Below are positions 1 to 39,376 of a DNA stretch of 39,376 nt, piece by piece (position 1 is the stretch's first letter; the number at the start of each line of letters is the position of its first letter). Origin of the DNA: Candidatus Choladousia intestinigallinarum (GTDB taxonomy: Bacteria; Bacillota; Clostridia; Lachnospirales; Lachnospiraceae); assembly GCA_018712605.1 (NCBI GenBank), contig DVGR01000276.1, positions 1 through 39,376 on the forward strand, read 5' to 3'. A model generated the notes under the pieces. It saw nothing but the letters and a program-made list of their open reading frames with translations, did not search any database and was not told where the DNA came from. The translations under genes and the position numbers were made by a program.

Positions 1-260
1 TGCTTTTGAATGTAATGTACAAAACTGTCAGAATATCGTGGATGTTCCAGGCTGATTTCCATGAGAGCAGTCAGGTCATTCCCCAGTTGTATGTCATCGG
101 TAATTGCCGTGTAAGAGCAGATGACTCCAGAGGTTTCCAGTTTATGGATTCGGTCAATTACAGCAGACACTGAGAGATGAATTTCTCTGGCAAGGTCTGA
201 GGCCTTTATGCGGGCGTTTTTCTTTAAGGCAGCTAAAATTTTGTAATCTAAAGCATCCAT
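1..260 (-). CDS. Lrp/AsnC family transcriptional regulator (partial, C-terminus outside window)
   Basis: The 86 visible residues begin MDALDYKILAALKKNARIKA and continue through SDLAREIHLSVSAVIDRIHK, which is the N-terminal winged-helix domain of Lrp/AsnC regulators, followed by the first strand of the ligand-binding RAM domain. The gene runs off the left edge. Its ATG lies 15 bases after the DUF4392 stop with a GGGA-type ribosome binding site, so it is probably the last gene of the leftward D-glutamate/5-oxoproline operon. Lrp/AsnC proteins usually sense amino acids. A role as the local sensor for glutamate or a related amino acid is inferred from position only. Family call is firm; ligand unknown. 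Confidence 0.85.
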   Translation of the reverse strand, partial: MDALDYKILAALKKNARIKASDLAREIHLSVSAVIDRIHKLETSGVICSYTAITDDIQLGNDLTALMEISLEHPRYSDSFVHYIQK

Positions 261-275
261 AAAATTTCCCTTCTT

Positions 276-1163
276 TCAGGCTGAAATAGGAGTGCGTGTG
301 GAACGCAGACCTTTTTCAGCTATTTTTGTTAAATCCTCAAGAATTTCCTGTTCAATTTGAAAGGAGAATCCATCCACACTGATCTGGGGTTTTTGTAGGA
401 TTCCGTCCACACAGCCCTTCTGCACAATTTTTTTCAGATAGGACTCCAGCGTAGATAAACCTGGCAGGAGCTTTACTCCCTCCAGTTTTTCCATCCAGGC
501 AGCCAGCCCATAGGCTCCCCAGTTAGAAGTGGTAGCAATGATTAGTTCGTCTACCTGAACCGTACAGGGTGTAAACCGCAGCTTCCGGGCAATGACCTCT
601 TTCAGATTGCCCATGCCGATTTCATTTCCGCCATCGCCGATTCCTACAGTGAGAATCTTTTTGGAAGAGGCCAATTCAAACATGATATCAATGGGGGCAG
701 TTTTATTGGCAATGCTGTTTCCGCCCATATTAAGGTAATCCTGGTCGGCAGTTTTACCGCAGCGCTCCACTGAGATCAGGCAGACGGGCTGATAGCGTTC
801 CAAAAGATCCTGATATATTTTGGAATCAGAATCCATAGACACGTACTCCACAGGAATCTTTTCTGATTCAAAGAGATTGCGGCAATAGCTGTCAGTTATA
901 ATCACAGGGGAAAAGCCTAGTTTCCCAAGGACGTGGGCAAGAATAAAGGCTCCGGGCGGTCCGTCTGTCTCCGCATGGCCGTTTACATAGAATCCTGTGG
1001 TTAAAAGAACTGTGCCCCTGCTCAAAGAAAGGATTCTGCTGGCTGTCTTTTTGCAGAAGTCCTTTTCCAGATATTCTCTGAGAAGCGTCATGCCTCTTCC
1101 TGAGTAACGCAGAATAATATCCTCAATAGAAGCCTGGTTTGGGCTGGATGGTTTCTCCTTCAT
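276..1163 (-). CDS. DUF4392 protein, D-glutamate cyclase C-terminal-type domain
   Basis: A 295-residue protein whose whole length matches the DUF4392 family as I recognise it (for example GFYVNGHAETDGPPGA near residue 57 and VGIGDGGNEIGMGN near residue 173). In mammals this domain is the C-terminal half of DGLUCY, the mitochondrial D-glutamate cyclase that converts D-glutamate to 5-oxo-D-proline. The N-terminal half of DGLUCY is DUF1445, encoded four positions away at 2188-2973 in the same operon. GGAGG lies 8 bases before the ATG. It follows pxpA by 29 bases. Glycine-rich stretches suggest nucleotide or phosphate binding, but catalytic residues are not assigned. Activity is inferred from the family and the 5-oxoprolinase neighbours. 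Confidence 0.85.
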   Translation of the reverse strand: MKEKPSSPNQASIEDIILRYSGRGMTLLREYLEKDFCKKTASRILSLSRGTVLLTTGFYVNGHAETDGPPGAFILAHVLGKLGFSPVIITDSYCRNLFESEKIPVEYVSMDSDSKIYQDLLERYQPVCLISVERCGKTADQDYLNMGGNSIANKTAPIDIMFELASSKKILTVGIGDGGNEIGMGNLKEVIARKLRFTPCTVQVDELIIATTSNWGAYGLAAWMEKLEGVKLLPGLSTLESYLKKIVQKGCVDGILQKPQISVDGFSFQIEQEILEDLTKIAEKGLRSTRTPISA

Positions 1164-1192
1164 CGCAACTTCCTCCCTACATGGGTAATTTT

Positions 1193-1969
1193 TTAAGAAT
1201 GCCGCCAGAATTCTTGCAGCGGGGCGGCTTGGATGCCTCTTTCCTTAAATGTGCGGCGGATCCGGCGAACCAGAGATAAAGCGGAGGGACTGTCGCCGTG
1301 GACGCAGACGGAGTCCGCTTTCACGGAGATCTCCTTTCCAGTAACGGCTTTGACTGTGCCCTTTTCCACCATCTGAATGACCCGGCGGACAGCTTCTTCT
1401 TCGTCTGTGATCATGGAATTAGGATGGCTTCTTGGAACTAAAGAGCCGTCCTCTTCATACGCCCGGTCCGCAAAGACTTCCCTGGCAGCTTTCAGACCGT
1501 TTTGGGAGGCGGCACGGATCAGTTCGCTTTGTGCCGGCGCCAGGAGGATCAGATTACTGTCCACAGCGGCGATTCCCCGGCAGATGGCATCCGCCACAAG
1601 AAAATCTTTGACTGCCATGTTGTAGAGAGCGCCATGAGGCTTTACATGCTGCAGGGGGATATTTTTGGCATGGCAGAAGGCAGTCAGAGCGCCGATCTGA
1701 TATTCTACCAGCGCAGTGATTTCGGGGGCAGGAATACTCATATTTCGTCTGCCGAAGCCCACGAGATCCGGGAAGCCTGGATGCGCTCCTACGCTTACCT
1801 GGCTGTTCTTTGCGGCTTCGACGGTTTTTTCCATAGTCAAAGGGTCGGAAGCATGAAAGCCGCAGGCCACGTTGGCGGAAGTGATCAGAGGAAGAATCTG
1901 CTCATCCCTGCCGCAGACATAATTCCCAAAGCTTTCGCCCAAATCACAGTTCAGATCTACTGTATACAT
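1193..1969 (-). CDS. pxpA: 5-oxoprolinase subunit A (LamB/YcsF family)
   Basis: PxpA is one of three subunits of the prokaryotic ATP-dependent 5-oxoprolinase, which opens pyroglutamate to glutamate in the cytoplasm. The 258-residue protein opens with MYTVDLNCDLGESFGNY and carries ANVACGFHASDP, VGAHPGFPDLVGFGRR and HVKPHGALYN, the signature blocks of the LamB/YcsF family. I chose the ATG at 1969 because GGAG sits 7 bases upstream and the family consensus starts here; a longer frame reaches 2017 but would run into the mobile element. It is separated from the other subunits (pxpB, pxpC) by DUF1445 and by the inserted element at 1994-2187. Length is normal (about 250). Confidence 0.95.
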   Translation of the reverse strand: MYTVDLNCDLGESFGNYVCGRDEQILPLITSANVACGFHASDPLTMEKTVEAAKNSQVSVGAHPGFPDLVGFGRRNMSIPAPEITALVEYQIGALTAFCHAKNIPLQHVKPHGALYNMAVKDFLVADAICRGIAAVDSNLILLAPAQSELIRAASQNGLKAAREVFADRAYEEDGSLVPRSHPNSMITDEEEAVRRVIQMVEKGTVKAVTGKEISVKADSVCVHGDSPSALSLVRRIRRTFKERGIQAAPLQEFWRHS

Positions 1970-1986
1970 AGAGAGGCTCCTTTCGT

Positions 1987-2194
1987 TTAATATGATGTTG
2001 GGGTCAAAAGACCTCAACCATGATGCCTACGGATTGTTCCGTGCTGCGCACTCCCACAATCCTGTCCAATATTCGCATATCGTGGGATATACATCCCACT
2101 TTTATGCTCATATTGGGGCGGGTCCCAAGGTCTTTCGCCCACCTATGAGCACGCTCATGTGGGCTTAGGCCTTTTGACCCTGGCATCTTAATAT
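1987..2194. mobile_element. MITE-like element (copy A, 194 bp) with 7 bp target duplication
   Basis: The element spans 1994-2187. Its ends read GATGTTGGGGTCAAAAG (left) and, on the other strand, GATGCCAGGGTCAAAAG (right), so they are imperfect terminal inverted repeats. It is flanked by a perfect direct repeat TTAATAT at 1987-1993 and 2188-2194, the expected footprint of transposition. It encodes no transposase; a 60-codon frame inside is not credible as a gene. The interior holds several nested inverted repeats: GCCCAC...GTGGGC near the right end, GTGGGAT/ATCCCAC in the middle, and GGATTGT/ACAATCC around 2031-2063. The stop codon of the DUF1445 gene lies within the right target repeat. It separates DUF1445 from pxpA within one operon. 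A related 74 bp copy lies at 5719-5792. Confidence 0.8.
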
Positions 2195-2973
2195 TTAAGG
2201 TTTATATTTTTAATATCAGTAATAAACATATGTCCCGGAGCGTGGGTGATGGCGAAGGATGGCTTTGAATCCATCAGGACGTTCTGAGGAGTGACGCCGC
2301 AGGGCCAGAAAACAGGCACTTCCCCCGGGTAAATGGTTACGGCCTCGCCAAAATCTGGCTGGGCAATATCCCGTATTCCGATTGCGGAAGGATCACCTAT
2401 GTGGATCGGCGCCCCATGGACCTTCGGCATTTCGCCAGTGATCTGTACAGCCTTTGGAACCAGCCTGTGAGGCAGGGGGCGCATGCTCACTACCATATTT
2501 CCGTGAAAAACACCGGCTGGAGTACAGGGGATATTTGTCCGGTACATGGGCACGTTTTTATCTTCTTGAATGTGTCGGACCGGAATTCCCGCATCCAGAA
2601 GATCTGCCTCAAAAGAAAAGCTGCAACCGATGAGAAAGCTTACAAAGTCTTCCCGCCAAAAATTCACGGCTTCTGGATATTCTCCTATGAGAATCCCATC
2701 TTGGTAGACACGGTATAAAGGAATGTCCCTAGCGATATCAGAACCAGGGGCAGATTCAAAAAAACACCGGCTTCCTGTGTCGCTGACTTCCAGAAGGGGA
2801 CAGGATTTGGGATTTCTCTGGGTAAACAAAAGAAAATCATAGGCCAGTTCTTTAGGGAGAACCACAAGATTTCCCTGGGCATATCCAGGGCACATGCCGG
2901 CCGTAGGTCCGGTAAGTTCACCGTTTCGGATCATAAGCCTGACGTCTTTAGGGTTCATAGAGGATAGATCCAT
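2188..2973 (-). CDS. DUF1445 / YcsI-type protein, D-glutamate cyclase N-terminal-type domain
   Basis: A 261-residue protein of the DUF1445 (YcsI, 'putative hydro-lyase') family. Recognisable blocks are TAGMCPGYAQGNLVVLPKE near residue 25, LIGCSFSFEADLLDAGIPVR near residue 114, MYRTNIPC near 143, and VFWPCGVTPQ with AITHAPGHM near the C-terminus. In mammals DUF1445 is fused to DUF4392 in D-glutamate cyclase; here both halves are separate genes of one operon. Bacillus subtilis ycsI similarly sits beside the 5-oxoprolinase genes. AAAGGAG lies 6 bases before the ATG, and the start overlaps the end of pxpC by 26 bases, implying translational coupling. The stop codon is formed at the edge of the inserted MITE-like element. 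Confidence 0.88.
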   Translation of the reverse strand: MDLSSMNPKDVRLMIRNGELTGPTAGMCPGYAQGNLVVLPKELAYDFLLFTQRNPKSCPLLEVSDTGSRCFFESAPGSDIARDIPLYRVYQDGILIGEYPEAVNFWREDFVSFLIGCSFSFEADLLDAGIPVRHIQEDKNVPMYRTNIPCTPAGVFHGNMVVSMRPLPHRLVPKAVQITGEMPKVHGAPIHIGDPSAIGIRDIAQPDFGEAVTIYPGEVPVFWPCGVTPQNVLMDSKPSFAITHAPGHMFITDIKNINLKY

Positions 2974-3883
2974 AAGAGTCTCCTTTCTTATTTAACAATT
3001 CCTGGGCCTGCTCTACGGAAATACGGGAAAACCTCACGGTATCACCGCAGCGGCATTGCACCAGGGGAGGAAGATCCAGAGAAAAAACCGCTGCGATTTT
3101 CGCATATCCTCCTGTGGTCTGGCGGTCTGCCAGAAGAATGATGGGTTTGCCGGAAGGAGGAATCTGTATGGAGCCGAATACAATAGCGTCAGAAATAATA
3201 TCTGTTCCTCCAATACTTTCAATTTTCGCTCCTTCCAATCGATAGCCCATCCGGTCACTCTCGGGAGTAATGGTGTATGAGGATGAATAAAAGGTTTCAA
3301 GTCCTTTGTCTGTAAAAAAATCCTCCTGAGGCCCGCCGATTACACGGACTGTCACATGGTTTTTGTAAACCGGACAGGCTGCGCTGCGGCTTAGAAGTTC
3401 GCTGGCTGGCACATCAGAACGGCCTACAGGGATTTGGTCGCCTGCTCTTAGAGCCCGTCCCTGAAATCCGCCCAGACAGCACTTTATGCTGGTAGAACGG
3501 CTTCCGAGGACAAGAGGCACATCAATGCCTCCAGCCAGGGAGAGATACGTACGGCAGCCGTTTACTGCCGTACCCAAAGAGAGAATCTCCCCTGCTTTTA
3601 CGGAAAAAGGGTGGTACATAGGTACTGGACGTCCGTTTAAGGAGGGCTTCATATCAGCTCCGGTAAGAACAGCCGTTTCGTCCGATTCAAAAAGATAGCT
3701 GCCGCCAAATAGTGTATGTTCTAAGACAGCTTCCCCAGCCGTGTTGCCAGCCAGAGCGTTGGCTGCTGTATATGCCTCCCGATCCATAACGCCGCCGCAG
3801 GGAATACCGGACTGCTGGTACCCCATTCGCCCCAGATCCTGGACGGTGGTAAAGGCTCCTGGGATCAGAACTTTTATGCACAT
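2948..3883 (-). CDS. pxpC: 5-oxoprolinase subunit C (KipA/biotin-dependent carboxyltransferase-like)
   Basis: This 311-residue subunit of ATP-dependent 5-oxoprolinase begins MCIKVLIPGAFTTVQDLGR and continues GYQQSGIPCGGVMDREAY, the N-terminal signature of the KipA/PxpC (AHS2) family. Further family blocks are ALTGADMKPSLNG, YLSLAGGID and ILLADRQTTGGY. The ATG at 3883 fits the family start, has an upstream GAAAGGTGG, and overlaps the end of pxpB by 10 bases; the longer frame to 4003 lies inside pxpB and is not needed. PxpB and PxpC normally form a complex that couples ATP use to ring opening with PxpA. Length is normal. Confidence 0.95.
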   Translation of the reverse strand: MCIKVLIPGAFTTVQDLGRMGYQQSGIPCGGVMDREAYTAANALAGNTAGEAVLEHTLFGGSYLFESDETAVLTGADMKPSLNGRPVPMYHPFSVKAGEILSLGTAVNGCRTYLSLAGGIDVPLVLGSRSTSIKCCLGGFQGRALRAGDQIPVGRSDVPASELLSRSAACPVYKNHVTVRVIGGPQEDFFTDKGLETFYSSSYTITPESDRMGYRLEGAKIESIGGTDIISDAIVFGSIQIPPSGKPIILLADRQTTGGYAKIAAVFSLDLPPLVQCRCGDTVRFSRISVEQAQELLNKKGDSYGSILYEP

Positions 3884-4614
3884 GACGCATTCCACCTTTC
3901 GATGACTTCTATTTTGTATGTTCCACGGAGCATCATCTGACGGATATCGTAGTAGTCCAAAATACTTACAGGGACAAAGCGGATGTAATCCCCGGCCCGG
4001 CAAAGGACAGGCTCCGCTCGGTTTGGATCGTAAAAGTCCACAGGCGTACCGCCTATCAGCCTCCAGCCTCCGGGAGAATCCAGTGGATAAACGCCAGTCT
4101 GGCTGCCTCCGATCCCCACAGCACCTTTTGGAATTTTCACTCTGGGAACAGAGAGGCGGGGAATGTGAAGTCTTTGGTCAAGGCCTCCAAGATATACAAA
4201 TCCCGGGAGAAAGCCCAGCATGTACACTTTATAATAAGCGGAGCTGTGAATGGCAATGATTTCATCCCGGCCTAACCCTGTGTGTTTTTCCATGTCCCTT
4301 AGATCAGGTCCAAAGCGCGCGCCGTAGCAGCAGGGGATTTTCAGCAGGCGCCCGTTTTTTTTCTCCGCCGGCCCGGCCAGAGAGGCCAGACGGCGCAGTT
4401 CCATCACAAGATCGCCGTACTTTATAGTCAAGGGATCATAGTAAACAGTGAGAGAGCAAAAAGCCGGAACCAATTCCAGAACACCGGGGATTTTCCGGCG
4501 TGTAAGTGTTTCTGCCATAATCCGCACCCGTTGGTTGATAGCCGGATCTATTTTGTCTCCGAACTGCACGGTCAGGGCCTGATCCCCCAAAGGATATAGT
4601 TTCGGCTCCGTCAT
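3874..4614 (-). CDS. pxpB: 5-oxoprolinase subunit B (KipI family)
   Basis: A 246-residue KipI/PxpB (AHS1) protein. The family blocks are YPLGDQALTVQFGD near residue 7, HSSAYYKVYMLGFLPGFVY near residue 125, and PRVKIPKGAVGIGGSQTGVY near residue 156. It is a subunit of ATP-dependent 5-oxoprolinase; the Bacillus KipI homologue was first known as an inhibitor of the sporulation kinase KinA. Its ATG starts one base after the dat stop codon, so the two are tightly coupled. Order in the transcript is dat, pxpB, pxpC, DUF1445, pxpA, DUF4392, lrp. Confidence 0.95.
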   Translation of the reverse strand: MTEPKLYPLGDQALTVQFGDKIDPAINQRVRIMAETLTRRKIPGVLELVPAFCSLTVYYDPLTIKYGDLVMELRRLASLAGPAEKKNGRLLKIPCCYGARFGPDLRDMEKHTGLGRDEIIAIHSSAYYKVYMLGFLPGFVYLGGLDQRLHIPRLSVPRVKIPKGAVGIGGSQTGVYPLDSPGGWRLIGGTPVDFYDPNRAEPVLCRAGDYIRFVPVSILDYYDIRQMMLRGTYKIEVIERWNASCA

Positions 4615-4615
4615 A

Positions 4616-5467
4616 CTATGACACCTGCCTTCCAGTCTCTTCGTAGAACTCGTTCAGAAGAGAGGACCGTATTTTTTCCATAAGCAAGGGGGATTTGCCT
4701 CCTACCGGCTTTCCGTCTAACTCGCAGGCCCGCAGACAGAGATTGCTGGAGCTTGTCACAATGATTTCATCCGCTTCAAAAAGCTCTTTCAATGTATAAG
4801 GAGTCTCCTTTACGGGGATTCCAAGGACTTTGCATTTTTGAATCAGATGCGCCCTGGCAATGCCGGGAAGGATAAGGTTGTCGGTGGGAGCTGTATACAG
4901 TGTGCCGTCTAATAAAATATGTACATTACTGTGGGCGCATTCTGTGACACGCCCTCCCGGACGGTAGAATACCGCCTCTTGACATCCTGCTTCCTTGGCC
5001 TTCTGAGCAGCCATGACGGATGGGATTAAGTTCAGCGTTTTGATATTGCAGTGGAAAAAGCGGGTATCCTCTGTGGTTATCAGCTTGATCGGGGCGCGGC
5101 CGTCCGCAATTTCTGCCGGCTTCAGCATGACCCACAGATTTCCTGGTCCGTTTGTAAAGTCGTGATTTCGGATGCCGGTTCCTCTGGTGACCTGATAATA
5201 AACAAAAAGATTTCCGGTATCCATTTTTAAGACAAGATCGTAAAGAAGAGCCCGCAGTTCTTTTTTGCTCATAGGGATTTGGATGTTCAGCAGCCGTGCG
5301 CTGTTGAAAAAGCGGTCAATGTGTTCCTCCAGGGCAAAAATTTTATAGTTTCTTGCGGGGCCTGCATCATAAACGCCATCCCCAAACCAGCAGACACGGT
5401 CATTCATAGGAACGGACATTTCTGACAGTTCTCCATACTTTCCGTTGTAATATCCAAGTGTTTTCAA
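4616..5467 (-). CDS. dat: D-amino-acid transaminase (aminotransferase class IV)
   Basis: A PLP enzyme of fold type IV, 283 residues from the chosen start. It keeps the residues that define D-amino-acid transaminase: Tyr33 in DGVYD, Arg100 and His102 in GIRNHDF (equivalents of the Bacillus carboxylate-trap residues Tyr31, Arg98 and His100), and the PLP lysine Lys143 in NIKTLNLIPS. These enzymes exchange amino groups between D-alanine, D-glutamate and other D-amino acids and their keto acids, so it can make or use D-glutamate for the cyclase downstream. I prefer the TTG at 5467, which lies 9 bases after GGGAGG and gives the usual family start KTLGYYNGKYG. The ATG at 5476 touches GGGAGG directly. 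A longer frame to 5575 would cross the terminator and promoter. Confidence 0.9.
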   Translation of the reverse strand: MKTLGYYNGKYGELSEMSVPMNDRVCWFGDGVYDAGPARNYKIFALEEHIDRFFNSARLLNIQIPMSKKELRALLYDLVLKMDTGNLFVYYQVTRGTGIRNHDFTNGPGNLWVMLKPAEIADGRAPIKLITTEDTRFFHCNIKTLNLIPSVMAAQKAKEAGCQEAVFYRPGGRVTECAHSNVHILLDGTLYTAPTDNLILPGIARAHLIQKCKVLGIPVKETPYTLKELFEADEIIVTSSSNLCLRACELDGKPVGGKSPLLMEKIRSSLLNEFYEETGRQVS

Positions 5468-5492
5468 GATTATCATCCTCCCTTGAGCATAT

Positions 5493-5532
5493 AAAAAAAC
5501 GGCAGGGGAATCTGCTGCGACTCCCTTGCCGT
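5493..5532 (-). terminator. Intrinsic terminator / attenuator in the dat operon leader
   Basis: Read leftward, the RNA forms ACGGCAAGGGA - 12 nt loop - TCCCCTGCCGT followed by seven U (A-run 5493-5499 on the plus strand). It sits between a good promoter (5544-5572) and the dat ribosome binding site, about five bases after the predicted start. Transcription into the operon must therefore read through it. No T-box or other recognised riboswitch core is visible around it. Confidence 0.8.
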
Positions 5533-5543
5533 CTGTTTTCTTA

Positions 5544-5572
5544 ATTCTATACATCAAAGAAAAAAATGTCAA
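5544..5572 (-). promoter_or_regulatory. Sigma-A-type promoter of the dat-pxp operon
   Basis: On the minus strand TTGACA (5567-5572) and TAGAAT (5544-5549) are separated by exactly 17 bases. The predicted start is near 5537, directly ahead of the terminator-like hairpin. The gene-free stretch 5573-5686 upstream is very A/T-rich and contains three GAAAAA tracts spaced 12-13 bases apart (about 5621, 5634, 5646), suggesting bent DNA between the two divergent promoters. Confidence 0.75.
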
Positions 5573-5686
5573 CAATCCTTTTGTTTTCCGTAAAAATTAG
5601 TGTAAATCATAAAATAGACCGAAAAATATTGTGAAAAACATTTGCGAAAAAGAAAAAAATCAGGTATAAACGATCCGGGACCTTCC

Positions 5687-5716
5687 TTTACAGTAAAAAA
5701 AAGAACGTGATATAAT
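5687..5716 (+). promoter_or_regulatory. Promoter of the pucR-type regulator
   Basis: TTTACA (5687-5692), 18 base spacer, TATAAT (5711-5716). The MITE-like copy B begins two bases after the -10 box, so the predicted transcription start lies within the inserted element. Confidence 0.7.
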
Positions 5717-5718
5717 AT

Positions 5719-5792
5719 GATGCCAGGGTCAAAAGGCCTAAGCCCACATGAGCTTGCTCATAGGTGGGCGAAAGGCCTTTTGACCTCAACAT
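5719..5792. mobile_element. Short MITE-like element (copy B, 74 bp)
   Basis: Begins GATGCCAGGGTCAAAAGGCC, identical for over 30 bases to one end of copy A (right end of 1994-2187, opposite strand), and ends with the complement of ATGTTGAGGTCAAAAGG. It forms a nearly continuous hairpin: GGTCAAAAGGCCT and GCCCACATGAGC pair with GCTCATAGGTGGGC and AGGCCTTTTGACC around a tiny loop. It looks like copy A with its central modules removed. No clear target duplication remains. It occupies the start of the pucR leader, ending 21 bases before the ATG. Confidence 0.75.
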
Positions 5793-5813
5793 TAAAAAAG
5801 AAGGAGGGATCAC

Positions 5814-6953
5814 ATGGAACTCCGTAAGCTTTGGAAAGAAGTGGAGAAGAGGTATCAGATGCATCTGGCAGCGGGGGAGAGAGGACTGTCAGGAGAAATT
5901 GACTGGGTACATATTATTGAATCCCTGCAGGTGGCGGAGTTTTTAAGAGGCGGGGAACTGGTGCTGACGACTGGGATGCAGGGAAAGGAAGAGCAGCTTC
6001 TGAAGCTTGGGAAAAAGCTGTGGCAGAAGGAAGCCTGCGGATTAGTCGTAAATCTTGGTCCCTATATAAAGGAAATTCCACAACCGCTTCTTGACTTTGC
6101 GGAGGAAAAAAATTTTCCTGTTTTTTCCATGCCCTGGGAGGTGCATCTGGTAGACGTAACCAGAACCATCTGTGTTATGCTGAACGAATACGACATAACA
6201 GAGAGAAAGCTCATAGAAGCGGTAGAGAATGCCCTGTATCACAGTCAGGTTCCCGAGATGTATCTGCCATATATGAAAAGGTTCGGTTATTCTGCTGATT
6301 ATAATTACCAGATTGCTGTCATGGACATAAAGCGGGCAAGCCAAGACTACAGCGAGAGAGGCAGGATTTTAAGAGCCGTGAGAGGGCTGTGCCAGGATAT
6401 GCCTGTGAGGCCGGTTTTGTTTTGGCAGGAAGAGCGGCTGGTGCTGCTGCTGGCAGGGGACAGTGTCCCTTACTGCAGAGAGATTGCCCAAAAAGCGGTA
6501 GCTCTGGGTGAACAGAGGAACTATGGGCTGCGGGCAGGCATAGGGCCGGTTGTAACTACTTTAGGATGTCTGCCAAGGACGTATGAACATGCCATGGGCA
6601 CCCTGGAGCTTGCCCGGAGAAAGCAGGAGAAGCTTCTTGACTATGAAGAAATGGGAGCTTATAAGATTATCATGGATGTTCAGGACAGGAAAATGCTTGG
6701 CCGCTTCTGCAACGATCTGCTGGGGGCTGTTATGGAGCAGGACTCCAAAAAGCAGACCGATTATATGGAGGTTCTCAGGGAATATATAGAGACGGGAGGA
6801 AGCGTCCAGGAGATGGCGGAGCGGCATTTCTGCCACAGGAATACTATTACCTATAAAATACAGAGGATAAAAGCCCTTCTAAATGTAGATTTAGATGATA
6901 TGACCAAAAGAATGGAAATCCTTCTGGCATTTCAGATTCTGGACTGTTTGTAG
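5814..6953 (+). CDS. PucR family transcriptional regulator
   Basis: A 379-residue cytoplasmic regulator with the PucR layout. The N-terminal PucR sensing domain (about residues 8-125, including LRGGELVLTTGMQG and ACGLVVNLG) is followed by a middle region and a C-terminal helix-turn-helix (about 320-375, GSVQEMAERHFCHRNTITYK then IQRIKALL). PucR-type activators control purine, amino-acid and related catabolic genes and often respond to a pathway metabolite. It stands divergent to the dat-pxp operon and directly upstream of the aminotransferase-liv operon, so it is the natural candidate regulator of both. AGGAGG precedes the ATG by 6 bases. Its leader contains MITE-like copy B. Confidence 0.9.
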   Translation: MELRKLWKEVEKRYQMHLAAGERGLSGEIDWVHIIESLQVAEFLRGGELVLTTGMQGKEEQLLKLGKKLWQKEACGLVVNLGPYIKEIPQPLLDFAEEKNFPVFSMPWEVHLVDVTRTICVMLNEYDITERKLIEAVENALYHSQVPEMYLPYMKRFGYSADYNYQIAVMDIKRASQDYSERGRILRAVRGLCQDMPVRPVLFWQEERLVLLLAGDSVPYCREIAQKAVALGEQRNYGLRAGIGPVVTTLGCLPRTYEHAMGTLELARRKQEKLLDYEEMGAYKIIMDVQDRKMLGRFCNDLLGAVMEQDSKKQTDYMEVLREYIETGGSVQEMAERHFCHRNTITYKIQRIKALLNVDLDDMTKRMEILLAFQILDCL

Positions 6954-7051
6954 AAAAAATAATCAGGTTCATTAAAGGATCTCATGTGCTGGGGCACAAA
7001 AAGAAGGAAAATTTTTTGTGCGGGAAGGTCATGGCCGGGGGAAAAATCAGA

Positions 7052-7060
7052 TGGTATAAT
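7052..7060 (+). promoter_or_regulatory. Possible extended -10 promoter of the aminotransferase operon
   Basis: TGGTATAAT is an extended -10 (TGnTATAAT) without a convincing -35. The start would be near 7067, just ahead of the terminator hairpin at 7077-7115. The rest of the gap after pucR (6954-7142) holds one more inverted repeat, GCACAAAAA / TTTTTGTGC at 6994-7021. Confidence 0.4.
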
Positions 7061-7076
7061 GTTGCCATGTTAAAGA

Positions 7077-7115
7077 GAGCAAAGGCGCCAAGGGACAGGC
7101 GCTTTTGCTCTTTTT
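7077..7115 (+). terminator. Intrinsic terminator upstream of the class III aminotransferase
   Basis: GAGCAAAGGCGCC pairs with GGCGCTTTTGCTC across a short loop, followed by five T. It lies 28 bases before the aminotransferase ATG. It may end the pucR transcript or act as an attenuator for the operon behind it; the sequence alone does not decide. Confidence 0.75.
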
Positions 7116-7142
7116 ATGATTATATCAAGAGGAGTGAATATT

Positions 7143-8468
7143 ATGACGAGAGAAGAGGTAGTAAGAAAACATAAAACATACAATCTCCAGTCTTGGTCCG
7201 TTCAGGGGGGACTGAATCCCAAAGCTATAAAAGCGGCAGAGGGTATTTATCTCTATGATTATGACGGAACAAGATACAGCGATATGTCGGCTCAGTTGGT
7301 AAATATGAATCTGGGACATGGAAATAAAGAAATTGTGGAGGCGATCAAAGAGCAGGCCGATAAATTTTGCTATATGGCGCCCAGTTATGCGGTAGAGAGC
7401 AGGGGCGTCCTGGCGGAAATGATTGTGAACCTTATGCCGGACAATATAGGGAAAGTTTTTTTTACCAACGCCGGAGCGGATGCAAATGAAAACGCTATAA
7501 AGATAGCCAGGATGTATACGGGACGGCAGAAAGTGTTCAGCCGATACAGAAGTTACCATGGTTCCAGCTACGGGGCGGCGAATCTGACAGGAGAGCCAAG
7601 GCGGTTTCCCAGTGAACCAGGGATCCCTGGATTTGTTCATTTTTTTGATCCTTACGTATATCAGGAAAAAATCCGTTTCGCCAGTGAAGAAGAGGCAGCC
7701 GAATTTTATGTGGCAAAACTAAGAGAGCAGATTCTCTATGAGGGAGCAGACAATGTGGCGGCTATTGTGCTGGAGACAATTACTGGTTCCAACGGCGTGA
7801 TCATCCCGCCTAAAGGATATCTTCCGGGAGTCAGGAAGATCTGCGATGAGTTTGGTATCCTGCTGATCTGTGATGAAGTGATGGCAGGGTGGGGCAGAAC
7901 CGGAAAAATGTTTGCCTTTGAAAATTTCGGCATTAAGCCGGATCTTGTCACTTTTGCCAAAGGCGTTACCTGCGGATATGTGCAGTTAGGCGGTGTGGCA
8001 GTCAGTAAAAAGATTGCGGAATATTTTGACAAACATAAACTGATGTGCGGGCTTACCTACAGCGGCCATCCCTTAGCCTGTGCGGCAGGTGTGGCCTGTG
8101 TCAGCTACTACACAGAACATCATATCCTGGATCATGTATGTCAGGTTGGAAAGGTTCTGGGAGAAGAACTGGAAGAATGCAGAAAAGACTACAAGTGCGT
8201 GGGGGATGTGCGGTACATAGGATTGTTTTCCGCTATCGAACTGGTTAAAGACCAGGAGACAAGGGAGCCGCTGGTTTCCTATGGAGAGGATCCGGAGAAT
8301 CTGATGGGAAAGATCATTGGAATGCTGGCCGCCAGAGGCTTTATGACCTATTCCCACGAAAATATGATTATCATTGCCCCGCCCCTGATTATTACGGAAG
8401 AGCAGATCCGGGAGGAAATGGCAAAAGTAAAAGAGGTTCTGGAGATCGTCGATAAAGAATTTTTGTGA
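7143..8468 (+). CDS. Class III (omega-amino acid type) PLP-dependent aminotransferase
   Basis: A 441-residue aminotransferase of the class III / subgroup II family. Visible signatures are FTNAGADANENAIKIAR near residue 115, CDEVMAGWGRTGKMFAFE (the motif with the PLP-contacting Asp) near residue 240, and the Schiff-base lysine Lys273 in TFAKGVTCGY. The sequence resembles taurine-pyruvate and related omega-amino-acid transaminases, which move a terminal amino group to pyruvate or 2-oxoglutarate. No sulfoacetaldehyde-processing gene is nearby, so a taurine role is unsupported; the substrate is open. GAGGAG lies 8 bases before the ATG at 7143. It heads an operon with a kinase-like gene and the liv importer. 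Confidence 0.88.
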   Translation: MTREEVVRKHKTYNLQSWSVQGGLNPKAIKAAEGIYLYDYDGTRYSDMSAQLVNMNLGHGNKEIVEAIKEQADKFCYMAPSYAVESRGVLAEMIVNLMPDNIGKVFFTNAGADANENAIKIARMYTGRQKVFSRYRSYHGSSYGAANLTGEPRRFPSEPGIPGFVHFFDPYVYQEKIRFASEEEAAEFYVAKLREQILYEGADNVAAIVLETITGSNGVIIPPKGYLPGVRKICDEFGILLICDEVMAGWGRTGKMFAFENFGIKPDLVTFAKGVTCGYVQLGGVAVSKKIAEYFDKHKLMCGLTYSGHPLACAAGVACVSYYTEHHILDHVCQVGKVLGEELEECRKDYKCVGDVRYIGLFSAIELVKDQETREPLVSYGEDPENLMGKIIGMLAARGFMTYSHENMIIIAPPLIITEEQIREEMAKVKEVLEIVDKEFL

Positions 8469-8510
8469 TTGCTGAAAAAAGAAGAAAGAGAGGGAGGAGG
8501 GACAGAGCAA

Positions 8511-9152
8511 ATGGAGAGATTTGTCATAGCCATTACCAGAACCTGCGGAAGCGGAGCAACTTCCATCAGTGAGATTCTTGCGGATCAATACGGTATTGAT
8601 ATGTATGATCGGAAGCTGCTTTCGCTGGCCTCGGAAGAAAGCGGCATCAGTGAAGCTCTCTTCGCAAGCGTAGATGAGCATGTGAAAAACAGCCTCTTGT
8701 ACCGGGTTTCCAAAAAGGTATACACAGGAGAACTGATTCCGCCGGAAAGCGGAAATTTCACATCAGACGTGAACCTGTTTAATTACCAGGCAAAGGTATT
8801 GAAGGAGCTGGCAAACCGGGAATCATACATTTGCATTGGCCGTGCCTGCGATTATATTCTGAAGGATTTTCCCAATGTGCTGAAGGTATTCATCTACGCT
8901 CCTAAAGAATGCTGCGTGAAAAAAGAGGCCCGCAGGCAGGGGATTACAGAAAAAGAAGCAGAAAAATACATAAGCAAGACAGACAAATATCGCCGGGCCT
9001 ACTATAAATACCATACGGGAAGGGAGTGGGAGGACCCGTATAATTATGATTTGTGCCTGAACACAGAAGGCCTTACCTATGTTCAATGCGCCCGGCTCAT
9101 TGAGGTTCAGCTTGCAGAACGGTTTGGAGTGGAAATTCCCCAGGAAACATGA
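8511..9152 (+). CDS. Cytidylate kinase-like family protein
   Basis: A 213-residue P-loop protein of the cytidylate-kinase-like family (AAK6 type). It starts MERFVIAITRTCGSGATSIS, where GSGATS takes the place of the usual Walker A GSGG.. motif. A conserved block near residue 102 reads ESYICIGRACDYILKD, followed by VFIYAP and an arginine-rich lid-like stretch (KKEARRQGITEKEAEKYI). Most members have no assigned substrate and often sit in transporter or metabolic operons. The ATG at 8511 follows GGAGGAGGG by 9 bases; upstream TTG codons in frame are less likely. The 42-base gap to the aminotransferase and the 52-base gap to livJ support one operon. Confidence 0.85.
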   Translation: MERFVIAITRTCGSGATSISEILADQYGIDMYDRKLLSLASEESGISEALFASVDEHVKNSLLYRVSKKVYTGELIPPESGNFTSDVNLFNYQAKVLKELANRESYICIGRACDYILKDFPNVLKVFIYAPKECCVKKEARRQGITEKEAEKYISKTDKYRRAYYKYHTGREWEDPYNYDLCLNTEGLTYVQCARLIEVQLAERFGVEIPQET

Positions 9153-9204
9153 CAGCTTAGACAGGGTCATTTTTAATATCAATCAAATACGAGGAGGAAT
9201 GATT

Positions 9205-10347
9205 ATGAAAAAGACAATGATGAATGCAGCGTTGGCGGCCATGCTGGCAGCTTTGACAGTGAGCCAGGGTGTTATGGCCCAGGAGGATGACGGAGTTATT
9301 AAGATTGGCGTAGTGGCGCCCATGACAGGAGGCCTGGCTGTGCTGGGAGAAGGTTCTCAGCATTCCGTGGATATGGCGGCGGAAGAGATCAACGAACTAG
9401 GGGGGTATCAGATTGAGATTCTCAACAGCGGGAATCTTGCGGATGACGCATCGGATCCCACTCAGGCCATAAACGCCTACAATTCTCTTCTGGCGGAGGA
9501 TCCGGATGTGATTGTGGGAACGTACAATTCTTCCTGCTCCATTCCTATGGCGGAGCTTTCACAGGAAGGCAGTATGGTAATGCTTTCTCCGGGATCCACA
9601 AATGTGGAAGTGACAGAAGTGGGGGATTACATCTTCCGTACCTGTTTTATTGATCCATATCAGGGAGAGATGGCGGCACAGTTCGCCCAGTCTGAAGGGT
9701 ATACTTCCGCAGCCGTAATTTATGCGAACGACGATGATTATTCCAACGGCCTGTATGAGGCTTTCGAGGAAGCTGCGGCGGACTGCGGCATTGAGATCCT
9801 CTACGTGGGAGAATGTACTACGAAGGATACAGATTTTACGGCACAGGTTTCCCAGGCGGTGGCTTCAGGAGCTGAGATGCTTTTCTATCCCTGTTTCCTG
9901 GACACGGTACCCCTTCTTGTGCAGCAGGCAAGAGACGCTGGTTTTGCAGGAGCCATTGTGGGAGGAGACGCATGGGATGGCTGCGAGACTGCGGGACTTG
10001 AGACCGCTTTTGAAAATACGTTTTATACAAACCACTTCTCCTACGAGGACACTTCGGATGCAGTGCAGAATTACGTAACAAAGTTTACGGAGAACTACGG
10101 AAGCGACTCCCTTACAGCCTGTGCAGCTTTGTATTATGACTCTATCTATATGGTAGCGGCTGCGGCGGAAGCAGGAGGCGGAACAGACACGGAATCCATT
10201 AAGACAGGTATGACGAACCTGGAATTCTCCGGAGTTACAGGAACCTTTACCCTGAACGACACGGGAGATCCAATCAAACCAGTAGTGGTAAATACATTTG
10301 TAGACGGCGCATGCACTTGGTATACAACATTGGAGCCGGCAGAATAA
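9205..10347 (+). CDS. livJ: Branched-chain amino acid-type ABC transporter, substrate-binding protein
   Basis: A 380-residue periplasmic-binding-protein type I. After a signal peptide (about residues 1-25) it begins IKIGVVAPMTGGLAVLGEG, the hallmark start of LivJ-type proteins, and continues with DPDVIVGTYNSS and VIYANDDDYSNG. The signal peptide ends VMA-QE and has no lipobox cysteine, unlike most binding proteins of Gram-positive cells, which are lipoproteins. GGAGG lies 7 bases before the ATG at 9205. The ligand is probably an amino acid or similar compound; the neighbourhood of D-glutamate and omega-amino acid enzymes makes those candidates, without direct proof. Confidence 0.92.
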   Translation: MKKTMMNAALAAMLAALTVSQGVMAQEDDGVIKIGVVAPMTGGLAVLGEGSQHSVDMAAEEINELGGYQIEILNSGNLADDASDPTQAINAYNSLLAEDPDVIVGTYNSSCSIPMAELSQEGSMVMLSPGSTNVEVTEVGDYIFRTCFIDPYQGEMAAQFAQSEGYTSAAVIYANDDDYSNGLYEAFEEAAADCGIEILYVGECTTKDTDFTAQVSQAVASGAEMLFYPCFLDTVPLLVQQARDAGFAGAIVGGDAWDGCETAGLETAFENTFYTNHFSYEDTSDAVQNYVTKFTENYGSDSLTACAALYYDSIYMVAAAAEAGGGTDTESIKTGMTNLEFSGVTGTFTLNDTGDPIKPVVVNTFVDGACTWYTTLEPAE

Positions 10348-10371
10348 TCTGCATAGCGAAATGGAGTATCC

Positions 10372-10401
10372 ACTGCCCCGGCAGGGACGGGCCGGGGCAG
10401 T
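10372..10401 (+). terminator. Strong stem-loop between livJ and livH
   Basis: ACTGCCCCGGC and GCCGGGGCAGT form an 11 bp GC-rich stem followed by only a weak T-run (TTCTGTT). Such structures after a binding-protein gene usually reduce read-through and protect the upstream mRNA, giving more binding protein than permease. Confidence 0.7.
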
Positions 10402-10477
10402 TCTGTTATGAGGGGAGAGAATCTTACCCTTCAGCGGGGGTGATATGAAAAGACATCGATGATAGGAGGATGAGAGC

Positions 10478-11371
10478 GTGGCATTATCACTATTTTTACA
10501 GAGTCTGGTAAACGGACTGAATCAGGGAGCTATTTATGCCTTGATTGCTCTGGGGTATACCATGGTTTACGGGATCATCCGTATGATCAATTTTGCCCAC
10601 GGTGATTTTATTATGGTAGGCAGTTATACACTCTTCTATACGGTTCCTCTGATGATAGCGGCGGGAATGCCGGCTTGGCTTGCCGTGTTTGCGGCAATCG
10701 CAGTCTGTGTGGCAGTGGGCGTCATCGTAGAGACAGTGGCTTATAAGCCGGTGCGGCAGGCGGGAAGTATGTCTGCTCTGATTACGGCTTTGGCAATGAG
10801 TGTGTTTTTGGAAAATCTTGCGATGGTGCTTTTTGGCGCAAGTCCTAAGTCCGTATCTGCGATTTTTACTCTGCCAACGTTTCAATTTTTGGGGGCGACC
10901 CTCCAGATCAAGTATCTGCTGACTCTGGGGATCGGGCTGGCCATGATGGCAGGACTTCAGATATTCGTAAAAAAGACCAGGCTGGGGAAGGCTATGAGAG
11001 CTGTACCCCAGGACAAGGAAGCCTCTGTGCTGGTAGGCATTAATGTAAACCGGATTATCACAATCACTTTTGCCATCGGATCAGGACTTGCGGCGGTGGC
11101 GGCCCTGATGTATTGCTCCACATATCCCAGATGTACGATGGATATGGGCTCCATGATGGGGCTGAAAGCATTTATCGCCGCTGTCCTTGGAGGAATCGGC
11201 ATCATCCCGGGAGCGATGCTGGGAGGGCTTCTGGTAGGACTGATTGAAATTTTTGTAAAGGTATATATCGCTCCCGGCTGGTATGAGGCCATTACTTATG
11301 GGATCCTGATCGTGGTGCTGCTGGTAAAGCCGGCGGGAATCCTGGGAAAAAATGTCGGGGAGAAAGTATAA
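10478..11371 (+). CDS. livH: Branched-chain-type ABC transporter permease (LivH)
   Basis: A 297-residue inner-membrane permease. LVNGLNQGAIYALIALGYTM near residue 9 followed by GIIRMINFAHGDFIMVGSY is the LivH signature, and the remainder is a run of about eight hydrophobic segments ending ILIVVLLVKPAGILGK. The start is GTG, chosen because AGGAGG lies 8 bases upstream and the family starts here. It pairs with LivM to form the channel; LivG and LivF supply ATP hydrolysis. The livM start follows 12 bases after the stop. Confidence 0.95.
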   Translation: MALSLFLQSLVNGLNQGAIYALIALGYTMVYGIIRMINFAHGDFIMVGSYTLFYTVPLMIAAGMPAWLAVFAAIAVCVAVGVIVETVAYKPVRQAGSMSALITALAMSVFLENLAMVLFGASPKSVSAIFTLPTFQFLGATLQIKYLLTLGIGLAMMAGLQIFVKKTRLGKAMRAVPQDKEASVLVGINVNRIITITFAIGSGLAAVAALMYCSTYPRCTMDMGSMMGLKAFIAAVLGGIGIIPGAMLGGLLVGLIEIFVKVYIAPGWYEAITYGILIVVLLVKPAGILGKNVGEKV

Positions 11372-11383
11372 GGAGGGACATCG

Positions 11384-12397
11384 ATGCCCAAAGAAAGAAA
11401 AAAGTCTTATGTAATAAATTTTATAGGTGTACTGATTGTATTTCTTCTGCTGATGGCTTTATTTGAGTCTAATATGCTGGGAAGCAGAACCAATTATATT
11501 AAGGGGATCTGTACTACAGCCTGCTACACGATTATCATGGTGGCGTCTCTGAATCTTCTTACGGGATTTATGGGGGAGTTCTCCCTGGGGCACGCAGGGT
11601 TCATGTCCGTGGGAGCGTATGCTTCCGCCATCGTAACAGGATTCCTTGACAATACCGGCCTTCCCGCTTTTGTACTCTTTTTGTTGGCCCTGGCGGCAGG
11701 AGGACTTGCGGCGGCAGCCGCCGGCGTGGCCGTAGGAATTCCGGCCCTCAGGCTCAGGGGAGATTATCTTTGTATCGTGACGGTGGCTTTTGCTGAGATT
11801 ATCCGGGTGGCTTTCTGTAATTTTGAGATTACAGGAGGAGGACGAACGTTGAGCGGCATCACCTCTCTGTCTAATTTTTATTGGGTATTCTGGGCCATGG
11901 TCATCTGCGTGTGTCTGATGTATATGTTTGTCCGTTCCCGCTTTGGCAGAGTGGTAACGGCTATCCGGGAAGACTACATAGCTGCTTCCGCCAGTGGGAT
12001 CAATGTAACTTTTTACAAGGTTTTGACGTTTACCGTTTCGGCTTTTTTCGCAGGAATTGCAGGGGCCATTTATGCGCATTATATGACAGCCTTGATTCCT
12101 ACGAATTTTGACTTTATGTATTCTGCTGAATTTCTCACAGAAGTTATCATAGGCGGAACAGGATCTCTCACAGGTTCTATTATCGGGGCAGCTTTCCTTT
12201 CCGCTTTGCCGGAGGTGATGCGTCAGTTTGCTACCTACCGGATGCTCATGTACTCTGTAGTGCTGGTTCTTGTAATGATTTTCAAACCCGGCGGAATCTT
12301 TGGGACCTGGGAATTTTCTTTAACCAGGCTGTTAGGCAGGCTGACGGGAAAAAAGCAGAGGAAAAATGCGGTGTCAGGAGGTGCGGTCCATGAGTAA
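11384..12397 (+). CDS. livM: Branched-chain-type ABC transporter permease (LivM)
   Basis: A 337-residue polytopic permease with the LivM signatures LNLLTGFMGEFSLGHAGFMS near residue 57 and LRLRGDYLCIVTVAFAEIIR near residue 123, and a late EFLTEVIIGGTGSLTGSIIG block. AAGGAGGG precedes the ATG by about 6 bases. It ends with a basic tail and overlaps livG by 8 bases. It forms the second half of the membrane channel of the liv importer. Confidence 0.95.
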   Translation: MPKERKKSYVINFIGVLIVFLLLMALFESNMLGSRTNYIKGICTTACYTIIMVASLNLLTGFMGEFSLGHAGFMSVGAYASAIVTGFLDNTGLPAFVLFLLALAAGGLAAAAAGVAVGIPALRLRGDYLCIVTVAFAEIIRVAFCNFEITGGGRTLSGITSLSNFYWVFWAMVICVCLMYMFVRSRFGRVVTAIREDYIAASASGINVTFYKVLTFTVSAFFAGIAGAIYAHYMTALIPTNFDFMYSAEFLTEVIIGGTGSLTGSIIGAAFLSALPEVMRQFATYRMLMYSVVLVLVMIFKPGGIFGTWEFSLTRLLGRLTGKKQRKNAVSGGAVHE

Positions 12398-13193
12398 TGA
12401 AAAGAAGAAGGAGGTTCCTGTACTCCAGGCTAAAAGTTTGGGAATACAGTTTGGAGGCCTTCGGGCTGTGCAGGATTTTAATATAGAAATCGGCCAGAGC
12501 GAGCTGGTAGGTCTTATTGGGCCAAACGGTGCCGGAAAAACCACCGTATTTAATATGCTGACAGGGGTATACCATCCTACGGAGGGAAGCTTTTATTTAA
12601 ACGGGGTAAAGATGAATGGGAAAAAAGCGCATCAGGTGGCGCAGGCGGGAATCGCCAGAACCTTTCAGAATATCCGTTTGTTTAAAAAGCTTACGGTAGA
12701 AGAAAACGTAAAAACAGCCATGAACATGCACATGAGCTATAGTCTTGCCTCAGCGCTGTTCAGAGGAAAGCAGTATTGGGAACAGGAAAAAGAAGTTCAC
12801 GAAAAGGCCTTGGAGCTTTTGGATGTCGTGCGCCTCAGGGACAAGGCTGACACAGCTGCGCAGAACCTGCCGTATGGACAGCAGCGGCGTTTGGAGATTG
12901 CGAGAGCTTTGGCGACAGGAATGAAGCTGCTTCTTTTAGATGAACCGGCAGCGGGAATGAATCCCACGGAGACAGCGGAGCTTCTGGAAATTATCAATCT
13001 GATCCGGGATAAATTTAAGATATCGGTTCTTCTGATCGAGCATGATATGAGCCTTGTTATGAAAATATGCCAGAGAATTCAGGTGATTGATTACGGAGTT
13101 ACGATTGCTTCCGGTACCCCGGAGGAAATTGCAGATAATCCCCGTGTGATCGAAGCTTATCTGGGAAAAGACGAGGAGGAAGCCGTATGCTGA
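12390..13193 (+). CDS. livG: Branched-chain-type ABC transporter ATP-binding protein (LivG)
   Basis: A 267-residue ATPase. Walker A is GPNGAGKTT near residue 43, the signature region is LPYGQQRRLEIARAL near residue 160, and Walker B is LLLLDEPAAGMNP near residue 181; all catalytic motifs are intact. I chose the ATG at 12390 because AGGAGG lies 8 bases upstream. The frame open from 12366 is an upstream extension inside livM. It overlaps livM (8 bases) and livF (7 bases), indicating translational coupling. Confidence 0.95.
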   Translation: MSNEKKKEVPVLQAKSLGIQFGGLRAVQDFNIEIGQSELVGLIGPNGAGKTTVFNMLTGVYHPTEGSFYLNGVKMNGKKAHQVAQAGIARTFQNIRLFKKLTVEENVKTAMNMHMSYSLASALFRGKQYWEQEKEVHEKALELLDVVRLRDKADTAAQNLPYGQQRRLEIARALATGMKLLLLDEPAAGMNPTETAELLEIINLIRDKFKISVLLIEHDMSLVMKICQRIQVIDYGVTIASGTPEEIADNPRVIEAYLGKDEEEAVC

Positions 13194-13891
13194 AAATATC
13201 TAATCTAAATGTGTCCTACGGCGCGATCCATGCCATTCATGACGTGTGCATGGAAGTGGGCGATGGGGAGATCGTCTCTCTGATCGGCGCCAATGGGGCC
13301 GGAAAAACCACGATTCTTCACAGCATTACAGGTCTGAAGAAAGCCGACTCAGGGACGATTGAATACAATGGTCACGATTTGATTAAGACGGAACCAAGTA
13401 AAATCGTGACCCTGGGAATGGCGCATGTGCCGGAGGGAAGACATGTATTTCCTACCATGACTGTGGAAGAAAATCTGGAAATGGGGGCCTATATAACCGC
13501 CGATAAAGATAAAATCAAGAAAACGGCGGAGAGTGTCTTTGAGAGATTTCCAAGACTGAAAGAGAGAAAGAAACAGCTTGCAGGAACGCTTTCAGGGGGA
13601 GAGCAGCAGATGCTGGCAGTTGGGAGAGCCCTTATGAGCAGCCCCAGCATACTGCTGATGGATGAACCTTCTATGGGACTTTCACCTCTGCTGATCCGGG
13701 AGATTTTCAGCATTATAAAGTCGGTGCATGAACAGGGAATCACAGTACTTCTGGTGGAACAGAACGCAAAGATGGCTCTGTCCATCGCAGACAGGGCTTA
13801 TGTGCTGGAAACCGGAAGAATCAGTATGACAGGAACTGGAAAAGAACTGCTGAATAATGAGAATGTAAAGAAAGCATATCTGGGAGCTTAG
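13187..13891 (+). CDS. livF: Branched-chain-type ABC transporter ATP-binding protein (LivF)
   Basis: A 234-residue ATPase with Walker A GANGAGKTT near residue 35, signature LSGGEQQMLAVGRAL near residue 136, and Walker B ILLMDEPSMGLSP near residue 155. GAGGAGG precedes the ATG, which lies inside the end of livG. It is the last gene of the aminotransferase-liv operon; a terminator hairpin follows immediately. Confidence 0.95.
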   Translation: MLKISNLNVSYGAIHAIHDVCMEVGDGEIVSLIGANGAGKTTILHSITGLKKADSGTIEYNGHDLIKTEPSKIVTLGMAHVPEGRHVFPTMTVEENLEMGAYITADKDKIKKTAESVFERFPRLKERKKQLAGTLSGGEQQMLAVGRALMSSPSILLMDEPSMGLSPLLIREIFSIIKSVHEQGITVLLVEQNAKMALSIADRAYVLETGRISMTGTGKELLNNENVKKAYLGA

Positions 13892-13920
13892 CCTGTGAAG
13901 GCCAGGCTCCTTTTGTTGTT
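13890..13920 (+). terminator. Terminator of the liv operon
   Basis: AGCCTG and CAGGCT (13890-13895 and 13903-13908) form a short stem overlapping the livF stop, followed by the T-rich run TTTTGTTGTT. Confidence 0.65.
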
Positions 13921-13947
13921 GCCCTTAAGATAGGAATAAGATATAAT
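13919..13947 (+). promoter_or_regulatory. Promoter of the lyxose isomerase - epimerase pair
   Basis: TTGCCC (13919-13924), 17 bases, perfect TATAAT (13942-13947), 44 bases before the isomerase ATG. The -35 overlaps the T-run of the liv terminator. Confidence 0.65.
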
Positions 13948-13990
13948 AGGCATTGGAAATATGACATCATGGAAAACGGAGGGTTTTATT

Positions 13991-14674
13991 ATGAAGCGTT
14001 CAGAGATCAATGCCTGTATCAGGTATATGGAAAATCTGATCAAATCACATGGTTTTGAACTGCCGCCATTCTGCGGCTGGACACCCCAGGAGTGGGAGAC
14101 CAAGGGGCATGAGTACGATGAGATCCGTGACAATATGCTGGGCTGGGATATCACGGACTATGGAAAGGGAGACTGGGAGAAGCTGGGCTTCGCCCTGGTG
14201 ACCATCCGCAATGGAAACCAGCATAATCCCAAGTATAAGAAAGTGTATGCGGAGAAGCTGCTGATGCTGAAGGAAGGCCAGCATTCCCCTATGCATTTTC
14301 ATTGGATGAAGAGTGAGGATATCATCAACCGGGGCGGCGGCGTTCTGGTTATCCATGTTTACAATGACGATGGACAGGGCGGCCTGGATAATACGGATGT
14401 TCTGGTAAATTCAGACGGACGGTCTTACTATGTGCCGGCAGGTACAGGCGTGGAGTTAAAGCCCGGTGAGAGCATCACAATCTGGCCTCACCAGTATCAT
14501 GACTTTGACGTCAAAGAGGGCACGGGAGACGTGCTGATCGGGGAAGTATCCATGTGCAACGATGACAACACAGACAACCGTTTCTACGAAGAGATGGGGC
14601 GTTTCCCGGCTGTGGAGGAGGACGAGCCGCCTTACCGGCTTCTGTGCAATGAATATCCCCCTGCAAAAGACTGA
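13991..14674 (+). CDS. D-lyxose ketol-isomerase (cupin)
   Basis: A 227-residue cupin enzyme of the D-lyxose isomerase family, which interconverts D-lyxose with D-xylulose and also acts on D-mannose / D-fructose. Metal-binding residues are visible in HSPMHFHWMKSEDI (near residue 97, two His and a Glu) and in IWPHQYHDF (near residue 166). Length is typical. GGAGGG sits 7 bases before the ATG at 13991. It is co-transcribed with an aldose-epimerase-like gene 15 bases downstream, which fits use of a reducing sugar. Confidence 0.9.
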   Translation: MKRSEINACIRYMENLIKSHGFELPPFCGWTPQEWETKGHEYDEIRDNMLGWDITDYGKGDWEKLGFALVTIRNGNQHNPKYKKVYAEKLLMLKEGQHSPMHFHWMKSEDIINRGGGVLVIHVYNDDGQGGLDNTDVLVNSDGRSYYVPAGTGVELKPGESITIWPHQYHDFDVKEGTGDVLIGEVSMCNDDNTDNRFYEEMGRFPAVEEDEPPYRLLCNEYPPAKD

Positions 14675-14689
14675 GAAGGGAGAAGGATG

Positions 14690-15565
14690 ATGGAATATAC
14701 GATCCAGAATCAGGAGCTTTCAGTTACAGTCAGCGATTTTGGGGCAGAGCTGCGCTCCATACGCAGCAAGGACGGGACAGAATACCTCTGGCAGGGTGAT
14801 CCAACGTTCTGGAAGGATCGGGCCCCCAACATATTCCCTTACGTGGCACGTTTGACAGAAGGAAAGTATTCTCTGAAAGGCCGGGAATACCAGATGAAAA
14901 TCCATGGATTTGTAAAATACACGGTTCTGGAGGCCCAAAAGAAGAGCGAAGATGTCCTGACCTTTGTGCTTAAAGCAGATGAGGAGACCAGGAGACAGTA
15001 TCCCTGGGATTTTATCTACAGGATTACATATCGGCTTCAGGGGGCAGTGCTGGAGGTGGAAAATCAGGTGGAGAATCTGGGAGATGAGAGAATGTATTTT
15101 GGTATCGGAGGCCACCCCGGATTTAACGTTCCCCTGGAAGAGGGACTGGCCTTTGAGGATTATCAGTTGAAATTCTCCGCACCCTGCCGTCCCTGGCGGG
15201 TGGGCTTTACACCGGACTGTTTCCTGAACGGGCAGGATCAGGAATATGTCCTGCAGGAGGGGCAGAGGATTCCCCTGCAGCACGGATTGTTTGACCAGGA
15301 TGCGGTAGTGCTTAAGCATGCGGACCGGGAGGTGACGCTGTACTCCGAAAAAGGCAGCAGAGGGATTACTGTAACGTATCCTGATTTTCCTTACATCGGA
15401 TTCTGGCACAAACCGCAGAGCCAGGCGCCCTATGTGTGCATTGAGCCCTGGAGCTCTCTTCCCTCCCGGAAGGGGATTTGTGAAGATTTCTCACAGCAGT
15501 CGGATTTGATTTCACTGGAGGGCCATGGGAGCTGGAAGACCTGCTGGAGAATTCAGATATTCTGA
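14690..15565 (+). CDS. Aldose 1-epimerase family protein (LacX-like)
   Basis: A 291-residue galactose-mutarotase-like protein of the LacX/YihR-type branch. It starts EYTIQNQELSVTVSDFGAEL and contains YLWQGDPTFWKDRAPNIFPY, IGGHPGFNVP and VCIEPW, typical of this branch. Two adjacent ATG codons exist (14687 and 14690); I prefer the second because GGGAG then lies 7 bases away. It probably supplies the anomer used by the adjacent D-lyxose isomerase. Specific sugar unproven. Confidence 0.88.
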   Translation: MEYTIQNQELSVTVSDFGAELRSIRSKDGTEYLWQGDPTFWKDRAPNIFPYVARLTEGKYSLKGREYQMKIHGFVKYTVLEAQKKSEDVLTFVLKADEETRRQYPWDFIYRITYRLQGAVLEVENQVENLGDERMYFGIGGHPGFNVPLEEGLAFEDYQLKFSAPCRPWRVGFTPDCFLNGQDQEYVLQEGQRIPLQHGLFDQDAVVLKHADREVTLYSEKGSRGITVTYPDFPYIGFWHKPQSQAPYVCIEPWSSLPSRKGICEDFSQQSDLISLEGHGSWKTCWRIQIF

Positions 15566-15596
15566 ACAGGAGCGGAAAGAGTCTAAATAAATTTTT

Positions 15597-15636
15597 ACCG
15601 CAGCGAAGAGCAATCTCTGCTGCGGTTTTTTCTTTT
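15597..15636 (+). terminator. Terminator after the epimerase gene
   Basis: ACCGCAGC pairs with GCTGCGGT, followed by TTTTTTC and more T. A textbook intrinsic terminator. Confidence 0.9.
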
Positions 15637-15654
15637 TTCAATGGCAAAAAGCTC

Positions 15655-15685
15655 TTGACTTGGAGTTGGCTTCAGGGCTTACAAT
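15655..15685 (+). promoter_or_regulatory. MerR-type promoter with 19 bp spacer and operator half-site
   Basis: TTGACT (15655-15660) and TACAAT (15680-15685) are 19 bases apart, the long spacing typical of MerR-controlled promoters. The spacer starts CTTGGAG, one half of the CTTGGAG...CTCCAAG dyad seen for NmlR/AdhR-type regulators; the other half (CTTCAGG) is degenerate. A roughly 110-base leader follows, with an ATGCGCC / GGCGCACAT hairpin at 15745-15780. Confidence 0.7.
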
Positions 15686-15796
15686 CCTATTGTAACAGAC
15701 AATGCATTACTGTTCACTCGCAAGCTTGACACTCGCTGCCAAGCTATGCGCCAGTATGTTGAATTGCAGAGGCGCACATAGAAAGGATGAAAAAAG

Positions 15797-16168
15797 ATGA
15801 CGATTAAGGAAGTGAGCGAGAAATATAATATTTCTCAGAATACTCTCCGCTATTATGAGCGGGTCGGCATGATTCCAAGTGTTCACCGTACTCCTGGCGG
15901 GATCCGGGATTATCAGGAAGAGGATCTGGGCTGGGTGGAGCTTGCCCTGTGCATGAGAAGCGCCGGCCTGCCGGTGGAAGCTATGAGCGAGTATGTGAAG
16001 CTGGTGCAGCAGGGAGATACTACCATTCCAGACCGGCTGAAGCTTTTGCTGGAACAAAGAGAGAAGCTTTTGGCTCAGCAGAGACAGATCCAAGTGACCC
16101 TGGATCGGCTCAATGGGAAAATTGCCAAGTATGAAAAAGAAAACGGAATACTGCAGGGGCGAGACTGA
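15797..16168 (+). CDS. MerR family transcriptional regulator (NmlR/AdhR-like)
   Basis: A 123-residue regulator. The N-terminal MerR helix-turn-helix reads MTIKEVSEKYNISQNTLRYY ERVGMIP, followed by GIRDYQEEDLGWVELALCMR SAGLPVE and a C-terminal coiled coil (about 80-120) for dimerisation. The absence of a long effector domain and the WVE..KCMRSAGLP-type block match the NmlR/AdhR branch, which responds to aldehydes or disulfide stress. The conserved cysteine position in that branch may be Cys52 here (ALCMRSAG). No dehydrogenase gene is adjacent, so it appears to regulate itself and distant targets. Confidence 0.88.
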   Translation: MTIKEVSEKYNISQNTLRYYERVGMIPSVHRTPGGIRDYQEEDLGWVELALCMRSAGLPVEAMSEYVKLVQQGDTTIPDRLKLLLEQREKLLAQQRQIQVTLDRLNGKIAKYEKENGILQGRD

Positions 16169-16292
16169 AAAGATTTACATTTCCTCACAATTTCTTCAAA
16201 ATTTTTCCATACAACCTTCACACAACTAAGGTATCTTAGTAAGTGTCAAAGGACAACACCCTTGTATTTATAACTTTTCTTTTTCATGTGAA

Positions 16293-16355
16293 GGGACGCA
16301 CAGAGCCCTGAGGAGATAATCCTCCGATGGTTCTTTGTGCGCCCCGCCTCTTTTT
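16293..16355 (+). terminator. Structured RNA / terminator-like element
   Basis: GGGACGCACAGAGCC pairs with GGTTCTTTGTGCGCCCC, enclosing a second hairpin GGAG-ataat-CTCC, and is followed by GCC TCTTTTT. The long branched stem plus U-run could terminate merR or the short transcript of a small RNA starting near the palindrome at 16225. Confidence 0.5.
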
Positions 16356-16459
16356 GTTTGGCAGAAATTGTATCAGTTCCGCCCGCGCCATTCGCAAAAC
16401 CGCACTTCGTGCTAATTGCGGCTGCCGCCGCTGTTTTGCTCATCTTCGGGCGCTCAGCT

Positions 16460-16521
16460 CATCAGGCATGACACGGTCTGATTTTTATGCGAGCATAAAT
16501 CATCCCGTGTCGTACCTGATG
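16460..16521. repeat. 62-base imperfect hairpin (REP-like)
   Basis: CATCAGG and CCTGATG form the outer stem, GACACGG and CCGTGTC the middle, and TTATGC-GA-GCATAA with flanking TGATT/AATCA the tip. No T-run, no coding potential; probably a dispersed intergenic palindrome. Confidence 0.6.
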
Positions 16522-16563
16522 GCGGAACTGTTGCAAGAAATCATTAAAACCTTCATTTTTTGT

Positions 16564-16592
16564 TTGACAACCCTCTGATAGTGTGGTAAAAT
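16564..16592 (+). promoter_or_regulatory. Promoter of tRNA-Thr
   Basis: TTGACA (16564-16569), 17 bases, TAAAAT (16587-16592), 30 bases before the tRNA 5' end. Confidence 0.8.
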
Positions 16593-16621
16593 TAAAAACC
16601 GTAGCGATGAATTATTGCTAT

Positions 16622-16694
16622 GCTGTTGTGGCACAGTCGGTAGCGCACCTCATTGGTAGTGAGGAGGTCACGGGTTCGATTCCCGTCAACAGCT
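16622..16694 (+). tRNA. tRNA-Thr (anticodon GGT)
   Basis: A complete 73 nt cloverleaf. Acceptor GCTGTTG pairs with CAACAGC with discriminator T. The anticodon arm is CCTCA-TTGGTAG-TGAGG (anticodon GGT). The T arm is ACGGG-TTCGATT-CCCGT. CCA is not encoded. A promoter and a terminator flank it, so it is a single-gene transcript. It borders a small island-like segment (16804-17546). Confidence 0.95.
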
Positions 16695-16710
16695 TTTTAA
16701 ATGATGTGAA

Positions 16711-16748
16711 GCCCTGATTTTCTGAAGAAAGTCGGGGTTTTTCTTTTA
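16711..16748 (+). terminator. Terminator of tRNA-Thr
   Basis: CCCTGATTTTCT and AGAAAGTCGGGG pair, followed by TTTTTCTTTT. Confidence 0.8.
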
Positions 16749-16803
16749 TACATTTTGTGTAAATTCAAAGAAACGGCGGCTTTGAAAGAAGGCCGATGGG
16801 AAT

Positions 16804-16888
16804 ATGGAAATCGAAAAACAGGCACAAATATTTACGCCTATCAGTAAAATCGTAAACGAAATGAAAGGCCGAAACATCGTAAAGATTA
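16804..16888 (+). pseudogene. Truncated reading frame (N-terminal remnant) next to tRNA-Thr
   Basis: An ATG opens MEIEKQAQIFTPISKIVNEM then KGRNIVKI, a protein-like sequence of about 28 codons. After 16888 the frame only reads the antisense of the PIN gene, so the original 3' part seems lost at that junction. I do not recognise the family. It has only a weak ribosome binding site. It may be a relic of an element once inserted at the tRNA. Confidence 0.35.
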
Positions 16889-17287
16889 TTATTCTTCTAC
16901 ACCTTCGATTTCAAGAAATTGTGCTACAGTCATGCACTTTGGATGTTCCATATCCAAACTGAGAAAATCTTTATCGCCGGTAAGAATAATGTCTACATCC
17001 GACACGATAGCCGCATTTAAAATCGGCTGGTCTTTTGCGTCGCGTATCAGCTTTTCCGCATGGTCTACCGCAGGAATTAATTCATAGGACATTTCTGCCA
17101 ACAGCACTTCCGCATCCGGGAGGTACTGCGGTGCTTTTCGCCCGAGAATATCCCGCAGTTCAATAATGTTTCGGTCACACAAGACAATCTCGTGCTTGTC
17201 AGCAATGTAGAGCAAGGCCTGCGCCGGTTTGGAACGTGGAAAGACCAATGCGGAAAACAAAATGTTTGTATCAACGAGTATCCGCAT
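16889..17287 (-). CDS. PIN-domain toxin of a type II toxin-antitoxin pair
   Basis: A 132-residue PIN-fold ribonuclease. The acidic active-site residues are visible: Asp6 in VDTNILFSAL, Glu43 in IIELRDIL, Asp86 in AKDQPILNAA and Asp105 in TGDKDFL. It matches the 'putative toxin, PIN family' group. Such toxins cleave RNA and are neutralised by the partner upstream. Its ATG begins one base after the AbrB-type gene stop, a standard antitoxin-first operon. The 3' end abuts the truncated frame beside tRNA-Thr. Confidence 0.9.
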   Translation of the reverse strand: MRILVDTNILFSALVFPRSKPAQALLYIADKHEIVLCDRNIIELRDILGRKAPQYLPDAEVLLAEMSYELIPAVDHAEKLIRDAKDQPILNAAIVSDVDIILTGDKDFLSLDMEHPKCMTVAQFLEIEGVEE

Positions 17288-17288
17288 T

Positions 17289-17546
17289 TTACCGTCCCTT
17301 TCCGTAACGTGCTTCGTCTACAAGCGCCTGAATATCATCTTCGCTGGATACCCCCATCGCTTCGGCTGCTCCGGCAAAGGCCGCCTGTGCTTTTCGAATG
17401 GCCGCAGCGGAGGCATTGCTGACAACAATCTCCCCATTCTGTTTTTGGAGGAACAAGATTTTATCACCGGATTTGAGGCCAAGCTGCCGCCTGATTTCCA
17501 CCGGCACAGTGATTTGACCGTTTGCAGAAATTTTCGCCAAATTCAT
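17289..17546 (-). CDS. AbrB/MazE-type antitoxin
   Basis: An 85-residue protein with a SpoVT/AbrB swapped-hairpin DNA-binding domain at its N-terminus (AKISANGQITVPVEIRRQLG then LKSGDKILF). A C-terminal tail (about 50-85) probably binds the PIN toxin. I prefer the ATG at 17546, 9 bases after AAAGG; the ATG at 17555 directly abuts AAAGG. Likely represses its own promoter at 17600-17628. Confidence 0.88.
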   Translation of the reverse strand: MNLAKISANGQITVPVEIRRQLGLKSGDKILFLQKQNGEIVVSNASAAAIRKAQAAFAGAAEAMGVSSEDDIQALVDEARYGKGR

Positions 17547-17599
17547 ATAAATCATCCTTTCTATTCTTTAGAACTCAAGTTTTCTTTATTTTTGCTTAT

Positions 17600-17628
17600 A
17601 TTATATCCCATGAGTGAGGGAAAGTAAA
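17600..17628 (-). promoter_or_regulatory. Promoter of the toxin-antitoxin pair
   Basis: On the minus strand TTTACT (17623-17628), 17 bases, TATAAT (17600-17605), about 50 bases before the antitoxin start. Confidence 0.65.
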
Positions 17629-17721
17629 CTCGTCCGGCCAAAAAACGGCGCTCATTTGTGAACTTTTCTAGAATTTGATTAAAAATATAACTTTTCCATT
17701 TTTCAATCGATCTTTAAAGAT

Positions 17722-17750
17722 TTGACAGATGCGAAAATCTATGCTATTTT
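17722..17750 (+). promoter_or_regulatory. Promoter of the leader ORF - CNNM transcript, with adjoining palindrome
   Basis: TTGACA (17722-17727), 17 bases, TATTTT (17745-17750). Directly upstream is a perfect 12 bp palindrome ATCTTTAAAGAT (17710-17721), a possible operator. The start would be near 17757, giving a leader of about 210 bases before the CNNM ATG. Confidence 0.75.
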
Positions 17751-17783
17751 AGTAGGAAACACGGAAAGGAAGTGATTTCACAC

Positions 17784-17861
17784 ATGGACGATGGCTGTCA
17801 AGGCGATTGTACGAAGATGAATATTTTATTAGCTGCGCCATGTTGCTTTATGGATAGATAG
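17784..17861 (+). CDS. Cysteine-rich leader peptide ORF upstream of CNNM gene
   Basis: A 25-residue frame beginning MDDGCQGDCTKMN and ending APCCFMDR, with four cysteines (positions 5, 9, 20, 21). It has a plausible ribosome binding site (AAAGGAAG, 11 bases upstream) and its own promoter about 35 bases before the ATG. It ends two bases before a terminator-like hairpin (17863-17909). This arrangement of short ORF, hairpin and transporter gene is typical of ribosome-mediated attenuation. The cysteines and acidic residues would suit a metal-responsive or cysteine-sensitive peptide, but that is inference. I do not recognise a named family. Confidence 0.5.
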   Translation: MDDGCQGDCTKMNILLAAPCCFMDR

Positions 17862-17862
17862 A

Positions 17863-17909
17863 GGTATGGTCTGCCAGGGAGACACTTCCGTGGCAGGCTG
17901 TACCTTTTT
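17863..17909 (+). terminator. Attenuator-like hairpin between leader ORF and CNNM gene
   Basis: GGTA and GTCTGCCA pair with TGGCAGGC and TACC around an internal GGGA/TCC stem, followed by five T. It is placed so that ribosome position on the leader ORF could change its folding. Confidence 0.6.
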
Positions 17910-17910
17910 G

Positions 17911-17947
17911 CGGCTTTTATGTATGGCGGTGCCTGCGCCAGCAGGCA
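17911..17947 (+). repeat. Hairpin repeat shared with the right edge of the window
   Basis: A 30-base stretch (17911-17940) matches 39347-39376 at 25 positions, including GGCTTTTATGT and GGTGCCTGCGC. Here it ends in a perfect hairpin TGCCTGCGCCAGCAGGCA (17930-17947), located just before the CNNM ribosome binding site (GGAGG at about 17961). Confidence 0.6.
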
Positions 17948-17970
17948 TGTAAGTTAGATGGAGGAGCAAC

Positions 17971-19299
17971 ATGATAGGAGCTATATTACTGCAGATATTG
18001 TTGATTTTTTTGAATGCCACTTTTGCCAGCGCCGAGATTGCGGTGCTGTCCATGAACGAGACGAAGCTTAAAAAGATGGCGGAGGACGGGGATAAGAGGG
18101 CCAGAAAGCTGAAAGCATTGACGGAACAGCCGGCTAGGTTTTTGTCCACTATCCAGATTGCCATTACGCTGTCGGGATTCCTGGGCAGTGCGTATGCGGC
18201 GGATAACTTTGCAGGCCATTTGGCGAACCTTCTGGTGGCCTTGAATATTCCGGCTCCCAGGTCTGTGCTGAATTCGGTTTCGGTATTTTTAATTACTATA
18301 ATTTTGTCATATTTCAGCCTTGTCTTTGGAGAGCTGGTGCCAAAGCGGGTAGCTATGAAGAAGTCAGAGGCGTTGTCCCTGGGAATGTCAGGAATGCTCT
18401 ACGGGATTTCTAAGATTTTCTGGCCCATTGTATTTCTGCTGACAGCTTCCACCAACCTGGTTCTGCGTCTGATGGGAATTGACCCGGAAGAGGAAGACGA
18501 GCAGGTTTCTGAGGAAGAGATCCGTATGATGCTGGCGGCGGGAAATGAGCAGGGCACCATTGATGCGGAAGAAAATGAGATGATTCAGAACGTCTTTGAG
18601 TTTGACGATATCACGGCGGGACAGATCTGTACTCACCGGATTGACGTGATCTCCCTGGATGTGACAGACTCGGCTGAGGACTGGAGAGAGATCATCTATG
18701 AGCAGAGACATACCCTTTATCCCGTCTGTGACGGCAGTGTGGACGATGTGATCGGTATTCTGGATACCAAGGATTATTTCCGCTCTTCAGATCAGTCTAA
18801 GGAATATCTTCTGGAACATGCGGTGGATCAGCCGTATTTCGTGCCTGAGAGTATGAAGGCGAATGTACTGTTCCGCAACATGAAACAGAACCGGACATAT
18901 TTTGCGGTGGTGATTGATGAGTATGGCGGACTGTCGGGAATCGTTACCCTGCATGACCTGATGGAGACCCTGGTGGGAGACCTTTATGAGATTGAGGAAC
19001 CGGCCATGCCGGAAGAGATAGAGCAGACAGGGGAGAACCAGTGGTGCATTTACGGCTCTGCGGAGCTGGATGATGTGGCGGATGCTCTCGGAGTGGAACT
19101 GCCGGTGGACGAGTACGATACGTACAGCGGATTTATCTGCGGCGAGATCGGCAGGGTGCCTAAGGATGGAGAGAACTTTGAGGTGGAGTCCCACGGCCTG
19201 AAGATCCAGGTTCACTCTGTGGAGAGTCACGTGATTGGAAAGACTACCGTGGAGGTGCTTCCTCAGGAGAAAGAGGAAGACGAACCGGAGCGGGCTTGA
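17971..19299 (+). CDS. CNNM / CorC-HlyC type membrane protein (hemolysin-family, divalent cation transport)
   Basis: A 442-residue protein with the standard layout of this family. An N-terminal CNNM (DUF21) membrane domain of three to four hydrophobic segments (about 1-160) includes the acidic-helix motif FGELVPKRVAM. A pair of CBS domains follows (about 200-340, with YPVCDG, IGILDTKDYF and VIDEYGGLSGIVTLHDL), then a CorC_HlyC domain (about 350-430). Homologues export or regulate Mg2+ and other divalent cations; the 'hemolysin' name is historical. GGAGG is 6 bases before the ATG. The long leader with a cysteine-rich ORF and hairpins suggests regulated expression. Confidence 0.92.
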   Translation: MIGAILLQILLIFLNATFASAEIAVLSMNETKLKKMAEDGDKRARKLKALTEQPARFLSTIQIAITLSGFLGSAYAADNFAGHLANLLVALNIPAPRSVLNSVSVFLITIILSYFSLVFGELVPKRVAMKKSEALSLGMSGMLYGISKIFWPIVFLLTASTNLVLRLMGIDPEEEDEQVSEEEIRMMLAAGNEQGTIDAEENEMIQNVFEFDDITAGQICTHRIDVISLDVTDSAEDWREIIYEQRHTLYPVCDGSVDDVIGILDTKDYFRSSDQSKEYLLEHAVDQPYFVPESMKANVLFRNMKQNRTYFAVVIDEYGGLSGIVTLHDLMETLVGDLYEIEEPAMPEEIEQTGENQWCIYGSAELDDVADALGVELPVDEYDTYSGFICGEIGRVPKDGENFEVESHGLKIQVHSVESHVIGKTTVEVLPQEKEEDEPERA

Positions 19300-19360
19300 T
19301 AGGAAGCGGGTTTTTGGAACCCAAGGGCAGCCTGAATAAAAATAGAATAGAAAACAGAAA

Positions 19361-19433
19361 GGGCAGGCATCCGCATGTAAAGCGGCGTGCCTGCCTTTTA
19401 CTCTATAGGAAACTTAGTTCCTATAGAGTAAAA
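19361..19433. terminator. Bipartite bidirectional terminator repeat between convergent genes
   Basis: Hairpin 1 (19361-19395) pairs GGGCAGGCA with TGCCTGCC. Its T-run (19396-19399) is the first arm of hairpin 2 (19396-19433), TTTTACTCTATAGGAA pairing with TTCCTATAGAGTAAAA, followed by GCTCCG. The same two-hairpin design with GCTCCG occurs at 21805-21900. It can end both the CNNM and spoVT transcripts. Confidence 0.75.
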
Positions 19434-19454
19434 GCTCCGCATGGATCGCAGTTT

Positions 19455-20003
19455 TTATTGTTCCATTTGCCGGCCCATAAATCCGGCGGCGCATTTGGCC
19501 AGAACCTGCTCGGTCTCACCCATCTTCCGGCTGCCGTCCTTGCTGCGCAGGATTACGGAGCCTATGACGTCTCCCTCACAGAGAATGGGACTGATGACCA
19601 TGGGAAGCACCGGATCGGGATCCTCGCTGATGATCTTCACAGGAGGGGTATGCTGCTGATCCAGAAGAACGTGCTCCCTGTCGTTCATCACCTCTTCAAG
19701 CTGGCCGGTTACCGGCGTGCCGATGGTGTCCTTCCTCATTCCTCCGGCAGCGGCTATGACCTGATCCCGGTCCGTGATGCATACGCTGTGCCCGGAAGCG
19801 GAGGCCAGGGCCTCTGCATACTCTTTTGCAAAATTTCCCAGTTCCCCGATGGGGGAGTATTTTTTTAATATGATTTCTCCTTCCCGGTCAGTGAAGATTT
19901 CCAGCGGATCTGCCTCCCGGATACGGAGGGTACGGCGAATTTCTTTAGGTATAACGACGCGGCCAAGATCGTCGATTCTTCTCACAATTCCTGTAGCTTT
20001 CAT
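19455..20003 (-). CDS. spoVT: Stage V sporulation protein T
   Basis: A 182-residue regulator. Residues 1-50 form an AbrB-type DNA-binding domain (MKATGIVRRIDDLGRVVIPK EIRRTLRI), and residues 55-180 form a GAF-like domain ending GFMGRQMEQ, the usual SpoVT structure and length. SpoVT acts late in the forespore and tunes spore coat, germination and resistance genes. Its presence marks the organism as a spore former. GGAGG lies 12 bases before the ATG. It is convergent with the CNNM gene and follows pncB in the same direction after a 105-base gap. Confidence 0.95.
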   Translation of the reverse strand: MKATGIVRRIDDLGRVVIPKEIRRTLRIREADPLEIFTDREGEIILKKYSPIGELGNFAKEYAEALASASGHSVCITDRDQVIAAAGGMRKDTIGTPVTGQLEEVMNDREHVLLDQQHTPPVKIISEDPDPVLPMVISPILCEGDVIGSVILRSKDGSRKMGETEQVLAKCAAGFMGRQMEQ

Positions 20004-20108
20004 TTGTCAATTCTGCCTCCATTTCTGATTTCTGTCGTATGGTCTGTTTTCCCAAACATAAGTCTGTGAGACTAGTATTTGTAAGAAATGGAGATTTATT
20101 CATTGCAT

Positions 20109-21575
20109 TTAAAGGCTCAGAGACTGACGGCCCATCTGCTCCAGAAGATCGCTTTTGATCTTATAGAGCTTGTCGGAAAGATCCACGTACACCTTGTGGG
20201 GATTGGCAAAACGTTTTGTCTCGTCCCAGAGAGTGTTTTTCTCCTGGGTGCAGTAATCCCGGATCTCCATGACGGAGGGAGAAGTATAGACGCATTCTCC
20301 TTTTAAAAATACGGGAACCAGCATCTCGCGAAGGGAATACGTATTGGCCTTGATCTTCGTCTTTTTCCAGGTTTCCAGGGGATCAAAGATGATCAGGTCC
20401 TGGGATTCGTCAAAGATCTCATCCGACAGGCAGATCAAGTCCGCCCGGATCTTGCCGGTCTGGCGGTCATAGATCCGCAGAATCTTTTTATTTCCAGGAT
20501 TGGTGATTTTTTCCGTGTTTTCTGACAGCTTGATCTTGGGGATAAACTCTCCTGTATTCTCGTCCAGCACGGCGGCAAGCTTATATACGCCGCCGAAGGC
20601 GGGGCAGTCCCTGGAGGTAATCATGTTGGTGCCCACGCCCCAGGACGTAATGGCGGCTCCCTGGGTCTTCAGGCTGTCGATCAGGTACTCGTCCAGGTCG
20701 CTGGAGGCGGAGATCACTGCGTCGGGGAAGCCGGCTTCGTCCAGCAACCTCCTGGCTTTTTTGGACATGTAGGCCAGGTCGCCGCTGTCCAGACGGATTC
20801 CATAATTTTTGAGCTCCATGCCGGCGTCACGCATCTCCTGGAAAATACGGATGGCATTGGGCACACCGGAGCGCAGGGTATCGTAGGTGTCCACCAGGAG
20901 CAGGCAGGCATCCGGGTAGAGCTGGGAATACTTCTTAAAAGCCGTATACTCGTCCGGGAAGCTCATGATCCAGCTATGGGCGTGAGTTCCCTTTACCGGC
21001 ACGTCGAAAAGCTGGCCGGCCAGGACGTTGGAGGTGCCGATGCAGCCGGCGATCATGGCTGCCCTTGCCCCGTAGATCCCTGCATCCGGTCCCTGGGCAC
21101 GCCGCAGGCCGAATTCCATAATGCCGTCCCCTCGGGCAGCCTGAACGACCCGGGCGGATTTCGTGGCGATGAGGCTCTGATGATTGACGATGGTAAGGAT
21201 GGCGGTCTCCACCAACTGTGCCTGTATAATGGGCGCGATCACCTTGATCAGGGGTTCGTGGGGGAAGACTACGGAGCCTTCAGGGATGGCGTAAATATCC
21301 CCTTCAAAGCGGAATTCCTTTAAATAATCTAAAAAGGGCTCATGGAAAATGCCAAGGCTTCTCAAATAGTCAATATCTTCACCGGAAAAATGAAGATTTT
21401 TAATATAGTCCATTACCTGGTCCAGCCCCGCTGTGATGGCGTAGCCGTTGCCGCAGGGATTGTTCCGGTAGAAGACGTCGAAGATCACCGTTTCGGAAGA
21501 CTGGCTCTCGAAGTAGCCCTGCATCATGGTTAATTCGTACAGATCTGTTAATAAGGTCAGGTTCATTTTACTCAT
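20109..21575 (-). CDS. pncB: Nicotinate phosphoribosyltransferase
   Basis: A 488-residue enzyme of the Preiss-Handler route to NAD, joining nicotinate and PRPP. Family blocks are LTLLTDLYELTMMQGYF at the N-terminus, EFGLRRAQGPDAG near residue 150, and GTHAHSWIMSFPDEYTAF near residue 195; the phosphoribosyl-binding region around SSDLDEYLI and GVGTNMITSRDCPAFGGVYK is intact. AAAGGAG is 7 bases before the ATG. A probable extended -10 promoter (TGGTATACT on the minus strand, box at 21618-21623) lies upstream. Confidence 0.95.
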   Translation of the reverse strand: MSKMNLTLLTDLYELTMMQGYFESQSSETVIFDVFYRNNPCGNGYAITAGLDQVMDYIKNLHFSGEDIDYLRSLGIFHEPFLDYLKEFRFEGDIYAIPEGSVVFPHEPLIKVIAPIIQAQLVETAILTIVNHQSLIATKSARVVQAARGDGIMEFGLRRAQGPDAGIYGARAAMIAGCIGTSNVLAGQLFDVPVKGTHAHSWIMSFPDEYTAFKKYSQLYPDACLLLVDTYDTLRSGVPNAIRIFQEMRDAGMELKNYGIRLDSGDLAYMSKKARRLLDEAGFPDAVISASSDLDEYLIDSLKTQGAAITSWGVGTNMITSRDCPAFGGVYKLAAVLDENTGEFIPKIKLSENTEKITNPGNKKILRIYDRQTGKIRADLICLSDEIFDESQDLIIFDPLETWKKTKIKANTYSLREMLVPVFLKGECVYTSPSVMEIRDYCTQEKNTLWDETKRFANPHKVYVDLSDKLYKIKSDLLEQMGRQSLSL

Positions 21576-21617
21576 AGGAGTTCTCCTTTGCAGGTGTATC
21601 GTTTCTGTTAGTTATCA

Positions 21618-21623
21618 AGTATA
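21618..21623 (-). promoter_or_regulatory. Possible extended -10 element of pncB
   Basis: On the minus strand TGGTATACT lies about 40 bases before pncB; the -35 (near TTCCAA) is weak. Confidence 0.4.
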
Positions 21624-21675
21624 CCACAAATTTCAGTGGTTGGAAGGGAATATAAAAATTTTTTAAAAAAAGTAC

Positions 21676-21704
21676 TTGCAATCTTTCCCAAGTTGCGCTA
21701 TAAT
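21676..21704 (+). promoter_or_regulatory. Promoter of tRNA-Gln
   Basis: TTGCAA (21676-21681), 17 bases, TATAAT (21699-21704), 20 bases before the tRNA. Confidence 0.75.
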
Positions 21705-21723
21705 CCTTCTTGCATGTGAACGA

Positions 21724-21795
21724 AGGGCTATCGCCAAACGGTAAGGCAACGGACTCTGACTCCGTCATTTCAAGGTTCGAATCCTTGTAGCCCTG
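21724..21795 (+). tRNA. tRNA-Gln (anticodon CTG)
   Basis: A complete 72 nt cloverleaf: acceptor AGGGCTA/TAGCCCT with discriminator G, D arm GCC..GGC, anticodon arm ACGGA-CTCTGAC-TCCGT (anticodon CTG), T arm CAAGG-TTCGAAT-CCTTG. CCA is not encoded. It reads CAG codons; the TTG-anticodon isoacceptor must be elsewhere. Confidence 0.93.
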
Positions 21796-21804
21796 TGAAT
21801 GATT

Positions 21805-21894
21805 GGCCGTTGCAAAGTCGTGAAATCAGGATTTCCGGTGAGACTTTGCAGCGGCCTTTTGCTCTGTAGAAAACTTCGTTCCCGCAGGGCAAAA
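21805..21894 (+). terminator. Bipartite terminator repeat after tRNA-Gln
   Basis: Hairpin 1: GGCCGTTGCAAAGTC pairs with GACTTTGCAGCGGCC (15 bp, one G-T), followed by TTTT. Hairpin 2 (21857-21894): TTTTGCTCTG pairs with CAGGGCAAAA around AACTTCGTT, then GCTCCG. Same design as 19361-19433. Confidence 0.75.
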
Positions 21895-21942
21895 GCTCCG
21901 AAGGTGGGGATACGGGGAAACTCAAAAGGAAGAAGGAAAAGT

Positions 21943-22674
21943 ATGGCATACGAATTTGAAAGCAGAGTTCGCTACAGTGAAACAGATATGGACAGAAAAC
22001 TGACCATAGTTTCCCTGGCAAATTATTTCCAGGACTGCTCCACCTTTCAGTCGGAAGCGTGCGGACGGGGGTTGGACTATTTAGAAGAACAGAAGAGAGT
22101 GTGGATGGTTTTGTCCTGGCAGATTGATATCCTCAGGCTGCCCCTGCTGGGAGAGAAGATCCGGGTGCAGACCTGGCCCTACGCTTTTAAGGATTTCTAT
22201 GGAATGAGAAATTTTGCCCTGGCCCGGGAGGACGGCACTTATCTTGCCAAGGCCAACAGTGTGTGGGTGTTTATGGACCGGGAGAGCGGGCGGCCCTGCA
22301 AGGTGCTTCCGGAAGATATTTCAGGATATGAGATGGAACCGAAGCTGGATATGGAGTATGGCTCCAGGAAGATCCGCACAGGAAAGGACGGGGAAGGGGC
22401 AGCCCCCTTTTTCGTGGTGCGGCATCATTTGGATTCAAACCATCACGTGAACAATGGCCAGTACATTGCCATGGCTCAGGAATATCTTCCGGAACAGTTT
22501 CGGACCTCCAGGCTGCGTGTGGAGTACAGAAAGCAGGCCCGCCTTCATGACAGGATTTTCCCTGTGATATATCAGGAGGGGGAGAAGGTCACAGTCTCAC
22601 TGGGAGATGGAGAGGGACAGGCGTATGCGGTAGTAGAGTTTATTCAGAAGGGAGAAGAGGGATGCTTCGCTTAG
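21943..22674 (+). CDS. Acyl-ACP thioesterase family protein
   Basis: A 243-residue double-hotdog thioesterase. The N-terminal hotdog begins YEFESRVRYSETDMDRKL, and the second carries HHLDSNHHVNNGQYIAMAQE, the family's Asn/His-containing active-site stretch. These enzymes release fatty acids from acyl carrier protein in the cytoplasm. GGAAGAAGG precedes the ATG at 21943; the longer frame from 21799 lies within the terminator and is excluded. The end overlaps the following gene by 13 bases. Confidence 0.9.
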   Translation: MAYEFESRVRYSETDMDRKLTIVSLANYFQDCSTFQSEACGRGLDYLEEQKRVWMVLSWQIDILRLPLLGEKIRVQTWPYAFKDFYGMRNFALAREDGTYLAKANSVWVFMDRESGRPCKVLPEDISGYEMEPKLDMEYGSRKIRTGKDGEGAAPFFVVRHHLDSNHHVNNGQYIAMAQEYLPEQFRTSRLRVEYRKQARLHDRIFPVIYQEGEKVTVSLGDGEGQAYAVVEFIQKGEEGCFA

Positions 22675-23507
22675 GAGAAAAACAAGTCCTTACGGCAGTA
22701 AAAAAAGTGGATTTCGGAGTATACCTGGCAGAAGAGGGGAGACCGGAAGAGCGGGTGCTGCTCCCCAAAAAAGAAGTTCCAGGGGATTTGGAGATAGGAG
22801 GCCAGGTCTTGGTATTTCTGTATAAGGATTCCAGTGACAGGCTCATCGCCACGGTGAGAGAACCTGTCCTGACCCTTGGGAGAACAGCGGTGCTCAAGGT
22901 AAAAGAAGTGGGAAGAATCGGCGCCTTCCTGGACTGGGGACTTGAGAAGGATCTGCTGCTGCCTTTTCGGGAGCAGACAGGGAAAATATATCCCGGGGAA
23001 GACTGCCTTGTGGCTCTGTACATTGACAAAAGCTCCCGTCTGTGCGCCACCATGCGGGTATATCCGTATCTTCTGAAAAATTCCCCGTACCAGGCGGGAG
23101 ATGAGGTGGAAGGACGGGTTTATGAGACCGGAGGGAATTTCGGCGTTTTCGTTGCGGTGGACGACTGCTACTCAGGCATGATTCCCAAACGCGAGGTGCC
23201 GGAGGGACTTCAGGCCGGCAATATCATCCGTGCCAGAGTCACTGGGGTGAAGGAGGACGGGAAGCTGGACCTGAGTATCCGGGACAAGGCTTATATTCAG
23301 ATCAAGGAGGATGCCCAGTATGTGATGGATGTGCTGGACGAATACGAGGGAATCCTTCCCTTCGACGACCGGGTATCTCCGGAGATTATCCGAAGGGAGT
23401 TCGGATTAAGCAAGAGCGCCTTCAAGCGGGCAGTGGGAAGACTGCTCAAGCAGGGTGAAATAGAGATATCAGGCGGAAAAATCCGCAGAAAAGGAGGACA
23501 AAAATAA
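22662..23507 (+). CDS. S1-type RNA-binding protein (CvfB/YitL-like)
   Basis: A 281-residue protein built from S1-like OB domains (about 5-65, 68-130 and 145-210; the third reads GDEVEGRVYETGGNFGVFVA) and a C-terminal winged helix (about 220-278, FGLSKSAFKRAVGRLLKQGE). This is the CvfB architecture, an RNA-binding regulator of virulence and gene expression in Firmicutes. Translation is probably coupled to the thioesterase, whose stop it overlaps. RidA follows two bases after its stop. Confidence 0.9.
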   Translation: MLRLGEKQVLTAVKKVDFGVYLAEEGRPEERVLLPKKEVPGDLEIGGQVLVFLYKDSSDRLIATVREPVLTLGRTAVLKVKEVGRIGAFLDWGLEKDLLLPFREQTGKIYPGEDCLVALYIDKSSRLCATMRVYPYLLKNSPYQAGDEVEGRVYETGGNFGVFVAVDDCYSGMIPKREVPEGLQAGNIIRARVTGVKEDGKLDLSIRDKAYIQIKEDAQYVMDVLDEYEGILPFDDRVSPEIIRREFGLSKSAFKRAVGRLLKQGEIEISGGKIRRKGGQK

Positions 23508-23509
23508 AT

Positions 23510-23884
23510 ATGAAAAACATTATCTGTACAGACAAGGCTCCTGCCGCAATCGGGCCCTACTCCCAGGCAGTGGAGGTAAATAACATGGTATACACTTCCG
23601 GCGTGATTCCTGTGAATCCGGCTACCGGGGAGATCCCCCAGAGCGTGAAGGAACAGGCGGTGCAGGCTTTTTCCAACCTGAAAAATCTGCTGGAGGCAGC
23701 CGGCGCTGATATGTCGCAGGTGATTAAGACCACGGTATTTATCAAAGAGATGGATGACTTTGGCGCCATCAATGAAATCTACGCAGAGTATTTTCCGCAG
23801 CCTTATCCGGCTCGCTCCTGTGTGGAAGTGGCAAGGCTTCCCAAGGATGTTCTCCTGGAAATTGAGGCAATAGCCACAAAATAA
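23510..23884 (+). CDS. ridA: RidA family enamine/imine deaminase
   Basis: A 124-residue YjgF/RidA protein, complete and of usual length. It opens with TDKAPAAIGPYSQAVEVNNM and carries the conserved arginine block YPARSCVEVARLPKDVLLEI near the C-terminus. RidA hydrolyses reactive 2-aminoacrylate and similar enamines produced by PLP enzymes, protecting them. AGGAGG lies 12 bases upstream. It is the third gene of the thioesterase - S1 - ridA unit. Confidence 0.95.
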   Translation: MKNIICTDKAPAAIGPYSQAVEVNNMVYTSGVIPVNPATGEIPQSVKEQAVQAFSNLKNLLEAAGADMSQVIKTTVFIKEMDDFGAINEIYAEYFPQPYPARSCVEVARLPKDVLLEIEAIATK

Positions 23885-23934
23885 AAACCAGGAGTTTTTG
23901 TAAAAGATAAATAGTGCTGAATTTCCAAAAATTG

Positions 23935-23974
23935 CTTGATTTTACTTGATTTTGGCAGAAGTGCAGGTTATATT
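23935..23974 (+). promoter_or_regulatory. Promoter of the HPr-like gene with a tandem 10 bp repeat
   Basis: TTGATT (23946-23951), 17 bases, TATATT (23969-23974). The -35 lies in the second unit of a direct repeat, CTTGATTTTA then CTTGATTTTG (23935-23954), a possible activator or repressor site. Confidence 0.55.
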
Positions 23975-24026
23975 GTATGCGTAAACAAGAAATGAGTTTT
24001 GGAAAGACCGAAAGGGGATACTGGGT

Positions 24027-24260
24027 ATGAAAGTACAGAACATTAAAAATATCGACCGCTTTTTTCAGGTAGTAGACGAGTGCAAGGGAAGAGTAGAGCT
24101 GGTAACCGGTGAGGGGGACAGACTGAATCTGAAGTCCAAGCTGAGCCAGTACGTATCTATGGCCAACATTTTCTCAAACGGTGAGATCCCGGAGCTGGAG
24201 ATTATCGCATATGAGAAAGAAGATATCGACCGTCTGATCAACTACATGATGAATGAGTAA
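24027..24260 (+). CDS. Small HPr-fold-like protein lacking the phospho-histidine
   Basis: A 77-residue protein conserved in position ahead of dnaE in related Clostridia, to my knowledge. Its second half, LNLKSKLSQYVSMANI followed by PELEIIAYEKEDIDRLINYM, follows the pattern of HPr around Ser46 and the last strand/helix (VNLKSIMGVMSL..., EDEQEAL...). The N-terminal part has no GLHARPA-type segment, so the PTS phosphorylation histidine is absent. It therefore cannot act as a normal phosphocarrier; a regulatory or structural role is possible. The HPr relation is my reading of the pattern and needs a profile search. A GGGG-type ribosome binding site precedes it. Confidence 0.7.
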   Translation: MKVQNIKNIDRFFQVVDECKGRVELVTGEGDRLNLKSKLSQYVSMANIFSNGEIPELEIIAYEKEDIDRLINYMMNE

Positions 24261-24283
24261 GCATCATAAAGAGTTTGCTGAGG

Positions 24284-24314
24284 GATGACAGAAAGAGCTG
24301 TCATCTCTTTTTTT
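24284..24314 (+). terminator. Terminator after the HPr-like gene
   Basis: GATGACAG-aaagag-CTGTCATC, then TCTTTTTTT. Confidence 0.9.
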
Positions 24315-24319
24315 ATCCT

Positions 24320-24348
24320 TTCACAAAGAGAAGGCTCTGTGCTATACT
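24320..24348 (+). promoter_or_regulatory. Promoter of dnaE
   Basis: TTCACA (24320-24325), 17 bases, TATACT (24343-24348). A MITE-terminus fragment begins at 24357, close to the predicted start. Confidence 0.6.
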
Positions 24349-24356
24349 GATAGGTA

Positions 24357-24374
24357 GATGTTGAGGTCAAAAGG
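24357..24374 (+). repeat. Solo terminus of the MITE-like element
   Basis: GATGTTGAGGTCAAAAGG is the same end sequence as in copies A and B, without the rest of the element. It sits in the dnaE leader. Confidence 0.55.
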
Positions 24375-24411
24375 TGCCGGATTAAATAGACAAGAAGAGA
24401 CGAGGAAGAAT

Positions 24412-27400
24412 ATGGTTCATTTTACGCATTTACACGTCCATACGGAGTACAGTCTCCTGGATGGAGCCAATAAAATAAAAGAATACGTAGCCAGGGTCAA
24501 GGAGCTGGGGATGGACAGCGCCGCCATCACGGATCATGGGGTGATGTACGGAGTGATCGATTTTTACAAGGAAGCCAAGGCTGCCGGGATCAACCCCATT
24601 TTAGGCTGCGAGGTGTATGTGGCGCCGGGATCCAGGTTTGACCGGGAGATCGGGGGCGGAGACGACCGATATTACCATCTGGTGCTTCTGGCTGAGAATA
24701 ACAAGGGTTACGCAAATCTTATGAAGCTGGTCTCCAAAGGCTTTGTGGAAGGCTTCTATTACCGCCCAAGGGTGGACATGGAGATCCTTGCCCAGTACAG
24801 CGAAGGTATCATCGCCCTGAGCGCCTGTCTGGCCGGGGAGGTGCAGAGATATCTGGTGCGGGGCCTCTACCAGGAGGCCAGAGAGGCTGCTCTGAGATAT
24901 GAGAAGATTTTTGGAAAGGGGAACTATTTCCTGGAGCTCCAGGATCACGGCCTGCCGGAGCAGAAGCAGGTGAATCAGCAGCTCATGCGCATGAGCCAGG
25001 AGCTGGGAATTGAGCTGGTGGCTACCAATGATGTCCACTATACGTATGCCCAGGACGTGGAGCCTCACGATATCCTTCTGTGCATTCAGACTGGAAAAAA
25101 ACTTGCGGATGAGGACAGGATGCGGTATGAGGGAGGCCAGTATTACGTCAAGTCTCCTGAAGAGATGGAGCAGCTCTTCGCCTATGCGCCCCAGGCGCTG
25201 GAGAATACCTGGAAGATTGCCAACCGCTGCCATGTGGATATTGAATTCGGAGTGACGAAGCTTCCCAAATTTGACGTTCCCTCACCCTACACCTCCTGGG
25301 AGTATCTGAACAAGCTGTGTTTTGAGGGGCTGGAGCGGGTTTATCCCCAGGTGACGGATGAGCTGAAGAGCCGTCTGGAGTATGAGCTGTCGGTGATTAA
25401 GCAGATGGGGTACGTGGATTATTTTTTGATTGTATGGGATTTCATCCGCTACGCCAGAGAGCATGATATTATGGTGGGGCCGGGAAGAGGCTCTGCCGCC
25501 GGGAGTTTAGTCTCCTATACTCTGGGAATTACCCAGTTGGATCCCATCCGCTATAACCTCCTTTTTGAGCGTTTCTTAAATCCAGAGCGTGTGTCCATGC
25601 CGGATATTGATATTGACTTCTGTTTTGAGAGAAGACAGGAGGTCATCGACTATGTGGTGAGAAAGTACGGAAAAGACCGGGTGGTTCAGATCGTCACCTT
25701 CGGTACCATGGCTGCCAGAGGCGTGATCCGGGACGTGGGAAGAGTCATGGATCTCCCCTACGCCCTGTGCGATACCATTGCCAAGATGGTTCCCTCTGAG
25801 CTGAATATTACCATAGACCGGGCCCTGGAGATGAGCCGGGAGCTCCGTACCATGTATGAGAATGACGAAAAGGTACACAAGCTTATTGAAATGTCCAGGC
25901 GTCTGGAAGGTCTGCCCCGCCATACGTCCATGCACGCCGCCGGGGTGGTAATCAGCCAGAAGGATGTGGATGAGTATGTGCCGCTTTCCAGGGCCGCGGA
26001 CGGAACCATCACCACTCAGTTTACCATGACCACCCTGGAAGAACTGGGGCTTTTGAAAATGGACTTTCTGGGCCTGAGGACTTTGACGGTGATCCAGAAT
26101 GCCGTGCGCTTGGCAGAGAAGAGCAATGGAATTAAGATTTCCATGCAGGATATTGATTACGATGACAAGGCGGTGCTGGATTCGATCGGAACCGGTAAGA
26201 CGGAGGGCGTGTTCCAGCTGGAGAGCGCCGGGATGAAGAGCTTTATGAAGGAGCTGAAGCCCCAGAGCCTGGAGGATATCATTGCGGGAATCTCTCTGTA
26301 CCGTCCCGGTCCCATGGATTTCATTCCCCAGTATATCCGGGGCAAAAACCATCCGGAAACCATTGCTTATGACTGCCCTCAGTTGGAAGAGATCCTGGAG
26401 CCCACCTATGGCTGTATCGTTTACCAGGAGCAGGTTATGCAGATCGTCCGCTCCCTTGGAGGTTATACCCTTGGGCGCAGCGACCTGGTGCGTCGTGCCA
26501 TGTCCAAAAAGAAAGCCGCTGTCATGGAGAAGGAGCGGCAGAATTTTGTGTATGGGAATCAGGAAGAGGGAGTGCCGGGCTGTATCGCGAACGGCATCAG
26601 CGAAAAGGTGGCCAATAAGATTTACGATGAGATGATTGATTTTGCCAAGTACGCCTTTAATAAGTCCCATGCGGCGGCCTATGCGGTAGTCTCCTATCAG
26701 ACGGCTTATCTGAAGTATTATTATCCGGTAGAATTTATGGCTGCGCTGATGACCTCCGTAATTGAAAATCCCTCCAAGGTGGCCGAGTATATCCTGACCT
26801 GCCGGCAGATGGGGATCAAGATCTTACCGCCGGACATCAACGAAGGAGAGGGAGAATTCTCTGTTAAAGGAAATGAGATCCGCTACGGCCTGTCCGCCAT
26901 CAAGAGTATCGGAAAGCCGGTCATCGAGGCGATCCTCACGGAGCGGCAGGAACGGGGGCCTTTCAAGAGCCTGAAGGATTTCATAGAACGCCTCTCGGGG
27001 AAGGAAGTCAATAAGAGAACCATCGAGAGCTTCATAAAATCAGGAGCCATGGACAGCCTGGGAGGCACCAGAAAGCAGTTCATGCAGGTGTATGCTTCTA
27101 TCATTGAACAGGTGGTCAGAGAGAAGAAAAGCGGCGTAACGGGACAGATGTCTCTTTTCGATCTCCTGGGGGAGGAAGATAAAAAGGAGTATGAGGTACA
27201 GCTTCCTCCAGTAGGAGAATATGAGAAGGAGCAGCTTCTGGCCTTTGAAAAAGAGGTGCTGGGCATCTATGTAAGCGGCCATCCCCTGGAGAAGTATGAG
27301 GCGCTGTGGAAGAGGGTGATTTCCAATGTCACCACAGACTTTATGCTGGATGAAGAGACGGGCAGCGCCAAGGTGGCGGACCAGTCTAAGGTGACAGTGG

Positions 27401-27864
27401 GAGGTCTCATTGCAGGAAAGACAGTCAAATATACTAAAACCAACAAAACCATGGCTTTTCTCACCCTGGAGGATCTGGTGGGAAATGTAGAGATTGTAGT
27501 TTTTCCCAAGGATTATGAGACCTACAGCTCTTATCTGAAAGAAGAGAATAAGATCTTTGTCCGGGGAAGGGCCAACAGCGAGGATGATAAGGCCAGCAAG
27601 ATCATATGCGAGAAGATCTGGGGCTTTGAAGAGGTGTCCAGGGAGCTGTGGGTTCAGTTTTCTACGATGGAAGAATACCGGGATAAGGAAGACCAGCTCT
27701 TTGCTCTGCTGCGGCAGTCGGACGGGAAGGATCATGTGGCGATCTACGTCCGCAGTCCCAGGGCAGTGCGGAGATTGGGGGATAACTGGACGGTGCAGGC
27801 GGATGAGGAACTGCTCTCCCGGATGGAGGCGCTGTTTGGAAAAGAAAATGTAAAGGTAAAGTAA
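24412..27864 (+). CDS. dnaE: DNA polymerase III subunit alpha (DnaE type)
   Basis: A 1150-residue replicative polymerase. The PHP domain starts at residue 4 (HLHVHTEYSLLDGA). The catalytic palm includes GPGRGSAAGSLVSY near residue 360 and MPDIDIDFCFERR near residue 395, which contains the metal-binding aspartates. A helix-hairpin-helix region follows (about 800-880), then an OB-fold (about 990-1060, VGGLIAGKTVKYTKTNKTMA). Length and order are typical of DnaE (DnaE1/DnaE3 class); no frameshift is seen. I chose the ATG at 24412, preceded by GAGGAAGA and matching the family start; the frame from 24358 would begin in the MITE fragment. Confidence 0.97.
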   Translation: MVHFTHLHVHTEYSLLDGANKIKEYVARVKELGMDSAAITDHGVMYGVIDFYKEAKAAGINPILGCEVYVAPGSRFDREIGGGDDRYYHLVLLAENNKGYANLMKLVSKGFVEGFYYRPRVDMEILAQYSEGIIALSACLAGEVQRYLVRGLYQEAREAALRYEKIFGKGNYFLELQDHGLPEQKQVNQQLMRMSQELGIELVATNDVHYTYAQDVEPHDILLCIQTGKKLADEDRMRYEGGQYYVKSPEEMEQLFAYAPQALENTWKIANRCHVDIEFGVTKLPKFDVPSPYTSWEYLNKLCFEGLERVYPQVTDELKSRLEYELSVIKQMGYVDYFLIVWDFIRYAREHDIMVGPGRGSAAGSLVSYTLGITQLDPIRYNLLFERFLNPERVSMPDIDIDFCFERRQEVIDYVVRKYGKDRVVQIVTFGTMAARGVIRDVGRVMDLPYALCDTIAKMVPSELNITIDRALEMSRELRTMYENDEKVHKLIEMSRRLEGLPRHTSMHAAGVVISQKDVDEYVPLSRAADGTITTQFTMTTLEELGLLKMDFLGLRTLTVIQNAVRLAEKSNGIKISMQDIDYDDKAVLDSIGTGKTEGVFQLESAGMKSFMKELKPQSLEDIIAGISLYRPGPMDFIPQYIRGKNHPETIAYDCPQLEEILEPTYGCIVYQEQVMQIVRSLGGYTLGRSDLVRRAMSKKKAAVMEKERQNFVYGNQEEGVPGCIANGISEKVANKIYDEMIDFAKYAFNKSHAAAYAVVSYQTAYLKYYYPVEFMAALMTSVIENPSKVAEYILTCRQMGIKILPPDINEGEGEFSVKGNEIRYGLSAIKSIGKPVIEAILTERQERGPFKSLKDFIERLSGKEVNKRTIESFIKSGAMDSLGGTRKQFMQVYASIIEQVVREKKSGVTGQMSLFDLLGEEDKKEYEVQLPPVGEYEKEQLLAFEKEVLGIYVSGHPLEKYEALWKRVISNVTTDFMLDEETGSAKVADQSKVTVGGLIAGKTVKYTKTNKTMAFLTLEDLVGNVEIVVFPKDYETYSSYLKEENKIFVRGRANSEDDKASKIICEKIWGFEEVSRELWVQFSTMEEYRDKEDQLFALLRQSDGKDHVAIYVRSPRAVRRLGDNWTVQADEELLSRMEALFGKENVKVK

Positions 27865-27869
27865 AAATT

Positions 27870-27902
27870 GTTATAGTTTACGTGGTATCCGTGAACTGTG
27901 AC
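27870..27902. repeat. Inverted repeat between dnaE and pfkA
   Basis: GTTATAGTTTACG pairs with CGTGAACTGTGAC (13 bp, three G-U pairs) around a 7-base loop. No T-run follows, so it is not a standard terminator. It resembles dispersed intergenic palindromes of gut Clostridia. Confidence 0.6.
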
Positions 27903-27944
27903 TAAAAATTATATTGGCCCAGGCGATTTTAAAGGATTTTTACC

Positions 27945-27973
27945 TGTACAAACCCCCTAAAATAGATTAAAAT
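27945..27973 (+). promoter_or_regulatory. Promoter of pfkA
   Basis: TGTACA (27945-27950), 17 bases, TAAAAT (27968-27973), 38 bases before the ATG. Confidence 0.55.
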
Positions 27974-28011
27974 GATAAGGAATAAACCCATTGCTTGGCA
28001 GGAGGTGCGAT

Positions 28012-28986
28012 ATGGCAAAAAAGGTGGAAACAATAGGTGTGCTCACCAGCGGCGGAGATGCGCCGGGTATGAATGCGGCCATCCGGGCCGTAGTCCGCAA
28101 GGCTTTATCCCAGGGATTGAAGGTGAAAGGGATCTCTCAGGGGTATAAGGGCCTGCTGAATGAAGAGATTGAGGATCTGTATCCGTGGAGCGTGTCGGAT
28201 ATTATATCCAAGGGCGGAACGATTCTGTATACTGCAAGGTGCGCGGAGTTCCGCACGGCGGAGGGACAGGATCAGGGAGCGGAGATCTGCCGCAAGCACG
28301 GAATAGACGGCCTGGTAGTGATCGGAGGCGACGGTTCCTTTAACGGGGCAAGACAGCTTGCAGCCAGAGGAATCAACACCATCGGCGTTCCAGGAACCAT
28401 TGATTTGGATATTGCGTGTACGGATTACACCATAGGCTTTGACACGGCTGTAAACACGGCTATGGAGGCCATAGACAAGGTCAGAGATACATCCACCTCC
28501 CATGAGCGGTGCAGCATTATCGAGGTAATGGGAAGAAACGCCGGATATATTGCTCTCTGGTGCGGCATTGCCAACGGAGCGGAGGATATTCTGCTGCCGG
28601 AGCGGTATGACTACGACGAGCAGATGCTGATCAATAATATTATCAACAACCGTAAACGTGGGAAGAAGCACCATATTATCATCAATGCGGAGGGAATCGG
28701 CCATTCGACCAGTATGGCCCGCAGAATCGAGGCTGCCACAGGCGTGGAGACCAGAGCCACTATTCTCGGCCATCTCCAGAGAGGCGGAAGCCCCACCTGC
28801 CGTGACCGTGTCTACGCTTCTATGATGGGGGCATATGCTGCGGATCTTCTGGCCCAGGGCAAATCAAACCGTGTGGTGGGCTATAAGAACGGCGAGTACG
28901 TGGATTTTGACATAGCGGAAGCACTGGATATGCAGAAGGAGATTCCTGATTACATGGTTCGGGTCAGCAAGGCGATGAGCGCCTGA
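28012..28986 (+). CDS. pfkA: ATP-dependent 6-phosphofructokinase
   Basis: A 324-residue glycolytic kinase that phosphorylates fructose 6-phosphate. The N-terminal GVLTSGGDAPGMNAAIRA, the ATP site IGGDGSFNGA (glycine after GGD, as in ATP enzymes rather than PPi enzymes) and the catalytic PGTIDLD are visible. The usual PGTIDND has Leu132 in place of Asn; both catalytic aspartates (131, 133) remain. The ATG at 28012 follows GGAGG; the frame from 27991 is an extension. trmH follows after 17 bases and may be co-transcribed. Confidence 0.96.
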   Translation: MAKKVETIGVLTSGGDAPGMNAAIRAVVRKALSQGLKVKGISQGYKGLLNEEIEDLYPWSVSDIISKGGTILYTARCAEFRTAEGQDQGAEICRKHGIDGLVVIGGDGSFNGARQLAARGINTIGVPGTIDLDIACTDYTIGFDTAVNTAMEAIDKVRDTSTSHERCSIIEVMGRNAGYIALWCGIANGAEDILLPERYDYDEQMLINNIINNRKRGKKHHIIINAEGIGHSTSMARRIEAATGVETRATILGHLQRGGSPTCRDRVYASMMGAYAADLLAQGKSNRVVGYKNGEYVDFDIAEALDMQKEIPDYMVRVSKAMSA

Positions 28987-29003
28987 CCAGGGAGAGATAG
29001 GGA

Positions 29004-29795
29004 ATGACAGAGATTATCACAAGCATGTCCAACAGCCAGGTAAAGAACCTTGCCCAGCTCCAGGCCAGAGGAAGGGCCCGGAGCCAGCAGGGGCTCTTTG
29101 TGGCGGAAGGAATTAAAATGTACCGGGAAGCCCCTAAAGAGAGGCTTGCCGGTGTTTATGTCTCAGAACGTTTTATAGAAAGATACGGATGGGAGATCTT
29201 TGAAGAGAAGGGTGCAGAGCCGGTTGTCCTTTCAGACCGGGTTTTCGCCTCTGTCTCCGATACCAAGACGCCCCAGGGGATTTTATGTCTGATCCGTCAG
29301 TTTTCTTACAGCCTGCCTCAGCTTTTGGGCGAGAAGCCTCTGATCCTGGTTCTCGAGAATCTTCAGGATCCGGGGAATCTGGGAACCATTGTCAGGACTG
29401 GAGAGGGGGCCGGCGTCACGGGCATTCTTTTGTCCGGGGGATGTGTGGACATTTATAATCCTAAGGTGATCCGTTCTACCATGGGCTCCATTTACAGGAT
29501 GCCTTTTTGCTATACGGAGAATCTCCAGGACAGCCTGAAATGGCTGAAGCAGCAGGGCGTCGTTCTTTGTGCGGCACATCTTGAGGGAAGGTGTGCTTAT
29601 GACGGACAGGACTATGGCAGAGGAATAGCTTTTCTGATCGGCAATGAGAGTAAAGGACTGTCCAGGGAGACGGCGGCCCTGGCGGATGTTTTGGTGACGA
29701 TCCCCATGTGCGGTCAGGTAGAGTCCCTCAACGCTTCCATCGCTGCGGCCGTGCTGATGTACGAGGCTTCCAGGCAGCGCAGGATAAATAGTTAG
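29004..29795 (+). CDS. TrmH/SpoU family RNA 2'-O-methyltransferase
   Basis: A 263-residue RNA methyltransferase. An N-terminal substrate-binding domain (about 1-95, with NSQVKNLAQLQARGRARSQ) is followed by the SPOUT knot with its three motifs: ENLQDPGNLGTIVRTGEGAG near residue 117, FLIGNESKGLS near residue 210, and IPMCGQVESLNASIAAAVLM near residue 233. It methylates a ribose in tRNA or 23S rRNA with S-adenosylmethionine; the exact site is not predictable here. The 3' end overlaps the convergent glycosyltransferase gene by 4 bases. Confidence 0.93.
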   Translation: MTEIITSMSNSQVKNLAQLQARGRARSQQGLFVAEGIKMYREAPKERLAGVYVSERFIERYGWEIFEEKGAEPVVLSDRVFASVSDTKTPQGILCLIRQFSYSLPQLLGEKPLILVLENLQDPGNLGTIVRTGEGAGVTGILLSGGCVDIYNPKVIRSTMGSIYRMPFCYTENLQDSLKWLKQQGVVLCAAHLEGRCAYDGQDYGRGIAFLIGNESKGLSRETAALADVLVTIPMCGQVESLNASIAAAVLMYEASRQRRINS

Positions 29796-30721
29796 AAAAA
29801 TAAATCCTTTTTAAATTGGTTCAGAGTCAGCTCAAACTGCTGGCGGCTCTGGGCCTTTAATACATTGAGGATCATGCCGCAGCACAGGAATATCAGGGCG
29901 GCCATAGCTCCAAAGCCGCTGACGATCAGGGTGGGAAATTTCAGTACCAGCCCTGTTTTTGTATATTCTGAGAGAACCGGTATAAACAGTCCCAGGGCTG
30001 CCAGGAACAGCACCAGGGAGATACTTCCAAAGAACAGGAGAGGGCGGTAGTTTTTCAGCATAACGAGGATGGTTTTCAATACCTTGATTCCATCCCGGAA
30101 GGTATTAAGCTTTGACGAAGAGCCCTGAGGACGGTCACGATAATTGACCACCACATTGTCAATCAGCATATTTTTATCCAAAGCATGGATGGTCATCTCG
30201 GTCTCAATCTCAAATCCGTTGGAGAGAATGGGGCACGTCTTTACGAACAGGTAGCTGAAGGCACGGTATCCTGTCATGATATCCTGAATTTTATGTTCAA
30301 AAAAGACATGGATCATTCCCCGGACCATGCGGTTTCCCAGGTTATGGAAGGGGCGTTTGTTCTCCGAAAAATAAGTTGAGGAAAGCCGGTCTCCCACCAC
30401 CATATCCGCGCCGCCTTTCAGGACGGCATCCGCCAGGGCCCTGGCATTTTCCGCAGGGTAGGTATCGTCCCCGTCTACCATAAGATAACACCTGGCGTCA
30501 ATCTCGCGGAACATGGTGCGCACCACGGCCCCTTTTCCCTGACGGCGCTCATACCGCACCACGGCTCCTGCGTCCCTGGCGACACGGTCTGTGCCATCGG
30601 TGGAATTATTGTCATATACATAAATCACAGCTTCAGGCAGAGCCTTTCTGAAATCTCTGACAACTTTTTCAATAGTCCCAGCTTCGTTATAGCAGGGGAT
30701 CAATACTGCGATCTCGTCCAT
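29792..30721 (-). CDS. Family 2 glycosyltransferase, CsbB/GtrB or DPM1-like, with C-terminal membrane anchor
   Basis: A 309-residue GT-A enzyme. It starts MDEIAVLIPCYNEAGTIEKV, has YDNNSTDGT near residue 36 and the metal-binding DGDDTY near residue 83, and ends with two transmembrane segments (about 228-250 and 262-288). This is the layout of CsbB/GtrB proteins, which charge undecaprenyl phosphate with a sugar for transfer outside the cell. I chose the ATG at 30721 because AGGAGG lies just upstream; a longer frame to 30760 runs into the preceding gene. It is co-transcribed with the polytopic protein 12 bases upstream. Confidence 0.9.
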   Translation of the reverse strand: MDEIAVLIPCYNEAGTIEKVVRDFRKALPEAVIYVYDNNSTDGTDRVARDAGAVVRYERRQGKGAVVRTMFREIDARCYLMVDGDDTYPAENARALADAVLKGGADMVVGDRLSSTYFSENKRPFHNLGNRMVRGMIHVFFEHKIQDIMTGYRAFSYLFVKTCPILSNGFEIETEMTIHALDKNMLIDNVVVNYRDRPQGSSSKLNTFRDGIKVLKTILVMLKNYRPLLFFGSISLVLFLAALGLFIPVLSEYTKTGLVLKFPTLIVSGFGAMAALIFLCCGMILNVLKAQSRQQFELTLNQFKKDLFF

Positions 30722-30732
30722 ATTTGCCTCCT

Positions 30733-32706
30733 TTAATCGTAAAAACGATTCAGAATCCATAAGAAATACATCCCTCCAGAAAAAATGGAAACAGCCAGCA
30801 GCCCTCTGTGACAGAGAGCCAGCAGGGCGGGGTTTTTCCGGGCCCGCTGGCAGAGGGCCATAAAAATAAGAACGGCGGGCAGAACCAGGAAGATTCCGAA
30901 ATCCGTACCGTAGCGCTGGAGAATTCCCGCCATCTCAATGTCAGCACAGACCACAGCCAGTCCCATAACCAGGGAGAGAAGAACAAAAGCTTTCAGCTTC
31001 AGAGTCCCTAAGATTTTTTTCGCCTGGCCAAAAGCACAGAGCAGCAGAAGAATGGGGTGAAACCAAAGAAAGCCTCCGAACATGGATTCCCGGATCGTAA
31101 CCCCCTGATACGTATTGGAAGTACTCACATGCTGCATAAAGGGATATACAGAATTTATGGAGGGCGGCTGCAGCAGGTAGGTAAACAAGCCGAAGGGCAG
31201 ACGGTCCAGATGAAAGCCTCTGGCTGTCATGTCGTTGGTAGTCAGGTTATAGTTTGCCCCGAAATCAAAAGGAGATCCGAAGCGGGCGTAATTATAGTAC
31301 ATGAGAAAGGCTGCTGTAAGCACGTACGGTATAGCGGCAGGCAGCAGGCTTTTTAGAATCTCTCTTCTCTGCGCCCGGTCTTTTCCGAAAAGAGCGGTTA
31401 TGGAAGGCCAGAAAAGTGGAAGGGCCAAAAGGCTTCCCACCAGCATTTGTGGCCGGCAGGCGGCTACCAGGGCCATACAGACGGCTCCAGCCGTGAGGGG
31501 GCCAGTCCTTAGGCCGCCGGATTCCCGGGAGGCGTTCAGCCAGAAATAAAAGCCCCAGATGGTAAGGGCAGCTCCCAGGGAAATCGGCATATTGTAAAAA
31601 GTCGGAGTCTCCACAATCAGGAAAAAGCCGCTGCCTGCCAGGAGACAGAAATCCAGGAGCACAAAAGCGCCCAGGGAGATCTTCTTAAAGTACCGGACCA
31701 CAAGAGTATCCAGAAGGAAAAAGACGCCCACAGCCAGAAAGGCGGCGTTCAGCAGCACTCCCAGATACGTGGGGAAGGCTGTTCCCGTCAGCAGATACCA
31801 GGGAAGATAATAGAGAAAGACGGGCAGAATGCCGAAGTAACAGTAGTATTTGCCCTCATAATAAGCTGTGTCCCAGGTAAAGGGAACGGATTCCGCTTTT
31901 CGCTGCCGGTAATCGTATGGATTTTCCATGGCCTTTAACTGCAGAGTCGGTTCATCGTCCAGGTAAAAATGGCCGTCCGTAATGGCCACGGCCAGCTTGT
32001 GATACTGTTTGTGATGATCCCAAGGGGGATTTACATAGTCTGGATTGTACGTGCCGATCCCTGCGGCCAGGAGCATCTGGGAGAGAAGCAGGAGGAAAAT
32101 GCAGCTGGTCTGCATCCGCCTTTTTAAAGAGTATGCGGTTCTGTACAGAACAGAACCTGGACGCAGGAAAAACAAAAGCAGAAAGACAGCGTACAGTCCC
32201 AGAAAGCGGCCAGGGGAGAAAAACAGGGGACGGAAAGAGTTCAGCTTTACAGTTCCAATGCGGTACGAACTGTAAAGAGTCGTGTTGACCGTTATTTTCA
32301 GGCTCTTTGCGTCGCCGCTGAGATTCAGCCGGATATATTTTGTACTCTCGTCATTGGGGTCAATAGTCAGGGAGGGGAGATCGTAATACTGGTTATTTCC
32401 CTGGTCCCTGGCTGAGATGGTAATGGAAAGAGTGCTGTCTGGATCCTCGGAGGCGAAGAGATCCAGATACAGATTCTCGGCTGGGGCATCCAGATTGTCC
32501 AGGAGAATGTATGGTTTTGCTCCGGAAGAAAGGTCAAAGGAGACAGACGCATCCTCCTGCACCGTACTGCCAGCGCTGTATGCGGCGGCAGGAGAAGATT
32601 CCTTCGGAAAGAAAAAAGACTCAAAGGTGCGGTAATTAAAGATAAACAATTCTATAAAAAGAGCGGCGAACGCCAGAAGCATATAAGCATTTTTTAAGTA
32701 TTTCAT
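30733..32706 (-). CDS. Large polytopic membrane protein, GT-C glycosyltransferase-like
   Basis: A 657-residue protein with an N-terminal transmembrane segment (about 8-25), an extracellular beta-rich region (about 45-160) and about ten to twelve further hydrophobic segments. A conserved-looking loop, YYEGKYYCYFGILPVFLYYL near residue 283, and the later VAACRPQMLVGSLL recall lipid-sugar-dependent GT-C enzymes. Neighbours support that reading: a CsbB-like polyprenyl-sugar synthase is next in the operon and YfhO is divergent. The sugar acceptor (teichoic acid, polysaccharide or protein) is unknown. GGAG precedes the ATG, and a strong leader hairpin lies upstream. Confidence 0.65.
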   Translation of the reverse strand: MKYLKNAYMLLAFAALFIELFIFNYRTFESFFFPKESSPAAAYSAGSTVQEDASVSFDLSSGAKPYILLDNLDAPAENLYLDLFASEDPDSTLSITISARDQGNNQYYDLPSLTIDPNDESTKYIRLNLSGDAKSLKITVNTTLYSSYRIGTVKLNSFRPLFFSPGRFLGLYAVFLLLFFLRPGSVLYRTAYSLKRRMQTSCIFLLLLSQMLLAAGIGTYNPDYVNPPWDHHKQYHKLAVAITDGHFYLDDEPTLQLKAMENPYDYRQRKAESVPFTWDTAYYEGKYYCYFGILPVFLYYLPWYLLTGTAFPTYLGVLLNAAFLAVGVFFLLDTLVVRYFKKISLGAFVLLDFCLLAGSGFFLIVETPTFYNMPISLGAALTIWGFYFWLNASRESGGLRTGPLTAGAVCMALVAACRPQMLVGSLLALPLFWPSITALFGKDRAQRREILKSLLPAAIPYVLTAAFLMYYNYARFGSPFDFGANYNLTTNDMTARGFHLDRLPFGLFTYLLQPPSINSVYPFMQHVSTSNTYQGVTIRESMFGGFLWFHPILLLLCAFGQAKKILGTLKLKAFVLLSLVMGLAVVCADIEMAGILQRYGTDFGIFLVLPAVLIFMALCQRARKNPALLALCHRGLLAVSIFSGGMYFLWILNRFYD

Positions 32707-32723
32707 AGTCAGGCTCCATAATT

Positions 32724-32761
32724 GGCTGTCAGTTGGCTGACCTGTCGGCCAACTGACAGCC
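32724..32761 (-). repeat. Perfect leader hairpin of the polytopic protein gene
   Basis: GGCTGTCAGTTGGC and GCCAACTGACAGCC form a 14 bp perfect stem with a 10-base loop. It lies between the minus-strand promoter (32777-32805) and the ATG, so it is at the 5' end of the mRNA. No T-run follows. Confidence 0.75.
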
Positions 32762-32776
32762 TTGATTCTTCAGGCA

Positions 32777-32805
32777 AGTATATCATTTTGCATTCTGCCT
32801 TACAA
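32777..32805 (-). promoter_or_regulatory. Promoter of the GT-C - GT2 operon
   Basis: On the minus strand TTGTAA (32800-32805), 17 bases, TATACT (32777-32782). Confidence 0.65.
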
Positions 32806-32860
32806 TAATTTACCAAAAATTCTGCAATCTTAAGAAAATCTGAAGATTTGAAGAGGCGGC

Positions 32861-32889
32861 TTGAAAATATTTTCCAAATGAAATAGCAT
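32861..32889 (+). promoter_or_regulatory. Promoter of yfhO-type gene
   Basis: TTGAAA (32861-32866), 17 bases, TAGCAT (32884-32889), 28 bases before the ATG. Confidence 0.55.
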
Positions 32890-32916
32890 TCAAAATAGCC
32901 AGAAAGGAGAAAATTT

Positions 32917-35715
32917 ATGGACATTAAGATTCTGACAGATAAAAAACGTAAAAATATTTCCCCTTATGGAATTTACAGCCTTTGCTTTGTGCTTGTCTCC
33001 GCTGCTGTTTTTTCCTGGTTTTTCCTGAATGGAAAGACTTTGATCTGGAAAGAGACGGACGGGCTGACGCAGCATTTTAACTCTCTTGTCTACTATCGTT
33101 CCTGGCTGAGGGGAATTTTAAAGAACCTGCTTATCAATCACCGTCTGGAAATCCCCATGTGGAACTGGAATGTGGGGTACGGAGCGGATGTAATCACCAC
33201 CTTTCACTACTATGTATTAGGCGATCCCTTAAATCTTTTAAGTGTTTTTGTGCCCCAAAAGAGCATGGAGGCTTTTTACGGCGGGCTGATTGTGCTTCGG
33301 ATTTGGCTGGCGGGGATGGCTTTTCTTCTATGGAGCCGCAGCTTAGGAGAAAAAAGCTCCTGGACGGCTGCGGGAGCTCTGATCTATTCTTTTAATTTTT
33401 GGACTATTATGGCAGGGGTGCGGCATCCCTTTTTCATGAATCCCCTTATTTATCTTCCCCTGATCCTCATGGGAATCGATAAGATTTTCAAAAAGGAAAA
33501 GCCCTTTCTGTTTATAGGGATGACGGCTCTGTGCGCAGTGAGCAACTTTTATTTTTTCTATATGATCTGCGTTCTCATGTTCTTTTATGCAGTAGGCCGA
33601 TATATGGCTTGGTTCAGGCCCATACGCCCAAAAGAACTCCTGGGATGGTTTTTTAAATTCGTATTCTGCTTTGCCGTGGGAACTGCCGTCTCAGCGGTGA
33701 TTCTTCTTCCGGTGGCCTTGGTGATGCTGAATTCCGGAAGGGCGGAGGCAGGGGCGGTAGTCAAGGCTTTTTATCCGGCGCTCTATTACTGGAAGTTCCC
33801 CGGGGCTTTTCTTGCCGGACAGGCAGGCTATTGGAATAAGATGGGCTATACGGCCCTGGGGGTGCTGGCGGTTCTGCAGCTTTTCCTGAAGAGAAAGCGG
33901 GGAGGATCCCTGAAGAGGGGCTTCCTTTTTATGACACTTCTGCTGCTGATTCCATGGTGCGGCCATGCTTTGAACGGATTTTCTTATGTGACAAACCGCT
34001 TTGTCTGGGCTTATGGAATGCTGAATGGCTATATTGCCGCAAGAATGTGTCCGGAGCTTTTATCCCTGGACAAAAAGGAAAAGCTGCGGCTGGGGATCGC
34101 TGCGGGAATATACTGCGGCTTCTGCTATATAAACCGGGAGACCAGGACAGAATTTGTGCTGGCGGCTATGGTTCCCCTGTGCTTTCTGCTGCTGTTTTTC
34201 CTGACGGCGGAGAAGGACTGGATCTTGGCTCACAGGCCCAGGGTTAAGGCGGGCCTTTTTCTCTTTCTGTGTTTCTGCCTTATCCTTCAGGGCATCTATA
34301 AATATTCTCCCGAGGAACAGGATTATATATCTGAATTTGAAAATCAGGGACAGGCTTTAAGGGATCTAACAGAAAATACTCCCAGCAGCCTCCTGAAAGA
34401 GATAGAAGACGAAAGGGTATGGAGATATGACTCCGGGAGTACGGGGGAGATTAACAACAGTGGGCTGCAGCAGCAGGCCATGCGGGTGAATTTCTACTGG
34501 AGTCTGGCAGACGGCACGGTAAATCAGTTTCAGAGAGAGATGTATCTCAATACCCAGCAGGATCACAAGTATGACGGGCTGGACGGGAGAATGGCCCTGG
34601 AGGCTCTGGCCGGGGTCAGGTATTTTCTGGTTCCGGAGGGAAAGACCGGCTATCTTCCCTATGGTTACGATCAGTTGAAAGTTTCAGGAGAAGCGGGAGA
34701 TGGAGAGGTCTATTCTGTGTATGAAAACCCTGACAGCCTTCCTTTGGCCTACACCTGTTCTTCCTATATATTAAGAGAAGACTATGAAAAGATGTCGGCG
34801 ACGCAGAAGCAGCAGGCTCTTCTGCAGGGAGCGGTGACAGAAAAAGCTCCCAAGTCAGGGCGTCTTCAGGAGATTGCTCCACGGTTTACGGAGAGCTATC
34901 CTGAATATACGGTGAAAGAAGGAGAGGGCCTTTCCTGGGAGGAAGGAAAAGTGACTGTCGAACAGGAAGGAGCGTCTCTCACCATATCTTTCCAGGGTAT
35001 GGCTGACTGTGAGACGTATTTCATTTTAGAAGGGCTGGATTATGAGGATATAAATCCCTTGGAGCTGTGCTCGGAAGAAGAGATAGCATCAATGGATGCG
35101 TACACACGAAATAAACTGTACTCCCAAAACCGGGACTGGGAGGGCTCCCAGTCGGCGGTGCTGAAAATAAAGGGGGAACAGACGGAAAAGAAACTGAAGT
35201 ATCTCACAAGAGAAAACTCTTTTTCATCCGGAGTGGAGGACTTCCTGGTAAACATAGGCTGCAGTTCTGAGGCGGTCAGCGAGATCAAAGTGACCTTTCA
35301 GAATCCCGGCGTTTATACTTTTGACCGTTTATATGTGGCCTGCCAGCCGGTACAGGAGATGAAAGAGTGGATAGAGGAACTGGGCTCCATTACGCCAAAG
35401 AGTCTGCAGCTTGAGGGGAACCGGGTGGAGGCTGAAGCTTCTCTTGCCGAGCCAGGGCTTCTCTGCTTTTCTATTCCCTACAGCCGGGGATGGACGGCCT
35501 ATGTGGATGGAGAAAAGGCTGAAGTCCTCCAGGTCAACACCATGAATCTGGCAGTGGAGCTGGGAGAAGGAGAGCATATCATCGAATTGCGCTATGAGAC
35601 GCCGGGGCTTAGGGAAGGGGCGGCAATCTCAGCTGGAGGGCTGATTTTCCTGGGCATTTTACTCTTTATTAGTAGAAAGAAAAGGAAAACGAAAGAAAAT
35701 ATTAAATTTGCTTGA
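32917..35715 (+). CDS. YfhO family membrane protein
   Basis: A 932-residue polytopic protein. After an N-terminal segment, the motif KETDGLTQHFNSLVYYR (near residue 46) and WNWNVGYGADVITTFHYYVL (near residue 86) are typical of YfhO, a GT-C-like enzyme. About twelve hydrophobic segments extend to about residue 460, then a large extracellular domain (470-900) with ACQPVQEM and a beta-sandwich end YSRGWTAYVDGEKAEVLQVN, and a final membrane segment with a basic tail. In Bacillus YfhO works with CsbB and GtcA to glycosylate lipoteichoic acid. Here it is divergent to a CsbB-like gene. AAAGGAG precedes the ATG. Confidence 0.9.
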   Translation: MDIKILTDKKRKNISPYGIYSLCFVLVSAAVFSWFFLNGKTLIWKETDGLTQHFNSLVYYRSWLRGILKNLLINHRLEIPMWNWNVGYGADVITTFHYYVLGDPLNLLSVFVPQKSMEAFYGGLIVLRIWLAGMAFLLWSRSLGEKSSWTAAGALIYSFNFWTIMAGVRHPFFMNPLIYLPLILMGIDKIFKKEKPFLFIGMTALCAVSNFYFFYMICVLMFFYAVGRYMAWFRPIRPKELLGWFFKFVFCFAVGTAVSAVILLPVALVMLNSGRAEAGAVVKAFYPALYYWKFPGAFLAGQAGYWNKMGYTALGVLAVLQLFLKRKRGGSLKRGFLFMTLLLLIPWCGHALNGFSYVTNRFVWAYGMLNGYIAARMCPELLSLDKKEKLRLGIAAGIYCGFCYINRETRTEFVLAAMVPLCFLLLFFLTAEKDWILAHRPRVKAGLFLFLCFCLILQGIYKYSPEEQDYISEFENQGQALRDLTENTPSSLLKEIEDERVWRYDSGSTGEINNSGLQQQAMRVNFYWSLADGTVNQFQREMYLNTQQDHKYDGLDGRMALEALAGVRYFLVPEGKTGYLPYGYDQLKVSGEAGDGEVYSVYENPDSLPLAYTCSSYILREDYEKMSATQKQQALLQGAVTEKAPKSGRLQEIAPRFTESYPEYTVKEGEGLSWEEGKVTVEQEGASLTISFQGMADCETYFILEGLDYEDINPLELCSEEEIASMDAYTRNKLYSQNRDWEGSQSAVLKIKGEQTEKKLKYLTRENSFSSGVEDFLVNIGCSSEAVSEIKVTFQNPGVYTFDRLYVACQPVQEMKEWIEELGSITPKSLQLEGNRVEAEASLAEPGLLCFSIPYSRGWTAYVDGEKAEVLQVNTMNLAVELGEGEHIIELRYETPGLREGAAISAGGLIFLGILLFISRKKRKTKENIKFA

Positions 35716-35740
35716 CAAAAGTGAGGAATCATATTACAAT
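35712..35740 (+). promoter_or_regulatory. Promoter of the wall hydrolase gene
   Basis: TTGACA (35712-35717) overlaps the yfhO stop codon; 17 bases later is TACAAT (35735-35740). An 80-base leader follows. Confidence 0.75.
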
Positions 35741-35820
35741 TACTTCGTAATCGAGATGTAACAAAACTGTAACAAATTTAACAGAAACGTAGCAGATGTT
35801 TCTGGAAGAGGAGGAAATTA

Positions 35821-37335
35821 ATGAGGAAGAATACTGGACGAACCATAATGTGCGCATTTTCAGCGCTTGCTGTATCAGCGCTTGCGGGCATGACGGGGAT
35901 GGCACAGGAAGAATCCGATGTAATAGCGATTCCTTATGAAGAGTCTGATGCATGGCAGGAGCTGGCCATGGTTAATGATGATACAGTGAGTACAGGAATA
36001 AACATTCGGGCAGCGGCCAATGAGGACAGCGAGGTGATTGGCTATCTTTACAATGGCGGAGCAGCCTGGGTGATCAACAAGGGAGAGACCTGGACAGAGC
36101 TTTACTCAGGAGGCCTGACAGGCTTCGTAAAGAACGAGTATCTGATGTATGCAGACGATGTGAAAGGTTTGGCGGATCACTACGGCAAAGAGGGCGTAGC
36201 CACTACCTGGGATCATGTCCAGCTTTTCGCAGAAGCGGACGGCGGCTCAGAGATTCTGGAATATCTCGAGACAGGCGATTCCTTTATACTGGCAGAGGAC
36301 GGAGGACACTGGCTGGCTGTACAGTATGGAGCCGATGATCTTGCGTATTTATCCTCTGAGGATGTGACGAGAGTCCTTCTGCTGGATACGGCGGTGGCCA
36401 AGGACGAGAGCTATAAGGATGCCGGACAGGCAGAAGAGACTTATACGGAAACTGAGTATACGGAAGAAACTTCCAGCTATGAAGACACATACACAGAGCC
36501 TTCTACGGAACCTTCTTATACAGAGCCTTCTTACACAGAGCCTTCCTATACGGAAACCGAACCGGCCTATACAGAAGAGACTTCCCCTGAGACAGAGTAT
36601 ACAGAAGCTACGGAGGCGCCGGTATACACAGAAGATACCTCAACAGAGACCGAGTATACAGAAGACACCTCAGCAGATACTGTCTATACAGAGGATACTT
36701 CGGATGACACTTCAAATGACACTTCAGATGAGGGAACAGAAGATGTGATTGAGGACGACGGTTCCTACTACGATGCGGATTCTGATACATATTATGACGA
36801 GAACGGAAATGTAGTTTCAGAAGACTACAGTTCAGATACTACGATAGACGCATCCGATTATGCTGAAGCTGAGGCTGCAGCCCAGGCCGCAGCAGATGCT
36901 TATGCAGAGACAGAAGCGTATGTACAGACAGAAGCATACGTGGAGACAGAAGCATACGTGGAGACAGAAGCGCCTCAGACAGAGGCTGCAGCCAGCAGCG
37001 CCTCCACGGACGATGCAAGCCTTCTGGCAGCTCTGATCTACTGTGAGGCAGGAAACCAGAGCTATGAGGGAATGGTAGCTGTAGGAGCCGTGGTTATGAA
37101 CCGGGTAAGCAGTCCTTCCTTCCCCAACAGCATCAGTGAAGTGATTTATCAGAGCGGCCAATTCACGCCCGCATCCAGCGGTGCTTTGGCCAGCGCCCTG
37201 GCCAGCGGCGTCCCCAGCGCCTGCTACGAAGCGGCCAGTGCGGCCCTTGCAGGAGAGAATCCGGTAGGAGGAGCCCTTTACTTCAATACCGGTTCAGGAC
37301 AGGGCATGAAGATTGGAGACCACCAGTTCTATTAA
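35821..37335 (+). CDS. Secreted cell wall hydrolase with SH3 domains, repeat linker and SleB-type domain
   Basis: A 504-residue exported protein. It has a signal peptide (about 1-28, ending GMA-QEE), an SH3-type domain (about 55-105, TGINIRAAANEDSEVIGYLY), and a second SH3-like unit (about 115-185). A Thr/Glu/Tyr/Ser-rich linker (about 200-395) contains repeats such as TEPSYTEPSYTEPSYTE and the alternation AYVETEAYVETEA. A C-terminal Hydrolase_2 (SleB) domain (401-504) starts LLAALIYCEAGNQSYEGMVA, with Glu409 as the likely catalytic acid. It should act on peptidoglycan outside the membrane, in growth, sporulation or germination. The linker is highly acidic, spanning or sticking to the wall. 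AGGAGG lies 6 bases before the ATG. Confidence 0.92.
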   Translation: MRKNTGRTIMCAFSALAVSALAGMTGMAQEESDVIAIPYEESDAWQELAMVNDDTVSTGINIRAAANEDSEVIGYLYNGGAAWVINKGETWTELYSGGLTGFVKNEYLMYADDVKGLADHYGKEGVATTWDHVQLFAEADGGSEILEYLETGDSFILAEDGGHWLAVQYGADDLAYLSSEDVTRVLLLDTAVAKDESYKDAGQAEETYTETEYTEETSSYEDTYTEPSTEPSYTEPSYTEPSYTETEPAYTEETSPETEYTEATEAPVYTEDTSTETEYTEDTSADTVYTEDTSDDTSNDTSDEGTEDVIEDDGSYYDADSDTYYDENGNVVSEDYSSDTTIDASDYAEAEAAAQAAADAYAETEAYVQTEAYVETEAYVETEAPQTEAAASSASTDDASLLAALIYCEAGNQSYEGMVAVGAVVMNRVSSPSFPNSISEVIYQSGQFTPASSGALASALASGVPSACYEAASAALAGENPVGGALYFNTGSGQGMKIGDHQFY

Positions 37336-37388
37336 ACTCCATCGGTGGACGATGTAAAAAGAATACCAAATGAACAACTTACCTCACA

Positions 37389-37437
37389 CGAGGAAAGCCG
37401 TCACTATTGTGAGTAGTGGCGGCTATTTTCTTCCTCG
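37389..37437. terminator. Bidirectional terminator between convergent genes
   Basis: CGAGGAA and GCCGTCACTA pair with TAGTGGCGGC and TTCCTCG, with A/T-rich flanks on both sides. Confidence 0.8.
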
Positions 37438-37459
37438 AAAGATTGTAAAAATCCCTTTC

Positions 37460-37972
37460 CTACAAAAGTTCTTTCATCACAAATTCGTAAACAGCCTGGC
37501 ACTTTGTACGCCAGTTGGCGCAGACAGCCTTGGCCTGGGCTTCATCCGGAACGGTGATGGTCAGATCAATGGGATTTGAGTGCTTTTCTTTCACAAGGCA
37601 GCGAACGGAATACTCGTTGGCTGTATTTTTATAATAGTCAGCTAGGACAGATACCTCGTCCCGAAGCTGCATTTTATTTTCTTTCATGTACTCGTCGATT
37701 TCATTGCGGATCGCTGAAGAAATACGCTTGTGGAAGTAGAGAAGCGTCTCCTCGCCAGACTCTGTCAGTGAAAAATACGAACTGTTCCGTATGGTTTCCT
37801 GCCGGATCAGCTTGGATTCGGTAAGCTCAGCCAGAACAGACTGAAGGGTAAAGTAGGAAGTATACCCCTTATCCAGGATAAAAGATGAAATCTGGGAGTT
37901 GGTCAGGGGAAAATCCACCTTATCCAGCATGTAAAGAACGATAAGTTTGTATAATGTCAGAGGTTCAGACAT
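37460..37972 (-). CDS. DUF4364 family protein
   Basis: A 170-residue protein of the DUF4364 family, found mainly in Clostridia. The N-terminal half reads LTLYKLIVLYMLDKVDFPLT followed by NSQISSFILDKGY and LTESKLI, a winged-helix pattern resembling PadR-like regulators; the C-terminal half is a small alpha/beta domain (residues about 95-170). DNA binding is plausible but unproven. It overlaps the radical SAM gene by 8 bases, so the two are translated together. Confidence 0.88.
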   Translation of the reverse strand: MSEPLTLYKLIVLYMLDKVDFPLTNSQISSFILDKGYTSYFTLQSVLAELTESKLIRQETIRNSSYFSLTESGEETLLYFHKRISSAIRNEIDEYMKENKMQLRDEVSVLADYYKNTANEYSVRCLVKEKHSNPIDLTITVPDEAQAKAVCANWRTKCQAVYEFVMKELL

Positions 37973-38921
37973 TTATAGTTCCTCCTTTGTCAGAAAAAAG
38001 CTTTACAAAATATTTTCCCTGCCAGGTTCCTTTCTGGCGGAAAGCAGAGTGGAGGGCATTCAGAACCGTGCGCTTCTGAAGAGTCCATTTAGGCGCCACA
38101 AGAAGGTCTGCCGGTCCATCCCCTGTGAGTCTGTGGATGACAATGGAAGGATCTAAATGTTCTGCGCATTTTATCACCATGTCAACGTATTCCTCCTGGC
38201 TGGGAATAAAAAAAGGCTCTCTTAGGTAGGCTTCAGCCAGATCCGTCCCCTTTAGAATATGGAGAAGCTGCAGTTTGATGCCCTGAATGCCGGCTTTATT
38301 CAAATAGTGAATCGTCTGCAGCATCTGCTCTTCCGTCTCGCCGGGCAGATAAAGGATCACATGTACGATGACCTCGATCCGCCGCTCACGCAGATCCGCC
38401 GCTGCTTTCTCAAAGCATTTCAGGGGATATCCCCGTCGGATAAAAAGGGCTGTCTCCTGATGCATAGTCTGCAGCCCCAGTTCCACCCATACAGGTTTGA
38501 TTCGGTTCAGCTTTTCCAGCAGAGCCAGGACATCCGGGGGCAGGCAGTCCGGCCGGGTGGCAATGGACAGCGCCACGATTTCAGGATCCTCAATGGCCTC
38601 TGTGAAAATTTTCTCCAGATATTCCACTGGAGCGTATGTGTTCGTATACGCCTGAAAATAAGCAATAAAGAGGCGGACGGGACGTTTCTGCCGGATCATG
38701 GCCTTCTGGGCCTGAATCTGCGACCGTATGGACAGGGAAGGGGAAGCGGCAAAATCGCCGGAACCTCCTGCGCTGCAGAAAATACAGCCTCCCTCCCCCA
38801 GCGTCCCGTCCCGGTTGGGGCAGGTCATGCCTCCGTTCAGAGTGAGCCGGTAGACCTTTTCTCCGTAGCGGCGGTGCATTTCATAATTAAGGGAATGGTA
38901 AGGCTTCTCGTCCCATTTCAT
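37965..38921 (-). CDS. TIGR01212 family radical SAM protein (YhcC/YtqA-like)
   Basis: A 318-residue radical SAM enzyme. The cluster motif is split as CPNRDGTLGEGGCIFCSAGG, that is CX10CX2C, starting near residue 34, which characterises this family. It also shows RLFIAYFQAYTNTYAP near residue 83, ATRPDCLP near residue 127 and VELGLQTMHQETA near residue 146. The Bacillus homologue YtqA has been linked to tRNA wobble uridine modification, so a tRNA role is likely but is taken from the family. The ATG at 38921 is preceded by AAAGGA. Last of the leftward pair with DUF4364 behind it. Confidence 0.92.
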   Translation of the reverse strand: MKWDEKPYHSLNYEMHRRYGEKVYRLTLNGGMTCPNRDGTLGEGGCIFCSAGGSGDFAASPSLSIRSQIQAQKAMIRQKRPVRLFIAYFQAYTNTYAPVEYLEKIFTEAIEDPEIVALSIATRPDCLPPDVLALLEKLNRIKPVWVELGLQTMHQETALFIRRGYPLKCFEKAAADLRERRIEVIVHVILYLPGETEEQMLQTIHYLNKAGIQGIKLQLLHILKGTDLAEAYLREPFFIPSQEEYVDMVIKCAEHLDPSIVIHRLTGDGPADLLVAPKWTLQKRTVLNALHSAFRQKGTWQGKYFVKLFSDKGGTINV

Positions 38922-38970
38922 GGATGCAGGGTCCTTTCTAGTATCTGAAAATTTAAGACTAAACGTTCAA

Positions 38971-39104
38971 GCCGTGCTTCTTTTTATTCCCGCGAGCAAC
39001 GAGCCAAGTAGCCATGCTTGCATGGATATTTGGCGACTGCCGCGAGGGTCAAAAACCCCGCTGCTCTGCAGCGGGGTTTTTGATTATCGCCCTCAAAGCA
39101 CGGC
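38971..39104. repeat. Long nested palindrome upstream of the radical SAM gene
   Basis: GCCGTGCTT (38971-38979) and AAGCACGGC (39096-39104) enclose two strong hairpins: GCCAA..CCATGC-TT-GCATGG..TTGGC (about 39003-39034) and the terminator-like AAAAACCCCGCTGC/GCAGCGGGGTTTTT (39051-39081). Also CCCGCGAG and CCGCGAGGG occur inside. No gene fits in 38922-39376. Confidence 0.65.
39051..39081. terminator. Bidirectional intrinsic terminator
   Basis: CCCCGCTGC-tct-GCAGCGGGG flanked by A5 and T5, able to stop transcription both ways. Confidence 0.85.
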
Positions 39105-39214
39105 ATCATAGAGTAAGTTTATCATAGAGAAGGAGATTTAGCAAATTTTTTAAAGAGACTTTTCGGAATTTAACTTTAAGAAGCAAAATTAAGGAAAGCC
39201 TAATAGTACGCAAA

Positions 39215-39243
39215 TTGACAAATGTGATGCAATCAACTATATT
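39215..39243 (+). promoter_or_regulatory. Promoter toward the right edge
   Basis: TTGACA (39215-39220), 17 bases, TATATT (39238-39243). It drives a transcript beginning with the structured element at 39247 and leaving the window. Confidence 0.75.
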
Positions 39244-39246
39244 ACT

Positions 39247-39356
39247 ATAAAAGCCAGTCTCGGTGAACGGACAGAAGGGCGCATGCGTTTAGCGCCGACC
39301 GAAGCGGAGCGGAGACTTGCGGGAGCACGCAGTGCGGAGCAATCCGTGGCTTTTAT
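39247..39356 (+). ncRNA. 110 nt three-way-junction structured element (candidate leader RNA or palindromic repeat)
   Basis: Perfect outer stem ATAAAAGCCA (39247-39256) with TGGCTTTTAT (39347-39356). Inside, arm 1 pairs GTCTC with GAGAC (39257-39261, 39312-39316) and includes CGGT/ACCG and GGCGC/GCGCC. Arm 2 pairs TTGC with GCAA and GCAC with GTGC (39317-39342). Arm 2 recurs with compensatory changes in the MITE-like copy A. I cannot assign it to a known riboswitch class. Confidence 0.55.
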
Positions 39357-39376
39357 GTGCGGTGGTGCCTGCGCTA

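Follow-up and report, generated by a model that had tools for sequence, protein, structure and literature searches.

A Clostridiales-1 RNA as the probable body of a miniature transposable element sharing its ends with IS1182-like transposase elements

The 194-bp element that separates two genes of a minus-strand operon in Candidatus Choladousia intestinigallinarum is, to judge from its sequence, very probably a MITE, a non-autonomous DNA transposon, with the structured RNA Clostridiales-1 (Rfam RF01699) as its body. It occupies positions 1994-2187 of the window, by which we mean the whole stretch of 39,376 nucleotides that was analysed, and the features discussed here are collected in Table 1. 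A first-pass annotation of this DNA had described an intact MITE-like element between perfect TTAATAT duplications, and inspection of the sequence verified both its coordinates (1987-2194 with the duplications) and its ends, which match those quoted at the time. It had also claimed that the right-hand TTAATAT provides the stop codon of DUF1445, which is so: the minus-strand ORF ends at 2188, and its TAA therefore lies inside that duplication. The interpretation as a MITE gains from recurring ends, from empty sites in relatives and from a transposase with matching ends; the element is short, has inverted ends and a fixed-length target duplication, is present in multiple copies and has an empty site between species. 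The identity with RF01699 was absent from that annotation.

Table 1. Positions of the element, its parts and its neighbours in the window.
Feature	Position	Strand	Basis
Left target-site duplication, TTAATAT	1987-1993		sequence
Right target-site duplication, TTAATAT, containing the DUF1445 TAA stop	2188-2194		sequence
Terminal inverted repeat GATGTTGGGGTCAAAAG, RNA-sense 3' end, within the extra terminal hairpin	1994-2010	+	sequence, end search
Terminal inverted repeat GATGCCAGGGTCAAAAG, RNA-sense 5' end	2171-2187	-	sequence, end search
Clostridiales-1 RNA core (RF01699), closing stem P1 (GATGCC/GGCATC) and three hairpins	2021-2188	-	covariance-model match, folds, covariation
DUF1445 / D-glutamate cyclase family gene, upstream in the operon	2188-2973	-	Pfam PF07286
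LamB/YcsF family gene, downstream in the operon	1193-1969	-	Pfam PF03746
Second family member, internally deleted	5719-5793	+	BLAST, Rfam, end search

The two ends of the element differ from each other (GATGTTGGGG versus GATGCCAGGG), and its arms form an imperfect inverted repeat (75% over 32 nt). With space for at most 64 codons it holds no transposase gene, the transposase itself being 533 aa long. Multiple internal hairpins had been noted, and the fold is strong: against dinucleotide shuffles, z is -8.0 for the minus-strand RNA, -8.5 for the plus-strand RNA and -7.9 for the element folded as DNA, and in each of the three cases none of 200 shuffles folded as well.

In an Rfam scan, the minus strand of the core matched the full RF01699 model (1-166 of 166) at 138.6 bits (E 5.6e-32), the gathering cut-off being 48 bits. 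The same genome (G000) holds 61 matches to the model at E <= 0.001, 48 of them above the cut-off and spread across many contigs, and none of 14 control genomes has one. BLAST with the element found 25 places in its own genome, the query included, seven of which are near full length at 92-100% identity (the focal copy among them, and one ending at a contig edge) and the remainder partial; the 17-bp end pattern occurs there 36 times at up to one mismatch, versus once for the reversed pattern. On these two counts the element stands above chance level. Across the order, with at most nine candidates scored per genome, RF01699 was found in 57 of 295 genomes and 26 of 130 genera, its own included, and 42 of these genomes exceed the cut-off. 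Weinberg et al. 2010 described the Clostridiales-1 motif, from Clostridiales and the human gut, as probably an RNA, and their Table 1 rates it 'n' for cis-regulatory (PMC2864571, in the parts consulted). The second family member in the window (RF01699 match at 5718-5857 of the plus strand, 48.2 bits) sits directly upstream of a PucR-type regulator gene (ORF 5814-6953, Pfam PF07905), just past a TATAAT-like sequence, so that one member of the family is found in the operon and another at the divergent regulator gene. Elsewhere in the window, a single perfect element end, GATGTTGAGGTCAAAAG, stands at 24357-24373, at the start of a 1168-aa ORF and downstream of a TATACT promoter-like sequence.

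The copies speak for mobility. We screened for paired, inward-facing 17-bp ends 40-330 bp apart with at most four mismatches summed over the two ends, and the duplication test left out pairs starting with GGTC (an internal hairpin), pairs with more than four mismatches, copies flanked by less than 10 nt and, among the transposase loci, L145 and L156-L158. A perfect 7-bp direct repeat stands just outside the ends of 20 of the 36 distinct copies that remained, compared with 11 of 1260 mispaired left and right flanks; the other 16 have no perfect 7-bp duplication, and perfect repeats of 4, 5, 6, 8, 9 and 10 bp were found in 1, 0, 0, 1, 0 and 0 of the 36. The copy on contig C240 has an 8-bp repeat rather than one of 7 bp. 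The 20 perfect cases come from nine genomes (G000, G003, G006, G007, G012, G025, G030, G074 and G156), and 5 of the 12 copies in G000 are among them. By eye, 7-bp repeats are also present around three shorter G000 derivatives outside the screen (C243:11974, C81:28916 and C29:2166); the first two have an identical deletion junction, and these two insertions of one deleted form suggest that deleted forms transpose too. Locus L106 (G000 C243:13680-13725) is a mini-element of 46 bp with the 7-bp duplication ATATTTA, and the sequence just downstream of it resembles a cobalamin riboswitch. Among the own genome's listed end matches at up to two mismatches, inward-facing pairs on one contig that are too far apart for a MITE were also noted, such as C243:11947/13725 and window 1994/5793; these are the outer ends of two short elements.

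The relatives supply the other half of the comparison. A DUF1445 protein is encoded in 21 of the 47 genus genomes, the own genome included, and past its stop codon LamB/YcsF comes next in 17 of the 20 relatives and another gene in two, G003 being non-syntenic; RF01699 was found at gathering score in none of the 20 loci. The nearest relative at the locus, G022 (82% DUF1445 protein identity), aligns at 762.5 with the joined, element-free flanks versus 683 with the filled site, and its junction, in what is a comparison between species, holds one TATTAA and no element. Searches for the terminal sequences and for sites without the element, both proposed in the first-pass annotation, were thus productive: the ends recur in the own genome and in relatives, and relatives have the empty site. 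The contrary picture, of a site filled in the relatives and of ends occurring nowhere else, is contradicted by both comparisons.

A transposase gene with matching termini, which that annotation had also suggested looking for, was found in related genomes and not in the element's own. The end pattern matched at up to one mismatch in 32 of the 47 genus genomes, and among the matches listed is an end pair 1875 bp apart in G063 that encloses a 533-aa protein with DUF772, DDE_Tnp_1_6 and DDE_Tnp_1 domains. Its best NCBIfam match is NF033551 (IS1182; E 2.2e-33), and since the score of 115.9 bits falls below the curated cut-off of 270 we call it 'IS1182-like'; this autonomous element is flanked by an 8-bp repeat. 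At E <= 1e-20 the transposase is present in four of the 47 genus genomes, one of them partial, and 43 have no match. In G067 and G007 it is likewise enclosed by matching ends, these copies showing no target duplication, and no other of the 47 genomes has as many end matches as these two (61 in G067, 93 in G007).

A wider scan for the transposase, across public species genomes, took the best 80 loci, of which 54 were given to the end search; the 26 left out are mostly partial matches, and the G063, G067 and G007 contigs recur as three of these transposase loci. Both ends were found at up to three mismatches in 33 of the 54 loci, and with the reversed pattern in none of the 54; of the other 21, several reach a contig end and others have no such ends. 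The two-ended elements are mostly 1.83-1.88 kb long (range 1554-2110 bp). Ten have no flank on one side, and among the 23 in which duplications could be assessed, a perfect duplication of 7 bp is present in 11 (mispaired flanks give 2 of 506) and lacking in 12; one has 8 bp. The target signatures, symmetric by construction because they were pooled with their reverse complements, are A(.80)T(.93)nnnA(.93)T(.80) for the 20 MITEs and A(.82)T(1.0)nnnA(1.0)T(.82) for the 11 autonomous elements. MITEs and transposase elements therefore agree in their ends, in the length of the duplication and in the ATnnnAT target rule, and going by these sequence features the IS1182-like DDE elements are the likely source of transposase for the MITE.

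No transposase of this kind was found in the own genome (an assembly 87% complete, in 279 contigs), nor did the twelve end-match contexts examined there include a transposase-bearing copy, and it is missing from seven of nine genomes checked, namely G156 and six members of the genus that each have between 13 and 53 end matches. The link between MITE and transposase is consequently drawn from ends and targets and not from co-residence in a genome; the MITEs look orphaned, or else transposase copies have been lost from fragmented assemblies. RF01699 at gathering score was found in none of 20 transposase loci in one set and in one of 20 in a second, where we read it as lying outside the insertion sequence. 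At L244:3230-3450 an RF01699 element (108.9 bits) adjoins an IS1182-like element at the right end of the latter, as if the two were neighbouring insertions. A search of a plasmid collection found no match to the element. A phage collection returned 19 records, which we do not take as evidence of a phage home, as all are unannotated 'Bacteriophage sp.' and the four examined are labelled UNVERIFIED faecal scaffolds. Those filed as MT837314.1, MT837347.1, MT837121.1 and MT837342.1 (L260-L263) contain copies 85-89% identical to the element, and the copy in the first has the perfect 7-bp repeat ATATTTT.

What, then, would such an insertion do to the operon? The element was said to lie between co-directional genes, and Pfam identifies minus-strand DUF1445 and LamB/YcsF on either side of it. 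The same minus-strand run also encodes CT_A_B, CT_C_D, aminotransferase IV and GLUCM-like_C proteins, and we take it to be a 5-oxoprolinase (Pxp)/D-glutamate operon; the element's RNA strand is the minus strand, which is the operon sense. LamB/YcsF starts with the ATG at 1969 on the minus strand, 17 nt in the gene direction from the left duplication, and the ribosome-binding-like sequence GAAAGGAG lies between the element and this codon. A simple scan of 1700-2600 found no intrinsic terminator on the operon strand, the terminator-like sites being on the plus strand only; the terminator and sigma-70 scans gave two hits each, close to the shuffle means of 1.1 and 1.2. Across 13 copies with GATG ends, the flanking genes are co/co in three, anti/anti in six and mixed or open in four, with no sense bias, as far as a crude ORF caller can weakly say.

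We envisage that an IS1182-like transposase acting in trans cut at GATG...CATC, and that the element was inserted at ATATTAA where the DUF1445 gene ends, the target duplication restoring the stop codon there. With the stop regenerated, the insertion would have broken no gene. Co-transcribed in its RNA sense, the element would now form a folded spacer of 194 nt that separates LamB/YcsF from the D-glutamate-cyclase-family gene; the ribosome-binding-like sequence of LamB/YcsF is left intact, and at most translational coupling or mRNA half-life may be altered. The conservative reading is of a near-neutral insertion that kept both the stop codon and the ribosome-binding-like sequence. Copies whose divergence goes well beyond that of this insertion still keep the fold, so that the RNA, or the hairpins in it, more probably matters to the life cycle of the element than to the operon.

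That fold can be followed in an alignment of 28 RF01699 cores picked for diversity, 14 from G000 and 14 from twelve other genomes. RNAalifold gave 26 pairs, 21 of them with compensatory change; paired cells make up 94.8%, where shuffles reach 76.1% and slid versions 30-44%, and the covariation score is 0.493 versus 0.160 in shuffles. None of 500 shuffles reached the real value on any of five fold measures, although two features of the procedure favour the fold: the cores were gathered by the RF01699 model, and the alignment that was scored is also the one that yielded the structure. In every one of the 28 cores the closing stem, which at the same time forms the outer sequence, is paired (three past one outer mismatch, the boundaries being those set by the model), even though by our reading it has 13 different sequences among them.

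IS1182-type ends were seen only in subfamily A and its close kin. Subfamily B of G000 has no A-type ends, and in that genome TTTAC stands directly before 23 of 28 B copies, 0 of 13 A copies and 3 of 8 C copies. The 40 nt upstream of B copies fold with a mean z of -2.58 against shuffles (14 of 28 below -2), compared with a mean of -0.31 for A. Such an insertion habit resembles, on our assumption, single-strand, sequence-specific transposition; an IS200/605-type Y1 transposase was considered as the mover of B and set aside, none being found in the own genome by a search that was positive in 5 of 14 control genomes. Many B copies in G000 (such as L087, L090 and L097) lie within or downstream of the T-run of a terminator-like hairpin, and on contig C255 two stand head to tail, the second beginning at the TTTACTCT end of the first. 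Thirteen B copies of about 210 nt (such as L086, L087 and L088) have an extra hairpin block, GGCGCTGCGTGCCAGTGGCACGC..., before the last hairpin, in one of them with a base change. Subfamily C copies in G000 are often paired head-to-tail. Near the contig end, window 39249-39354 holds a deleted subfamily B copy that scores 33.6 bits, below the cut-off.

Considering that compensatory change extends to subfamilies whose ends and insertion habit differ, the RNA core looks, from these comparisons, older than the IS1182-type ends. Could the Clostridiales-1 fold even be an RNA module under selection, carried by more than one vehicle, A with IS1182-like ends and B with others? We hold this only tentatively and think it unlikely. 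If true, the RNA would serve the element, for example by binding a transposase or host factor or by masking the element in mRNA, and there would be a mobile structured RNA family in Lachnospiraceae and other families of the order.

The same covariation, with none of 500 shuffles reaching it, and the persistence of the core with 13 closing-stem sequences and in B copies without A-type ends might instead point to a functional, trans-acting small RNA, its inverted ends and duplications being incidental to gene copying. We consider this improbable: 61 matches in one genome, many of them truncated, and a patchy occurrence in 57 of 295 genomes of the order are typical of mobile elements, unlike the distribution of a conserved housekeeping RNA. 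One may also regard the repeats as ancient, immobile intergenic palindromes of the REP/ERIC type, spread by recombination without a transposase. Many copies are indeed diverged or partial, and the 43 genus genomes without a match to the transposase at E <= 1e-20 would suit such an origin, but exact 7-bp duplications around different targets in nine genomes, and transposase-bearing elements with the same ends and target rule, leave it the slimmest of chances.

A function tied to this very locus would require the element to regulate the 5-oxoproline/D-glutamate operon as an RNA specific to this site, acting as a cis leader or as an intercistronic processing signal, with no insertion at all. Its RNA-sense position in the operon and its strong fold would fit, as would the second derivative before the divergent PucR-type regulator gene. 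However, the element is missing from all 20 of the relatives' DUF1445 loci, the 61 matches are spread over many contigs of the own genome, the 13 GATG-end copies show no sense bias (in a crude view of their context) and the motif has its 'n' rating for cis-regulation (Weinberg et al. 2010, PMC2864571, in the parts consulted), so that we find this explanation very improbable. We thus return to a MITE with the Clostridiales-1 RNA as its body.

Such an element both resembles and departs from the systems already described. The core covers the entire RF01699 model; here, however, it forms the body of a transposable element, and an extra terminal hairpin supplies the second end, whereas the consulted parts of the catalogue (PMC2864571) hold no mention of mobility, ends or duplications for the motif, and give no function for the RNA. 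With the IS1182 family the partner elements share the DDE transposase domains DUF772, DDE_Tnp_1 and DDE_Tnp_1_6 as well as the best NCBIfam match, but they differ in their 7-bp duplication at ATnnnAT, and the MITE itself has no transposase; for ISPse1, a member of that family, we read the direct repeat in the tabulated part of PMC3281130 as one of 4 bp. Like other bacterial MITEs, the element is short, non-coding and multicopy, with inverted ends and a target duplication; its interior, however, looks unlike a plain deletion derivative of the transposase element and contains an RNA fold with compensatory changes. In the open-licence literature on Clostridiales-1, IS1182 and MITEs, as far as its consulted parts go, we found no link between the RF01699 family and a transposon.

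To conclude, at least one branch of an Rfam 'small RNA' family from gut Clostridia very probably consists of transposable elements, which have exact ends, follow a target rule and are matched by a clade of transposases. A mobile nature changes the annotation of the many genomic matches to RF01699, and it makes two questions testable: why does an element that is moved as DNA keep an RNA fold through compensatory change, and does the core switch between transposition systems?
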